Source: Ciborinia camelliae (Eukaryota > Ascomycota > Leotiomycetes > Helotiales > Sclerotiniaceae). From it: 64,000 nucleotides of DNA. Under the pieces are notes generated by a model. That model was not told the origin of the DNA, made no database searches, and saw nothing but the letters and a program-made list of their open reading frames with translations. The position numbers and the translations under genes are program-made. This document shows positions 1 through 64,000 of this stretch, piece by piece. The stretch spans positions 186,001-250,000 of the forward strand of contig JANPYM010000016.1 in assembly GCA_025890175.1 (NCBI GenBank), written 5' to 3'. The stretch's first letter is position 1. Each line of letters begins with the position of its first letter.

Positions 1-370
1 CCAAAGAGGACGTTTGGGGAGGTTTTCTAACGTTCTTCGGCTTCGGTGTAAGAATAACAAATTGGGTGAGGGCACGCATGCATAGTTGGAAGAATGAGCA
101 GCTTCAGGGCGGTTAGCTCAAGTAAAATCGGAGCAACGGGGGGTCAGCTTCATACTCCATGTAATATAAGACGCAGAGTTGAGAATAAACTGCAAAGTCG
201 AGATTCGTCATCAGCGAGGTTGCCAACTCGTATTTCTTTCTCATTTGATCGTACGCTCTTTTTTGGGCTGGGGTTCTGGAATGAGGTCGACGTCGCCTGC
301 TCGAGCTCCCACTGCTGCCATTGGGAGGGGTTGCCGTTGGGCCCGATACTGCTGTAGAATCATTGTTCAT
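1..370 (-). CDS. DUF1746 family protein, Dsc4-like subunit of the DSC ubiquitin ligase (partial)
   Basis: The gene runs off the left edge of the window. Exon 1 is 370-156 and exon 2 is 101-1, separated by a 54-nt intron (GTATGA donor, GCTAAC branch box, AAG acceptor). I start at the ATG at 370. The N-terminal 45 residues are Ser/Arg-rich and disordered-looking. After them comes the family signature NLDFAVYSQLCVLYYM, which continues across the intron as DCSFFQLCMRALTQF. This matches the fungal DUF1746 pattern, in which a membrane-embedded NLD..IY..LS.LYYMDCSFF core is followed by an LTPKPK turn. In fission yeast a DUF1746 protein is a subunit of the Golgi DSC E3 ligase that helps cleave the SREBP homologue; I recall it as Dsc4. 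The family call rests on the reconstructed splice. The role is by family only. Confidence 0.72.
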
Positions 371-379
371 TGCTTTCAA

Positions 380-799
380 GGAGTCATTGGTGATGTATGG
401 TATTTTGGTGTGGAAGTTTGAAAGTTCACATCTTTCGAGGGTGAATAAGAGAGGGCAAGTGAGACTTGCAACTCTAATAATTCACTGGGTGATCATCAAG
501 AGATTTGGAAGCTCCTGATGCGCAACAGGACGCAATAGGCGACAGGATAGATTAGGCATTATTGCAGGGCTCTGTCTGGGCTTTGATTACATAAGCACTA
601 TTGAGAGAGCAACCGTTCGAATGTTTGAGAATATTTGAATCTTTCAAACTCTCTCAACTATTCGAAAGGGATGAGTTTCAAAATAACCCGTTATATCAGA
701 TCTACAATTCAAACCCTAGTGCAGGACGATAATTCTCATAAGGTAGATTCATATCTCAGTCTTTGTCTTTTTATGCCGCGTTGCCAATTCGCTTTTGTT
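380..799. other. Intergenic, no gene seen
   Basis: Spacer between the DUF1746 gene, which starts at 370 and is transcribed leftward, and the 3' end of the 2EXR gene. The short open frames here show no family resemblance and no splice-consistent extension. It presumably includes the promoter of the leftward gene. No repeat or RNA gene was recognised. Confidence 0.5.
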
Positions 800-1594
800 C
801 TATGTTCCCAACACCAGGCGTAGGAACTGCGAATTATAATGAAACACTTCAGGATCAATATCATTTCTGGCTGTTACCCTGACCAGCGTGGCCATTTGAT
901 CTTGCCAATTTGGGTCCGATCTAGACATCGCTCTATCATTCCACCTGCCGAACCACCAATGTTTAGAACACTGTCCTGTCTCTTTTGCTAGACAAACTAG
1001 CTTTGGCCAATGTGTAGGCCAACCATGTCCAATTTCATCCACCTTATCGAAACACATTTGCGCAAACATGTATCCATACCTCCTCATGCCGACTATATCA
1101 TCATGATGACACGCGACGACTAATTCTTCTAACCCTTCGAATCTTTTGAACTCGCGTAGATTATCAAACACGTGCGGGATCAGGTAGTGCTCGTGTATGA
1201 GAATCTTTTTTATCCTCCTGCATTCTTCATCGGTAATCTTTCCACCAAGACGGCCGGGTATACCCCCCATTGATGGCCAGTTGAAGCACAAGAAGTCTTG
1301 ATTATAATTGATGGAGGTGTGAGAGAAGGTGGGAGATGAGAAGGTCCAATACGCAAGTGCTATTGAACGAGACTCGCTTGAGATATGAAGCGTAGGGGGA
1401 GGCTTTCGATCAGAAATAAAACGATTTTCTGACGAGGACCAAGATAGACCAACATATGGTGAGGTGAGTAAGATGGCGTAGTTCCAGATTTGAAGACGGA
1501 GCTCAGTAGGTAGCTTTGTGAACAAGTGAAAAGAAGTGAGAAGGTTATTTGAAGAGGGTTCTATATCGGTGCAGCAAGTCATTCCTAAACACAT
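800..1594 (-). CDS. 2EXR domain protein
   Basis: Single-exon gene of 264 residues starting at the ATG at 1594. Residues about 22-50 contain the 2EXR signature: FHLFTKLPTELRLQIW followed by a hydrophobic NYAIL segment. This is the F..LP.ElR..IW motif of a large, fungus-specific family that is greatly expanded in Leotiomycetes and Sordariomycetes. The rest is typical of that family: a PPPTLHISSESRSIAL segment near residues 65-80, then a Trp-rich C-terminal half with no catalytic motif I recognise. The molecular function of the family is unknown. No intron is needed. Neighbours (a DSC subunit and a tRNA synthetase) give no functional hint. Confidence 0.85.
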   Translation of the reverse strand: MCLGMTCCTDIEPSSNNLLTSFHLFTKLPTELRLQIWNYAILLTSPYVGLSWSSSENRFISDRKPPPTLHISSESRSIALAYWTFSSPTFSHTSINYNQDFLCFNWPSMGGIPGRLGGKITDEECRRIKKILIHEHYLIPHVFDNLREFKRFEGLEELVVACHHDDIVGMRRYGYMFAQMCFDKVDEIGHGWPTHWPKLVCLAKETGQCSKHWWFGRWNDRAMSRSDPNWQDQMATLVRVTARNDIDPEVFHYNSQFLRLVLGT

Positions 1595-2282
1595 CTTGAT
1601 TCAAGACTATCGATTAAAGGGTTAAGAACTGCTAACAAGATACTGTCGAATAGTTCAGAGATCTCCCGTGGCTATTGGTGACACTTGTGGCTACCATCTC
1701 TCGATATTTGGCTCAGTATCAAAACAATGGTAAATAGTATTGTTGAATTACTAGATGTAACAATATATAGCAAGAGAAGAAAAGTACAGCTAGGTATAAG
1801 AGGAGGAATATAATCGGACAATAGCTTACAGCCGTTGGTGAGGGATGACAAAATCGTTGTACGTGGTTGTGCTGTGCTGTGCTGTACTCATGTATTTTGC
1901 TATAAATACCTACTACTGAATCGTCTATTCCGATACGAGATGATGTGATTCATGTGAAGAAACATTTTTTGGTAAAATTAAAGCCCACGCACTCCCAATC
2001 ATGGGTATGTTCATCTCCATACTACCTGACCTAGGTACCTTATGTACCTACTAGGTCCACGGTCATGTACAGCACAGTAGATTATTATGTGAGACGGGAC
2101 GAAAATAGTACCTACCGATACATTCTCCTTATGTGGGGTATGGTTTTTAAAACCCCTCCTCATGCCTTAAAATATGGTAAGGCATCACCCCACCTGAACT
2201 TCAAAATTATTGAGATTGAGTCACCACTCGGATTTAAGCATTGTAACAACACACTTGGAATCTTTTCAACTCAGTGCACAAG
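1595..2282. promoter_or_regulatory. Divergent intergenic region between the 2EXR gene and FRS2
   Basis: 688-bp spacer serving as promoter for both flanking genes. It holds a TACCTAGGTA-like cluster around 2025-2055 (dispersed intergenic motif of this window) and a Gcn4/CPC1-type heptamer at 2217-2223, annotated separately. No coding potential was seen. Confidence 0.6.
2217..2223 (+). promoter_or_regulatory. Gcn4/CPC1-type binding site (TGAGTCA)
   Basis: A perfect match to the TGASTCA heptamer bound by Gcn4 in yeast and CPC1/CpcA in filamentous fungi. It sits 60 bp upstream of the FRS2 start codon. Cross-pathway control of aminoacyl-tRNA synthetase genes is established in Neurospora and Aspergillus. 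That it acts on FRS2 here is inference from position. Confidence 0.55.
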
Positions 2283-3974
2283 ATGGCGACCACAACTGGA
2301 TCACAGGGCGATCTGACGTCTGAAATCCTTCACGCACTCTCTCAACAAGATAATATCCTTTCCTCAGAGGCATTCCCTACCCAAAAGTCCACCGACATCA
2401 AAAGTGCTTTGGACAGACTTGGCTCAAGGTCTATGATCACATATGATACAATAGATCGTGAAGAAGCTATATTGGAGGCAGAGGCCGAAGAAATTGCCGC
2501 CAATGGCAGTCATGAGGCACGAGTTTTCGAAGCTCTACGAAAGGCAATGGATGGTCTCACAGTTTCCGAATTAGAAGCTGCTGTAGGGGATAAGAACGTT
2601 GTCAAAGTTGGACAAGGCAAGGCATTCAAGTCGAAATGGATCGCGAAAGGTAAAGAGGGCAAGCTGGTAGCATCAGTGAGTTACTGCCATATTGCAATTC
2701 TGCAGAATACGTCCTAATTTTCCAGACCGATTCTATTCAAGACGTCACTAGAGAACAACTCGAGATTATCCAAAAGACGCGCACACATCCAGATCCCAAA
2801 GTTATAACAGAGCTTAAAAAACGTAAGCTGGTGAAGATGCAGAAAGTGATTAGCTACAAGATCTCGAAGGGGCCCAAATTCGCTTTAGAAATGATTAAGG
2901 AGGAGACAGATTTGACAGCAGACATGCTTGCATCGTGGGTTTTTATGGCATCTTTGGGTATAAAAATGCTTACAAATTTAGGGGTGCCTGGAAAACTGCC
3001 GCTTTCAAACCATACAACTTCAAATCTCTTGGAGCAGACCAAAACTCTGGTGCATTACATCCTTTAAATAAAGTACGACATGAGTTCCGCCAAATCTTCT
3101 TCGAGATGGGATTCGAGGAAATGCCTACAAATAACTTCGTCGAAACTGGCTTCTGGAACTTCGATGCTCTTTTTGTCCCACAACAACATCCTGCTAGAGA
3201 TTTACAAGATACCTTCTACATTTCGGACCCTAAAACTGCAGATAAACCACGCGCAGAGTCTGAAAATGACAAAGCTGACTACGAGGCATACTGGAAGAAT
3301 GTACAGGAAGTTCATCAAGAGGGAAAATACGGATCAATTGGCTATAGATATCCATGGGCTGAGGACGAATCATTAAGGCTAGTTCTCAGAACACATACTA
3401 CAGCAACCTCGACAGCAATGCTACACAAGTTGGCTCAACAGAAAGGACCCGACGGACGACCCCCACCAGCAAGATACTTCTCCATCGATCGTGTTTTCCG
3501 TAACGAGACTGTTGATGCCACCCATCTTGCCGAGTTCCATCAAGTTGAAGGTGTTATCGCAGATTACGGATTATCTCTTGGAGGCCTTATGGAATTCATG
3601 GAGATCTTCTTCAACAAGATGGGTCTCGAAGACTTGCGCTTCAAGCCAGCTTATAACCCTTACACCGAGCCAAGTATGGAAATTTTCAGTTACCACAAGG
3701 GTCTCGGCAAACTGGTAGAGATTGGAAACAGTGGAATGTTCAGACCGGAGATGTTGGAGGCCATGGGTTTACCAAAAGATATGAAGGTCTTCGGTTGGGG
3801 ATTGAGTTTGGAGCGTCCAACTATGATTAAATATAAGGTAATATTTCCTCCCACACTAATCAATTCTAAAGCTAATATGTCTTGTAGGTGAACAACATTC
3901 GAGAGTTATTAGGACATAAGGTAGATTTAGGTTTCATCGAGAGAAATCCAGCTGTCAGACTAGACAAGTCATAG
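2283..3974 (+). CDS. FRS2: Cytosolic phenylalanine-tRNA ligase alpha subunit
   Basis: The catalytic alpha chain of the cytosolic alpha2beta2 PheRS, which charges tRNA-Phe with phenylalanine. Four exons join in frame: 2283-2675, 2726-2934, 2982-3837 and 3888-3974, giving 514 residues (the yeast protein is about 500). The N-terminal part has the winged-helix DNA/tRNA-binding repeats; [14 protein letters not shown] lies near residue 190. The class II core follows: FKPYNF, then [22 protein letters not shown], motif 2 as [21 protein letters not shown] and motif 3 as [14 protein letters not shown]. Intron 2 (2935-2981, GTGGGT...TAG) must be removed to give the [14 protein letters not shown] junction. 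The ATG at 2283 is chosen because upstream in-frame codons are not ATG. A perfect Gcn4/CPC1 box lies 60 bp upstream. Confidence 0.95.
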
Positions 3975-4160
3975 GCCGTTAGATAGGTCCATAAAATGAA
4001 TGATTGCATAAATAAGAGACAATTGATACCCATGAATTACTTTCGCCACAAGTGATGTCTAGATATTAGAAGTACGATGACTTCGAGTGTATATATCAAA
4101 GCAAGTCGATATTGGGTATCACACTATTCTTATAAACGCCATGGTGCAAATCAATGATCT

Positions 4161-5179
4161 TCAATCGTGATCTTCCTCCGTTAGGCCTGGGCAGCCATCC
4201 ATAGAATCGTCGGGATACTTGTACTTGCAGAAGAAGCAATAATTGTACTGCATCCTCAAATGCTCAACAAGCTTTTGTAGTCTCTCGGCCGGTTCCAGTA
4301 AATTGAAAGCATCCAGTTCAGGGTCCTCTTCCTCCAAATCCTCCACAATAGTATGCTGTATCCTGTCCTTTCCGAGTGCTCTCTTGTCATCCTTGTCTTC
4401 ATCCGCATCATCGTAGGTGGGTAGTCGCGAGAGACTTTGTTGGAGGTCATATCTCATCCTCCTATCCCGTTCCTTTTCCTCGCGCTTCCGGACTAATCCT
4501 CGCCATAAAATATTGATCTGCTTTAACGGTTTCGTAGAAATTTTGCGTTTCTTGACTCCTTCGTCGGTCTCCCCAACATCCCCATTAATCGCCATCTCCT
4601 CTTCTTCCCTCTCCCCATCCATCCTCTCCGCAACCCTCATCGCCGCCCCCACCATCCCCTCCAACCTCGCCTCCTCCCTCTCCCTCCCAACCCTCTCCCG
4701 ATACTCCCCCTCCTCAACCCTCACCCTCTTCCCCACCCTCTCCCCCTCCTCCCGCACCCTCCTCTTCCTCTCCTCCTCCAACCCAATCCCCCCCCCTTCC
4801 CCTCCTTAACACTCACCGCCACCGGCTCCAACCGCGCCCCCACATTATCCTTCGCCCCGAGGGCCGCCCCCGGCCGAAACCCCATCTTCGCCATCATCTT
4901 CAACCCCTTGCTCTGCGCGCTCTCGGGCGCCTCCAGCATCGATCGCGACAGCGCCATCTCGCGCGCCGCCGCGTCGTCCGCCGCTCGCTCCGCTTTCGAT
5001 TTCGTCCGCGACCGCGCTTCCGATTCCCGTTGCTGTCGCTGTCGTCGCTGCGTGTAGGTTTCTTGCGCGCGCGGCCCGCTGGGCTCCGCGATTATCATCT
5101 TCATGTAATCTTCCTCCGAATCTTCCTCTGGCGCAGCGTCATGGGAAAGATCTGCCGTTTTGATTTCGTCTTCCGTCAT
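4161..5179 (-). CDS. G-patch / DUF4187 protein (GPATCH11-like), frame broken at a 9-G run
   Basis: Read from the ATG at 5179, the first 120 or so residues carry an Arg/Glu-rich region and a G-patch core (KMGFRPGAALG, then EPVAVSVKEGKGG). At a run of nine G (minus strand; 4796-4788) the frame ends in a short Arg/Gly-rich tail. The following frame resumes the family sequence as GLEEERKRR, continues through an acidic and charged coiled-coil-like stretch, and ends with the DUF4187 signature: YCFFCKYKYPDD, then CPGLTEEDHD with its paired cysteines. One extra G, or two fewer, in the run would join the two parts into about 340 residues, the usual family layout. The family is linked to spliceosomal helicase activation and, in animals, to kinetochores. 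The 4560-4800 part is strongly purine-biased on the coding strand. A homopolymer assembly error is the simplest explanation. Confidence 0.8.
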
Positions 5180-5953
5180 GATGGATAATGGATGGGTGGA
5201 TAAATAAATATAAATATCTTCGTTCGTTGTGTCTGCCTTGCAGAAAGAAAGGTAGGTAGGTAGATAAATTAACCAATAGCTAGCTACCTTTCACCTTCCC
5301 TCAAAAAGATTTTTTGTTGCACGTCTATCTGCCACGTGAAATTTGGGGCTTTTGGAAAAAGTACAAATGTAATTGCAGATATGAAATCCGGAAGGTTTCA
5401 GGATGTCTAAAAAAATTGTCCCGGGGATGTGGAAAGAACTTTGGGGAGTCGGGAGCGAGGGGCGTTTTGGGGTTTGGGGGCAGGCTGGGCTTTTCCCTCA
5501 AGGCTACGGAATTGACACGCCAAATTTTTGGTGACCGCCTTGGGCAGAATCTGGGGCTGGGCCAATGAAGTGATTGCCGAGGTATAGCTCGAGCCTTGGC
5601 CTTCAAGGTGCTAGGGGAAATTCACTGCTGGTGCAGGTGAGGCTGATACAGTAGGTTTGTTTGTTCGGATGGAGGAATTCTCGAGTAATGGAATTCATAT
5701 CTTTCTCTACAAGTTATTCATTCATTCATTCATTCTACATCATTCACTTTTTTCCCGACATATCATGGAGTGTCATGGAGATAACCAAATAATTCACAAA
5801 ATAGCCGTCTGCATATCCATAAGGTAGGTAACTTTTGGTACCAAAATCGAAACGGACATACGATGCATGGAAGAATTGGCTCGCTGCGGATTGATAATTT
5901 TATCTCATGTTATGTTATGCTACATCTATTAGGAGCGGAGTGACTATTTTAAT
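5180..5953. other. Intergenic, no gene seen
   Basis: 774-bp spacer that includes the promoter of the leftward G-patch gene. It has a short (ATTC)n tract near 5715-5740, a GTAGGTAGGTAG tract near 5250-5265 and a G-rich stretch near 5440-5480. The open frames on both strands here overlap in low-complexity DNA and resemble no family. Confidence 0.5.
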
Positions 5954-8772
5954 TTAGACATCCAACAATTCCTCGTCTTTCTTATTGTACACAATCCAAG
6001 GAACACAATCAGGAACACCCATCTCCTTCGCCGCTGTTGTGCATAATCCGACGATATCTGCACGTCCATCTTCAGTTCCACTTCTCTGTAGCGCAACGAT
6101 ACGTAGGAAGTCGGATAACAAGGTCAAGGTTTCCTCTGATTTTGCTTGCCCTTGTAAGTCATCATACACTATCCCTATCTTCGCCAAAGCCTCAATTCTT
6201 TGTGATCGAAGCATCTCTATAATTCGCATGACTTGTTGCGCCCTCTCCTTGGTGCCCTTATTAAGATTGAGACGTCTTACCTTAGGGCTGCTAATAACGC
6301 CAATAGATGTTATTTGTAAGACAATGCTGCGTGCGGTATCATCCGTAGGATATGTTCCAAAGTATCTTTGCAAAGCACGCATCGCAACTGCAGTTCCAGC
6401 TTGGTCGTCCCCCAAGCCGAAGCTCAATATGATTAAATTGTAGATGTCCTGTGGAAAATCGTCCGCCCCAAGCTCCGTCTTCAACTGCTCTGCCCATTTC
6501 ATCATTTCTGCGAACAATGCTCTGGCATCAAAAAAATTAGACCGGATATGTCTTTGCATGGCCCGTTGCTTTAAATTGTGCCATAAAAGTAAGAAGGTCT
6601 CAATGTCTGGCTTCAGTCCATCTCTAATGAAGTCATAATATATCTTTATGGTGTGCGTGGAGAGCTTAGGCACTGCCTTGAACACTATGTTCATGAAGCA
6701 CGTGTTGGCCGGAATTTTCGCTTTGGTTAAAGTTGTGTAAAGGTCGAAAAGCTCCTGCTGTTTCGATCTTCTTACATAATAGTCCATAAGAATTGTGAAT
6801 GTTTCGATTGTGGCAGCAGGGTTGAGGTTGAAAGTTGCAGATTTGTGATCAAGCTTGTTTCTCCCCTTCACGGTCCTTAAGGGGGCGACCAACGACTTAA
6901 CACCTCCCTCTCGAGCCTTGACAAATTGAATTCTTCTAGCAATCATAGACCATCCCAGATCCTCAGCCAGCTTCCGGTTCTTTAATGTGCCTGAACGCAG
7001 CCAAGCACCAATAAGCCCATTGGTGAATTTTGCATCCGGACAGATTCCAAGATCCCGCATTAGGTCAAGTACTCTATTGGCTTCATCAAGGTCGCCATTG
7101 CCAATCAATTTTTTGATCCATTTTCCAAAGAAAAATTTGTTGTTGAACTTTGTCGGGAAGACATTATAATCTTGAGTTATTAGGGAGTCATGCTGCAAAG
7201 CAGCTGGATCATTTGTGAGCATCATATCTTTAAAGACTGCTAATGCTTCATGCTCTTTACCAGCTCGCATGAAAAGTCCGGTGATGGCATCGTAGTCATC
7301 CATCTCCATACGCGACTTCATATGCTTCCGAAATTCAAGGTAGGTGTCCCAAGCTTCCGGAGTGCGGTCTTTAATTTTGGACTGTAAACAGCCTTGTATT
7401 ATTGGGATAAGAATTCGAGCACAGACGGGATCACTTGATCTTTGCATGAAAATAGATGCTGTCTTTCGGGCTTCGTCAATGTTACCATTCTCAGCAAACA
7501 TCCGAATTCCAAGCTCTAAATATTGATCTAAAAGACTCTCATCGTTGTGAATGCTTTTCCCAATGGCGGCTTTCCATACATCAATTGCAGTATTTGGGTC
7601 TCCTTCTACAAAGACAGCTTCAATGTACAACAACAATGTAGGCCCTCCTAAATGTAATCCCGCACTCTGCATATCTGACCCTAGTCGCTTCACGTGTGCC
7701 ATGCGATCCAAATTTGTTGGATCTGGCAATGAGAAATAACCCCAAAGGATGTTCCAGGCTGCTGGAGAAACCCCATCCGGGTCCGATAATAAAGCTTTTC
7801 GGCACATAACATATGATTTCCATAATTTGTGCATGATACTTTCGACCATTCGGAAATCACTACGACCATAATCACCCTCAATTTTCTGCAATGTAGTATT
7901 CAGAAGTCTTATATGGGGTCGGATTGAGGGAGCGTATCTCTCGTCCGGTATTGTAACAGAGTCTAGCTCTGGTCGTGGCTTGGCAATGGAACCTGGCTTT
8001 GGCTGTGGTGTGAGAAATTGTTTTGTTGTGGGGGAGGTTGGAGGTGGAGATAGCTCTTCGGAAGACTCAGCTTCATCTACTATAATTAGCAGGCTTCCTA
8101 TAAGCCAGTATATGGAGACTTGCCTTCCTCGACAGACTTCAAAAAGTAGTTTCGTATATTTTGCCTGTCTTCTTCGGACATCGGGCCTGGCTTGTTGGTA
8201 ATGCTTTCCAATCTTTCCACCTCGGCCTCTAAACGTTCTATCTTTGCATCCATTGCATCTTCCCATTCCTCCATATGAAGACTTGGTTCATCATCTTCGT
8301 CGAGCTCTTCAAGTTCCTCCGCGGATACTTCCCCAATATCATCTTTTATTTCCCGAACCGCCTCTTGAAGACCCTCCAGCAGTTCATCCTCTTCTGGATC
8401 GCCCTGTGCTTCCGTTCGAACACCATCTGGCGTTTCATCAAAATATCTATAGAAAGGCTCCTCATCTTGCTCAAGTTGTTGTGTCTCTGTCTTCGAAGCA
8501 AGCTCCGGTCCTGTCCCCCTTCTATCTATCGACTTTAGCGGGGTTTTTTGTGTCGTGAAATTTCGTGAAAGCCATGGTGCCCGTGGAGGGTTCTGTAGTT
8601 TTATTCGACATGATCTGCATACGAAACCACGGATGCTAGAAGTCAAATTGGTGGCTGGCGGCGGCATAAGTGTTGATGTTGATGGTTCAATAAAAAAAAG
8701 TTGGGGGAAACTTTTTTTGGATAAGCCATTGATTGCATTGCGCAGCATGACTTCGCTTCCCACTCGCGACAT
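5954..8772 (-). CDS. Mitochondrial pentatricopeptide-repeat protein
   Basis: Two exons, 8772-8124 and 8079-5954, give about 924 residues. The start is the ATG at 8772 or 8748; both give a basic, Ser/Leu/Arg-rich leader (MLRNAINGLSKK..., then RGFVCRSCRIKL) typical of mitochondrial import. After an acidic, coiled-coil-prone region comes a long helical-repeat body. One clear PPR unit is GDLDEANRVLDLMRDLGICPD followed by AKFTNGLIGAWLRSG; another helical pair centres on EALAVFKDMML. Such proteins bind single-stranded RNA and act in mitochondrial RNA processing or translation. The specific target cannot be told. The intron has a GC donor (GCAAGT), a TGCTAAT branch box and a tandem TAGTAG acceptor. 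The gene is divergent from ORC3 with only 61-85 bp between start codons. Confidence 0.82.
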
Positions 8773-8796
8773 CAAATCACGACACGTCAAAATCTC

Positions 8797-8802
8797 ACGC
8801 GT
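8797..8802. promoter_or_regulatory. MluI cell-cycle box (ACGCGT) upstream of ORC3
   Basis: A perfect palindromic ACGCGT in the 61-bp gap between the ORC3 start codon (8834) and the PPR start codon (8772). This is the MCB element bound by MBF (Mbp1-Swi6), which drives G1/S transcription of replication genes in yeasts. Position 32 bp from the ORC3 ATG suggests it may lie in or near the leader. Function here is inferred. Confidence 0.5.
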
Positions 8803-8833
8803 GCCCCTTTTCTTTTCCTTTCTAATCAAGAAA

Positions 8834-11289
8834 ATGTCTATAAACGGGGATACCCATAGTCTTACTGAGTTTGATGGAACAGAGCATCAAGTAAGTGTTT
8901 TTTTCTGCTTTTTTATACTGTAGTTACTGGACTAAATTTCAATAGGCCGCCTATGTATTTACTCCCACGTCTACACCTCCAGAAGACCTACTTCAGCGCC
9001 CTAAGAAGCGTAGGAAGGTAAGGCCGCCAACAAAGGTTTCTAGACTCAATGAAGATGCAGAGTCTTTCAAACTTGCACCATTGTTAAATGAGAACGAGTC
9101 TCCCGAACTTTCAAGTTTACGTTTAAGTCTGTTTGGGAAATATTGGATGGAAACGGAAGCAAAAATTAAGGTATCCAGCTCAATTCTTATATCAACACCG
9201 TACATCGTTAACATTATAATAGTCAATCCTGAATGAAGCAAATGAGGGCACTTTAGTAGAGGTCACATCATTTGTAGAGAATGAGAAGTATGTATGGCCT
9301 GCTACAATTACCTGGATGAAGTCTGATAGTTATTGAAAAGGAGCAAAGATAAATTGCCAGCTGGATTCATTGTGACGGGCCCAAATATCGCATCTCAAAG
9401 TTTGCTCTTTGAACAACTTTCAACGAGACTTTCCAATGAGGTTAATGGACCCGTTGTCACCCTCAGATCCGGAGAATCATCGAATCTGAAGGGACTACTC
9501 AAAAAACTTATTAGAGATGTTACTCATCAAAAGTCCAACGACGAAGATGAGGATGACAATTTCCTTGAACAGAATGTGAGCCTAAATTTTCTATACCCGC
9601 ATCAAATTGATTCTAACTAAGCAGCCAGGGCCGTAAACTTTTGAACTATGATTTGGAGATCATTCATGGTTATGTCAAAGCCCACGGGTGTGACAGAGTA
9701 ATCGTATCCTTTCAAGATAGTGAAGCCTTTGACTCTGGTCTACTTGGAGAGGCAATATCGTTTTTTAGGTGCGCCAATAGATCTATCCTCTCATATGACT
9801 ACTTTTTTAACACTTCTAAATCTCAGCTCCTGGCAGGATCGCATTCCTTTCGTTCTGTTATTTGGGATTGCCACATCCGTCGACTTATTTCAAGAAAGAC
9901 TCTCTCGTGCTGCTACTCGTTCTTTGCACGGGGCGCAATTTGATGTCGAGCAAACAAACTCCATCCTTGAAACTATATTCCTAAAAGTCATCGCTGGACC
10001 AGATGCCCCGATAAGACTGGGACCTGGCATTCTATCGAGTCTCATGGAACGACAAAATGATCACGTCCAGAGTGTACAGGCTTTCATCGGAGCATTGAAG
10101 GTATTTCGCTTTTTTGATTTCGTGTACAGATCAAAATTAACATTGTTAGTATGCATACATGTGTCATTTTTACGCAAACCCTCTGAGTATACTCATGAAT
10201 CTCAAAGAAAACTCTGAATTGACGGCGCTCTTACAACCGGAGCATTTGGAAGCCATTAGGATGCTACCATCATTCCAAAATTATACCGAACGCCTTGTCG
10301 AGCAAGGGAAATTGGAGCATGCCATGGGGTTGATTACAGATGATGAGCTTCTTCTGCAAGAGGCGCAAACTTCAATCCAAGACAAAGATCATGCTGTACA
10401 GAAAGTCCTCCGAGTTATGCATGCTCTAATCACCTCATCAGTCGAAACACCAGAGAAGATTGATCTTTATATGAAAGCATCAACTGGTTCCTTGAAGAAC
10501 TCGGATCTTGTACGTTCAATTATGGATTCAATTAAACGCGCCAGTCTCGATGGTTTTCTAGAAATTGCAGCGTCGCTCAAAGAAGCCACAGAAAATGGAA
10601 GCATTGAGCTGGATCTTGGACCATGGTCAGATATGGAACCGGAATTCTATACGGAAATCTTGACTATTTGGAAAAAGGGTTCGTCACTCATAAACTCAGA
10701 AGCTGGAAAATCTATCCGCAGCAGTTACAACAAATCAATCCGGACCGCTATTAGTTCTCAGACTCAGAAGGTCCAAATCAGCCAGGAAAAATCAACACTT
10801 ACGAAACAAGACAAAGAATACACATCCCTTGTTGACCGCCTAATTCAGGCCATACAAACCTTTGTCGATGTGGACAAACTACAAGACCAATTTATCTCCG
10901 AGATTTGGCTTTACGATCTCAAATACCCCTATCAAGACGCCTTCACACCCAAGCCCCGTTTCGCTATTGAGCGAGCACTCTCTTCACCCCACGAATACCT
11001 TTCCTGTGCCTGCTGCGACCCTACGAAAGAGGGAGCACTCATGTCCCATCCACCGACCGCAATTCTATACAAACTTTTCCTAGAAGCAGGAAACTTGATC
11101 AACATATTCGATCTCTGGACTGCTTTTGTTGCGAATTTGGGACCGGAATATGATGAGGGCGAGGATAGCGAAAGACAGGCTTTGATGTTATTTTATAGGG
11201 GACTTGCCGATTTGAAGTTATTGGGCATGATTAAGCAGAGTAGGAAGAAGACGGATCACTTGACAAAATTAGCATGGAAGGGACTATAA
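8834..11289 (+). CDS. ORC3: Origin recognition complex subunit 3
   Basis: Seven exons: 8834-8890, 8946-9170, 9223-9291, 9330-9575, 9629-9768, 9827-10100 and 10150-11289, about 716 residues. They assemble into an ORC3/Latheo protein, the large scaffolding subunit of the hexameric origin-binding complex. Supporting segments in order: an AAA+-like core with LPAGFIVTGPNIA; RVIVSFQDSEAFDSGLL; the highly conserved SSWQDRIPFVLLFGIATSVD, which exists only after removing intron 9769-9826; and YAYMCHFYANPLS at the last junction, a hallmark of ORC3. The C-terminal winged-helix region follows, ending with a basic tail. The third junction is the least certain. A frame-keeping splice needs a donor at 9292 and a 38-nt intron, because the stronger GTATGT donor at 9288 breaks the frame. 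Promoter is shared with the PPR gene and contains an MCB box. Confidence 0.93.
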
Positions 11290-11442
11290 ACTTTACGGGC
11301 AAGCAATAGGTATCAGGACAGGAGAAAGGCCAGGTAATACATGTACAATATAATTATATTATATTAATCTCCGAATGCACACGCTCAGGGCATCGGCAAA
11401 AAACGTATTCTAATCGTCAAACAAACACCACACCACACCAAT

Positions 11443-11859
11443 CTAATAACCCCAACTCTTCTTCTTCCACATTTCCTCCTCGGCGCGTCGCGCTCTCTCC
11501 TTTCGAACCCTCCTCTCAATCTCCTCGACACTCTCGACCACCACGGGGCTCTCACAGCCCCTCAGCCCGATAAATCGGCCCAGCCTCCTCCTCTTGACCT
11601 CCAGATCCGCATTCACGTCCCAGGGGATCGGGCACGGGTAATGCATGGTCCATTCGCACGGCGTGCGCTGATGATAAAAGTGCGCGAGGTCGTCCAGTTC
11701 CGCCGCCGTGAGAAGCCAGAAATTGACCAGGAGCTTGGGGAACGAGGGGTGCACTTCGCCGTTGGTGATGCGCACGAGGGGCGCGAGGGGGAGCGCCATC
11801 TGGGCGAGTTTGGCCGCGAGCGCGGGGTTGGTTTGCTGGAGGCGGTTGGTGAATGACAT
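11443..11859 (-). CDS. Small conserved fungal protein of unknown function
   Basis: Single-exon gene of 138 residues from the ATG at 11859. I do not recognise a named family. The sequence is well organised: a short helical start (LAAKLAQMALPLAP), a compact aromatic core (LDDLAHFYHQRTPCEWTMHY followed by PCPIPWD) and a strongly charged, probably helical C-terminus rich in Arg and Glu. Codon use is GC-rich compared with the flanking DNA. The intact frame, clear start and absence of repeats support a real gene. No transmembrane segment or catalytic motif is evident. It converges on ORC3 with a 150-bp gap. Confidence 0.6.
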   Translation of the reverse strand: MSFTNRLQQTNPALAAKLAQMALPLAPLVRITNGEVHPSFPKLLVNFWLLTAAELDDLAHFYHQRTPCEWTMHYPCPIPWDVNADLEVKRRRLGRFIGLRGCESPVVVESVEEIERRVRKERARRAEEEMWKKKSWGY

Positions 11860-12387
11860 GGTTGTATCTGGTTGTGTGGTTTTCTCGTTGGAAATTGGTT
11901 GTGAGATGGCTAATGATTTGATATGCTTTGGTTTGGTTTGTTTTGAACACCGTGCAGCGTCAGTAATTCCAACTAATATGCGTGATGGGTATTGTAATGA
12001 GTGATATTATGAGGCAGTGAATATATATAAAGATCTTCCGTGATGAATCAGACGAAGGAAAGAAAATACTTCTATGGCTGTATTCGCAAAAGGGTGGAAA
12101 AGATTATTCGCAGAGCTGCCAGCAGCGTAAAGATAAAAGTCTAGGACGAGAATCAAAGTAAAGTATGGGAAAATGAAATATAGGAAATCGTGTGGATACC
12201 AGATGCCGATGGAGATCGGAGTGGAAGAGCAGGGGAATGGAGGGTTCTTGTAGTTTTGGTCTCATTCACGAAACTTCATTGTGTCGGATGGCTTCTTTGT
12301 ATTTAAGATCGATTTTGGCTTTGTTGGGGATCAGGTCTTTGATGTTATTGTACATTGAAATCTATTTTTGAGGGCTTGAATGAATGG

Positions 12388-12638
12388 GGCTTTGTGAGAT
12401 TCTTTGTAGGAAGTTCTAACAAGACTCTTGTGGGGGCTTCGGTGAAAGGAGCTTGGTAAGATTCTTTGTAGGAAAGTCTAACAATACTTTGTGAGCAATA
12501 GTCTCAAAGCATCTTTATCCTCACCAACCTAGATGTTAGAACTTCCTACAAAGGAGCTTTGTAAGATTCTTTGTAGGAAAATCTAACAATATTTTGTGAG
12601 GAATAGTCTCAAAGCATCTTTATCCACACCAGCCTAGA
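12388..12638. repeat. 86-bp tandem-spaced direct repeat with a 19-bp foldback arm
   Basis: Two direct copies of 86 bp lie at 12448-12533 and 12553-12638 and differ at about six positions. A partial third copy of the repeat start lies at 12388-12421. The 19-bp spacer between the full copies (12534-12552) is an exact reverse complement of 12403-12421, so the unit can fold back on itself. No open frame is conserved. This is a non-coding repeated element; a small foldback or MITE-like relic is possible. Confidence 0.75.
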
Positions 12639-12975
12639 ATAGCATCAACCAATACTCTAGAAGAACACCTAGATCCAACTTCGAATATTTCCCTGCAAAG
12701 AATCTCTATAAAAAAAATTAAGTGCCATTTTCTCATATAACCATTTAATGATAGGACTCTTAGAGACCGTAGTAAAATAAACAATGGATCTGCTTGTACT
12801 CTATGATTCGAATGCCATATTGTATCAAACCAGCGCTGAGGACTTATAGTACAAATTTTGATACACCCCTCATCGACTATTGATGCAATATCTTACATCC
12901 GTAAAAACGCCAGACACCATAACGCCTCGTATGTGCAATATTGATGCCATTATACAGCAGTCAAGAAAAGACCTT

Positions 12976-13834
12976 CTATTTCTTGCCCTTCCTCTTCCTG
13001 CTGGGGCTTCCTGGTTCACTTGCTGCTGGCCCGCCTCCTTGAACGAGAATGGCATCCTCATCACTGACAACGCTGGTAGGCTTGGTTGGCGAGGTGACTT
13101 TGGATGACTTGGCTTCTGCTTCTTCGTTTAACTCTTTCATGAATTCCGCTTGGATTGAGGCTCGGCGATTTTCCCACCACTCCTTCTCAGATTCGGTCTT
13201 GGCCTGAACATCATCGAGAGTCTTTCTGAACACAGTGTTTGCGGCTATTTCATTCGCAGACTGGAATATTGTTTGTCCCCAGTTTGGTGTCAGTGCATTT
13301 GCCTATTCATGTTAGCTAAATTCCACTTCTTGGTGAGTGAATGTTTGATTCACCTCCATGACCACATCTCTAACTTCCTCTTCCATTTCTTTCTCTGCTC
13401 TCAGAAATCTTTGCCATAAATCATCGCCCACACTTCCCCTTTGTAGCAAGGTGCTGCATGCTTGCTTCGTTGTTCTGATCTGGATAATTCGATGGATATC
13501 CTCAACTGCCCTTCTCAATAAAGCCGCTCGTATAAGATTTTCTGACACCACTACTTTTGGCGCTTTCTCATCACCCTCCTCTGGCCCAAGGTGAAGTAGT
13601 GATAAGTAAATGTTTCTTTGTAGATGTGGTGGAAACCAAGGCGCAAGAGTCGCAGATTTGGCTAGAAGTACCTATTAGTTTTGCGCACAATTCCCAAAAG
13701 ACAAAGATTTACTAACCTGCCTTCCTCTTTCTAGATAATGAGGAAAATGTGGCCAGAGATCCAATGAGGACAATCACGTATGCAAGAGGGAGGACTAGAC
13801 CACGAAGAGTGGTTGCATAGTCGAAGTTGAACAT
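12976..13834 (-). CDS. SEC66: Translocation protein Sec66 (Sec71), subunit of the Sec62/63 complex
   Basis: Three exons (13834-13717, 13661-13354, 13302-12976) give 250 residues. The protein begins with one membrane anchor, residues about 12-34 (LVLPLAYVIVLIGSLATF), followed by the basic SRKRKA. Then comes the Sec66 family core: TLAPWFPPHLQRNIYLSLLH, AALLRRAVEDIHRIIQI, LLQRGSVGDDLWQRFLRAE and a NALTPNWGQTIFQSANEI segment after the second intron. The tail is Lys/Arg-rich and cytosolic. Sec66 is a fungal subunit of the ER post-translational translocon. It joins Sec63 and Sec62 to the Sec61 channel and helps load Kar2. Intron junctions were fixed by the KAAKSATLAPWF and VVMEANALTPNW reading frames; donors are GTTAGT and GTGAAT. 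Length matches other filamentous-fungal Sec66. Confidence 0.93.
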
Positions 13835-14490
13835 GCTGGCGGCTGTATTGAATACGCAACAATGGAAGTCTTTTAAGTAGGTATTTGAAGAATCCCAAAG
13901 CCAAAGATATGATGGTATTTCGAAAAAGATCCCGATGACTGACTAGGAATAATACCTATCCCTAGGTCGTTGGAGTTTAGAAGCAGGTTGGTGGAGGATG
14001 TTAAATGCGACAACGGATTTGTTCCTCTTATGTGATGTGTGTCCTTTTATCTTTAGTTCATCTTGTTCTGCCACTACAGGACAAATAACCTTAAAGTTAC
14101 TTTTTGGTCAGAGGACAAGCAATCTAGCCAATCACGTGCCAATCCCGCACATTCTCTCACATTCCATCCTTGTAGATTTTTGTGACAAAGGCGGTGACCA
14201 AGGCGGCACGGCAGTTTCTACTACTACCACCGATTCTGACGTCTTGGTGGGTAGCCTGGTAGGAGGAGTAGGTAATCTAAAACAGCTGGAGCTAGAGCTT
14301 CCCATTCAACTATCTACCTCGCGATCTACCTCCCGTAGTAATCAACAACCAGCTGCAGAAACTCAAGAATCAAGAAGAACCTCAAAAGATTTCCGATTTC
14401 TTTCAACCTCTTTAATCGACTTGCATTCTTCCAAACTATAAAACCCCAACTAGGAAGAGAAGAGCAGAGAAGAGAAGAGACGAGGTCAAC
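13835..14490. promoter_or_regulatory. Divergent promoter region between SEC66 and NPL4
   Basis: 656-bp spacer between two divergently transcribed genes, both working in ER protein handling. It contains an AGAGAAGAGA-type purine tract just before NPL4 (about 14455-14480) and no coding sequence that I trust; the open frame at 13998-14441 is Ser/Thr-rich low complexity. No specific operator was recognised. Confidence 0.5.
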
Positions 14491-16580
14491 ATGCTTTTAA
14501 GATTTCGTGGTCCCGATGGAACCGTCCGGATTACTGTTGAAGCAAATGAAACTTTTGGTCAACTTGGTGTAAAGGTTAGCCTACAATCAGTTGCATATAT
14601 CTCTCTGAACTCCTATTGATATGCTATAGCTTGTAAAACTTCTCCCTCCGAACCTCGACCCGAAATCTTTAACACTTTCGAATGCGCCGAATGGTGGGGA
14701 CGTCAAACTTCTTATAGATATTGCGAGAGCCAGAGTCTCCCAGATTGGTCTCAAGTAAGTTAGGGGTGTATAGAATCTATGAGTTCTTGTGCTGACAAAT
14801 TGAAGAAATGGTGATATGGTATTCATTAATTACAAGCTCTTGGATAGTCTTGGAAATGGTGATTCAACTACTTCCACCTTGACTTCCCATACATCGGGTC
14901 TCCTCTCCTCAACAAATCGTTTAAACGGAAACGTTGTTCTACCAGAATCAATACCTATCAATGCGCCAGCTAAAGAAGTAACGTCGCCGTCTGAAAAGGT
15001 CAAGAATCCTTGGGAAGTTGTTCAACAATCCGATCTCGATAATAGGTTAGACAAGAAAGATGGAAAGATTCCTAGGAAGAAGGATCTAAAAATGTGTCGA
15101 CATGGTGAGAAGGGAATGTGCGACTACTGCATGCCGTTGGAACCATTCAATGCGGAGTACCTGGCCGAAAGAAAAATCAAGAATCTCTCGTTCCACTCAT
15201 ATTTGCGAAAGATCAACTCGGCGACCAACAAGCCGGAGTTAGGAAGCTCTTTCATGCCACCGTTGACGGAGCCATACTATCGTGTAAAAAAGAACTGCCC
15301 ATCAGGACATCCCCAGTGGCCGGAAGGTATCTGTACAAAGTGTCAACCAAGCGCAATAACTCTACAGCCGCAGGCATTCCGTATGGTGGATCATGTTGAA
15401 TTTGCGCAGGCAAGTCTGATCGAAAACTTGCTGAAGTTCTGGAGATCTACAGGTGCACAACGTTTTGGATATCTATACGGACGCTACGAGGAGTACACAG
15501 AAGTGCCGTTAGGAGTCAAGGCTGTTGTGGAAGCCATCTACGAACCGCCACAAGTCGACGAATTGGATGGCGTCACATTGAACGAATGGGAATCCGAAAA
15601 AGACATCGACGAGATGGCTAGATTATGCGGCATGGAAAGAGTTGGTGTCATCTGGACTGATCTAATTGACTCAGGTGCATCAGATGGTACTGTCATATGC
15701 AAAAGACATATTGATTCATATTATTTATCATCTTTGGAAATCGCATTTTCAGCCCGTTTACAAGCAAAGCACCCCAAGCCGACAAAATGGAGCGATACAG
15801 GCAAATTCGGTTCGAATTTCGTTACCTGTGTAATAACAGCCGATGAGACGGGAGGAATTACCATATCTGCCTACCAAGTCTCAAACTCGGCCGTGGAGAT
15901 GGTTCGAGCAGATATTGTCGAACCCTCCGCTGATCCTGCCGTGATGATCGTTCGTAGCGAAGGAGACGATGATTCCGACACGAGCGCACGATACATTCCT
16001 GAAGTATTTTTTCGAAAGATCAACGAGTATGGTAGGAGTGTTCAAGAAAATGCTAAGCCGTCTTTTCCGGTTGAGTATCTACTCGTCACATTAACCCATG
16101 GATTTCCTAGCGATCCCAAACCAGTATTCATGGCTACGAGTTCTTTTACTATTGAGAATCGTTTGGTCATTGGTCAGGAACAGGATCTCAAGGACGCTGG
16201 AAAGCAATTGGGACTTGACAAAAACGGACAGCTCACCCAATCTAGCGATGGTATCTTAGCAGTATCTGACTTCCATCTCCTCTGCTTCATATATAGTATG
16301 GGCATTTTAAGCAAAGTCCGTACTTTAATTTCCTTCTTCACACCCATAAGTCCGATGCTAATATACTTCTTTGTAGGAAGAAATGGCACTTCTCTGTCGT
16401 GTTGCTACACAACACGATTTAGCAGATGGATATCAATTAATATCAACACCTGGATGGGCAAATTTCCTTGCAATTTTACAATCGACTGGTGAGCGACCCC
16501 CAAAACGTCAGTCGCCATTCGACGAAGATGGCCCTGCAGAGCATCTTGCTAAAAGGGTTGGCAGGGTAAGGCTAAATTGA
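14491..16580 (+). CDS. NPL4: Nuclear protein localization protein 4 (Cdc48 cofactor)
   Basis: Four exons (14491-14574, 14630-14754, 14806-16315, 16377-16580) give 640 residues. Npl4 pairs with Ufd1 on the Cdc48/p97 unfoldase to unfold polyubiquitinated substrates in ER-associated degradation. Residues 1-80 form the UBX-like fold ([14 protein letters not shown], then [13 protein letters not shown]). Zinc-binding knuckles follow as [20 protein letters not shown] and [19 protein letters not shown]. The central MPN-like domain includes [19 protein letters not shown] and GVIWTDLI. The C-terminal domain has [20 protein letters not shown] and [14 protein letters not shown]. The last intron (GTCCGT donor, 61 nt) is required to restore the [10 protein letters not shown] reading. 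Every exon joins in phase. Divergent from SEC66. Confidence 0.96.
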
Positions 16581-17595
16581 ATAAAGAGTCAGCTCCCAGA
16601 CTACTTTATTCTTTTGCGGCTCATGCTCTGATTATGAATAGGTCCCTGATCATCAAAAATGTCTCGAAAACCACTGTGTAAAGAGGAAAAAGTGTGTTGG
16701 GTAGGAGGGGAAAAGGTGGGTGCGGGAGGGGGGTTGAACAGGAAGCTTCACTGCATAAATCATTGAGGCCGTGTGAAGGGGAACCCAAATCCGTCAAAAG
16801 TACGGGGCGATGAGGAATTTTCGGTGCGTAATGGATAGAGCAGCGGCTCTGGTGTTAACAAAGGGATACATACATGGCGCAAATCCTCCAGGATGGGGGG
16901 GATCAAAACATCGCAGGCAGACAATTTTGTCTCGAGATATATGACATATTACGAAATTCAATCAATTACACAGTAGCAAATCTTCTTTCGTGGATGTTGA
17001 AACGGGGGATAGTACGTATTTCAATGCTCTCATCCTTTTTTTATCCTCTTTTCCCATCCCCCTTCTTCTTCTACCCTCATCCGATACGATAACGGGTCGG
17101 TATGTAAAACCTCCAGCTGTTAAATATGAAGAAATAAATCTAAATTGGATCAATTTTGATTGTTTTTAACGTATATGTTGGAATAGGTAGGTAGGTAGGT
17201 ATAGTACATAGTTTCAGAGGTAAAGTCAATGGATGGGATGGGATGCGATATAATAAGAATACTACTATGTAGGTACTATAGATGGAATCATGTTTGCAAT
17301 TCAACATTCAATACTCGTTTGAAATTTGAAATTTTACTGCTAGGTGGCAGGATTTGCTGGAGTGTCCATGTTGAAGATGAATCTGGATGTCTTTCTTGGG
17401 GCTTTGGGCTTGTTTTTTGTTTTTGTCTTTGTCTTTGGTTAATGCTGGGTTTGGGGTTGGGGGTTGGGGGTTGGGGGTTGGGGGATTGAGGGTTATTAGG
17501 TTGGTAGGTTCGTAAGTAGGTAGGTAGGTTGGTTGGTAGCTATAGATAGATACCTACCTAGATAGATATATAGTCCCGGACGCGTATAGGTGTAT

Positions 17596-17651
17596 GAGTG
17601 CAGAGTGCAGAGTGCAGAGTGCAGAGTGCGGAGTGCGGAGTGCGGAGTGTG
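17596..17651. repeat. 7-bp tandem repeat, about 8 copies
   Basis: Unit GAGTGCA, drifting to GAGTGCG in the right half and ending GAGTGTG. The change of variant along the array suggests two episodes of expansion. Confidence 0.85.
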
Positions 17652-18856
17652 AGAGGATTGTTGATATGGATGGAAACGAGGTTGCTTGTTTGTTTGCTTG
17701 CTTGCTTGTTTACTAGATCTGATAGGTCGGGTAGTCAAGTAACTTGTAACAGCCCTGGAGGCCCTGGAGGGGTGAAATATTTGGTTGTGGTGGGATGGGA
17801 TGGGATGGGATGGCACTGGACTGGCTCGTCGCTAATGCGAGGGATGGAGCGGGAGGGATGGGATTGTATTGTATTCAATCTCATCTCATTTCATCTGAAG
17901 GCTTTTTGAGCTATGAATACTTGTAGACTTTTTAATTACCTATACCTACCCTAAGTATGATATCATACGAGCTTTAAATACAGCCACCTGAGCCGACCTC
18001 GCCTATAATTTATACACACATATAATCAACAACGCCCCTTTATAACCTCTTTTACAGCTTATTCATACTGTAGGTACAGCTTGTAAGGCTTTATTTTTAA
18101 ATGGTATTTGTTTTAAATAAGGAATGAGGTGTTTTATTATATATATGTTGGGGGTGGAGATGGAGATGAGGAATGTGATGTGAGGTTTTATGGTTAATAG
18201 AACTGAATAGGATTGAATTGGTTTGGATTAAATATATCTTTAATATATATATTTTAAAACATTGAATTGATTATATAAGTTTTGAAACTAATTGATATGG
18301 ATTAGCTGAAAAAAGTATGTAAAGGTTTATACAGGAATATCAGATTTCAGAAATGTTTAATTGGTTTATAAGGCTTTACAAGCTATACAGTATAAGCTGC
18401 AAAGGAGGTTGTGAAGGGCTATAGCCAATAATAATAGCCAAGCCTATGGCGAAGGCTATTATTATTGGTCGGCCCGAGCGGCCGTACTCAAAGCTCGTTT
18501 GAATAGATATTGATGTAAGGAATTAAAAGATAGTGCTAAGGTTGCCATTGCCATCTTAAGAAAGACGGTAGGTCGCGAGGTAGGTAAGGAGGCGTTTAAT
18601 GATTAGAAGGAGATGGAGATGGAGATGTTAACTGTGGGAGTAAATTTGATTATGGATTATATCTAGATTGCATTGGGATGAATGGGATGGTTTCCTTTCG
18701 TTTCGTTTCGTTTGTTTGAAGATGTAGCTAGAAGAGAGGAGAGGAGGATGGCAGAGGAGGAGAGGAGGGGAGAGAAGAGCTTCAAATTTGAATATTTTCA
18801 TCTAATCTAATCTAATTTATCTCGATCTATACAAAAAAACAGCTTCTTCATCTCAA

Positions 18857-18962
18857 TGCTACCTACCTACCTATCTACCTACCTACCTACCTACCTATCT
18901 ACCTACCTATCCATCTACCTATCTACCTACCTACCTATATCTATCTATATATATATATATAT
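18857..18962. repeat. (CCTA)n tetranucleotide tract running into (AT)n
   Basis: Long run of CTAC units with occasional TATC variants, followed by TATATA repeats. One of many related tracts in the window's spacers. Confidence 0.85.
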
Positions 18963-19334
18963 ACTAACCACAATAATATTTCTCAAATCTTCACATTATA
19001 TATACCTACCTAGATACCTAGGTAGACAATTAGTTATGATTCAAGATGCCGGCCCGGGTTCAGGGGGGCTTTCTCGCTTCGCTGGATATGTATAGGTAGG
19101 TAGGTAGGTAGGTAGGTAGGTATACCTATTTATGGATGCTTTGTGTATGTATGTATAGGTAAGATTAGGTATGATTAGGTATGTTTTTGTTTGGAACTTT
19201 TTGGGAGGGAGGAAGGGGGGAGGATTGGTTTTTGGGGGAGAGGGTTACTACTGGCTAGTGGCTAGTGGAAATGAAGGGAAAAGATGGGAATGCAGTACAT
19301 ATGGGTATTTCGTACGAGTGAACTGATGTGCTTG

Positions 19335-19390
19335 GATAACTTGGATGGGATAACTTGGATGGGATAACTTGGATGGGATAACTTGGATGG
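19335..19390. repeat. 14-bp tandem repeat, 4 exact copies
   Basis: Unit GATAACTTGGATGG repeated four times without differences, indicating recent expansion. Intergenic. Confidence 0.85.
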
Positions 19391-20531
19391 GATATCATGA
19401 TGAGGACATTTTATTAAGGGTGTCTTTCTGTCTGTCTGTCTGAGGGAGATGATGTTGGGGATATAATGCCTACTTACCTAGGTACTTACCTATTACCTAC
19501 TTATCTACTTAACCTACTTACCTATAGAAGAGCAAAGGATCTCGCATTAGATTATATATACCTACTTATACACATACATATACACATACATACCTACCTA
19601 CCTACCTATACACATACCTATACATAAATATACATACAAAGATATAGATAGAATCATATAGTATATAACAACAATTTCGAAAGAGAGACGAGAAAAAACC
19701 CCCCCAAAAAAGAGTGCATACCGCCACCTACCTACCTACCCACCCAATCCAAACCACTTTATTTTTATCAAGCGGGGGGGGGGGATTTACTTACCATTGT
19801 AAGACTGAGGAGGGCTTTTTAAATTTTTCTACCTAGGTTGGGGATTGGATATATATAGGTAGGTAGATAGATAGGTAGGTAGGTAGGTAGGTAGTAAGTC
19901 TTGATGAGATTTATCTACCTACCTATCTACATTCGTATAGATGAGATTTATTCCAATTTATTTTCACAATTTATAATTTCTAATCCGTAACCTATGGTCC
20001 ATGATCTATGATAATTCTTATTATAAAGTATTCATTCCACAGTATTCCACAGTATTCAAGTTCCAAGTTCCCCCGGGGCAGTGACCAAGGTTCCTTCTTG
20101 TCATTGCTTTAGGAGAGGTAAGGTAAGAACGAACGATCAAATTGACGATTCAAGAATGGAAGGAAAGAACAGTCGGAACATCTCTCTGGTCTTTTGACAT
20201 TTATTTTCCTCTTGTTTTTATTTTAAAACACATCCATCATCCATCTTCCATCGTCACTGTAAGAATACAAATACAAGTATCGTCAGAATTTTGGCAGCCG
20301 CTCGTTTGGTCACTCATTTATATAATTATAGCATTCTTAATCTCGACATCTCGATATCTTTACACGGATCCCATCAGCAGTGTTTCTTTCTTTCTTTCTT
20401 TCGGTCAACAGAGCAAAGCAGAGCAGAGCAGAGCAGAGCAAGCAAAGCCCATGACAACTGCAACGTGAACTATCTACTCATCACACCACCCATTCCCCCT
20501 CAAAAAAAAAAGAAAAAGGATAGCAGGCACG

Positions 20532-21764
20532 ATGGCCAGCCCCGATGCATCCAGTGCCCCATCTCCCAATCCATTTTTATCCTATGGAAGTCCGTCGGGG
20601 ACCTCGAGTCCCGACATCGATACATCCATCCCATCACTCTCATCGGTGTCTTTCATGCGATCGTTCAAGAGCTGTCCCGCGTCCCCCACGCTCATTGGCA
20701 TTTCAGAGGAGGTTGAAGTTCGCAGATTTGTCAAGGTGACTCCGACGATGAAGGTCATGGGCAAAGGCAACGGCTTGGAAGTTACCTCCTTGACTCCATG
20801 TGAGGCTGGCCCTGAATTGGTCGATACTTCAACTCCTGCGAAAGAATTTGAAATTGGTATTTTGGTTTCCTTGGAGGTTTGCTTGTTTGAGCTAACATTT
20901 CATTGCCTAGATACTACTCAAATCGACAAAAAACTCGAAATGATGGTGACGCGCTCTGCCAGTCAAGGACCCTTTTCTACTCGAAGCAAAAGGTCAAAGG
21001 TCAAAGCATACAAACCCAGAAGATCTCCAGGGCATAAAGAGGGACGCAAATTGAAGCAGTTGATCGAAAATGAGAATGATGACAGTTCTGAAGATGCATC
21101 GGTCGAGCCACAATCCTACGGTGAAGCTTACACGGAATTTAGTACGGCACAATCATCACCAGTGAGGTGTCTATCTGTAGCTGGTATACTCGACATGGAC
21201 GGTCTGTACGACAATAAGCCTCAGTTTTCCCCTGGAACGGCCATTCAAGACTTTGCTGCGTTACCCGATCATCTTCGAGGTCCTTGCTTTGAAGTGAGTC
21301 CGAGAACTAGCATTTTGGATGGTCCGACTGCTCTTTCTAACTTGGACAAACTTTGGTGTATGAACAAGAAAGATTCCTGTGTGGAATCCTCGCTCATGAG
21401 ACCCCTCGAAGCAGTGCAAGAAGGATCGCCAGAAACGTTGCCTAATGTAGCGGAAAATAGAATGGAACAATCGGATGGGCCCGCACCTGTTCCCGCCATT
21501 AAACCAAACGTTGGTGGTGATTCTCCAGTTCCAGAGTTACCCGTCGATCCGCTTGAAAAGGAAAAAAAGGGCTCAAAGCGCACACATAGGGCTATCAACA
21601 AGTTTCGAGTGGGCGTAAGAAAAGGCAGATATCGTTGCCTAAGAACACCAGTACTTGTGGTATTGGTAGGAAAGGAGATGTCAAAGCCAACCAAAATGGC
21701 CATTGAAAATATTGCAAGCGGACTTCCTTCAGGGCTTGGTGATGTAAAGCCCCTCCCCGAGTGA
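20532..21764 (+). CDS. Orphan Ser/Pro-rich basic protein of unknown function
   Basis: I do not recognise this gene. Two exons are likely: 20532-20856 and 20911-21764 (392 residues). The 54-nt intron has a GTATTT donor, GCTAAC branch box and CCTAG acceptor, and is read as EFEI joined to DTTQIDKKLE. Because 54 is a multiple of three and the intron has no stop, retention would keep the frame and add an 18-residue hydrophobic stretch. The start context is good. The protein is Ser/Pro-rich and probably disordered. It has a short PFLSYGSPSGTSSPD segment near the N-terminus, a basic patch after the intron (RSKRSKVKAYKPRRS) and a second basic patch near the end (KRTHRAINKFRVGVRKGRYR), either of which could be nuclear-targeting. 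No membrane span or enzyme motif is visible in the spliced form. Confidence 0.6.
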   Translation: MASPDASSAPSPNPFLSYGSPSGTSSPDIDTSIPSLSSVSFMRSFKSCPASPTLIGISEEVEVRRFVKVTPTMKVMGKGNGLEVTSLTPCEAGPELVDTSTPAKEFEIGILVSLEVCLFELTFHCLDTTQIDKKLEMMVTRSASQGPFSTRSKRSKVKAYKPRRSPGHKEGRKLKQLIENENDDSSEDASVEPQSYGEAYTEFSTAQSSPVRCLSVAGILDMDGLYDNKPQFSPGTAIQDFAALPDHLRGPCFEVSPRTSILDGPTALSNLDKLWCMNKKDSCVESSLMRPLEAVQEGSPETLPNVAENRMEQSDGPAPVPAIKPNVGGDSPVPELPVDPLEKEKKGSKRTHRAINKFRVGVRKGRYRCLRTPVLVVLVGKEMSKPTKMAIENIASGLPSGLGDVKPLPE

Positions 21765-22737
21765 CAACGAAAGATGTCTTTGAGTTTGAGAGCTAAATTC
21801 AACAAGGTGGAACAAACTCTCTACCCCCCGGCTACAGTTTCGTCACTTGACCAAGTCTTGCCTGATCCTGAGTCAGACTATGATTACTGTCACGATTGTG
21901 GAAATTAGAATGGGAGTTTGAAAGGTGGTTTGCAAGAAGGAATGACCTGCTAGAATGGATATTATCATACACACCCTAATACAAGAAAATTCTCAAACCT
22001 AGTCAACAACCCTTTAATGATGGTCTGTGAAAATTTCTGGAAATGTGAATTGAGATGTCTCTGGTGAACTTATATCATGTAACCTTACCTGTTGAATAAG
22101 GCTCGGCGGCGACATACAGAAATTGAAGTTGTTAACTTGATTAGTTGACAATTTCCTCTGTGAAGAGTGACCGAGTATGTAAAGAGGGAGAAACCAAATT
22201 GCTTCAAAAGGTATCACCTATGTATAAAACTTTCGAGACTGCACAATCTTGTTGTTCTCGGGATTGTAACAGTATCTCATCTGAATCTTTAATACTCCTC
22301 GTCTTGTTCAGTACATGATGCACAAGAGGGCCAACGGATGCTTAGGTATTGACGATGCAAGATCATGAAGGTAAACTCCCCAGCAAATTGATAACTTTGG
22401 AGGTGATTATATTATTGTAGGTAGTGTTGTATTATTTTCTATATAGAAGCATGATGATAAATGTAGGTAGAATTCGAGTCAAACGATTTGGTTCACTCCG
22501 TCCCAATCCAAACAAACGCACCCACTCCACTCCACTCCACTCCACCACCCCCACAATAACCATCCCACGCACCAATCCCAGCAATCCCTTCCCACCCACG
22601 CACCCACCGACCCGCACCCACCCGCACCCCACCGCTCCCCTGCAAAAAAAATGCAAAAAAAAACCCCAGCCACCACGCACGCACGCGCATCCCAATAAAT
22701 GTTCAAAAAGCGTCGCTTGGTCAAACAAACATGCCAA
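21765..22737. other. Intergenic, no gene seen
   Basis: Downstream flank of the orphan gene and upstream flank of the tRNA-Ile locus. It is low-complexity on the right, with an (ACTCC)n run near 22520-22545 and a C/A-rich stretch to 22680, which produces long but meaningless frames on both strands. Confidence 0.5.
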
Positions 22738-22929
22738 ACTCCAGTGACGCGTAAGTCCCTGCCCTCATTCCAAAAATGAAGGTTCCCTCCTTCGGCATCT
22801 ATCAGTTACATATGCTAATGGTGATTGATATCTAGAGTGGTTAGCGTGTCGTTCTTATACTATTCCTCCATCCCAGGGGATTAATATGATGTTATGCGAA
22901 AGTCGTGGGTTCGACACCCACCTGGAGTA
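22738..22929 (+). tRNA. tRNA-Ile(UAU) with an anticodon-loop intron and an 85-nt D-loop interruption
   Basis: The acceptor stem 22738-22744 (ACTCCAG) pairs 7/7 with 22922-22928 (CTGGAGT), followed by the discriminator A22929. TG (22745-22746) and the D-stem ACGC (22747-22750) follow; the D-stem partner GCGT is at 22844-22847. Between them lie 22751-22835 (GTAAGT...GCTAAT...CTAG), then a normal D-loop AGTGGTTA. The anticodon arm starts TCGTT-CT-TAT-A at 22849-22859. It resumes as A-TGCGA at 22894-22899 after a roughly 34-nt intron at the canonical 37/38 site, and that intron contains an ATA that can pair with the anticodon. The variable loop is AAGTC. The T-arm is GTGGG-TTCGACA-CCCAC (22905-22921) with an intact B box. 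A T-run terminator starts at 22962. The anticodon stem has one T-T mismatch and one G-U. The A box is split by the D-loop insert. It may be functional only if the insert is removed, or it may be a pseudogene. Confidence 0.72.
22751..22835 (+). other. Spliceosomal-like GT-AG insertion inside the tRNA-Ile D-loop
   Basis: An 85-nt insert with GTAAGT at its 5' end, a GCTAAT branch-like box about 17 nt before the 3' end, and a CTAG 3' end. This is the same signal set as the protein-gene introns in this window. A small hairpin (ATG-AAGG / CCTT-CGG-CAT with a 3-nt bulge) lies in the middle. Removing exactly this segment restores a standard 8-nt D-loop. Confidence 0.65.
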
Positions 22930-23857
22930 TCAATTCCAGTTGACACAACAAACCGGTTTACTTTTTTTTTTGTTTTTTTTGTTTTGGGGAATTTTTTGGT
23001 TGGGGGTGCGGGTGGTGCTGTGGTTTTTTGGTTTTGCTGGTTTGGTTTGGTTTGGTGCGGGTGCAGGTGGGTTTCTAATGGTGCCCTTTTGGGGTTCAAA
23101 CTCGGATTGCCATAGACTTGGGTTCAGCTGTACGTACGTGTCGGGACGGGATCCGCTTCCGGAGGATTCTTCCACATCCATGTGTCGGGTACTTCTGATC
23201 AGAGCTTCAAACTACGTGCTCAGCTATTTTATTAACAGATTCAAGCTTGCCGGATATTATTTCTCGACATAATCCTCACGCCTATAGAAATCCCGACTGC
23301 CGTATCTAATCTATTCAAGGGACTTATTACATGTCTGTCTGTCGGTAGGTATCATGGAAATTCCATTCGGATTGCAAAGAGTGAAGATCCATCCGGGTAT
23401 ACGACATTTGGAAACCCATTCTATAATATGTCGTAAATGGTTTAAAAGATGTGAATAATTCTACCATCTGCCTCTACGTAGGTACGGTAGGTAGGTAGGT
23501 ACGAATACCTAGCTTCCATTTGCTCAGATGTCATAAATTCATGTATGATCAGATTGCCCGAGGTGATCCAATCAAAGTGAGTAGCTGATACCCTCAAATT
23601 CATATGAATCTCACTCCAGTGCACTTTTCTATTTCCAAACCGACTCTCTAACGTACGTTTATCAATCTTGCAAGACCCGTGTTCCTCCATCTACTGCGCT
23701 TCTTTGTTTCTTTCTTTCACCAACGGATGTTATTATTATTAGCAGGACTCGCGCCCCCCAATATCTCTACCAGGCATGAATCTCTCATCCTCCGTAAAAC
23801 CTCTCATTCCATTCCATGCATCCCCTAAACTCCATGGTTTCTTCTTCGTCCAAACTC
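22930..23857. other. Intergenic, no further gene seen
   Basis: T- and G-rich stretch (about 22960-23080) then unique spacer to the 3' end of the copper transporter gene. A (GTAG)n tract lies near 23480-23500. No coding or RNA gene was recognised apart from the tRNA terminator. Confidence 0.5.
22962..22971 (+). terminator. Pol III terminator T-run downstream of tRNA-Ile
   Basis: Ten consecutive T residues beginning 33 nt after the discriminator base, followed by further T-rich sequence. Enough for RNA polymerase III release, leaving a fairly long 3' trailer. Confidence 0.55.
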
Positions 23858-24699
23858 TCAATGGCAGGCCCCCACCTTCTCAGCCGAAGTATTCTTTCCA
23901 AAGAACAAGAATCCCACAAATGCACCCACCCCCACCGCAATCATAACCCATCCATTATATGTCATGAAAAGTAACCTTTGGATTCCATTAGTACGCATAA
24001 CCCACACAGGACAGGATAAGATAGGATAGAGAGAGAAATGGGGGGAAAAACTTACATCAACATGAAGGCGTAAAAGTATTGGAAAGCATAGATGGCCGCC
24101 TTGATCATATGGGCCCTCTGACCCACCTCTTCCTGATTGCGTCCTGCCCAGAGAAACGGCGTGTTTTCAGTAACGTCATCCACTTAAGCCGCGCACGGCA
24201 TGCAGTCTCAGCTTTTCATTCCACGGGTCCGGTATGAAAGTCGAGGAAAGAGGGAAGAAGGGGAGGAGAGGAGATGGATAAAAAGCAAGGTAAGCAAGGA
24301 AGGGAGAAAACATACGAGATACAGCGCCCTGTTGTTTCTCAACCCAAGATTCATACCGACGCGCCAAGTTGCGAATGCCCTCGTACCCGGCCGTGATCGC
24401 GATGACCGCCAGCAGGGAAATGATGAGCGAGATCGTGGATCGGACGTGCCACCAGTGGAAGATGATGCAGAGATTCTTCGTGTCCCAGGTGAAGAGCATC
24501 TGTGATTGGATGGGGCGTTAGTGATGTGAGTGAGGGTTCGCGGGAGTATTCAATTCAATATGCGAATGTGAATGTGAATGTGAATGTGAATGCATGGGAG
24601 ACGAACGTTCATGTTGCATCGATCTCCTCCCATATCCATCCCCATATCGTGATGCATACTGTGATCCATATGCGAGTGATCCATGTGCGAATGATCCAT
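23858..24699 (-). CDS. Ctr-family copper transporter
   Basis: Four exons (24699-24607, 24499-24316, 24143-24056, 23975-23858) give 160 residues, the usual size for SLC31/Ctr copper(I) importers. The extracellular N-terminus is rich in Met and His: MDHSH is repeated, then MHHDMGMDMGG, followed by CNMNMLFTWDTKNLCI leading into TM1. TM2 has the copper-path M-x3-M motif (MLMLLFM) and TM3 has the helix-packing G-x3-G (GAFVG). Trimeric members form the plasma-membrane or vacuolar copper pore. Each junction is in phase. The first intron (GTTCGT donor, 107 nt) carries a GAATGT microsatellite. The last has a TACTAAT branch box and AAAG acceptor. I saw no Mac1-type TTTGCTCA box in the upstream spacer. 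Confidence 0.92.
24564..24593. repeat. GAATGT microsatellite inside the copper transporter intron
   Basis: Four exact GAATGT units plus a GAATGC unit, located within intron 1 of the Ctr gene, so length changes would not alter the protein. Confidence 0.85.
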
Positions 24700-25370
24700 T
24701 TTTGGAATTTGAATTTGGAGGTTCTTGTTATTGAAATGTGACGTTGGGTGATGTATTGTATTGTATTGTATGTAGCAGGTGTAGTGAAGATGTAAACCTT
24801 TAAGACGAGGGTAAACGAGGGTCCGTGAAGTTTGAATGAATGAATCAACGGGCGGGAATAGGTATGATTAATAAATACCTACCTACCTAGGTAAATAATG
24901 GCGAGGGATATTACAGGTAGGTAAACTCAAAATCTACAAAATATACCTACCTAAATACTACCAGGTACCTACCTACCTACCTACCTATATATATATATAC
25001 CTAGCTTTCGGAGCGCAATCAATTGAGTCCAAGGTGTTACTGCCGTGATTCCTTCATATTTGCACCAATTATCGAAGCTTACGAGTCGATAGTCCCCTGC
25101 AGGGCTATTTTACCTTCTCAAATGCGCGCATCCACCCCCATCTGATTACTGTCAATCGATGTTCTTTCTTTTATCGGGCGACGCACGGACACCGTCGTTG
25201 CAGAAAGATAAGGCATACCGCACCGCCTTTATTCTGCCGCATGCGGTTCTATCGGATAATAGATAGATAGTGAAGTGAAGTGAGGAGGAGAGAAGAGGGG
25301 TCGACGAGATAAATAAATGCAAGTCCAAAGATAATACGAGAAGAATCTACAAGCAGATAATTTTCCCAAG
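24700..25370. promoter_or_regulatory. Divergent intergenic region between the Ctr transporter and 3-HAO
   Basis: 671-bp shared upstream region of two divergent genes. It contains several CTAC/GTAG runs (24870-24895, 24960-24985), a TATAT tract near 24987-25000 and GTGAAGTGAAGTGAGGAG purine repeats near 25270-25300. No recognised transcription-factor site. Confidence 0.5.
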
Positions 25371-26119
25371 ATGCTCAGCAGTCCTCTAAATCTGCCGAAG
25401 TGGTAAGAGTTTCATTGATATAGTCAGGGAGATCGATCTACCGATCGCTTCTAACTAACGGTACCTATCTCTAGGCTCGAAGAGAACTCTCATCTCTTGA
25501 AGCCTCCGATTAATAATTACTGCGTTTATAACAAAGATGTGACGGTCATGGTATGAATCCTATCTTCCATCTTCCCTCATATTCATATTCATATTCATAT
25601 TTATACCTCTTCCTATTCAAATCAAATCAAATCCAACCAAACCAAACCGCCCAGCCCTTAAAGAACCAAATCTAAGCTCCACAGATCGTAGGAGGACCCA
25701 ATGCACGAACCGACTACCACATCAACGAGACGGCCGAATGGTTCTACCAATACCGGGGCGCCATGATGCTGAAAGTAGTCGACGAAGGCGAGTTCAAAGA
25801 TATAATCATCAGAGAAGGAGACATGTTTCTGCTGCCGCCGCATACGCCGCACAACCCCGTGCGATTCGCCAACACGGTGGGCATCGTCCTGGAGCAACCC
25901 CGACCCAAGGGTTCGTTGGATAGGCTGAGGTGGTATTGTACACATTGTCGCGAGGTGGTCGAGGAAGCCGCGTTTCACTGTACGGATCTGGGCACGCAGA
26001 TCAAGGAGGCGGTGAATAGCTTCAAGGAGAGTGAGGAGAGGAGGAAATGTAAGAAATGCGGGACGGTTGCGGATTCGGCGCCTCCGCCGGGATCTATCAA
26101 GGATCCAAATCTTGCTTGA
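25371..26119 (+). CDS. BNA1: 3-hydroxyanthranilate 3,4-dioxygenase
   Basis: Three exons (25371-25402, 25475-25550, 25685-26119) give 180 residues. The enzyme opens the ring of 3-hydroxyanthranilate to 2-amino-3-carboxymuconate semialdehyde in the kynurenine route to quinolinate and NAD. It is a one-cupin non-heme Fe(II) dioxygenase. The likely iron ligands are H48 and E54 in [16 protein letters not shown] and H91 in [13 protein letters not shown] second, rubredoxin-like metal site is formed by C120 and C123 (WYCTHC) and C157 and C160 (KCKKC), as in fungal and bacterial short-form enzymes. N-terminal residues PLNLPKWLEEN and the [10 protein letters not shown] segment are also typical. The first exon is only 32 nt. 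Cytosolic by family. Converges on an FAH-family gene 120 bp away. Confidence 0.95.
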
Positions 26120-26241
26120 TCAATTGATGAGAAGAAAATAATGAATGAAGTTCCTTTCTTTTGAATGAAACCTAGACGCAAACTCCTCGTGCGTATTGTC
26201 GGGTATCCTGATATATGCTCTATCCTATATACATAGTTTTC

Positions 26242-27133
26242 TCAAGTCTCCTTGAATTCATATGTACTCGTCGATTCTTCAACCGCCACTTCGATCTTCC
26301 CTTCTGCTAGCTCCTTGCCCCCAACACTGATGCCGACCCTCATGACATCTCCCGGTTTTACGGGTCCCACCCCCTTGGGCGTACCAGTCAAGACAATATC
26401 TCCCTTTTCCAAAGTCATCACCTTGGAGATATCACTCAAGATTCTAGGGATTCGGAACAACATCAATTCCGTCGAATCCTTTTGTCGGTGCTCGTTATTG
26501 ACCGTGAGCCACACCTCGGCCTGATGCGGATCCGGAATTTGGGACTTGGAAATGATGTTGCTCATGGGGAGAAAGGTATCGAATCCCTTTGCAATATCCC
26601 ATGGAAGTCCCTTCTTCTTGGCTTCGTTTTGGACGTTGCGAGCCGTCATATCGATGCTCATTGCGTAGCCTATGTGATTCGATAATTAGAAATAGGATCG
26701 AGTCATTTCGGTTGAGAGAACGCACTTTCGATAGAATCATAAGCCTCCTTTTCATTTTCCGCCTCGAGATTCTTGACCTGCTTTCCCATGATCAAAGCCA
26801 ATTCCACTTCATAATGGAGATCTACGCCTTTGGGTTGAACGACAGCTCCGGCATTGGGAGGAAGGATTGAAGATGTTGGTTTGAGAAAGAAGAATGGTTG
26901 CTTGGGCTTGCTATTGTTCAACTCAGTGATGTGATCTCTGTTTTCAATCCATTAGCCACGTTAGATACTTTGCACATACTCAATTGGAGAATATAAGAAG
27001 CAATGCATGCATGATTGGGCAGAAAGAGGGGTGGGGGGTAAACATACGCGTAATTCCTCCCGATACATACAACTTTTGAAGCGCTCTTGAAGGGAGACAC
27101 GGTGGCAATCCCACGACGGAAGATTAACGACAT
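26242..27133 (-). CDS. Fumarylacetoacetate hydrolase family protein (FAHD1-like acylpyruvase/oxaloacetate decarboxylase)
   Basis: Three exons (27133-27048, 26937-26726, 26669-26242) give 241 residues. The N-terminus (MSLIFRRGIATVSPFKSASK) looks like a mitochondrial presequence. The FAH fold is clear from VCIGRNYADHITELNN, FFFLKPTSSILPP, the metal-binding HYEVELALIMGK, SYAMSIDMTARNVQ, GFDTFLPMSNII and TGTPKGVGPVKPGD. Size and motif order match FAHD1, a mitochondrial Mg-dependent enzyme that hydrolyses acylpyruvates and decarboxylates oxaloacetate. True fumarylacetoacetase is longer. Intron 2 has a GTGCGT donor, and exon 3 begins with GCTACGCAATG completing the SYAM codon set. It is convergent with 3-hydroxyanthranilate dioxygenase; a metabolic link is possible but not shown. 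Confidence 0.92.
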
Positions 27134-27460
27134 ACTGAAAGAAGGTGTATACGAATTTCCCCCAAAAATTATGTACAATATCGAAGGTGTGGTCACTCAA
27201 GCTCAAGTAAGAGAGCAATTCATGTGGAGAGATCTTAACCTTATTTTATGTTCCCCTGCAGTGGGGAACCCCACTCGGGTGTACGTGGAAAGAGCTTCGC
27301 GGAAGCTCTGCTCGGTACCGAGAGTTTTAATGATCTACTGTACGTACTGCTCCGTAGATAGGTAATTGTAGATATCCATGGATGTATGGTAGATACCTAC
27401 CTAGGTATGCTTTCAGTTGTTGAATTGATTTGAACCTTTACATTCATGATAAGTCTTACA

Positions 27461-28239
27461 TCAAAAATAACTACCCGCATGGGATTCTCCAAGCCTTCCG
27501 CCAGAACCCCTTCCCCTCTCCTTCAATCTCCTTTCCGCTTGTTCGGTTAATGCTTTATCAACCCTCTCCTGTGATATTCTCAATCCCCTGGTACAATTTT
27601 TCTCTAGCCTGTCTAGATTTTTGTAATATATCAGTATTTTCTTCGCGCGTTTAAACTCTGGATCTTGCTGTAATATAATCCGTTAGCTATCTTTCTATGA
27701 TGATGAAATAACCAAGAACATACGCCGTTACTTATCCTTCTCAACAGACGCATTTCTCGGCCAATCATCTTGGATTCTTCGGTTTCTGGGAGATCATCTG
27801 AGAGAATATATGAGTGTTTCCTGAGGGGAGGAGGAGGTGGTGATGGTGATGAAGAGGACGATTGGCTGCCCGAGGAAGGTTTTGGGGTTTGGGATATACG
27901 ACGGCCGAGCCTGTCAAACTTCTGCGGTGGTGTTATATGTATTGAGGTTTTCCTTTCGTGACTATTGGCTGGAATGGTGGAGAGGGTGCGTAAAAAGGAG
28001 AGGGCGGCTAGAGGTGGCTGTAGGTAAGACTGGTTAATACGTATACTTGGGGAAGATATTGGGTAATTTAGGTGGGGATGAGAATACAACATGATGATTT
28101 GGCGTGCGGATTGAGGGGTATGCAGAGAGATATAGACAAGGGATTTATGGAGACGAACTGCTTGTTTAAGGACATTTAGATCAGCGAGAACTTGTGCCAT
28201 CTGTAATTTTGGTGGTGATGGAATCGATGATGAATCCAT
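27461..28239 (-). CDS. Orphan protein with basic C-terminal helix, possibly mitochondrial
   Basis: Not a family I recognise. Two exons, 28239-27724 and 27667-27461, give 240 residues. The intron is convincing (GTATGT donor, GCTAAC branch box, TTACAG acceptor). Removing it extends the protein by 68 coherent residues (QDPEFKRAKKILIYYKNLD, then LRISQERVDKALTEQAERR). The N-terminal half is poor in acidic residues and has a Ser/Arg segment SFLRTLSTIPANSHERKT, which could be a late mitochondrial presequence if translation starts at an internal Met. The middle is a Ser/Pro linker with a run of prolines. The C-terminal third is highly charged and likely helical. Real gene status is supported by frame continuity across the intron, not by similarity. 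Confidence 0.55.
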
Positions 28240-28499
28240 GCTGAATAAAATAATCGATTCGATATGGTGTAGAAGAATAGATTAGATTATATATTATAAT
28301 TGTATTATGGACTCGAGTATACTAGGTAATTACCTAGGTAGCCTTGTAGTAGTGTGCGAGATGGCAAGATGATGAAGTACGATGGATGTTTAATGGTGGA
28401 CCGTTTGTCCAAGGTTAGCTCTTAATCGAGAAATGCCTTCTCGGTTATCTCGGTTATCTCGGTTATGTTACCTCCACTGCCGGTTGATGACTTTCATCC

Positions 28500-29170
28500 C
28501 AATGCAAAACAACATCAACAACATTATATAATAAACAAGCTTTATCTTCGGCCCCTCAATGCCGGAAAATCAATTCGCTTTGTTGCGCTTCTCAAATTGT
28601 TTTTCTAAACAGCATTTTAGGACTTACGTCACAACTTGTTTGCCGAAAGCTATCAAATATTCAATTTGATAATAATAAAACTATATACATACAATACATA
28701 CAAAATCTAAGCCCCCACAAACATACCGGCCCTAGTAGCCCCCCCCCTCTCATTTTCCACTATTCTAAGGAACAATTAATAAATATCGTCACCATTGAAA
28801 GATAAATTTATAAAAGCATATCAAAATGAAAATAAGCGTTAATAAAATATAAACAAAATAAAAAGAAAACGCAATTATAATAAATCAATCATATTAATCA
28901 CACATCAAAAAAATATTAATATTCAATTTTATATAATTTTTGAATTACGAATTTTTAAACATATTAAATTATATTATTGAATAAATAAAATGATTTTTTT
29001 TAATTTTATATTTTTTAATTTCATTTTATTTATTGTAAAAAAAAGTGTATTAATTTCAAAGGATTTTCGAGGCATTACACATAATATTTCAGAATAATAT
29101 TCCAATATCGTGTACGATCCACTGCATTATAAGAGTGTTTTATAATATAAAATGTTAGATTCTTTATTTT
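28500..29170. other. AT-rich island
   Basis: Long stretch in which A and T greatly predominate, with TAATAAAT-type words and no coding potential, bounded by normal-composition DNA. In Sclerotiniaceae and other ascomycetes, blocks like this are often transposon remains degraded by repeat-induced point mutation. Origin is inferred; no transposon protein remnant was recognised. Confidence 0.5.
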
Positions 29171-31454
29171 ATCAACTAGAGCACTCCCAAAACATGGCAA
29201 ACGCTCATATTAAGGCATGGCAATGATTGCGGAACTAACCTTCAATCCTCAAGTTCACCTGAATATTGTGTTTCATATCACCTTACCTATTCCCTAAATT
29301 ATCTACATAATTGCACCATGAAGAACCTCAGTGGTACAGTAGGTATTGTTCTTCATCGGAAATGGGACCTTGAATAACATTTACTTTATTACACACTATA
29401 GACAGCATGCGGTGTGTGAGGAGTGAGGAGTGAGGAGTAAGGAGATGAAATTTGAGAGCTGTATTATTCGTTGTTATTCATATAGTGTCTCACTTGCTTC
29501 TCAGTTCAAGGAACTGTGTCATAATTACATGGAAGAGAAAGATCAGACTATTGCAAATGATAATTATTTTCGCTTTGTGATCTTGTATCTCAAAAGGAGA
29601 GCAAAGACTGTGTTAAGTAACCAAGGCAAAATGAGAGCATTAGGAGAACTTTATTTATAAAGTCGTCCATCTTCTAGGGTTTCTACAATCCTAGATAAAG
29701 CAGTGTATCTAGAGTTTTAGGGGAAACTCTTTTCATGTTATTTAAATCATATTGGGTATTAAGCTAAGCTTCGGTTTCAATATTTGAAAAATGTACAAGG
29801 TTGAATCAGAAGGAGAATAAGTAGGTTGTACAAAACTTCATACTTCAAAAGAATTAGGTTGGCTAAAAGTCTTATATACACAGATGAGTTGAGACCTTGA
29901 CACTAGGCTAACATCATGGAACAAAAGGCTCCTACTATACTACCACTTGCAGACAGCAATAGGGACATGCTCTATAGATCTCCACCCACTTTTCCTCGCA
30001 AGATCAGAACACAGATGGCGGCTATCATTATATTCGCGCTCCTTACAACGATGTTCATCGTCGCCACATCACAAGGCAACCGGGTGTCCCATTCCGCCAT
30101 TCTTGTATTCGGAGTCTCCATCTTGAGTCTTGATACCGGGTGCCAATAAATAGTCCGGACTGCAGTCCGAATAAAAACTTTAAATCCTTGAAATACTGTA
30201 AACTTCCGAGAATATATAATTCATCTTAGGGAAATAAATGTTTTAAGTATATTCTATATATCAAATAAATTCATATATCAAACGAATTCAAGACATATAA
30301 TCAATTCATAGACTCAAACCCCTTGCATTCTCAGACGGCAGTCCGGTCTATTGGAAACTTTGCCTTGATATCGAATGCTCATCAGGGATGAGAAGTCTAT
30401 TCATCTGTATCATACCCGTGGCGGGAGCTACAGTTGGGATTAGTATCACCACATGTCGATGACCATTAAGAATGGAGTAGAAGAGGCAGTTCATCGCGTC
30501 TTCAGCAAAGCCGCAGAGGTATCGTTTGGTAATGTAACCCTCTACACTTGTTATCAAGAATAAATCCGAATGATATCAACAGCCGGTTTACTCTTGGGCT
30601 CCTCTCCGGGGTCTTGGATCTAGATCTGGATCTAGATCTGGATCCGGATCTTCTCACCTCTCCCTCAATCCTCCGCGTATGGGGCCAAAGATGCAATCAA
30701 AAGTATTTCGTGGTTGTGTTCCAACGCAGTATTGGACTGGAGTGGCAATAAGGGAGAAGAACTTTGTGCGATTGTCTCTGCAAGGGTGGGTTGCTCGTTT
30801 AGATGCGATGCGTAGGCTCGGATTTGTAGCTCTTGATTTTCCTGATACCTTGGAGTAGAGTACCTAGTTAATGGGGTTTTATGGCTTCCGGGAAAATGGT
30901 AGTTCTAATGTAATATATATAGTACGGAGTTATTGATCTGAATAGTATAATCCCCCCTATAATAATCACCGGCGAGGATATACCCCATTAATAACGGCAA
31001 GTTGTATGACTCTGAGAACAATATACGTGTTCCGCCTTCCATTCCTTCTTTATCCCCCCCCCAAAAATACACTTGCTTGTCCCCTCCTCCTCCTCGCAAC
31101 TCGCTAAAGCTAGCAAAGAATACCGATCAGGGAATAATCATATGAACGACATATTCCGCACTCCGTGATAACGCATACGCAGGTAGGTGACCTCACTATC
31201 CGCAATGCGAAGTTCGAACTCACACTTCTACCCTACCGGAACGAGTTACGAGACACGTCTGTCTAGGTAGGTATACAAATATAGATGCGCAGCTTGGGTT
31301 TTCGATCGATATGGTGAATGGCTTGGTGTGTTATTGGGTGGTAGGTATTTGCTCGCAGGTGGCTTGATAATTTGATTTAATTTGATTTGATTTGATTTGA
31401 TGAATGAATGCGTGGTGGGTAGGGGAGGAGAGGGGGGGGGGTAGGGAAGGGGAG

Positions 31455-31464
31455 NNNNNNNNNN
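31455..31464. other. Assembly gap (10 N)
   Basis: Ten unknown bases inside a G-rich tract (GGGGAG repeats on both sides), so the gap is probably due to failed sequencing of low-complexity DNA. True gap length is unknown. Confidence 1.
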
Positions 31465-31500
31465 GGGGAGAGGAGCGGAGGGATAATATATGAACTTCGC

Positions 31501-31535
31501 ATCACATCACATCACATCACATCACATCACATCAC
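31501..31535. repeat. (ATCAC)7 microsatellite
   Basis: Seven exact pentanucleotide units in intergenic DNA, just right of the assembly gap. Confidence 0.9.
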
Positions 31536-31870
31536 TCCTGTCGATCCGAGCTAGCAAGCTACATATATACCGAAATCTCCAATCCTCCCGCGTTCCGAAA
31601 ATAACATATCCCATCCCATCCCATCGCAAAGTGAAGTTGCATTTTTCCAGTAGGTAGATAGGTACGTACCAAGGCGAGTTTAAAGTTTTTGCATATTCCA
31701 TATCTCCAAGACCAGACCATGCACCGCATACTTTGTTTGCATTCCTTGGCGGGAATAGAGGAGGGGAAGGGGAGGGGGAGGGGGAAGGGGAGGAGATTTT
31801 CTTTTTATTGATTATTATAATTAGATTAGGTCAAATATTTGCTTGTTATTAGGTATTGTACGATATCTTA

Positions 31871-31975
31871 TCTTGTCTTGTCTTGCCTTGTCTTGTCTTG
31901 TCTTGTCTTGTCTTGTCTTGTCTTGTCTTGTCTTGTCTTGTCTTGTCTTGTCTTGTCTTGTCTTGTTTTGTCTTG
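31871..31975. repeat. (TCTTG)21 pentanucleotide array
   Basis: Twenty-one tandem TCTTG units with two single-base variants (CCTTG and TTTTG). The strand asymmetry (no A on the top strand) produces long repeat-only frames on both strands that are not genes. Confidence 0.95.
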
Positions 31976-32125
31976 TATAATTGATTTCGGGGCACTTGCT
32001 ATGCTAAACTTCAAGATGCCAGGAGATGGAGCGTGTTCAAGATAGGTGGAAATGGATGGGAGAGATTCATTGGGGTTTAGATTTTGGGGTGGGGGGTGGA
32101 GGGGGAGGGAGTGTTCAAATATATA

Positions 32126-32200
32126 TAGAGAGAGAGAGAGAGAGATAGAGATGGAGAGAGAGAGAGAGAGATGGAGAGAGAGAGAGAGAGAGAGAGATAA
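32126..32200. repeat. (GA)n tract
   Basis: About 75 bp of GAGAGA interrupted by a few ATGGAGA and AGATAGAG units. Intergenic. Confidence 0.9.
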
Positions 32201-34036
32201 AAGCATTATTAACGTATCCCGGTTGATATGATCGATAGATAAATATCAACCGGAAACTTGGAAAGTCAATGCTGCAAATATGATATCGGTGGAGTATACT
32301 GTACTCTATACATATTTCCTCATTGCTGCAAATCTCTCATGGTCTTCGTCTCTCTAATAAATCTACTGGTCGTTCCATGTGGCCTGCTTCATCTTTCATT
32401 CCTTTATATATCGGGCCCTGAGATTGCGCATCTGGTGAATTGCTTGATTTCGGGGTGTGATATGATAAACCCGGAGTTGGGATCATTGTGCTGATTTGCT
32501 TGGGCTGGAAAAGGAGTGGGAATGGCTTGTAGTTGAAGGTAGCGAGAGCTTGTGTGGCCGTGGTCGTATAAAGATAAACTGATGTTGATGTTCTTAGGAT
32601 CTAGGTTATTGAGATAATGGGATTGTGTGGTAGTGAATTAAGTGGATATCTGAGCGGCCATGTACTATCTTGATTCTCGCAGGACGTTGGGACTTCCGAG
32701 TCCTAGGAGCCATTGAGGTTTATGAGTAAATGAATAATGATATATAGCTTATATGGATAGGAAAGGCATTCCGATGATAAATCGCCAAAGATTCTTTCAG
32801 CACACGTGAACTGGAACATCCTTTGACGCGTGCTGCTCATCCTGCGGATACTGTGCGTTGAAACATCGGCTCTAACAGCAAGACTTATCTTGGGTCAAGG
32901 GCTGACAATTGCTGCCCGTCGAGTGGTTTCTGTGGCGACTCGAATACTCATTATAACCTCGAGTCAGTCTCCCCTTTTGAAGGCATCTTAGTAAGCGAAA
33001 CCCAGCCGATGACCGACTTTCATTTCGATCAACAGGATGATACCGTATCCGATGTGTGAAATAGCCGAAAAGGTTGCGAGATCTTGGCTCGTAACCTTAG
33101 GCCACAGACAGACATGTATATACCTAGGTAATAATCATGTAATAATGTAATAATATGCTAATGCGGATGTAGATCAATGCGACGGTAAACCCCCCCAGTG
33201 CCCCATGTCTTCCTGCCACGCACACGAAATGATGCAAGAAGAAGATTTTTATCATCCGGCATCGCTTTGAGAAATTTGTTGACCCCTCATCTAATAAGCG
33301 GGTGGTAAGAAGGCTGAAGCATTGTGGTAGGTTGCCCTAATTACGTAATATTCAGGTCCGATAAGTTAGCAAGTGTCATTTTTTAGGGAAGTCTGGTAGC
33401 TCCCGTGTTTTTAGCAGGGATTGAGTTCTCAAGCGTATCATGACGCTAATGAAACCAATTGGTAAATTCAAATATTAATTGAATAAATATCATTTTCTAA
33501 TTGGCTCATCCTCCATGTTCTTCATACCCAATCGGGCTTAAACTCAAGATACCCTTTGTTGGTTGGTGAGGATGGTTCAATGCAGATCAAAAAGCGGGGC
33601 TAAGAAAAATTTTGGTTCCAACCATCCGGTCACACAAATTAAGACTCACCTCAAATATAAGAAATAGAAACAAAAACTTCCAAACAATACTTCATATTTA
33701 CTCAAAACATCTACAAATTGAAAAAATTCACGAGTGCCATTTTGATTTCCCCAACTTAACCGACAATGCTTAGAGACTTCGAACCATCCAAACTTCAGGA
33801 ATAACTTCAATCTGCTGAAACAGAGAGGATTTATCATTCCTTTATTATATCGACACACACACGAAAAGCTTATCAGAAAGCTACTACCCCAGGTAGTTTT
33901 TCATATAAAAAAATCCATCTATTTATTTCCCCACGAAAAGCCAATTCAACGTTGAAATAATTGGCAGGGCAAACCAAAGGAGATCAAGTGGACAAATCAC
34001 TTTCTTGAAGTTCAATTGAAGCTTCAATTCGACATC

Positions 34037-37000
34037 ATGGCGCTCGCAAACCGCTTTGCATATCGATCCTCGTCCCTCCTCCGTCAATGCAAAGCTCCAG
34101 CAGCTTTGCCCGCGAGGGCATTCACTACTAGAGCTTCGATTAGCGGTCTTGTACATCGTCAACCGGCTCAGGTATGGAAGAACAGCAAATGTGCTCGTCT
34201 CTTCTCCAGTTCCACACTCCTTAGGGATCAGTCACAAGCCGCGCCCAGTGCGGAAGCATACTTGAAGAGCGGGGTTGTGAAAGGAGCTGCAAACCCAGTG
34301 AACGTGAAGAAGGTTTTGGTCATTGGAAGTGGTGGCTTGAGCATTGGTCAAGCAGGAGAATTCGATTATTCAGGTTGGTGCTCCAGATACCAGCCTTTGG
34401 TGCAATGAGTCATTTTGTTGCTGGAGAAATTCTCCTCGGTTTCGATCACGTCAAATTGTTCAAACGCGGAAATACTATAATAGCATACTAACCTTTTGTC
34501 CAATCTAGGTTCTCAAGCATTGAAGGCCTTGAAGGAAGCTGGTGTAGCTTCTGTGCTCATCAACCCCAACATTGCTACTATCCAAACTGCTCACGTTCTT
34601 ACCGACGAAGTCTACTATCTTCCAGTCACACCTGAATATGTTACATATGTTATCGAGCGGGAGAGACCTGACGGTATCTTCCTTACTTTTGGTGGTCAAA
34701 CTGCTCTCAACCTTGGTGTACAAATGGAGCGTATGGGTATCTTTGAGAGATATGGAGTGAAGGTCTTGGGTACCAGCATCAAGACCCTCGAGACCAGTGA
34801 AGATAGAGATCTCTTCGCCAAGGCTCTTGGTGAGATTAATATTCCAATTGCTCAATCAGTCGCTGTAGCAACTGTGGACGAGGCATTGGAAGCTGCAAAG
34901 GGTATTGGTTACCCAATCATTGTCCGTGCTGCTTATGCTCTTGGTGGTCTCGGTTCTGGTTTTGCAAACAACGAGGAAGAACTCCGCAACATGGCTTCTA
35001 GATCTTTGACTCTTTCACCTCAAATCTTGGTTGAGAAATCATTGAAGGGATGGAAGGAAGTTGAATATGAGGTTGTCAGAGATGCCAGTAACAACTGTAT
35101 CACTGTCTGCAACATGGAAAACTTCGATCCTCTTGGTATTCACACTGGTGATTCTATCGTCGTCGCCCCTAGTCAAACTTTGAGTGACGAGGAATATCAC
35201 ATGCTTCGTTCAGCTGCTATCAAGATTGTCCGACACTTGGGTGTTGTTGGAGAATGTAACGTTCAGTACGCTTTACAACCCGATGGATTGGACTACAGAG
35301 TTATTGAAGTTAACGCTCGTCTTTCTCGATCATCTGCTCTTGCCTCTAAAGCTACTGGATACCCCCTTGCGTATACTGCTGCCAAGATTGGTCTCGGTCA
35401 CACTCTTCCCGAGCTACCAAACGCTGTTACCAAGACTACGACTGCAAACTTTGAGCCTTCCCTTGATTATATCGTCTCTAAGATTCCTAGATGGGATTTA
35501 TCAAAGTTCCAGCATGTCAAGCGTGATATCGGCAGTGCCATGAAATCTGTTGGTGAAGTCATGGCTATTGGCAGAACATTCGAAGAATCTATCCAAAAGG
35601 CTATTCGTCAAGTTGACCCAAGATTTGTTGGTTTCCAAGGAGACAAATTCGATGACCTTGACTACGAACTCCAGAACCCTACTGATCGCCGTTGGTTAGC
35701 TGTTGGGCAAGCCATGCTTCACGAGAACTATTCCGTTGATCGTGTTCATGACCTTACCAAGATTGACAAATGGTTTTTGTACAAGCTCCAGAACATTGTT
35801 GACTGTACTCGCGAACTCGAGGACATTGGAAGTCTTGATGGACTCCAGAAAGAAATTATCCAAAAGGCAAAGAAGTTGGGTTTCTCCGACAAACAAATCG
35901 CCAATGCTGTTAAATCCACCGAGGATGAAGTTCGAGCTCGCAGAAAGAGCTTTGGCATTACTCCATTTGTTAAGAGAATTGATACTCTTGCCGCCGAGTT
36001 CCCTGCCAGTACTAACTACCTGGTGAGCCCATTCATTTCATTTCCGTTGTCATTCCCGATGTTCCCCTGATTCTTTTGGTTAAGCCACGTTGGATGTTCA
36101 TTGATGTTTGGATATCCAACTATATTTTTCTGTTTAATGTTTCCTGAATAACCAATCTATTTGCATTTATGCTTCCTGTATGAATGTCAAAGTATGATTG
36201 GATGTTTAATTCTATTGGGACTACACTCTATTGGGATATTCAACTCTATTTGGAAGTCCAGATTCATTTGAATGTCCAAATTTGTTTGAATGTCCAGCTT
36301 CGTTTTGAATACTTCATAATGTTTGGATGTTCAAGACGATTTGAATGTCTACTTCAAATTTGAATGTACAATTTTGTTTCGATTTTCAACTGGGTAACTT
36401 TGTTGAAAGACATTTGCTACCTCCCCAACTTCTAACTCTGTTTGGATGTTTCAACTATGTAGATTTGTGTGAAGACATTTGCTAACTCCTCAATGTTCTA
36501 GTACACAACATACAACGCAACCACTCATGATGTAACCTTTGAAGATAATGGAACCATTATCTTGGGAAGTGGTGTGTACAGAATTGGTAGCTCGGTTGAG
36601 TTCGATTGGTGTGCTGTCAGTGCAACTCTTGCCCTGAAAGAGATGGGCAAGAAGACTGTTATGATCAACGTAAGTCAGACTTCCAGAAACATTTTAACAC
36701 AGCTAACTTATTGATTCCAGTACAATCCGGAAACCTATGTTGTTACCCCCAATCGTCCTTCTTGATAATCAATTACTGACAATTTTGTAGTCTACTGATT
36801 TCGATACCGCCGACAAACTCTACTTTGAAGAATTATCCTACGAGCGTGTCATGGACATCTACGAACTTGAGGCTGCTACTGGTGTTGTTGTCTCTGTAGG
36901 TGGCCAATTGCCACAAAACATTGCTCTTCGTTTGCAAGAGACAGGCGGGGCCAAGATCTTAGGTACAGATCCTAAGGATATCGACAAGGCAGAAGACAGA

Positions 37001-38308
37001 CAAAAGTTCTCGGCAATCTTGGACAGCATTGGAGTTGATCAACCAGCCTGGAAGGAACTTACCTCAGTTGCAGATGCCGAGGCATTTGCGGAGGAAGTTA
37101 GTTATCCAGTACTCGTTAGACCTTCCTATGTTTTATCCGGAGCTGCCATGACTGTCATCCGAAGCAAGGATGAGCTTAAGGAGAAACTCGAAGCTGCCAG
37201 CAATGTTTCCCCTGACCACCCAGTTGTCATTACCAAATTCATCGAAGGTGCCGAAGAAATTGATGTCGATGGTGTCGGATCTAACGGTAAACTCATCCTC
37301 CACGCTGTTAGTGAGCACGTTGAGCAAGCTGGTGTCCACTCGGGCGATGCCACTCTTGTTCTCCCCCCTGCTTCTCTCGACCAAACCACAATGGACCGTG
37401 TCAAGGAGATTGCTGAAAAGGTTGCCAAGGCTTGGAGCATCACCGGTCCTTTCAACATGCAAATCATCAAGGCTGAGGACCCTGCGGGAGGTCTCCCACA
37501 ATTGAAGGTTATCGAATGTAACTTGCGTGCATCCCGTTCCTTCCCATTCGTCAGCAAGGTTCTTGGTGTCAACTTCATTGATGTCGCTACAAAGGCTCTT
37601 GTAGGCCAGAATGTCCCTGAACCTACCGATCTCATGGCCATCAAGCGTGATTACCTTGCCACCAAGGTTCCTCAATTCTCATGGACTCGTCTTGCTGGTG
37701 CCGATCCATTCTTGGGTGTCGAAATGTCCAGTACTGGTGAGATTGCTTGCTTCGGTAAGGATCTCGTCGAGGCTTACTGGGCTTCTCTTCAATCAACTAT
37801 GAATTTCCGTATGCCAGAACCAGGAGAGGGTCTTCTTTTCGGTGGTGATGTCTCTAAGGCATCCCTTACCAAGATTGTCGACTATCTGTCCCCATTGGGC
37901 TACAAACTCTACGCTGCCGAACCTGAAGTCAAGAAATTCTTGGAATCGACTGCTAAGGGTAACGTCAGTGTTGAGGTTATTGAATTCCCCAAGGAGGACA
38001 AGAGAGCTTTGAGAGAAGTTTTCAAGAAGTACGATATCCGTGGTGTCTTCAATCTTGCGCTCGCTAGAGGTAAGACCGTTCAGGATACCGACTATGTCAT
38101 GCGCCGAAACGCCGTCGACTTCGGTGTTCCTCTCTTCATGGAGCCAAAGGTAAGAAACATTTCTCGATTCCTCGTAGATCTTTTGCTAATTATTCCTTAG
38201 ACTGCCGAGCTCTTTGCCCAATGTATGAATGAGAAGCTTCCTCGCAAGGAAGGTATTCCAGGAGAAGTTCGCAGGTGGTCTGATTTCATCGGTGGCAAGC
38301 CATTGTAA
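34037..38308 (+). CDS. CPA2: Arginine-specific carbamoyl-phosphate synthase, large chain (mitochondrial)
   Basis: Six exons (34037-34373, 34509-36022, 36502-36669, 36721-36738, 36791-38149, 38201-38308) give 1167 residues. The enzyme makes carbamoyl phosphate for arginine synthesis from ammonia, bicarbonate and two ATP, taking ammonia from the Cpa1 subunit. Residues 1-75 form an Arg/Ser-rich mitochondrial leader ([18 protein letters not shown]). The first ATP-grasp half starts at [20 protein letters not shown] and includes [11 protein letters not shown] and [12 protein letters not shown]. The second half starts at [18 protein letters not shown] and includes [15 protein letters not shown] and [11 protein letters not shown]. 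The C-terminal MGS-like domain is present. It is not fused to aspartate transcarbamylase, so it is the arginine enzyme. Intron 2 is unusually long (479 nt). Exon 4 is an 18-nt microexon (YNPETY) with a weak GTTGTT donor; its retention would hit a stop. Confidence 0.95.
36023..36501 (+). repeat. Long CPA2 intron made of degenerate 12-15 bp repeats
   Basis: The 479-nt second intron carries at least ten imperfect copies of a TTTGRATGTYCAA-like unit between about 36085 and 36465. Examples are GTTTGAATGTCCAG, GTTTGGATGTTCAAG and GTTTGGATGTTTCAAC. The flanking introns of the same gene are 50-135 nt, so the extra length is due to this array. Confidence 0.75.
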
Positions 38309-39776
38309 ACTGATTTTTTTAATGAACAAACACATATGGTCTCATACCTACTTATGTATCTATCTAGCGTAGGGAAGCCAATAGTAATTATGATTTGAAC
38401 TCAAGATGTATTCCCCAGTGATTCATTCATCGTTCCTAATCCTCACCCTGACTTTGTTCTCTCTCATGCAAAAGGAAGACCGAACGTGATATAGGCCGAA
38501 AAAGATATTTCAATGTCGATGAAAATTTTTCATCGAGATTCGAGACTATACATGGCTCCTCATTTGGAGCGAGAAGATGAATATGAATATGAACTTGAAT
38601 ATAAATATGAATCAAAAGATCATATAATACGAGTCAACTTTATTTAGCATTGGTTTGGAATGTTCGATTTGATTTGATTCGATTCGATTCGATCTAGAAT
38701 AGAATAATGGAATGTAATGTTAATGAAATGTTGGGTGGCTAGTTAGTATAGGTAGGTAGGTAGGGTAGGTAGGGAGGTAGGTAGCGTAGCTGAAAATGTT
38801 GATGTGGATTTAGTAAGGGAAAGGGGGAAGGAGGGAGGTATAATGATGATATTGATATGTATCAGGGGGGTGTTAAGTAGGTATAATGATGATGATGTGT
38901 ATGTCATGATTGATACATTATCTACCTACCTAGTCTCGAATCATACATGCATGATATATGTACCTATGAATGTATGAATGAATGAATGGATGACTTTGAT
39001 AGTACGTAGGTACGTAGGTAGTAAATGAGTAAATGCTCATTAAGTAATAGGTACCTATGTATGTACCTATATATATATTATTTGTGCTATTATGGTTATA
39101 GTGATATTATATTAACTACCTGGGTTTTGGTAGGTATGATAAAAGAATAGAACAGTCTAATTAATAACTTTCATCCAAGTTTCCTTTCGTTTTTTTATGG
39201 TGGATGGATGGATGGTGAGAAGATAGATGGTGAGAAGATTAGATGTGATGTGATGAATCGGGGTTCTTTATGTTATGTTTATTTGGGATTTTTGGAGGAG
39301 GGGTTGAGAGGATTTGGGATTGTTATAGGATTGTTTTGGGCGGGCGGATTTATATATGGGTATTTTCGGGTTAAAAGTATAGGTATTCTTTTATTCTCTG
39401 TAGGTATATATATATATATATATGTATGTATATATGTATATATATATATATATATAGGTATGTGTGTATATAATTGATGTCTATAGCAAGTTACAAACGA
39501 GCTTGACCTGATATGATGGAACGGAACAGGAGATTTTAATTTAGAGAGGAGGAAGGAGGAAGGAATTGTTCTAAAACGTGCAGAGGGTGTTTGGTTTGTT
39601 CCTATTCATACCTACCTATTTTATCACTTACCGGTGGTAGATGGAGTCTCTCGCTTACTGCGTACATAAAAGAGGGTGCTTTTTCTTCGGTTATGTGGGG
39701 TAGGTACTTGGCCAAAAACTTCCGCCCAAAAAAAAGATGAATTGACTGTAACGCATTGGAGGCCAAATCCAGAGGG
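38309..39776. other. Intergenic repeats
   Basis: Spacer between CPA2 and the tRNA-Ala gene. It has GATTCGATTCGATTCGAT near 38675-38690, GTAG runs near 38750-38785, GAATGAATGAATG near 38970-38990 and a long (TATA)n stretch at about 39400-39465. No gene recognised. Confidence 0.6.
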
Positions 39777-39792
39777 AAAAAAATAGCAAAAA
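39777..39792 (-). terminator. Pol III terminator of tRNA-Ala
   Basis: On the minus strand a T5 run (39792-39788) starts 5 nt after the tRNA 3' end and is followed by a T7 run (39783-39777). This is a standard strong RNA polymerase III stop with a back-up. Confidence 0.8.
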
Positions 39793-39797
39793 GAATG

Positions 39798-39895
39798 TGG
39801 AGGACTTGGGAATCGAACCCAAGACCTTTCCTAATGTACTGACTAGCTAGCTAGTGATGTGCGAAAGGAATGTTATACCCCTAAACCAGACCCCC
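39798..39895 (-). tRNA. tRNA-Ala(CGC) with a 26-nt intron
   Basis: On the minus strand the acceptor stem GGGGGTC pairs with GTCCTCC (one T-T mismatch at 6:67), and the discriminator is A. It contains G3-U70, the universal alanine identity pair. The D-arm is GTTT-AGGGGTA-TAAC. The anticodon stem TTCCT/AGGAA is perfect. The loop is TT-CGC-A then T, with the intron at 39834-39859 in the canonical 37/38 position. The variable loop is AGGTC. The T-arm is TTGGG-TTCGATT-CCCAA, a good B box. Shifting the stem by one base would give an Arg(TCG) anticodon, but with a poorer stem and a 4-nt variable loop, and G3-U70 argues for alanine. The intron core is the self-complementary CTAGCTAGCTAG. A T5 terminator follows after 5 nt. 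Confidence 0.85.
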
Positions 39896-40421
39896 TTTTT
39901 GATTGATGTGTGAGGTGCTATAATTTGGAATGTATGGCTTTGGTGGGAGGTGGATCACGTTGGGGGATACACATCATGCAGAATGGTTCGGCACTGGAAA
40001 ATCATTCTTCCGAAGATTCATGGTTCCTTTTTTACAGGATATAACAGTTGTGTAAGGTTATGTCTTTATAATGTCACAGATTTCCAGAGCATTAATATGT
40101 ACTAAATAATCTTCATTAAAAAACTAATACCTATTCGAGGCTTTGATTTGCTTTTGGTTGTTCGAATTCGAAAACATGGGCTGCGGATTGAAGCCCGTCC
40201 CATGGATAAGCTTCATAGCCTATGATTGATCACGTGTCTAAGCTTACAACTCCAACCACCCTTTCCTTTCTTCTCCCTTATCTTAGCGCCGTCTAGCTAT
40301 CAATGGAATGAATTTCTCCAAGCTCCCTAATTTTTTTACAGACCATATATGACTTCTTGTACAGATATTCATTACCAGTAACTCTTAAGGTATTGCCTCA
40401 AATCTAGGTATTACCATAGAT
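39896..40421. promoter_or_regulatory. Upstream region of the RRM nucleolar gene
   Basis: 526-bp spacer that holds the 5' flank of the leftward tRNA-Ala and the promoter of the downstream gene. A CT-rich stretch (about 40258-40290) precedes the ATG, as is usual for fungal promoters. No specific site recognised. Confidence 0.45.
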
Positions 40422-42287
40422 ATGTCCTCAACTTCAGAATTCACAAGGTTACACATAACCCCACTTAATCCCAACCTCCTCACTACCATAATACCTCCGT
40501 CAATCCTCCCCAATGCGAAGAACATCTCCTACCATACCCTCGAAACCTTCCCGGACAAAGCTTACGGCTTCGTCGAACTTCCCACCATGGACGCCGAAAA
40601 GTTAAAAAAGAAACTCCACGGTTCTATATTGAAAGGTTCAAAGATTCGTATCGAAACAGCCAGACCAGCGAAAGATTTAAGCCCAGTAGACGAGCCAGAA
40701 GAAGCCCCCAAACGACAAAGAGAGAAGAAAGACCCAAGCAAAAAGCGCAAACGGGGAGAGGAAACTATACCCGCTGCCGTAATTGGAGATAGGAAAGTTA
40801 AGAGAGGTTGGACTACAACTGCTGCGGATTTGAACAAGGCCAAGAGGGAATCGAAGGAACTTAAGAATGTTGTCAAGTCGAAATATACTACAAATGAGGA
40901 GTGTTTGTTCAAGACAATCTTACCGCCAAACATTGCTGCACACACCAAGGCTGCGAGTGGTGATAAATCGAGTAGGAAGAGCAAGAAGGGTAGAGGTACT
41001 ATTGTGCATGAGTTTGCTAAGAGTACAAAGTATGCCACCTTCTTAAGAACTAGTACTGGGGGGGCGAAAGTGAAGACCGCAGTGGAGTTTGTGGATGGGA
41101 AGGGATGGGTAGATGAAGATGGCAATGTAGTGGAAGAAGTGGTGAAAAAGACACGGAAGAACCAGGAATCACAAAAGGTCAAGAAGCCCTCCCAGGAAGA
41201 AGCAATGGACATAGTTAGTGGCAGTGCTTCAGAACAAGACAATTCTTCAGAAGAAGAATCTTCTTCGGATGAATCTGATTTTGAGGAGCGAGTGATGAAG
41301 AAAGTGAAGAAGGCAGCGGAAGTTGAGAGCAGCAGCTCATCAGACTCGGAGAGTTCTGCTGATGAAGACGAGTACATCAAGCCACAACCGATACATGAAA
41401 ACCATGTGCAGACAGAAACAGCCAAAGCTGTTGAAGTTCCAATCGAGACAGAGAATTCTTCAGATGGAGAAAGCTCATCGGAGGAGGAGGTGCCACATGT
41501 CGATTCAGACCAGCCAAAGATTTCTGAAGCTGAAGCTGAATCGGAGGATGATGCATCATCATCAGACTCTGACACATCATCGGATTCTGAGTCGTCGGAT
41601 TCCTCAGACGATTCCTCAGAAGGCGAAGACGCATCGTCTATCGCAGCCTCCCTTGAAAACCCCATCACATCCACACCATCAACCATGCCACCGCGAACCT
41701 CGCACATGACCCCAGAAGCTAAAACCGCCAGACCTCAGTCATCCTCTGGCCTGAGCATCAAGATACCCTCCCCCATCGTTCATGAAACGTCCATCCCCAC
41801 AGAGGTTCATCCCCTCGAAGCGCTCTATAAACGTCCCAAACCTAACACGGACTCCAAATCCGACGAGCCAAAACCCGAAACCAAGTCAACCGCCTTCAGT
41901 TTCTTTGGCGCTGATGACGAAGACTCCGATATTGGCGAGGAACCCAGTCAAATCCCCCTCACACCCTTCACTCAACGCGATATGGAATATCGCGGTGTGC
42001 GAAGTGCCGCCCCGACACCTGATACGGCCCATGTCAATAAAAGATTTGTCTGGCCGGGCGTCAACGACGACGAAGAAGATTACGAAGGCCATTCCCCCAC
42101 GCCGAAGGAGTCGACGGGCGGGAAAATCATCTTCAAGGAAAAGGACGCGGAGGTGGCGCCCGAGAGCGATTTCCAGAAATGGTTCTATGAGCATCGGGGA
42201 GAGAATACGAGAGGCTGGAAGAAGCGGAGAAAGGCTGTGGCTAAGGAACAGAGGCATCGGGAGAATAAGAAGAGGAGTCGTGTTTAG
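40422..42287 (+). CDS. RRM-containing acidic nucleolar protein (NOL8-like)
   Basis: Single exon, 621 residues. Residues 1-85 form a divergent RNA-recognition motif: strand RLHITPL, an RNP1-like AYGFVEL near 48-54, and the closing KGSKIRIETARP. A basic region (KRQREKKDPSKKRKRG) could target the nucleolus. The centre, about residues 265-410, is made of Ser/Asp/Glu blocks like those of Srp40/Nopp140-type proteins, which are substrates of casein kinase 2. The C-terminus carries FFGADDEDSDIGEE, RFVWPG, then DFQKWFYEHRGENTRGWKK RR-type ending, the part I associate with fungal NOL8-like ribosome-assembly factors. NOL8 itself works in pre-rRNA processing. The family call is moderate because the middle is low-complexity. 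Confidence 0.75.
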   Translation: MSSTSEFTRLHITPLNPNLLTTIIPPSILPNAKNISYHTLETFPDKAYGFVELPTMDAEKLKKKLHGSILKGSKIRIETARPAKDLSPVDEPEEAPKRQREKKDPSKKRKRGEETIPAAVIGDRKVKRGWTTTAADLNKAKRESKELKNVVKSKYTTNEECLFKTILPPNIAAHTKAASGDKSSRKSKKGRGTIVHEFAKSTKYATFLRTSTGGAKVKTAVEFVDGKGWVDEDGNVVEEVVKKTRKNQESQKVKKPSQEEAMDIVSGSASEQDNSSEEESSSDESDFEERVMKKVKKAAEVESSSSSDSESSADEDEYIKPQPIHENHVQTETAKAVEVPIETENSSDGESSSEEEVPHVDSDQPKISEAEAESEDDASSSDSDTSSDSESSDSSDDSSEGEDASSIAASLENPITSTPSTMPPRTSHMTPEAKTARPQSSSGLSIKIPSPIVHETSIPTEVHPLEALYKRPKPNTDSKSDEPKPETKSTAFSFFGADDEDSDIGEEPSQIPLTPFTQRDMEYRGVRSAAPTPDTAHVNKRFVWPGVNDDEEDYEGHSPTPKESTGGKIIFKEKDAEVAPESDFQKWFYEHRGENTRGWKKRRKAVAKEQRHRENKKRSRV

Positions 42288-42540
42288 TTTGGTTTGGGGG
42301 GTTTCTTGCCTTGCCTTGCCTTGCCCTTGGGGACTTTGTATTTATTTACGTACGTACATACGTACCTACCTACCTAGTCGTGCATGAATCTCCTTGGTCA
42401 TATACATAGGTACCTTACATACATAATGAATGAATCGTCAATCGTCGAATTTTGAATCTTGAATCTCTCATCCTGTCTGTATGTTAAAGTTGGTCTTGGT
42501 CTTGGTCTTGGTATATCTATATCTATATCTATATCTTCTT

Positions 42541-42785
42541 AGGTAGGTAGGTAGTAAGTAGGTAGTAAGTAGGTAGTAAGTAGGTAGTAAGTAGGTAGTA
42601 AGTAGGTAGTAAGTAGGTAGTAAGTAGGTAGTAAGTAGGTAGTAAGTAGGTAGTAAGTAGTAGGTAGGAAGTAGTAGGTAGGAAGTAGTAGGTAGGAAGT
42701 AGTAGGTAGGAAGTAGTAGGTAGGAAGTAGTAGGTAGGAAGTAGTAGGTAGGAAGTAGTATGTAGGAAGTAGTAGGTAGGAAGTA
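42541..42785. repeat. Two adjoining minisatellites, 11-bp then 14-bp units
   Basis: The left part (about 42541-42660) is built of GTAGGTAGTAA, roughly ten copies. The right part (about 42655-42785) is built of GTAGTAGGTAGGAA, roughly nine copies with one ATG variant. Both derive from the GTAG word common in this genome and give repeat-only frames on the minus strand. Confidence 0.9.
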
Positions 42786-43280
42786 TATAGTATAATACCC
42801 AACTACATTTTGATCGTTATTATATTATTCATGTTAATGTTCATGTTCATGTTCATGTTAATGTTAATGTCACAGTTAAAAACATCACAGCAGCACATCA
42901 CAGCACATCACAGCAGCACATCACAGCAGCACATCACATCAATCACAGAACAGAACAACCCCAAAATGGCGAAAAACGGAAACGGAAACGGAAACCCCAA
43001 GGCATGTTTTTTTGGGGGTTGGTGGGTGGGTGGGTACCTAGGTATGTAAAAAGTTCATAGTTCATAAAAACTCCCTCGCTTGTTTGCTTGCTACCTTGCT
43101 GCTACCTTGCTTGCTATTGCATCAATACTTTTATTTTGGTTTCTTTTGGGTAAAGAAAATAGGAAAGGAAAAGAAAGGAAATACAATGGCTTGCTTGAAT
43201 GAATCAATGAAACTACTCTTCCCCATTAAACTCTGCTCATCTCTCCATCTCAGCATCTCAGCATCTCAGCATCGCATCAA

Positions 43281-43336
43281 GTTGCTGGTTGCTGGTTGCT
43301 GGTTGCTGGTTGCTGGTTGCTGGTTGCTGGTTGCTG
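43281..43336. repeat. 7-bp tandem repeat, 8 exact copies
   Basis: GTTGCTG repeated eight times without error, suggesting recent slippage expansion. Intergenic. Confidence 0.95.
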
Positions 43337-44651
43337 GATAGCAATGATATCCTTCCTCCTCCGCATTATATGAGTATGAGTATGGGTTTTATCTCTTCCC
43401 CTTTCTTTCTCTCCCCCTTTCTTTCTTCCTTTCTTTCTTCCTTCCTCCCTTACTTCCCTCCTCTCTTCAATATTCTTCGATTTTCTTTGCTGATTCAATA
43501 AGGTAAGTAAGTAAGTGCATGCATGTGTATTTATGTGCACCATTTTCAAATCTGTAACGACGGGATGGGATTGTTGTGCTGCACTGTACTGCTGCACTGT
43601 ACTGCTGGACTGTACTGCTGGACTGTACTGGACTGGACTGTTAACAGTAGGTACTGTCATGTGTGTATATAAGTAAACCGTTTGGACTTGTTTTGAGTGT
43701 GTGTGTGTGTGTGGGTGTTTCGCTGTGTCTTTGTCTTTGTTTGGTATGATATTCCATCATATCATATGAAGCGTGCCGTGCAGATAGTATGTGCAGTGCA
43801 GATAGTATAGTATAGTATAGTATCGTTCATCGCATCGCATCGCACCGCATCATATTGTATTATTTGTATTCATGTCTCTCGAATGGAATGGAACAGAATA
43901 TGTATAATATGATCGGATAGAATAGAATAGTACCTATGTACACTTCATCATCATCCAGCATGTAAAGACCAGGTGTTATTTTTTGTTCTCTCCTCTTTTT
44001 GGAACGAGTGAGTGAAGTGAATGAATGAAAATGTAAGTGAAACTGAAAGTGAAACGCCTTCCCAAAGCTGTATCCTGAAGAACCAACGAACTTGAAGGGG
44101 AAATTCCAAATGAATGTCTTGTGCTTTTGTGTCTCTGTCTCTGCCATCCGATCGATCACTAGTGGTAATCATATCCGCGCCCAGCCTTTTTGTAATAGCA
44201 AATCGTAAAGATCGGATTTTGGTAACTTTTTGTTTTGTTTTGATTTTTGGGGGGTTTTGTTTTGTTTTGTTTTGTTTTGCCCAAAGCCCGAGTGCCAATC
44301 GCGCAGAATGAATGGAAAGTAAAAAACTCCGAATAACTCCAGGTGTAAGGAAAAGTAAACCCCAGGTGGTGTCAAAGAAATAGTCGTACAGGGTATTGAG
44401 TGGGTATTCAAACAGTGGGTTGAGGTTGTTGAGGTGGTCCGATATAGAATTCTTCTCTGTCTTTCATCTGTTCCTTGGCCAGGGGTACAGTGCGAGATGA
44501 AAGAGGGAGATGAAAGGTACCTTGGATGAGATGATGGTGAGAATAAAGGTAGGTTGGAGGAAATGTAAAGAATTGTGGTATTTTAGATGACTGTTCGTCC
44601 CCTAGATGAAATCCAGGTGACTATGAAGTTCGGAGAGAAGATTTAGGAAGA

Positions 44652-47600
44652 CTAATCGTATGCTCGACCTTTGCCTTTGCCATTTCCAGTATAGTAGGTT
44701 GCTGGCAAAGTTTCTGCATTCATGCTATCTCGGTAGGGATTTCGGGAGCCAGGGGTATCAGCTAAGTCAACATTCTCTAAAGTAGAAGTTCCACCTGGAC
44801 TCATGTCGGAAACTGGGCTACCACTCGCAAACTGTGATCGTTGATAATGGTCAGTTGCATGTGGTGGACTCATGTCGGAAACTGGACTACCACTCGCAAA
44901 CTGTGATGGTTGATAAGGGTCAGTTACATGTGGTCTTTGACGTGAAGCATTGTTGCTACTGCTGCCGGCCATGGAAGGACCAGCTTCAACATTGTCATCA
45001 TGAGAGCCATACTCCTTAAGCTTGCCCCCCACAACACGCTTATGTAGAATCTTTGGTCTATGACCAAGACCGAGAGGTGAAGGTTGTCCTGTTGATATCT
45101 GTTGACTTGCATGGCTAAGACTCTTCTCTAGCTTTTCCAAGGGACCTTCTGTCTCTACACGCTTGAGCTTTGGCATTGGCATCGGCATAGGTGGCATGGG
45201 TGGTGGAATTGCCATGTCCAAATCAATTGTGGAACCCATGCCAGACACACTTGGACTAGTTGGTAGGTGTTGTAGACCTGTAGGTCCACGATACAAGGGG
45301 TGAGGACCTGGTATCATGTAAGAATAAACAGATGCTTGTGAAGGTGCTGCGGACTCGATTGAAACCCGATCTCCTTGAAAAATGTCTGTGATATCTAGAG
45401 TTGTCTATAACAAACAAAGATCAGTATTGCTTCTACAATATGCTATGATGATAGGATTGGTTGAAAGAACTTGAACTTACTTCAGGCACATCACTCTCTC
45501 CGAGGAGACTCTTCATAGCTTGCTCTCGATGGACAGCAGCTACGAGTAGACTCTCTCTACTTCTTGCCGATGTTGATCGCTCCGGTATGGGTCTGCGCAG
45601 AGGCGCCTTGGGAGTAGCCGCAATGGCTTGGGCATCTGTAATCGCGAGTCCAATTGGAGGAAGTCTGTTTATATCATTTGGGCTTTCATAGTCATTGGCA
45701 GCAAAATCATTAACATGCCTTGGCGTTGTTGGGTTCAAGACCGCTTGTGGCAAAGGAGTTAGTGGTGTTGTAGGAGATGCTACTATAAAACCAGCATTGT
45801 CAGCTTCTGGATTTTGCATTCTTGGTTGAAAATATGATCTTTCCCCAATTCCATGGACAGGAATTTTTGTAAAGCCATGATGATCCGTTGGACCTCGTTG
45901 AAATTTCTTCAAGGTTGGTCTAACGGCCCCTGCCAAAGGGGGTTGGACCCTTTGAGGGGTGTCAAAGACAGAGAAGGCTTGTTGTCGAGGGATATGAGCA
46001 CCAGAAAGCATCTCAAAAGATCTGGGGACATGAAGGCCGCCCTCCAGGTCTGCATTAGCATTACGTCCGAGACTTCCATCAACAATTTCTCTACTTCCAA
46101 CGCGTCTTCTAAAGCCTTGAGGCTGCCGAACATTTCTACGTACGAACATTGTAACGAAAGCTGCACCCCCCGCAGCCATGAGGAGCACACTTAAAACAAA
46201 CCACCAGATTACTGGAACACTGATAACCGTAGGAGAGAACTGCGTGCTTGCACTCTTGATACCGATCATAACTCCTATGCAGGCTGTGGTGGATAGGATT
46301 GAAAATTGGGTCACCCCAATGGCTACCCAGCAATTTGAACTCAGTCGCTTTAAAAACTCAAGGCTCCATTTATCATTTGGAGGGAGACGTCTCACTAGAT
46401 GTGGTTCTGCTAAGCGCCTTTCCATTGCTAATCTTTGCTCCTGCTTGCGGGCCGTGAATTGAGCTCTGGCTTCTGCTGTGACTCTGATAGGAAGGGGATC
46501 ACGCTGGGCGGGTCGAGGAGGTAGCTCTGCGGGAAATGCCTTGGATTTGGCCACATTAGTTCTCACCGTACTTGATTGTTGGCAACCGTTATACGTAGAC
46601 AGAAACAGACCGGTGTGCATATCACTTAAGCCTGAGTAAAGTGAGTTCTCTGATATAGCCGAAACATTGGTCGCGTCTGGCGAAAATTTGCGGTTTTTAT
46701 GCTTCTTCTTGGTCGAACCTAACGCAGCAGCTTTGCTGCTTGAGAGCGCTCGCAATTGAGGGGCATTGTTATCTGAAGAAACCACGGCATTGTAGGGCAC
46801 GGTGTTAGTGAATGATATGATGCTTGAATTTGTGAAGTTGGGGGTAGTATTGCTACCCGGGCCTTTGGCTACCAACACTGGAAGTTGACCAACTTGATGT
46901 GCGCGAGGTTCAGCGATTGTAGGCGATCCCATTTTAGCGGCCTTGGTACCACCGCGCACCGAGTACGATGGCGATTGGTTATAATCATCGTGCATGCGAA
47001 TATTCGGTGGAGTATCTCCACGCCGGTTCTGGCTCGGTATTTCATTTGCTGTATGAAAGTCATCATTGGCGTATGTGTCAAGTTCATTTGTACTGACGCT
47101 AAGTCCACGAGAATGACTGTCTTGCAATTGGTTTCTGGTAATATCATAATTATGGGGTGAAAAGGCCGAAGCCTTTTGGCTGTCTAGAAAACCGGACGAA
47201 CTGGTCTCTATCGGAGAGCTTGAAGTCTTAGAGACTTCGCTATTATCTCCGGGTGTAATAAGGTATTGAAAAAGATCACCATTCGAACTAGCGTTGCCTT
47301 GAATCAACTCCCTTTGCTTGAAATGATCAAGTCCCTTAGAGAAAGCTCCCCGAGCCATAATTATTGACCTGCTGTTAGACTTGAGAAGTGTTAGTAGACT
47401 CGGGTTTCAAGGTTTGTAATAGATATTGTAAAGTGATGGCTTACTCTTCTGGTGCGCGCGCCGCGACTTGAAGCTCCTAAATCTTCTGAGGTGGATGATA
47501 CATCGTGGCTAGCATCTTCGAAAGGGTTGTCAACATTCTGCCGCGATCTAACTGCTCTTTCTGGTTGACTCGCCGGATCTCCTCTCTTTCTTGCGTCCAT
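44652..47600 (-). CDS. Large fungal membrane protein of unknown function, two predicted helices
   Basis: Three exons (47600-47445, 47379-45481, 45404-44652) give 935 residues. I do not recognise a named family. The long N-terminal part (1-400) is Ser/Asn-rich and likely disordered, with a basic cluster KKKHKNRKF. Then come an amphipathic Arg/Glu-rich segment (TARKQEQRLAMERRLAEPH), two hydrophobic helices at about 403-426 (VAIGVTQFSILSTTACIGVM) and 440-464 (VPVIWWFVLSVLLMAAGG), and a basic stop-transfer MFVRRNVRQP. The C-terminal 470 residues are Pro/Ser-rich, with a Met/Pro stretch and a 23-residue tandem duplication. Both introns keep phase 0. The 5' flank is a degenerate minisatellite. A hairpin-topology membrane anchor with two cytosolic arms is my inference. 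Confidence 0.7.
44797..44934 (-). repeat. 69-bp in-frame tandem duplication in the membrane-protein gene
   Basis: Two adjacent copies (44797-44865 and 44866-44934) differ at about 4 of 69 positions and encode a 23-residue block twice, each ending in QFASGSPVSDMSP. Confidence 0.95.
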
Positions 47601-47639
47601 ACTGCTACAGATTCGTATATGTGAGTATTGTTATAGATT

Positions 47640-47970
47640 CGTATCCGTGATGCTATTGATGGACGTAAAGAGGGACCCGTAGAGAGAGCGCGATCTGTAG
47701 ACAGCAATCCGTGGAGAGAGCGCGATCCGTAGAGAGCAATCTGTAGAGAGCAATCCGCAGAGAGAGAGACCGAGAGAGCGCGATACGTAGACAGCAATCC
47801 GTAGGGGGAGAGAACGCGATCCGTAGAGAGAAATCTGTAGAGAGCAATCCGTAGAGAAAGAGAGTGATCCGTGTAGAGATAGCGCGATCCGTAGACAGCA
47901 ACCTGGAGAGAGCAACCTGTAGAGAGCAACCTGTAGAGAACAACCTGTAGACAGCAATCCGTAGAAAGCA
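47640..47970. repeat. Degenerate minisatellite immediately upstream of the membrane-protein gene
   Basis: About 330 bp built from interleaved words such as GCAATCCGTAGAGA, GCGCGATCCGTAGAGA and GCAACCTGTAGAGA, with unit length near 12-18 bp. It starts about 40 bp upstream of the ATG at 47600, so it lies in the promoter or 5' leader. Minus-strand frames across it are repeat artefacts. Confidence 0.8.
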
Positions 47971-49261
47971 GTCGTTAGCAGCTATATGCGAGATATGGAC
48001 AGGAGCTATCGTAGTTTCGGGGGTGGGGATAGAGGCAGTCAGAATTCATCAGGGGGATCTTTAGGTATAAGCGAAACCAATCGTGTGGCACAATTTTTGA
48101 CCAGAGATATAGTTTGTCTCAAAGGCAGCAGATGGGGATTGTAAATCAATAGGATAAAGGTTGATGTCGATGGATGCTGCCGTTGACGCTTGAAGATGGT
48201 GGGGGATGTAAACCTGGGGATTCTATATTATCCGAAGCGGGAAGCCGGTGGGTCCATTCAAGATACACAAAGAATATCAAATTGTATTTTCTTAAGACAA
48301 ATGTCTTCGGTGGGGTGAATTCCTTCAAGTCACTACTACAATTGGTATGCTAGTTTGCCGGTTTGCCGATGTGATAAGGAAGGAGGTGAATTTGGGAATT
48401 GTATTCATGTGAGCACTGGGGGATAGCTATCCCTAATTCTATCAGGATGCCAGCAAGAACGGCGAGAAGGTGAGCTTGTTATGTGAAGATGAGCCTCGTC
48501 ATTGTTTACATTGACTGGAACTAGTCAACCAGCAGGATGCAATTTTATATCGGCAATACCCGGAGCTGTTGTTGCCCTGTTGCCATCACCAATCTTATTT
48601 AAATTTTATATGAAGAAGTTTTGCACTATCAATTCTTTCTCTATTGAGTCACTGTTTCTCAAAGACTTCAAAAAGAAAGGCTCAGACTGATCACTGTCTA
48701 CAATTTAACCCTTATTACTTTTTGAAGAATTTTGCACTCATCTTCCTCTCGATCTGAGATGGCGAGGCTACTTGACAAGGCTAGTTCATCTTAACTTGAA
48801 CTGTTGGGTATGGAATCTAAATTGGAGATTTCAAGGGGAATGCATGAAGTACCCAACGCCTGCCTACCCTTTGCTCATTATTTACAATATAATACAAGAC
48901 AGGACAGCCAGCATAAGCGGGATCTATATCAAAGCTAAGCAGAAACTTCCTATCCAAACCACTCTACCTTATCACCTACACATTTGGTGATAGCAAGTCA
49001 TACTTGACACATCTTTCAACCTACGTATATTGTTAGCATTTGGGAAGTGATTGCTAATCATAAGAAATCAGGATGAAGGGATTACAAAACTATAATAAAA
49101 GCAGAGGTTGTGTAGTACAAGTGGGAGAAAGGGGGGTTCTAGCTTGGCATGGGCTCGGCATTGATGCCAAGCTATATACAACATAAAGAGTGTTGAGTTG
49201 GCAGAGTTTAAAAAAAGGAGGGGGGTGCCAATCCCAAAAAGTAAGGGGAGTGTAAGGATAT
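47971..49261. other. Intergenic, no gene seen
   Basis: 1.3-kb spacer between the divergent upstream end of the membrane-protein gene and the 3' end of the ABC1 kinase gene. Short frames show no similarity. A poly-A/G patch (AAAAAAAGGAGGGGGG-like) is near 49210-49226. Confidence 0.5.
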
Positions 49262-51586
49262 CTAGACACAGCCTAGATAATGTTGTATAACATGCTGATT
49301 TGAGCAGGAGGCATGGGCCAATCCAATTTGGAACATTGGCTGCCGATCACTAGCCAACTGCCAGACCCATGGAACATGAATATGGTTGACAAATATTTCA
49401 CCAAAATAGAAGGTAGTTGTGATAAGTGGAAGGGTGGTGCAGACATGACAGTTGAGAACAAAACAGAAGAGAAGAAAGGAAGGCAAAGAAATAGGGAACA
49501 TACATCTTCAATGGAAGCTTGCAAGAACTTTCTAGCTTCTAAACCTGCCCAAACCTTCAATATAGAGAAATCACCTTGTCGTAACATTCCACCTCCACTC
49601 TGTGCTCCCAATTCTCTCAGAATTGGTAGTGCAGAAGAGAGCAAGTCAATATTAGGATTAAGACTCCTGCCAATGCCCTCTAGCAACAAAATGCTGATGA
49701 CCACATTGACAAAATCCCCCTCCATCCGAACATGATGAGTTCGAACCATCGAGAGGACCTCATTTAGTATGTCCCCTATCTTCATGTTTCCCAATGCTAA
49801 TGTACGACTCTTGACTCCTAGGACAAGATGTTGCATTTTAAGAGAATAAATCTCTTCATCGATGACTGCATCAGGTTGTCGGCACCTTTGACACATCAAA
49901 TGACCTGCTTTATAGCCATCAAATTCAGCAACAGCCTTAAAAAGATCAAGGAAGTTCCTTCGATTAGTTGCATTTAGTTCTGTGACTAGGCCTGTATCAA
50001 TGAAGATCAATTGAGGTCGGAATCCTTCTTTATCAAGTTTTGAAAGTTCTGCTTCCCATGCTTGAGGATTCTTTTTGTGCCGGTATGGCTGAAGTCTCGC
50101 CAGTACTTGTTCAGTAACATCTGGTTGAGACTGTGGATCTTCGTCTTTATGTTTTCTGAAAGGGAGGTTGGGCTTCTCAGATTGGTAAAAGCGGACCATG
50201 ATATTACCTGGATGAAGGTCGGCATGGATAAAATTATCAATTAGTAACATGCGTAAGAATGCATCCAACCCTTCATCTGCAATATCCTGTTGAAATACTC
50301 CACCACCATTTTCCATAAAGTCAGATAATGGTATACCCTGTGCAAATTCCTCTACCAGTACTTGTCTTGTGGTGAACTGAGTATATGGGAACGGGAACCA
50401 TGCTGTTGTTCTCGATTTGAAATTCTTTCGGAAGATTGATAAATTTGCAGCTTCAATTCTAAGATCTAGCTGCAATCTCATCATTTGTCCAAACTGATCG
50501 ACTTCATCTGGGAATGATAGCCACTCAAATGTAGGAATCAAATTGATTGCTGAAGCAAAGACCCACATAATCCGTAGATCTCGTCTAACAACCCTTTCTA
50601 CCCCTGGATGGAGAACCTTGATAGCAACATAACTTGATGGAACTCTTTGTGGTGTACTCTTAATTAATGTATCAACATTTTTACGCACATTTCGTCGTAG
50701 ATTTGTGGGCTCTTGAAGATCTGGATCTCCTGGTGTTGCCAACCCAGGTTTCAGCTTTGCCTTGTAAACTTGTGCTATAGCTCCCACTCCCAGAGGCTTT
50801 TCCTCGAATTCTTCAAATATATCTTCAAAGGGTCGGCCGTCAAATGCTCTGCTTATAATTCTTTTGGTGTCATGTAACGAGTGCGCGGGTGCATTGGAAT
50901 GGAGTTGTGACATGATCTCGCACATCTGCATAGGGAAGATATCTGATCTAGAGGCGGCCCATTGTCCAAGCTAAGAAGTCAGCGAAAACCAGCCCAAGGG
51001 GAATTGGATGCTATACCTTAATAAATGCAGGCCCGGCTCGTTCCATGGCCTTAACTAAGAACCTGTACCACCATAAAGTACCTGTCCGCTCATTATCTCG
51101 CATTTTATCCCTAGGTCCAAAATATGCAGCAGGTATAGTAATGATAACTGGAACGAATATAACCACAAGGTGTAGGAAGCGTATGCTTGTGCAGAGTGGT
51201 TCCCATAGATAGGCATCTAGGAAATAGATTATACTATCTTTTAGTCGTCGAAGCCCATGAACATCATCGCCAACCTTCTTACTGATTTCCTCCCTTGATG
51301 CCTCCAGCATTCGCGCCTCTGCAGTCATCTCGGTTCCACCATTATCCTTTTCTGATAGCCGGACAAACATAGCCGGACTCAAGCTCGCTGCAGCTGCCAG
51401 TATTAAGCCCTTCTTCTGCGGAGGAGATTTGAATTGCCATTTCCCCCATCCCCCCCCTCCTCTGCCGCCTCCATTTCTATATGACTGTCTTGTCGCTAGT
51501 TGAATGTTCCGATATTGAATCGAGGGTCGTATTCTTGGAAGGGTCTGACGAAGACATGTTCGACCTATGGCCAAAAACATCCTCAT
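49262..51586 (-). CDS. Mitochondrial ABC1/UbiB-family atypical kinase (ADCK2/MCP2-like)
   Basis: Exons 51586-51017 and 50970-49504 are secure; a 33-nt last exon (49294-49262) after a 209-nt intron is probable, giving about 689 residues. The N-terminus is basic (RTCLRQTLPRIRPSIQYRN) and mitochondrial-looking, with a hydrophobic segment FLHLVVIFVPVIITIPAAYF near 140-165. The ABC1 signature KxGQ is formed across the first intron as AFIK-LGQWAASRSDIFP. The kinase-like core follows: GVGAIAQVYKA in place of a P-loop, a lysine in YVAIKVLHPG (about 308), HADLHPGNIMV (about 439-449) and DTG at 515-517 instead of DFG. The DTG variant and insert layout fit the ADCK2/yeast Mcp2 branch, tied to mitochondrial lipid and coenzyme Q homeostasis. 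Divergent from cytochrome c heme lyase. Confidence 0.9.
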
Positions 51587-52203
51587 CTTCCTTCATACAA
51601 AGATTAGTTTGTTCTAGTACCTGAGTGCTATCGAGGCTCCATCGGTGTTTGTTGGTTGTTAACAGGTTGGGGTAAATTCAAGGCGACCCTTCACAGAAGT
51701 AGCAGAAACGCCAATGAAGTAGATGAGTCAGTGACGTCAGGATTCATTTACAACATTTCTTCAATTTAACTTCTCAAATCATATAATTTAGATCACATGA
51801 CAAACTGACATACTAATCGCGAAAAAAGAATCATTTGAGGAAGATCAAATTTGAGGATATATTATTTATTGAATTTTATATTGATTTCTTTCACCTTGCG
51901 CGCATTTGTCCGATGTCATTAATTGTACTTAAGGACCCATGTAATTTCGGTGAGCAGCGGAAGCAGCCGTTTCTCGCCGGTTTTGGCAGAAAAATTCATT
52001 GAATGGCAGAATTGGTCCCGACCCTCTCTCCTCTTTCCCCTCCTCTTCCCTTCGAATCACAGTGAAGTTAATTCCAATAATAAAGAGACGTTCGTTCATT
52101 CCTCAAATATTCTACTGAGGAATTATATATTTTTCCCATCTACAACATCCATATCCAAACTTAAAACCACACAAATTGATTGTTCTTATTTCTCATAAAC
52201 AAT
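51587..52203. promoter_or_regulatory. Divergent promoter between the ABC1 kinase and heme lyase genes
   Basis: 617-bp shared 5' region of two nuclear genes for mitochondrial proteins. It is moderately AT-rich with a CT-rich stretch (about 52020-52050) upstream of the heme lyase ATG. No HAP-type CCAAT site was identified with confidence. Confidence 0.45.
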
Positions 52204-53276
52204 ATGGGATGGTTCTGGGCTGATTCTCCCGCAACTTCTGCGGCTGCGGGTATGAGAGATGCCCCTCACGCTATGCCCAAGGATAGCAATGCCAAACCTC
52301 CTGTGAGTAGATAATTCCTATAAAACTCAGTCATTTTGGAATTCTGACTTTTCGCTCGCAGCCATCATGTCCTATGCACAAGCCCGACGATGATGCTCCA
52401 AAGCCTGTGGCAAAACTTCCAGCACCATCTACCGAGTCCGCCTGCCCATATACTCCTGATAATGTCTCTCAAGAAACAAAATCGTCATCTACATACTCCA
52501 AATATAATCCCCTAAACTATATGTTCCCAGATTTGTCTCAAGAGCGAGCGAAAAATCAGACAATCGCATTGCCAACCGAAAGAGAGCCATCAACCATACC
52601 TAAAGGTACTGGAGATGGGAACTGGGAGTATCCTTCGCCACAACAAATGTACAATGCTCTTTTGCGCAAAGGCTATACCGATACCGATGCGACAGCCGTT
52701 GAGAGTATGGTATCAGTTCACAATTTTTTGAATGAGGGAGCTTGGGCTGAAATTGTGGAATGGGAGCGAAGATTTGGTAAAGGGCTCGCGAAGGGTTGGG
52801 AGAATTGTAGGAGGGGAGAAGAGGGCTCTAAGGCAGGAGTAGACATTGGTGCAAACGAAGATGAAGTGCCCCAGCCAAAACTAGTTCGATTCATGGGCAG
52901 ACCGAAGGAGATGACACCAAAGGCTGCAATGATTCAAGCAATGGGCTGGGCTTTTCCAGAAAAATATGGGTATGTGTCTTTTGATTCTATTGTTAATGGC
53001 AAAATTTGTCTCTAACGCGATAATAGTACTGAGCCACCATTTGATCGACACGATTGGTTTGTCCAGAGAGAATATAATGGACAGAAGAAGGAAGTCCGCT
53101 ATATAATCGATTATTACTCTGGGGGTGAAGAACCTACTGGAGAACCAATATTCTATCTCGATGTCAGGCCGGCCCTGACCCCAACACAAGCTGTAGAGCG
53201 CATGATGCGATGGAGTGGTGATGTTTGGTATCGTGCATCAGGCGCATCTGTTCGAGAGAACGCCAAAAAGAATTAA
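52204..53276 (+). CDS. Holocytochrome c synthase (cytochrome c heme lyase)
   Basis: Three exons (52204-52302, 52362-52969, 53027-53276) give 318 residues. The enzyme sits on the intermembrane-space side of the mitochondrial inner membrane and attaches heme to the CxxCH cysteines of cytochrome c or c1. The N-terminal region has two heme-regulatory CP motifs, C36-P37 (CPMHK) and C61-P62 (CPYTP). The core contains [31 protein letters not shown], and [13 protein letters not shown] with His153, which corresponds to the axial heme ligand of human HCCS. It ends with [22 protein letters not shown] and [10 protein letters not shown]. Cyc3 and Cyt2 types cannot be separated by eye. All junctions are in phase (donors GTGAGT and GTATGT). 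Confidence 0.95.
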
Positions 53277-53733
53277 AAATTTATCGCTTGGGATTTGGAA
53301 CAGGCGTTCTTGCAGCGATATTTAAGTAGTACGCTTTGGTCTGGGCTAGGATTCGGTATCGATGGTTATGATCTGATTTGATCAACGATCTTTGGTCATG
53401 CATTATGGCATGGCATGGCTCTTTTTTTTAGGAACCGCGATTTACAAACTCTCTTCTCTTGTAGTTATTGATACCTAAGTAATGAATGACATTTCAATTT
53501 TATTTCTTGTTCACAACGCTAGCAACCGGCAAATGGTCTAGACGCGAAACTTTAACTTTTGCGTATGCCGGTACTTGTCAATTGGTAGCTTATGGGCTTG
53601 TTGCACCTAACTTGGAACTTCCCTGTAATACGCTTCAACCATCATCAACCCCCCACTATCCATCATATATTCATTCATTGCTCGACCATCGCCTCTCTTC
53701 TCGATTACAGTATTTCGAAGGCTAGAAAACAAC
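53277..53733. other. Intergenic, promoter of HRI1
   Basis: 457-bp spacer between tandem genes. A T-run near 53423-53430 may contribute to 3' end formation of the heme lyase gene. No other feature seen. Confidence 0.45.
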
Positions 53734-54602
53734 ATGGCGGAAGCTTTTGTATCAGTCAGAAAACATATCAAATGGGGAGCAAGTATTTATGATATTTCTG
53801 CAGACCTAATTCGAACTTGCTAACAATGCTTACAGGAGAGAGCAGCAAAAGAAAACACAGAGTGCATACCCTAAGCTGTTAATTAACAGTTCGACCCTGC
53901 TAATAGTACACCCTCAGCACTCTCGTCTTAACATCTGCCGATAAACACTACGTAGATATACGGATTCTTGACCCATCTCATCCACTCCCAAACAATACCT
54001 CCGACCCTCAAGCAATATCAAGGCTAGAGTGGGGGTTCGCTGGCACTGCAATCAGTACTCCTGCAGCATTTAAAGATGGTGATAAAAGCATATTGATCAG
54101 GCCGGCACATACACAATGGATTCATGAAATAGATAACAAGTTACGAAATCCAGGACCAGATGATCGTGATGAGGGATTCATGTATCCAGTGGAAGACACA
54201 AACGAGGTCTTGGAAAAAGGTGCTATGGTAAATCCGGAGACGGGGAAAGTGGAGGACTATGAAGAGTTGTGGGAGGATCTAGAGGTGGGCATGATGGAAG
54301 GGGAGAGCAATGATTATTTTATGAGCTGGGTGCTGAAGACTAAGGATACTGGTGGCGAAGAGAGTGGGATGGTGATTAGAATTGGTGAGTGGATACAGGG
54401 AGTCATGAGGAAGGGGGATGAATTTTCGGTGGTTCGGTGGAAATGGAACATTGAGAAAGGATGGGAAAGAGTATTGGCAATCGGAAAAGATCTGGAGCTG
54501 GATAGCAAGATCTTTGAGAAGGAGATATCTGTGGGTGATAGCTTCAAGGTCGATGGTGGTGTGGAGTGGGGGTTTACAAGTTGCCACAAGCACAGAAAGT
54601 AA
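53734..54602 (+). CDS. HRI1: HRI1 family protein
   Basis: Three exons (53734-53782, 53836-53861, 53907-54602) give 256 residues, close to yeast Hri1 (244). Exon 2 is only 26 nt. The junctions give SVRKHIKWGARESSKRKHR then YTLSTLVLTSADKHYVDIRI, which restores the family opening SVR.SI.W... TLVLTS...VDIR. The body has ISRLEWGFAGTAIS, a HTQWIHEIDN segment, the acidic DDRDEGFMYPVEDTNEVLEKG and the second barrel WVLKTKD... MVIRIGEWIQGVMRKGDEFS. The family folds as two similar beta barrels. Yeast Hri1 binds the Sec63 complex partner Hrr25/Hri, and its function is unclear. The first two junctions are less certain than the last exon, which alone identifies the family. Confidence 0.85.
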
Positions 54603-54915
54603 GTAAGGGGCTCGTCGACGTCCAATTTGTCAAATTCCGTATTTATGATTGATATCATGAATCATGATGATCTCCAAATCTCTAGCAAAGAATGAAATTT
54701 CATTCTGCCATCTAGCTTTAGCCAATGAAGCATCGGCCCGGAATCTACTCCACATTTGCATATTTACATTCCCGTTGAGGAATGTGAGTACCTCCACACG
54801 TTATTCTATAAGTATAGTATTTAGCTTCAAAACAAACAATCACTTTCTTGCGGCGATACGAATCCTCTAATCCCATTGCTTTTGAGTATTTTTGTCTTCA
54901 AATCTGTAAGTAATT
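54603..54915. other. Short intergenic gap
   Basis: 313 bp between HRI1 and the lipase-like gene; no feature recognised beyond likely promoter sequence for the downstream gene. Confidence 0.4.
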
Positions 54916-56832
54916 ATGCCCTGGTTATCACGCAACAGCAGTTCCATGAACTCCGTTGGAGACATGATGGCTATCCAATCACCCCGTGCTTTACCAGCGC
55001 AGAAGCCATCATCCTCCCCGGCGGTAGTAACAGTCATTCCTTCGATCATCGATCCTACATGCGGGACATCACCCGCTCAATATCGTTACTCGACAATGGA
55101 AGCCCTCCGAGGCTCCATGAAAATCCTTTCTCGCAATCTGTACTGCATCCCCCAGATGATGGGGTCTTTCACTTTCAATATCGCTCAAACGATTCCTAGG
55201 AGTTCAGGCAGGGATATGTATGAAATGGGCATTCAATGTATGTTATGTATCATGGAGTGTTGGGCGATGTTGATGGTCATACCGGCATTCTTGACAATGC
55301 CTGGAGCGATGTTCATGATGTGCTGTGCAGCTATCTGGGGAGCTATCATGGGAATGTCGTGGGCATTGAGAGGAAACGAGAGGATCTGTGAAAGTATAAT
55401 GCCCGTTGGAGACTTTGGGGACGAGAAGTGGATCTTCATCAACGGCGCTTGCACGAGGTAGATAGCCCACCCCCTCTAGGAAAGCTATGCAGGATTCTTG
55501 GCGCCAGTACTAATGCTTGCAACAGCTACACTCAGATGATGCATCATCTCACCCGCCTGAGCATTATTTTTCACCGCCGCATCACGGGCTTTCACAACCG
55601 CACCCTGGGACTCCCTCTCGATCTCCTCCTCCACTTCCTCTCCCTGACCATGCCCATCCACCGAACTCTCTACTCGCAACTGCGCGAGAATCTTTTGACC
55701 CCGGGCATCCGGAAAGTCGTCATCCTTTCCCATTCCACCGGCTCCAAGATCCTCTCCGATATCCTCGATCAACTACATGCCGATCTACCCCCCACTCTCA
55801 TGGCAAAATTGGAAATCTATACTTTTGGAGCCGCGGGTGGATCGTTCTCCAATCCGTTGGTCAATTCGCTCTGTATGGAACTTGGGGCCCTGGGAGAACC
55901 CGATAACGCGAATATGAAAACATCTTGTGAACGTGTGATACCCGTAAGCCTCTCGCGTCCACCCCCATCCCCATCCCTATTCCCCACGCATCCCTCCATA
56001 CTTAATCATGAGAATAGCATATTGAACATTACCTCCCCCTCACCTCTTCCCCCCTGTCCACCATGTCGATTCTCCATCCCGTGTTGCATACCTTGGACTC
56101 GCGGTTTTGCGGTCGCTTGTTTATCCTGAATGGATTCCACCCGGTGCTGTTTGAGCAGTATCTCGACATCATGTTCACGTGGCGCCAATCGGATGCCCCA
56201 GCAGCAGCAGGCGTGGATGGATCGGAAGCGCGAGGCTTCTGGGATGAAATGGTGAGGGTTGATGGGGAGACGGCGGAAAAACGAGAGTTCACCGCGGGGG
56301 CGCACGGGGCCGCGGGCATGGGAAGCGGAGAGCGGAGATTGAGCGGCTTGATGATGCAGATGCAGATGGAGAAGGAGGGGAAGCGCAGACCCGGTAGTTG
56401 GAATTGGTCGTCGATGGGCATGGATGGGGTCGGTATGGTTAGGAGAGAGGCTAAGGCGTTGGAGGGGAGGAGATTGAGGGATGTGGCTAGGTTGGGCGGT
56501 TATGAGGGCGGGGCGAGGTTGAGCGTCGCTTGGTTGGAGGGAAAAGGTGGAGTGGGGTTGGGGAAGCCGTTGCCGAATGGTGCGTAGTGAGTGGGAGAGG
56601 GAATGATCATTTGGCTGTTGGTGGTGGGAGCGAGAGCGAGAGCGAGAGTGAGAGTGAGAATGAAAGCGACATGGAAGGTTGGGACAAGGTAACCGTTGAT
56701 AATTACTCGGATCACACGGATGCCAGGGCAAAAAACTGGAGTTGGAGTGGGATCCCCGACACCGATGAAGAAAGTGCCGTGGATGCGGATGCAGATGCGG
56801 ATTTGGACATGTTAGTCGCAGTATGGTTTTGA
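54916..56832 (+). CDS. Membrane-anchored lipase-like alpha/beta hydrolase (fungal family)
   Basis: Exons 54916-55457, 55508-55943 and 56018-56586 are well supported; a fourth (56631-56832) is likely, giving about 582 residues. The N-terminal part has YRYSTMEALRGSM and two adjoining hydrophobic helices at about 103-148 (MLCIMECWAMLMVIPAF and AMFMMCCAAIWGAIMGM). The hydrolase domain starts at DEKWIFINGACT and runs through RRITGFHNRTLGLPLDLL. A nucleophile-elbow-like SHSTG (Ser257) in KVVILSHSTGSK and EIYTFGAAGGSFSNP follow. The third exon gives HIEHYLPL, FCGRLFILNGFHP and LFEQYLDIMF, the histidine-bearing end of the domain. This layout matches an uncharacterised Pezizomycotina family I know only as hypothetical hydrolases. 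The predicted last exon is a (Ser-Glu)n and Asp/Ala-rich acidic tail whose splice (GTGAGT donor, 44 nt) is tentative. Confidence 0.75.
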
Positions 56833-59800
56833 TGATTTCATTTAATTTAATTTACTTTACTTTCCTTTCCGATCTGTTCTTACCTTTTCTTCTATAGCTT
56901 TTTAATATCACGCACGTTACATTATGGATTGGTGGTTTGCTTCCCGAATCCCGATGTGTCACTGTCGCGTCTTGGTTAGGTAGGTAGGTAGGTACCGGGT
57001 GATGTCATTGTCTTGACTCTTTAGCTTGGCGGCTAGACTCTAGAGCGAGGACCGAAATACTACAGCTGGACTGGACCTGTCACCTACTTGGTTGGGCTTG
57101 GGTGGGTATCTAGCTAGGTATCTATCTATCTATCGTATCGTATCGTGTTGAGGTCGCGAATAGTCCTGGAGGTAGGGAATGAATTGAAATGAATTGAAAT
57201 TAAATGTCCGTGGACGCGTTTGTGGATAAAGTTCTGGCTTGTTATGGCTATTGTTACTAATCTGATATCGAGATTCTTTTCAACATATGGATAGATGGGT
57301 ACCTAAGGTAGGTAAGCGCCTCAAAATATATAACCAAGTTTAAAATCATACCTAGTTCTGAAAGATCGATGAGGGTCTTTTAAGTTTTTGAATAGGTACC
57401 TTCTTCATTATTAGTAGATACATAGGTATATCTATCTAGTAAAAATCGGAAATCGCTGCATGCTCAAAGTTTCATCCCCCCCCCCCTCTTATCCACCCAC
57501 CTTCGCCTTGTTAAATAAGCAGAGAGAAATTTATATCGGGGTTTAGTGTATGTATGTACGTCTGTCTATCTATCTATCTGTCTGTCTATCTGTCTTTCTA
57601 ATAATAGAAATTATAGGGTAGGTACTTTGGTTGTGATTGCTAGATAGTGGAGAGGAAAAAGATGACGAAGGGATACTTTGTAATGAGGAGGAAGAGGGGG
57701 AGGGAGAAGCGAGCTATGCCTTGGTTATATGCGTATGGATATGGATATGGATATGGATATTGACATGGCAGAACGCAGAACGCAGGATGCAGCAGCTTGC
57801 TACACATTGATTTGAATTAGAGTATGTAGGTATTCTCGAGAAATCTCCACGATATGCGGGGATCCGTGTTTTTGAGGTAGTATTATATCTAATACCTAGC
57901 ACATAATAGTGTGTTCTATGCATACTTCATACTTCCCACAGGATTTCTAGAACCTCAAATGCGATCTCAAAAGAGAATAACCCATTCGATGATCCGGGAA
58001 TTCTTTGTATGAGAGGAGCCTTCGTGATTACATACCTATTGATGCTGGGTGATGATCATGAAGCCGCGTATGAATACAAGCTCAGGGAAGCTGTTTCGTG
58101 GAATCTACGGAATATATGTGGAAAAAAGGCAGAAGAAAATTGCATGTAGGTATCATGTCCTGCATAATGAATGACACTGCTATGGCGCCGGTCATAGGTC
58201 AAATAGAGCTTCCGTGGTAGGTTGGAAGAATGAAGAAGTAAAGAAAAGATTAAATAGAAAATGAAATACTTGTCAAAGTCGCCCTCACGTATTTACATTA
58301 TTTTCTTCACTTACTCATTCGTCAATTGGATTTCAGTAACAGATTGGGATGCTTGAAAACATTGAAATTGATCGGTACCATGCTGTCCGCAAACCAATGA
58401 TGAGCAATTTGTCTCGAACATGAGGGAGGTTGATAAATAATATAAGCTTGCTCCATGACACGCAGTGGATTCAACCCGCATAAGATACGCTTCAGCCTAG
58501 GTGGGCACAATTACTTCATCCAGTGTGCAGGTTGGTATAACTGGCGCGCGGTATCATAAGGAACGCTGGAGAAATGCCTATAGGGTTTCAAATGGCACCA
58601 TGGTACGCCTTAAATTCCAAATGTACATGAATTAAGGAAAGCTCTAAACAGCCATTGCCTGGGAATAATAGAAGATTGGAAAGAACGTTTAGAAAAATGG
58701 ACAATGCTTAAAAGCTCATCTCATGCATGCATCAAATGAAGTCAGTCTGGACTGAGACGAGAGTCTGATGTTCTGTACAATCCCAATTTGCATCAAACAT
58801 TTCCTCCGCAACCACGTCTATAAAGTAAAAAAAATAGGTAATATAATTGTAGAGGCTTCAGAATGTGTCAAGTGAGATCATGCTTCGTTGAAGCGTTCAT
58901 TCTCTTCCTATATGTTTGATACTGTGTATCGTTCATCACCAGCCATGATGAAGTCGAAGAAAAATTCGATGGAAGAATTTTTTTTAAACGATGGATGGTT
59001 GCGCCGAGCATGGGTTAGCGTGGGGCTAATCCTGTTTTACTCTAACTCCGGATGGACGCTTGAGCCGCTTTGCTTGATGAAATCATGGTTGCGTTGATAC
59101 TAAAATGTTGTCTTTTAACCTCACCGGGGATAATGTATATCTTATAGGAGTGTAATAGGTAGTGATGAGGAGTCGTCGGAGTGAAATGAGAGATATGGTG
59201 ACGGATGGTAAGATTTGGGGGCTTTAAATGTGAAAGAATTTGAATTGACATGATGACATTAATGAGAAGAGGAGAGGAGAGAGGAGAAGAGATGCTAAGG
59301 TAGATGATTATTAGACCTTTCAATTTCAATTTGGATGCCTATAGATACCTACCTACCTACCTTCAATGTTAGTACTGTAGATATAGTACTGGTGAGGAAT
59401 TGTTTGACATTAATCTACCTACACTTGCCTAGGACGTTTGGAGACGGTACGATATGGTACGGTACGGGCTACCTACCTAGGTACCTATGGAATAATCAAA
59501 ACCAACCCTGGGTTTATTAATAGTTATATTTGAAGATTTGAAGACTACTGTATAAAGCATTCCAGGTGGCGTATGAACCAGCTGGAGGCGGGTTAATTGT
59601 TGCCCTATATATTAGGCATTCGAGTACACTTGCTGACTGTTCCAATAATTACCTATTGCAGCTTGATACCTACTAGGTACCTACATTGGATGGATCCAAA
59701 TCAAATTTCAGCCTCACTCATTCATTACCTTTTCTCTACCCTTACTTCACAACAATCCCTTATCTTCATTGATAATTTCCACCATACTTAAAGTCTCGAG

Positions 59801-59900
59801 CTTTGAGCAACAAAATTCCAATTTTCTTCTTGTATTCCTTCCATTACTTCAAGCTCTTTTTTATATCGAAGATTTCATTACAAATAACGCGACGATTGCG
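56833..59900. other. 3.1-kb intergenic region, no gene seen
   Basis: Contains GTAG runs (56976-56995), TATC runs (57119-57135, 57560-57600), GGATAT repeats (57733-57760) and a C9 tract near 57478-57486. Between 57900 and 59100 the sequence is unique and non-repetitive but shows no frame with family resemblance. CTAC runs and TACCTAGGTACC words occur near 59345-59360 and 59470-59488. The last 200 bp is the PRP39 promoter. Confidence 0.6.
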
Positions 59901-62178
59901 ATGGCTGATTTCCACTACGGAGGGACGGACGAGGAGTCTGCTGAGATCAAGAAGCTCAATGCCGAAGTTGTAGGTGGATTGATCTATTCTGATTCATTGC
60001 GCGTTTGCTGATCAATCCTCTTTCTATAGCTCGAAAATACCGATAATTTTGAGAGTTGGGAGAAACTGGTTCGCGCAGCAGAGACTCTGGAAGGAGGATT
60101 AAATCGCAATTCAAGTCCGCAAGCGATTGCAACAACTCGAGATTCTTACGATCGCTTCCTCGCAAAATTCCCTCTCCTATTCGGATATTGGAAGAAGTAT
60201 GCGGATCTGGAATTCTCCATAGCTGGCACGGAAGCTGCTGAGATGGTAATTGAAGATATACCGGATCGCATTGAACTACGCGCTGACGAAGTTTAGGTTT
60301 TCGAGAGAGGCATTGCCAGCATAGCAACATCCGTAGATTTATGGACGGATTATTGTTCCTTCAAGGTTGAGACGAGTCATGATCCTGATGTGATCAGAGA
60401 GTAAGTATATTAGATGCTTTCCTTCCCTTAACACAGCATCTGCAGCATGGTCAGACAGCCAAATGGGCTACGTTCGGAGTTTTCATGGCTCACAAAGGGT
60501 GAGAAATGCCAACAAAAGCTGTTCATGTTTGACTCTTCTCACCAACATGACCAGGATCTCTATTTCTGCTATCACACGTTCGCTTTTGCCCCGTATCACT
60601 CTGCACACATTGGCGGCACGAGGAGGATATGAAGATCATTACATTTGAGCACACTACCCTTCCCGTATTTGCACTCCTTGCCACCTTTCCATTCCCTCCC
60701 TTCTTAATCTACAAAACTCATCTAACATTTCAAATTAGGCTTTTCGAGCGTGGAGCCATCGCAGTAGGATTGGACTTTCTTGCCCATCCATTCTGGGATA
60801 AATACCTAGAATTTGAAGATCGGGTCGAGGCCCAAGATAAGATATTTGCTATTCTGAACCGCGTAGTAAAGATCCCCATGCATCAATATGCCAGATACTT
60901 TGAGCGCTTTCGCCAATTGGCTCACGCCCGTCCGTTAGCAGAGCTTCTTCCTACGGAAACTCTCGAGCAATTCCGCGCCGATGTTATTTCTGAAAGTGCC
61001 GGTTTCCAAGCTGGACCAAAGGGTGAATTGGAGATTGAACGTGACATTAGAACCAAGGTCGATAATTTTCATCTCGAAATTTTCTCTCGTACACAAGCTG
61101 AGACTACAAAACGTTGGACGTACGAGTCCGAGATTAAGCGTCCTTACTTCCACGTCACCGAGCTCGATAATCAACAACTTGCAAACTGGCGCAAATACCT
61201 GGACTTTGAGGAGGCTGAGGGTGATTACACCCGTGCTGTTTTCTTATATGAAAGATGTTTAGTGACCTGCGCATTCTACGATGAGTTCTGGTTTCGCTAC
61301 GCTCGGTGGATGTCATCAAAGGAGCGTAAGGAAGAAGAGGTTAGGAACATATACCAGCGAGCAAGCACACTTTATGTGCCAATCAGCAGACCTGGCATTA
61401 GGCTGCAATACGCCTACTTCGAGGAGATGTCCGGCCGTGTTGATGTTGCGAGGGATATACATCAAGCCATTCTGGATCGTATGCCTGGTCATGTAGAGAC
61501 AATAATTTCTTGGGCCAACCTTGAACGCCGCCAGAAAGGCCTTGAAGCCGCGATTGAAGTCTACAAGGAACAGATCGATTCACCAGCTCTAGACATCTAT
61601 TCAAAGGCTGCTTTTGTTGTCGAGTGGGCAGTTTTATTGTGGAAAATTCAAGGATCTGTCGAAGAAGCTCGTCAAGTTTTCCAGAAGAACAAGCAATGGT
61701 ACCCAGAAAGCCGTCATTTCTGGACTAGATATGTAGAATTTGAATTGGCGCAGCCAACCAATTCAGACTCGGAATTGGAACATTACGCGAGGCTCAAGCA
61801 GATTCATAGCGATATGATGAAGACATCTATGAGGTTGGATACCAAGAAGAGTATCAGCCACTTATACTTGATGTACCTCCAAGAAAGGGGTACCAAAGAG
61901 GCAATGAAGGAATTCTTGCAGATTGATCGTGAATTGAACGGGTAAGCCTCTATTTGTGATTATATAGATTGTCATGCTAACGGGGCCATAGTCCTATATC
62001 AGTTCAGCCCGATTACGTCAAAGCTACCGAATCATCGAAAGCCACAGAGAACGGAACAATTCTCGGTGCTCTTGACACAGCTTCATTACTCAAAGGCGAA
62101 GTCAGATATAACGCGTACTTCCAGTTGCGCAAGCAACAACTGCCTTTTGATGCCCAGGGTCTTGCATCTTTCCACTAA
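59901..62178 (+). CDS. PRP39: Pre-mRNA-processing factor 39 (U1 snRNP)
   Basis: Five exons (59901-59969, 60030-60245, 60297-60400, 60739-61941, 61992-62178) give 592 residues. Prp39 is a HAT-repeat scaffold of the U1 snRNP that helps recognise 5' splice sites. HAT units are visible throughout: SWEKLVRAAETLEG, PLLFGYWKKYADLEF, VDLWTDYCSFKVE, LFERGAIAVGLDFLAHPFWD, NWRKYLDFEEAEGDYTRAVF, FWFRYARWMSSKER, IISWANLERRQKGLEAAIE and HFWTRYVEFELAQP. The KRPYFHVTELDNQQLANW segment is especially conserved in the family. Intron 3 (338 nt, GTAAGT...TTAG) is far longer than its neighbours; its splice is confirmed by VIRE joining LFERGA. Animal and yeast homologues are 600-670 residues, so this is complete. 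Confidence 0.95.
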
Positions 62179-63295
62179 ATCAGTTGTAGCGGGACCGCTC
62201 ACGGTCAATGCTGTCGCCTGGTCTTAATATGTTTGACCTGACAGCGTGTACAATAATATCTTTATCAGCATCGTGATTGGTCTGGGTTTAACTCTTTGAC
62301 ATTTCATTTCGTTTGTTTCCTTGAAAGCTGGATAAATATACCTTAGCTGGCTTGATGGTCAGGGGACTGGCCATATTTGTGAGACGTGAAGGTTTGTTTT
62401 CATGCTCTCATTTTCTTCACCCAGTGATTCAATAGATACAAAAAAGTCGTTTTCACTCATGTCTGGGAAATCAATACATGCATGCATCATCGTGAATGAT
62501 ATTAATCCAACAGCCATCTATCGCCAAGTGACATGCTCTCTTTCAACCCCTCTTCATCCCTGAATCTCAATAAACATAGGTAGGTACCTAAAGTTAGGCT
62601 TCTCCCCATCCGTCATATCATCATATGCATGTATGCACCCTATCCCCGGGAGATCATCCGCCTCCCCGACTCCTGACTCCCGCCTCGGCTAACTCACTCA
62701 CTCAACTCATCCCTCGCCCTCTTTTCCCATATCACTTGCCACTGCAAAACCTGGGAAGAGCAAGACGAGAAGAGAAGTAGCACGAGAAGGAAGCAGCATG
62801 GCGTAATAAGACAGGTGGGTTGGGTCGGGTGGGTTGGGTTGGGTTGTGAAGGCGAAGGCGCTTGGTGAGTCGTGATATATTGCGGGGCTTGGTAGAATGG
62901 CTAGGTAGATGAAGGTGGATGAAGGTGGTGGCGATGATGATGATGATGTGGGATTTCTGGGTCTGGTCTGGGGAGGTTGCGCGTGATGAGGGGCAGCGAG
63001 CGAGAATGTGGCTGTTGATTAGAAAGATGGAGATGGAGATGGAGAGGGTGATGTAGTATGAGGTATGAGGTTAGTAGCGTGAGGTTATTAGTGTGATTTG
63101 GTTGTTGTGGGTGTGGGTGTGGGTGTGGTTGCGGATTGTGGGGAGGAGGGTCGTGCCTGCCGGTGATGGAGCTGCGTGGGTGGGTGAGGAATCGGTGGGG
63201 GTTAGTTTATTTGTTTGGGGGTAGTGTGGGTGGATGATGGATGGTGGTTTGGGGGAGGGGACGTGAGTGGGTGAGTGAGGGACGAATAAACACAC
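62179..63295. other. Intergenic, no gene seen
   Basis: 1.1-kb spacer downstream of both PRP39 and the decayed transporter. It has GGTTGGGT repeats (62818-62845), GATGATGATG (62934-62950), GGAGATGGAGAT (63025-63045) and GGGTGTGGGTGT (63105-63130). I looked for a continuation of the transporter on the minus strand and found none. Confidence 0.55.
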
Positions 63296-63985
63296 TTACG
63301 GCATCAAAAAACCAACCATAACGAGAATATTCCGACCAAACCTCCTCACCAAATACCGACTCGCCAGCAACACGAGCATAATATACACCCCCAACACCAT
63401 GGCCAACAGCTGCGTCTGCAGCACGGTAAAGCGCCAGCCGGAAATGATGATATTGGCGAAGCCGCCCAGGCCACTCGTCGGCAGCGTCGTGCACACGGCC
63501 ATCGCCCCGTAACCATACGTCTGCGGATCGCGCACGTGCGAGCGCCGGAAGCGCCGGCTCTGCAGCCCCGTCTGGTTGCCCCGCACCCGCTCCGCCAGCA
63601 GCTGCTTGCCGGCTTCGCTGAAAGTGCGCGCGCATCGGGGAGTCGGGCATCCAGCGCAGGATGAAGAGACCCCAGAGGAAGGAGGAGGAGGAGAAGAAGG
63701 AACATGGATGATGGAATGAATGAATACCTCATCCGCAGATACATGAGCATCGACTCTAATACCCATGATGGACGTGAACGCCAACGTCCCCTTATCGAGC
63801 GCCTGGATGAAATACGTCACCATCATGATACTCAGCACGCGTCGATCGACGAGTTTCCCCAACCGTCGATTTTCCGCCTCGCTTATGTGCATGGGCACCT
63901 CGCTGGTGTATCTGGCGACTTCCGAATCCACGCGCCCATCATCCATGTGAGCGGGCTTGTGCTTGTCGGGACCCGAGGAATCCAT
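63296..63985 (-). pseudogene. Decayed MFS transporter, allantoate-permease (DAL5) type, internally deleted
   Basis: From the ATG at 63985 the N-terminus and first helix of an anion:cation-symporter MFS protein are intact: KLVDRRVLSIMMVTYFIQAL, then DKGTLAFTSIMGIRVDAH. Right after, at a GTATTC donor-like site, helices 2-5 (about 150 residues) are missing. The sequence resumes at the end of helix 6 as FLWGLFILRWMPDSPMRA. The frame then shifts by one base near 63625-63635. It continues in the next frame as SEAGKQLLAERVRGNQTGLQ, DPQTYGYGAMAV, SGLGGFANIIISGWRFTVLQ and VRRFGRNILVMVGF. It stops at a GTAAGT donor-like site with no further helices downstream. The family imports allantoate, nicotinate and similar acids. 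Missing core plus frameshift make it non-functional as read. GC content is clearly higher than in neighbouring genes. Confidence 0.7.
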
Positions 63986-64000
63986 GGGTTCGATGTGCTA

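Follow-up and report, generated by a model that had tools for sequence, protein, structure and literature searches.

Two genes for the AUA-reading isoleucine tRNA of the fungus Ciborinia camelliae are each interrupted, at one and the same position of the D-arm, by an insert that bears the signals of an mRNA intron, in addition to a further insert in the anticodon loop. It appears quite likely, judging from the sequences of both loci, that these are functional nuclear tRNA-Ile(UAU) genes transcribed by RNA polymerase III (Pol III), in which a U2-type spliceosomal intron between positions 13 and 14 is combined with an anticodon-loop intron.

Results

A tRNA-Ile(UAU) gene with two inserts

The window, that is, the whole stretch of 64,000 nucleotides analysed here, corresponds to C8:186001-250000 of an assembly of 46,204,555 bases (46.2 Mb) in 27 contigs, which was the genome searched throughout. 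Positions 22738-22929 of the window are a tRNA-Ile(UAU) gene with two inserts, one of 85 nt in the D-arm and one of 34 nt in the anticodon loop (Table 1). The initial annotation had described a tRNA with a plain T-arm, variable loop and intron-bearing anticodon arm, the missing 5' part of which (ACTCCAG-TG-ACGC) lies upstream of an 85-nt insert with GTAAGT, GCTAAT and CTAG, and a scripted check recovered all the described elements where they had been placed. Across the insert, the acceptor stem pairs at 7/7 positions (ACTCCAG with CTGGAGT) and the D-stem at 4/4 (ACGC with GCGT), so that the insert falls exactly between positions 13 and 14, at the boundary of the D-stem and the D-loop. The flanking bases differ between the two junctions and leave no room for shifting the insert, so that its GT and AG ends are set by the tRNA fold. 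The anticodon stem includes one mismatch, T31.T39, that was absent from the first description.

That removal of the insert yields a standard tRNA was confirmed by running ARAGORN with and without positions 22751-22835. Without them, the program reads a tRNA-Ile(tat) of 73 nt with a standard cloverleaf and a 34-nt intron at 37/38; with the insert kept, it reads no tRNA at this locus, and none in the whole window. Likewise, there is no gathering match to Rfam in the window, and a threshold relaxed to E<=10 brings up no tRNA match for the gene either.

Table 1. Parts of the first tRNA-Ile(UAU) gene and its flanks (window positions), with the counterparts in the second copy
Feature	Position	Strand	Remarks
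TATA-like / TTCAAAAA upstream element, AATAAATGTTCAAAAA	22694..22709	+	copy 2: TTAAATATTCAAACAA
Probable Pol III start region and 5' leader, CAAACAAACATGCCAA	22722..22737	+	partly shared with copy 2, CATCAAACATGACAAAC; start putative
tRNA exon 1, positions 1-13	22738..22750	+	acceptor 5' strand ACTCCAG, TG, D-stem 5' strand ACGC
GT-AG insert at 13/14, 85 nt, spliceosomal-type intron	22751..22835	+	copy 2: same position and signals, 58 nt
5' splice site GTAAGT	22751..22756	+	identical in copy 2
Branch-site-like GCTAAT	22814..22819	+	A to exon 2, 18 nt; copy 2: TACTAAC, 15 nt
3' splice site CTAG	22832..22835	+	copy 2: ATAG
tRNA exon 2	22836..22859	+	D-loop AGTGGTTA, D-stem 3' strand GCGT, anticodon arm up to A37, anticodon TAT
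Ordinary anticodon-loop intron, 34 nt, at 37/38	22860..22893	+	read by ARAGORN in the form without 22751-22835
tRNA exon 3	22894..22929	+	anticodon 3' strand, variable loop, T-arm GTGGGTTCGACACCCAC (B box), acceptor 3' strand CTGGAGT, A73
T10 run, Pol III terminator candidate	22962..22971	+	starts 33 nt after the gene

A second, diverged copy with the same interruption

BLAST with this gene against its own assembly returned the gene itself and one further match, C1:4880430-4880531 on the minus strand, and BLAST with the latter returned the same two genes only. The second copy is a diverged tRNA-Ile(UAU) gene that consists of ACCCCGG-TG-ACGC, a 58-nt insert of the form GTAAGT...TACTAAC...ATAG at the identical position, and then AATGGTTAGCGT. 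Here too, ARAGORN reads nothing with the insert and, only after its removal, an Ile(tat) of 73 nt with a standard cloverleaf and a 28-nt anticodon-loop intron, whereas the Rfam tRNA model scores the locus at 15.7 bits, under the cut-off of 29, and with the wrong 5' half. The count by BLAST is thus two tRNA-Ile(UAU) genes, both interrupted at 13/14, the second with the better branch site.

Apart from GTAAGT, CTAAY and TAG, which both inserts keep, their sequences have largely diverged, and their lengths are unequal; the exons, too, differ at several places. One of the differences is compensatory: acceptor pair 6-67 is A-T in the first copy and G-C in the second, with the two strands located on opposite sides of the insert. 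Both copies retain a T-arm paired at 5/5 positions, a D-stem paired at 4/4 and the anticodon loop, and the second has a single stem mismatch, C3.A70. Furthermore, both genes start with A1, paired to U72 (window positions 22738 and 22928 in the first copy). Such a first pair is typical of initiator tRNAs in eukaryotes and unusual among elongator tRNAs.

Splice signals of the inserts

Both inserts (2/2) combine GT...AG at fold-fixed ends with a GTAAGT 5' site and a CTAAY branch site located 10-40 nt upstream of the YAG (18 nt for GCTAAT and 15 nt for TACTAAC), as adopted here for U2-type introns. GTAAGT is complementary to U1. When the first 270 of the 300 nt upstream of exon 2 were shuffled 40,000 times, the partner strand arose in 0.23% of the shuffles for the first copy (7/7 plus 4/4) and in 1.8% for the second (6/7 plus 4/4), and the partner strand followed by GTRNGT arose in 0/40,000 for each. 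In the window, GTAAGT is found at 0.028% of strand positions, a value raised by a GTAAGT-bearing tandem repeat near 42.5-42.8 kb, and a YAG with CTAAY 8-38 nt upstream is found at 0.093% of positions. Given that the same signals occupy one tRNA position in two diverged genes, chance is not a reasonable explanation.

For comparison with mRNA introns, Botryotinia Npl4 and ABC1-kinase proteins were aligned to the window, and the intron boundaries were set by eye. In the resulting small sample of four introns, the lengths are 46, 55, 61 and 483 nt, a span that includes the 85 and 58 nt of the inserts. The GCTAAT hexamer recurs in one of these introns, in the Npl4 gene; the 5' sites are GTTAGC, GTCCGT, GTATAG and GTATGT, none of them GTAAGT.

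Introns in the D-arm of eukaryotic tRNAs are not without precedent. The initial annotation had pointed to the D-loop introns of red algae, and the parallel extends to tRNA-Ile(UAU) itself, which in Cyanidioschyzon has three introns with hBHBh' motifs, in the D-arm, the anticodon and the T-arm, as reported in PMC9602550. The present genes resemble it in the isoacceptor and in the combination of a D-arm with an anticodon-loop intron; unlike the hBHBh' introns described there, the D-arm inserts have GT-AG ends, a branch site and the length of an mRNA intron, with no bulge-helix-bulge (BHB) motif detected by a test that, as seen below, has no power. The nucleomorph tRNAs, with short introns in the D- and T-arms (Kawach 2005, as described in PMC4090602), are similar in that their genes, likewise eukaryotic, hold more than a single intron, in part in the D-arm. 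In Guillardia theta, the D- and T-arm introns are given as 3-24 nt long, and their removal mechanism is called unknown (PMC4090602); the account of them there mentions no splice consensus, in contrast to the 58-85 nt and the splice signals observed here. For eukaryotic nuclear or nucleomorph tRNAs, the D-arm introns covered in that review are those of a red alga and of nucleomorphs (PMC4090602).

These precedents, which include non-canonical introns in both the red-algal tRNA-Ile(UAU) (PMC9602550) and nucleomorph tRNAs (PMC4090602), speak for the possibility that a non-canonical tRNA intron is present at this site, excised at a BHB-like structure by the tRNA splicing endonuclease and sealed by tRNA ligase, as has been proposed for Cyanidioschyzon tRNA-Ile(UAU), in which case the GT-AG ends would be coincidental. 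We consider this unlikely, because in both copies the ends set by the fold coincide with perfect splice signals. BHB-like pairing compared with shuffles gave P=0.43 and 0.11 for the insert junctions, and P=0.15 and 0.11 for the anticodon introns, which should pass; because the test fails equally on the latter, it has no power and does not count against the endonuclease.

Transcription signals

The features of both loci suggest transcription by Pol III. In the second copy, a T8 run begins with the fifth base after the gene; inside the gene, neither copy contains TTTT, an absence common by chance, seen in 43% and 49% of window stretches. The T-arms of both copies contain a B-box sequence. In each copy, the insert divides the A box in two, as the initial annotation had proposed for the first.

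The upstream regions of tRNA genes read by ARAGORN at the loci L005-L066, 66 distinct regions in all, are rich in A and poor in G over the 70 nt that precede the gene, and TATA, AATAAA or TAAATA is found at -60 to -31 in 44/66 of them, compared to 13.7% of window 30-mers. Such a motif is also present upstream of the two Ile(UAU) genes, the motif set having been chosen with both in view. Measured from exon 1, the upstream composition score is 4.6 for the first copy and 14.9 for the second, values equalled or exceeded by 64% and 21% of the tRNA genes, respectively; measured from exon 2, it is -1.8 and 2.7, equalled or exceeded by 94% and 74%. The upstream composition of both genes is, accordingly, tRNA-like when measured from exon 1 and less so when measured from exon 2, although the score of the first copy is average and not striking, with 7.1% of window 70-mers scoring as high.

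Transcription of both loci by Pol II, either into a short capped RNA or within a longer transcript, with mRNA-like splicing followed by excision through RNase P and RNase Z, would account for the split A box and the spliceosomal signals without any splicing of a Pol III RNA. This scenario, which we regard as no less improbable than endonuclease cleavage, is at odds with the T10 and T8 runs just downstream, the lack of an internal TTTT, the tRNA-like upstream region and the B boxes; moreover, no ORF of at least 220 aa overlaps the first copy, with some shorter ORFs touching the ends of the gene.

Search for an uninterrupted gene and the use of AUA

No uninterrupted tRNA-Ile(UAU) gene was found in the genome by BLAST, two patterns of the 5' half or the tRNA model, searches that were not exhaustive. 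The pattern with an 8-nt D-loop gave 47 matches at <=2 mismatches, none perfect and one of them the second copy, compared to 65 for the reversed control, so that many of these matches are due to chance; the pattern with a 9-nt D-loop gave 18 matches at <=1 mismatch, again none perfect, with 13 for the reversed control. Several other matches are D-arms of other tRNAs, and in 7/18 matches of the 9-nt pattern, the D-arm is that of tRNA-Ile(AAU). Of the 65 matches to the two patterns, one is the second copy, 16 were checked, namely, the 14 others with a TTATA end as well as L116 and L111, and 48 were judged from their bases alone. ARAGORN reads no tRNA in any of the 14. For the single Ile(AAU) control that was run, L111, the program reports Ile(aat) with a 38-nt intron, and the acceptor stem pairs at 7/7 positions. 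Three of the 14, L132, L133 and L141, have a loose T-arm-like stretch and were rejected as normal genes, with acceptor pairing of at most 4/7 and no tRNA read by ARAGORN.

The genome search with RF00005 produced 62 places, 61 of them above the cut-off, from the 62 scored of 2182 candidates, and this list is incomplete because ARAGORN saw more tRNAs close to some of the listed places. On the collected tRNA loci, ARAGORN, which misassigns some intron-bearing genes, reported no anticodon TAT. With only the best candidates scored, a divergent uninterrupted tRNA-Ile(UAU) gene could have been missed. The AUA codon is in use, accounting for 7/490 codons in the exon of the ABC1-kinase gene, and the cell therefore needs either this tRNA or the reading of AUA by an inosine-bearing tRNA-Ile(AAU), which is a conceivable alternative.

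It is this need that has to be considered if both loci are taken for decaying pseudogenes or tRNA remnants, with AUA decoded either by a tRNA-Ile(UAU) that escaped detection or by an inosine-bearing tRNA-Ile(AAU). The single stem mismatch in each copy is compatible with such decay, as are the seven D-arms of the tRNA-Ile(AAU) type and the limited depth of the searches, in which RF00005 scored 62/2182 candidates and missed tRNAs seen by ARAGORN. According to a 2014 review, short insertions in the D- or T-arm of eukaryotic tRNA genes mostly affect a single gene among many synonymous ones, which is then presumed to be a pseudogene (PMC4090602); unlike in the cases characterized there, an insertion is present here in both genes found. 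The initial annotation had reasoned that normal copies elsewhere, together with an insert that is not conserved, would make this locus a pseudogene, an expectation that, as far as the searches reach, did not come true, given that the only other gene found carries an insert at the same position. What renders decay very unlikely, in our view, is that two diverged copies keep the junction, the splice signals, the T-arm (5/5), the D-stem (4/4) and the anticodon loop, and show a compensatory change in the acceptor stem, and that BLAST, the patterns and the tRNA model revealed no other candidate for tRNA-Ile(UAU) while AUA codons are in use.

Other interrupted tRNAs and the origin of the inserts

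Five patterns with a YAG directly before a D-arm matched 37 places besides the Ile(UAU) genes, none of them with a T-arm downstream as tested by script. By pattern, these matches number 2, 1, 23, 10 and 1, with 14, 10, 40, 22 and 2 in the reversed controls, and 14 of the 23 belong to one tandem repeat. Within these five D-arm shapes, with a YAG 3' site at 13/14, tRNA-Ile(UAU) is the only tRNA found to be so interrupted. At L127 (G000:C21:1206083-1206097, match at 151 of the reversed strand), a tRNA-like TGGCAGAGTGGTTAGC is followed by a weak B-box-like GTTCCGATCC; with no T-arm detected by the scripted test, the locus is perhaps a tRNA remnant.

There is no Rfam match to a group I or group II intron core at the inserts at E<=10, and 58-85 nt is too short for a self-splicing intron of either group. 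An exact exon-2 pattern has no match in the collections of viral and genome contigs; among fungi, the searches covered the genome of the window. A recent arrival of the inserts in tRNA genes as mobile, introner-like elements is hardly credible: introners do create GT-AG introns at new sites, but BLAST with the whole genes yields no third copy of either insert, the two inserts are unlike each other, and the identity of the site in both copies points to a single old insertion before the copies diverged.

Other features of the window

The window includes genes for Npl4 and an ABC1/aarF-type kinase (14491-16577 and 48979-51580), the former matching a Botryotinia convoluta cluster at 93% and the latter Botryotinia globosa at 97%; the nearest named proteins come from Botryotinia, Botrytis and Sclerotinia, which points to a Sclerotiniaceae-like fungus of the order Helotiales as the source. 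The last intron of the ABC1 gene appears unusually long, at 483 nt. TACC/GGTA microsatellites are numerous across the window. Imperfect direct repeats of 61-89 nt, spaced by 62 and 105 nt, occupy 12366-12638, and 11- and 14-nt tandem repeats with units of the GTAAGTAGGTA and AGTAGGTAGGAAGT types, the GTAAGTAGGTA type containing GTAAGT, occupy 42521-42812.

Discussion

On the whole, the interpretation given in the initial annotation is supported, with the involvement of the spliceosome as such deduced from the signals. Under the scenario that we favor, in which a tRNA gene served by Pol III carries a spliceosomal intron, the polymerase would transcribe the leader, exon 1, the insert, exon 2, the anticodon intron, exon 3 and the trailer, and end at the T-run, as suggested by the terminators and the upstream region. 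The major spliceosome would then recognize GTAAGT, CTAAY and YAG in the uncapped precursor, and the D-arm intron would leave as a lariat, in the nucleus, ahead of the anticodon intron. The restored D-arm would let the tRNA body fold, RNase P and RNase Z would process the termini, and the 34- or 28-nt anticodon-loop intron would fall to the tRNA splicing endonuclease and ligase. The stem mismatch in each copy (T31.T39 in the first, C3.A70 in the second) may indicate slow decay of the genes. We further lean, with somewhat less assurance, towards the view that every tRNA-Ile(UAU) of this lineage must pass through the spliceosome and then through the endonuclease, which would make the spliceosome an obligatory enzyme of tRNA maturation.

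The tRNA-Ile(UAU) gene of Saccharomyces cerevisiae, for which we know of no D-arm intron, has an intron, as do the genes described here. In that yeast, the intron is needed for the nuclear pseudouridylation of U34 and U36 by Pus1, as stated in PMC4090602. A precedent for splicing of the mRNA type is provided by the U6 snRNA gene of Schizosaccharomyces pombe, which contains an mRNA-type intron (Tani and Ohshima 1989, cited in PMC10484740). As in that case, an mRNA-type intron lies here within a short gene for a structured RNA, probably transcribed by Pol III; unlike in that case, the host is a tRNA, the first exon consists of the leader and 13 nt, the internal promoter is split by the intron, and the same transcript contains a second intron that belongs to another splicing system. 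The U6 gene of the present genome, a strong, full-length match (L068, G000:C25:1810274-1810380), has no intron; a second, weak U6 match, under the family cut-off, is located at C6:53104-53206. Whereas Pol III RNAs with a spliceosomal intron are known, we found no report in the open-licence literature of such an intron in a nuclear tRNA; what appears to be new is therefore the host.

Genes of this kind could go unnoticed on a wide scale, because both loci are missed by ARAGORN and by the Rfam tRNA model and because the paper on tRNAscan-SE 2.0, in its description of the detection of non-canonical introns, ties it to archaeal searches (PMC8450103). For such split tRNA genes, annotation pipelines would have a specific blind spot to mend.

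The finding that both AUA-reading tRNA genes identified in this fungus are cut by an mRNA-like intron suggests that the mRNA splicing machinery helps to make a tRNA. A GT-AG intron conserved in all known genes of one tRNA would break the separation of tRNA splicing from mRNA splicing. An uncapped tRNA precursor made by Pol III, with a very short first exon, would then be within the reach of the spliceosome, and the split A box raises the question of how TFIIIC reads the promoter. The decoding of AUA in this fungus would, then, depend on the capacity for pre-mRNA splicing.
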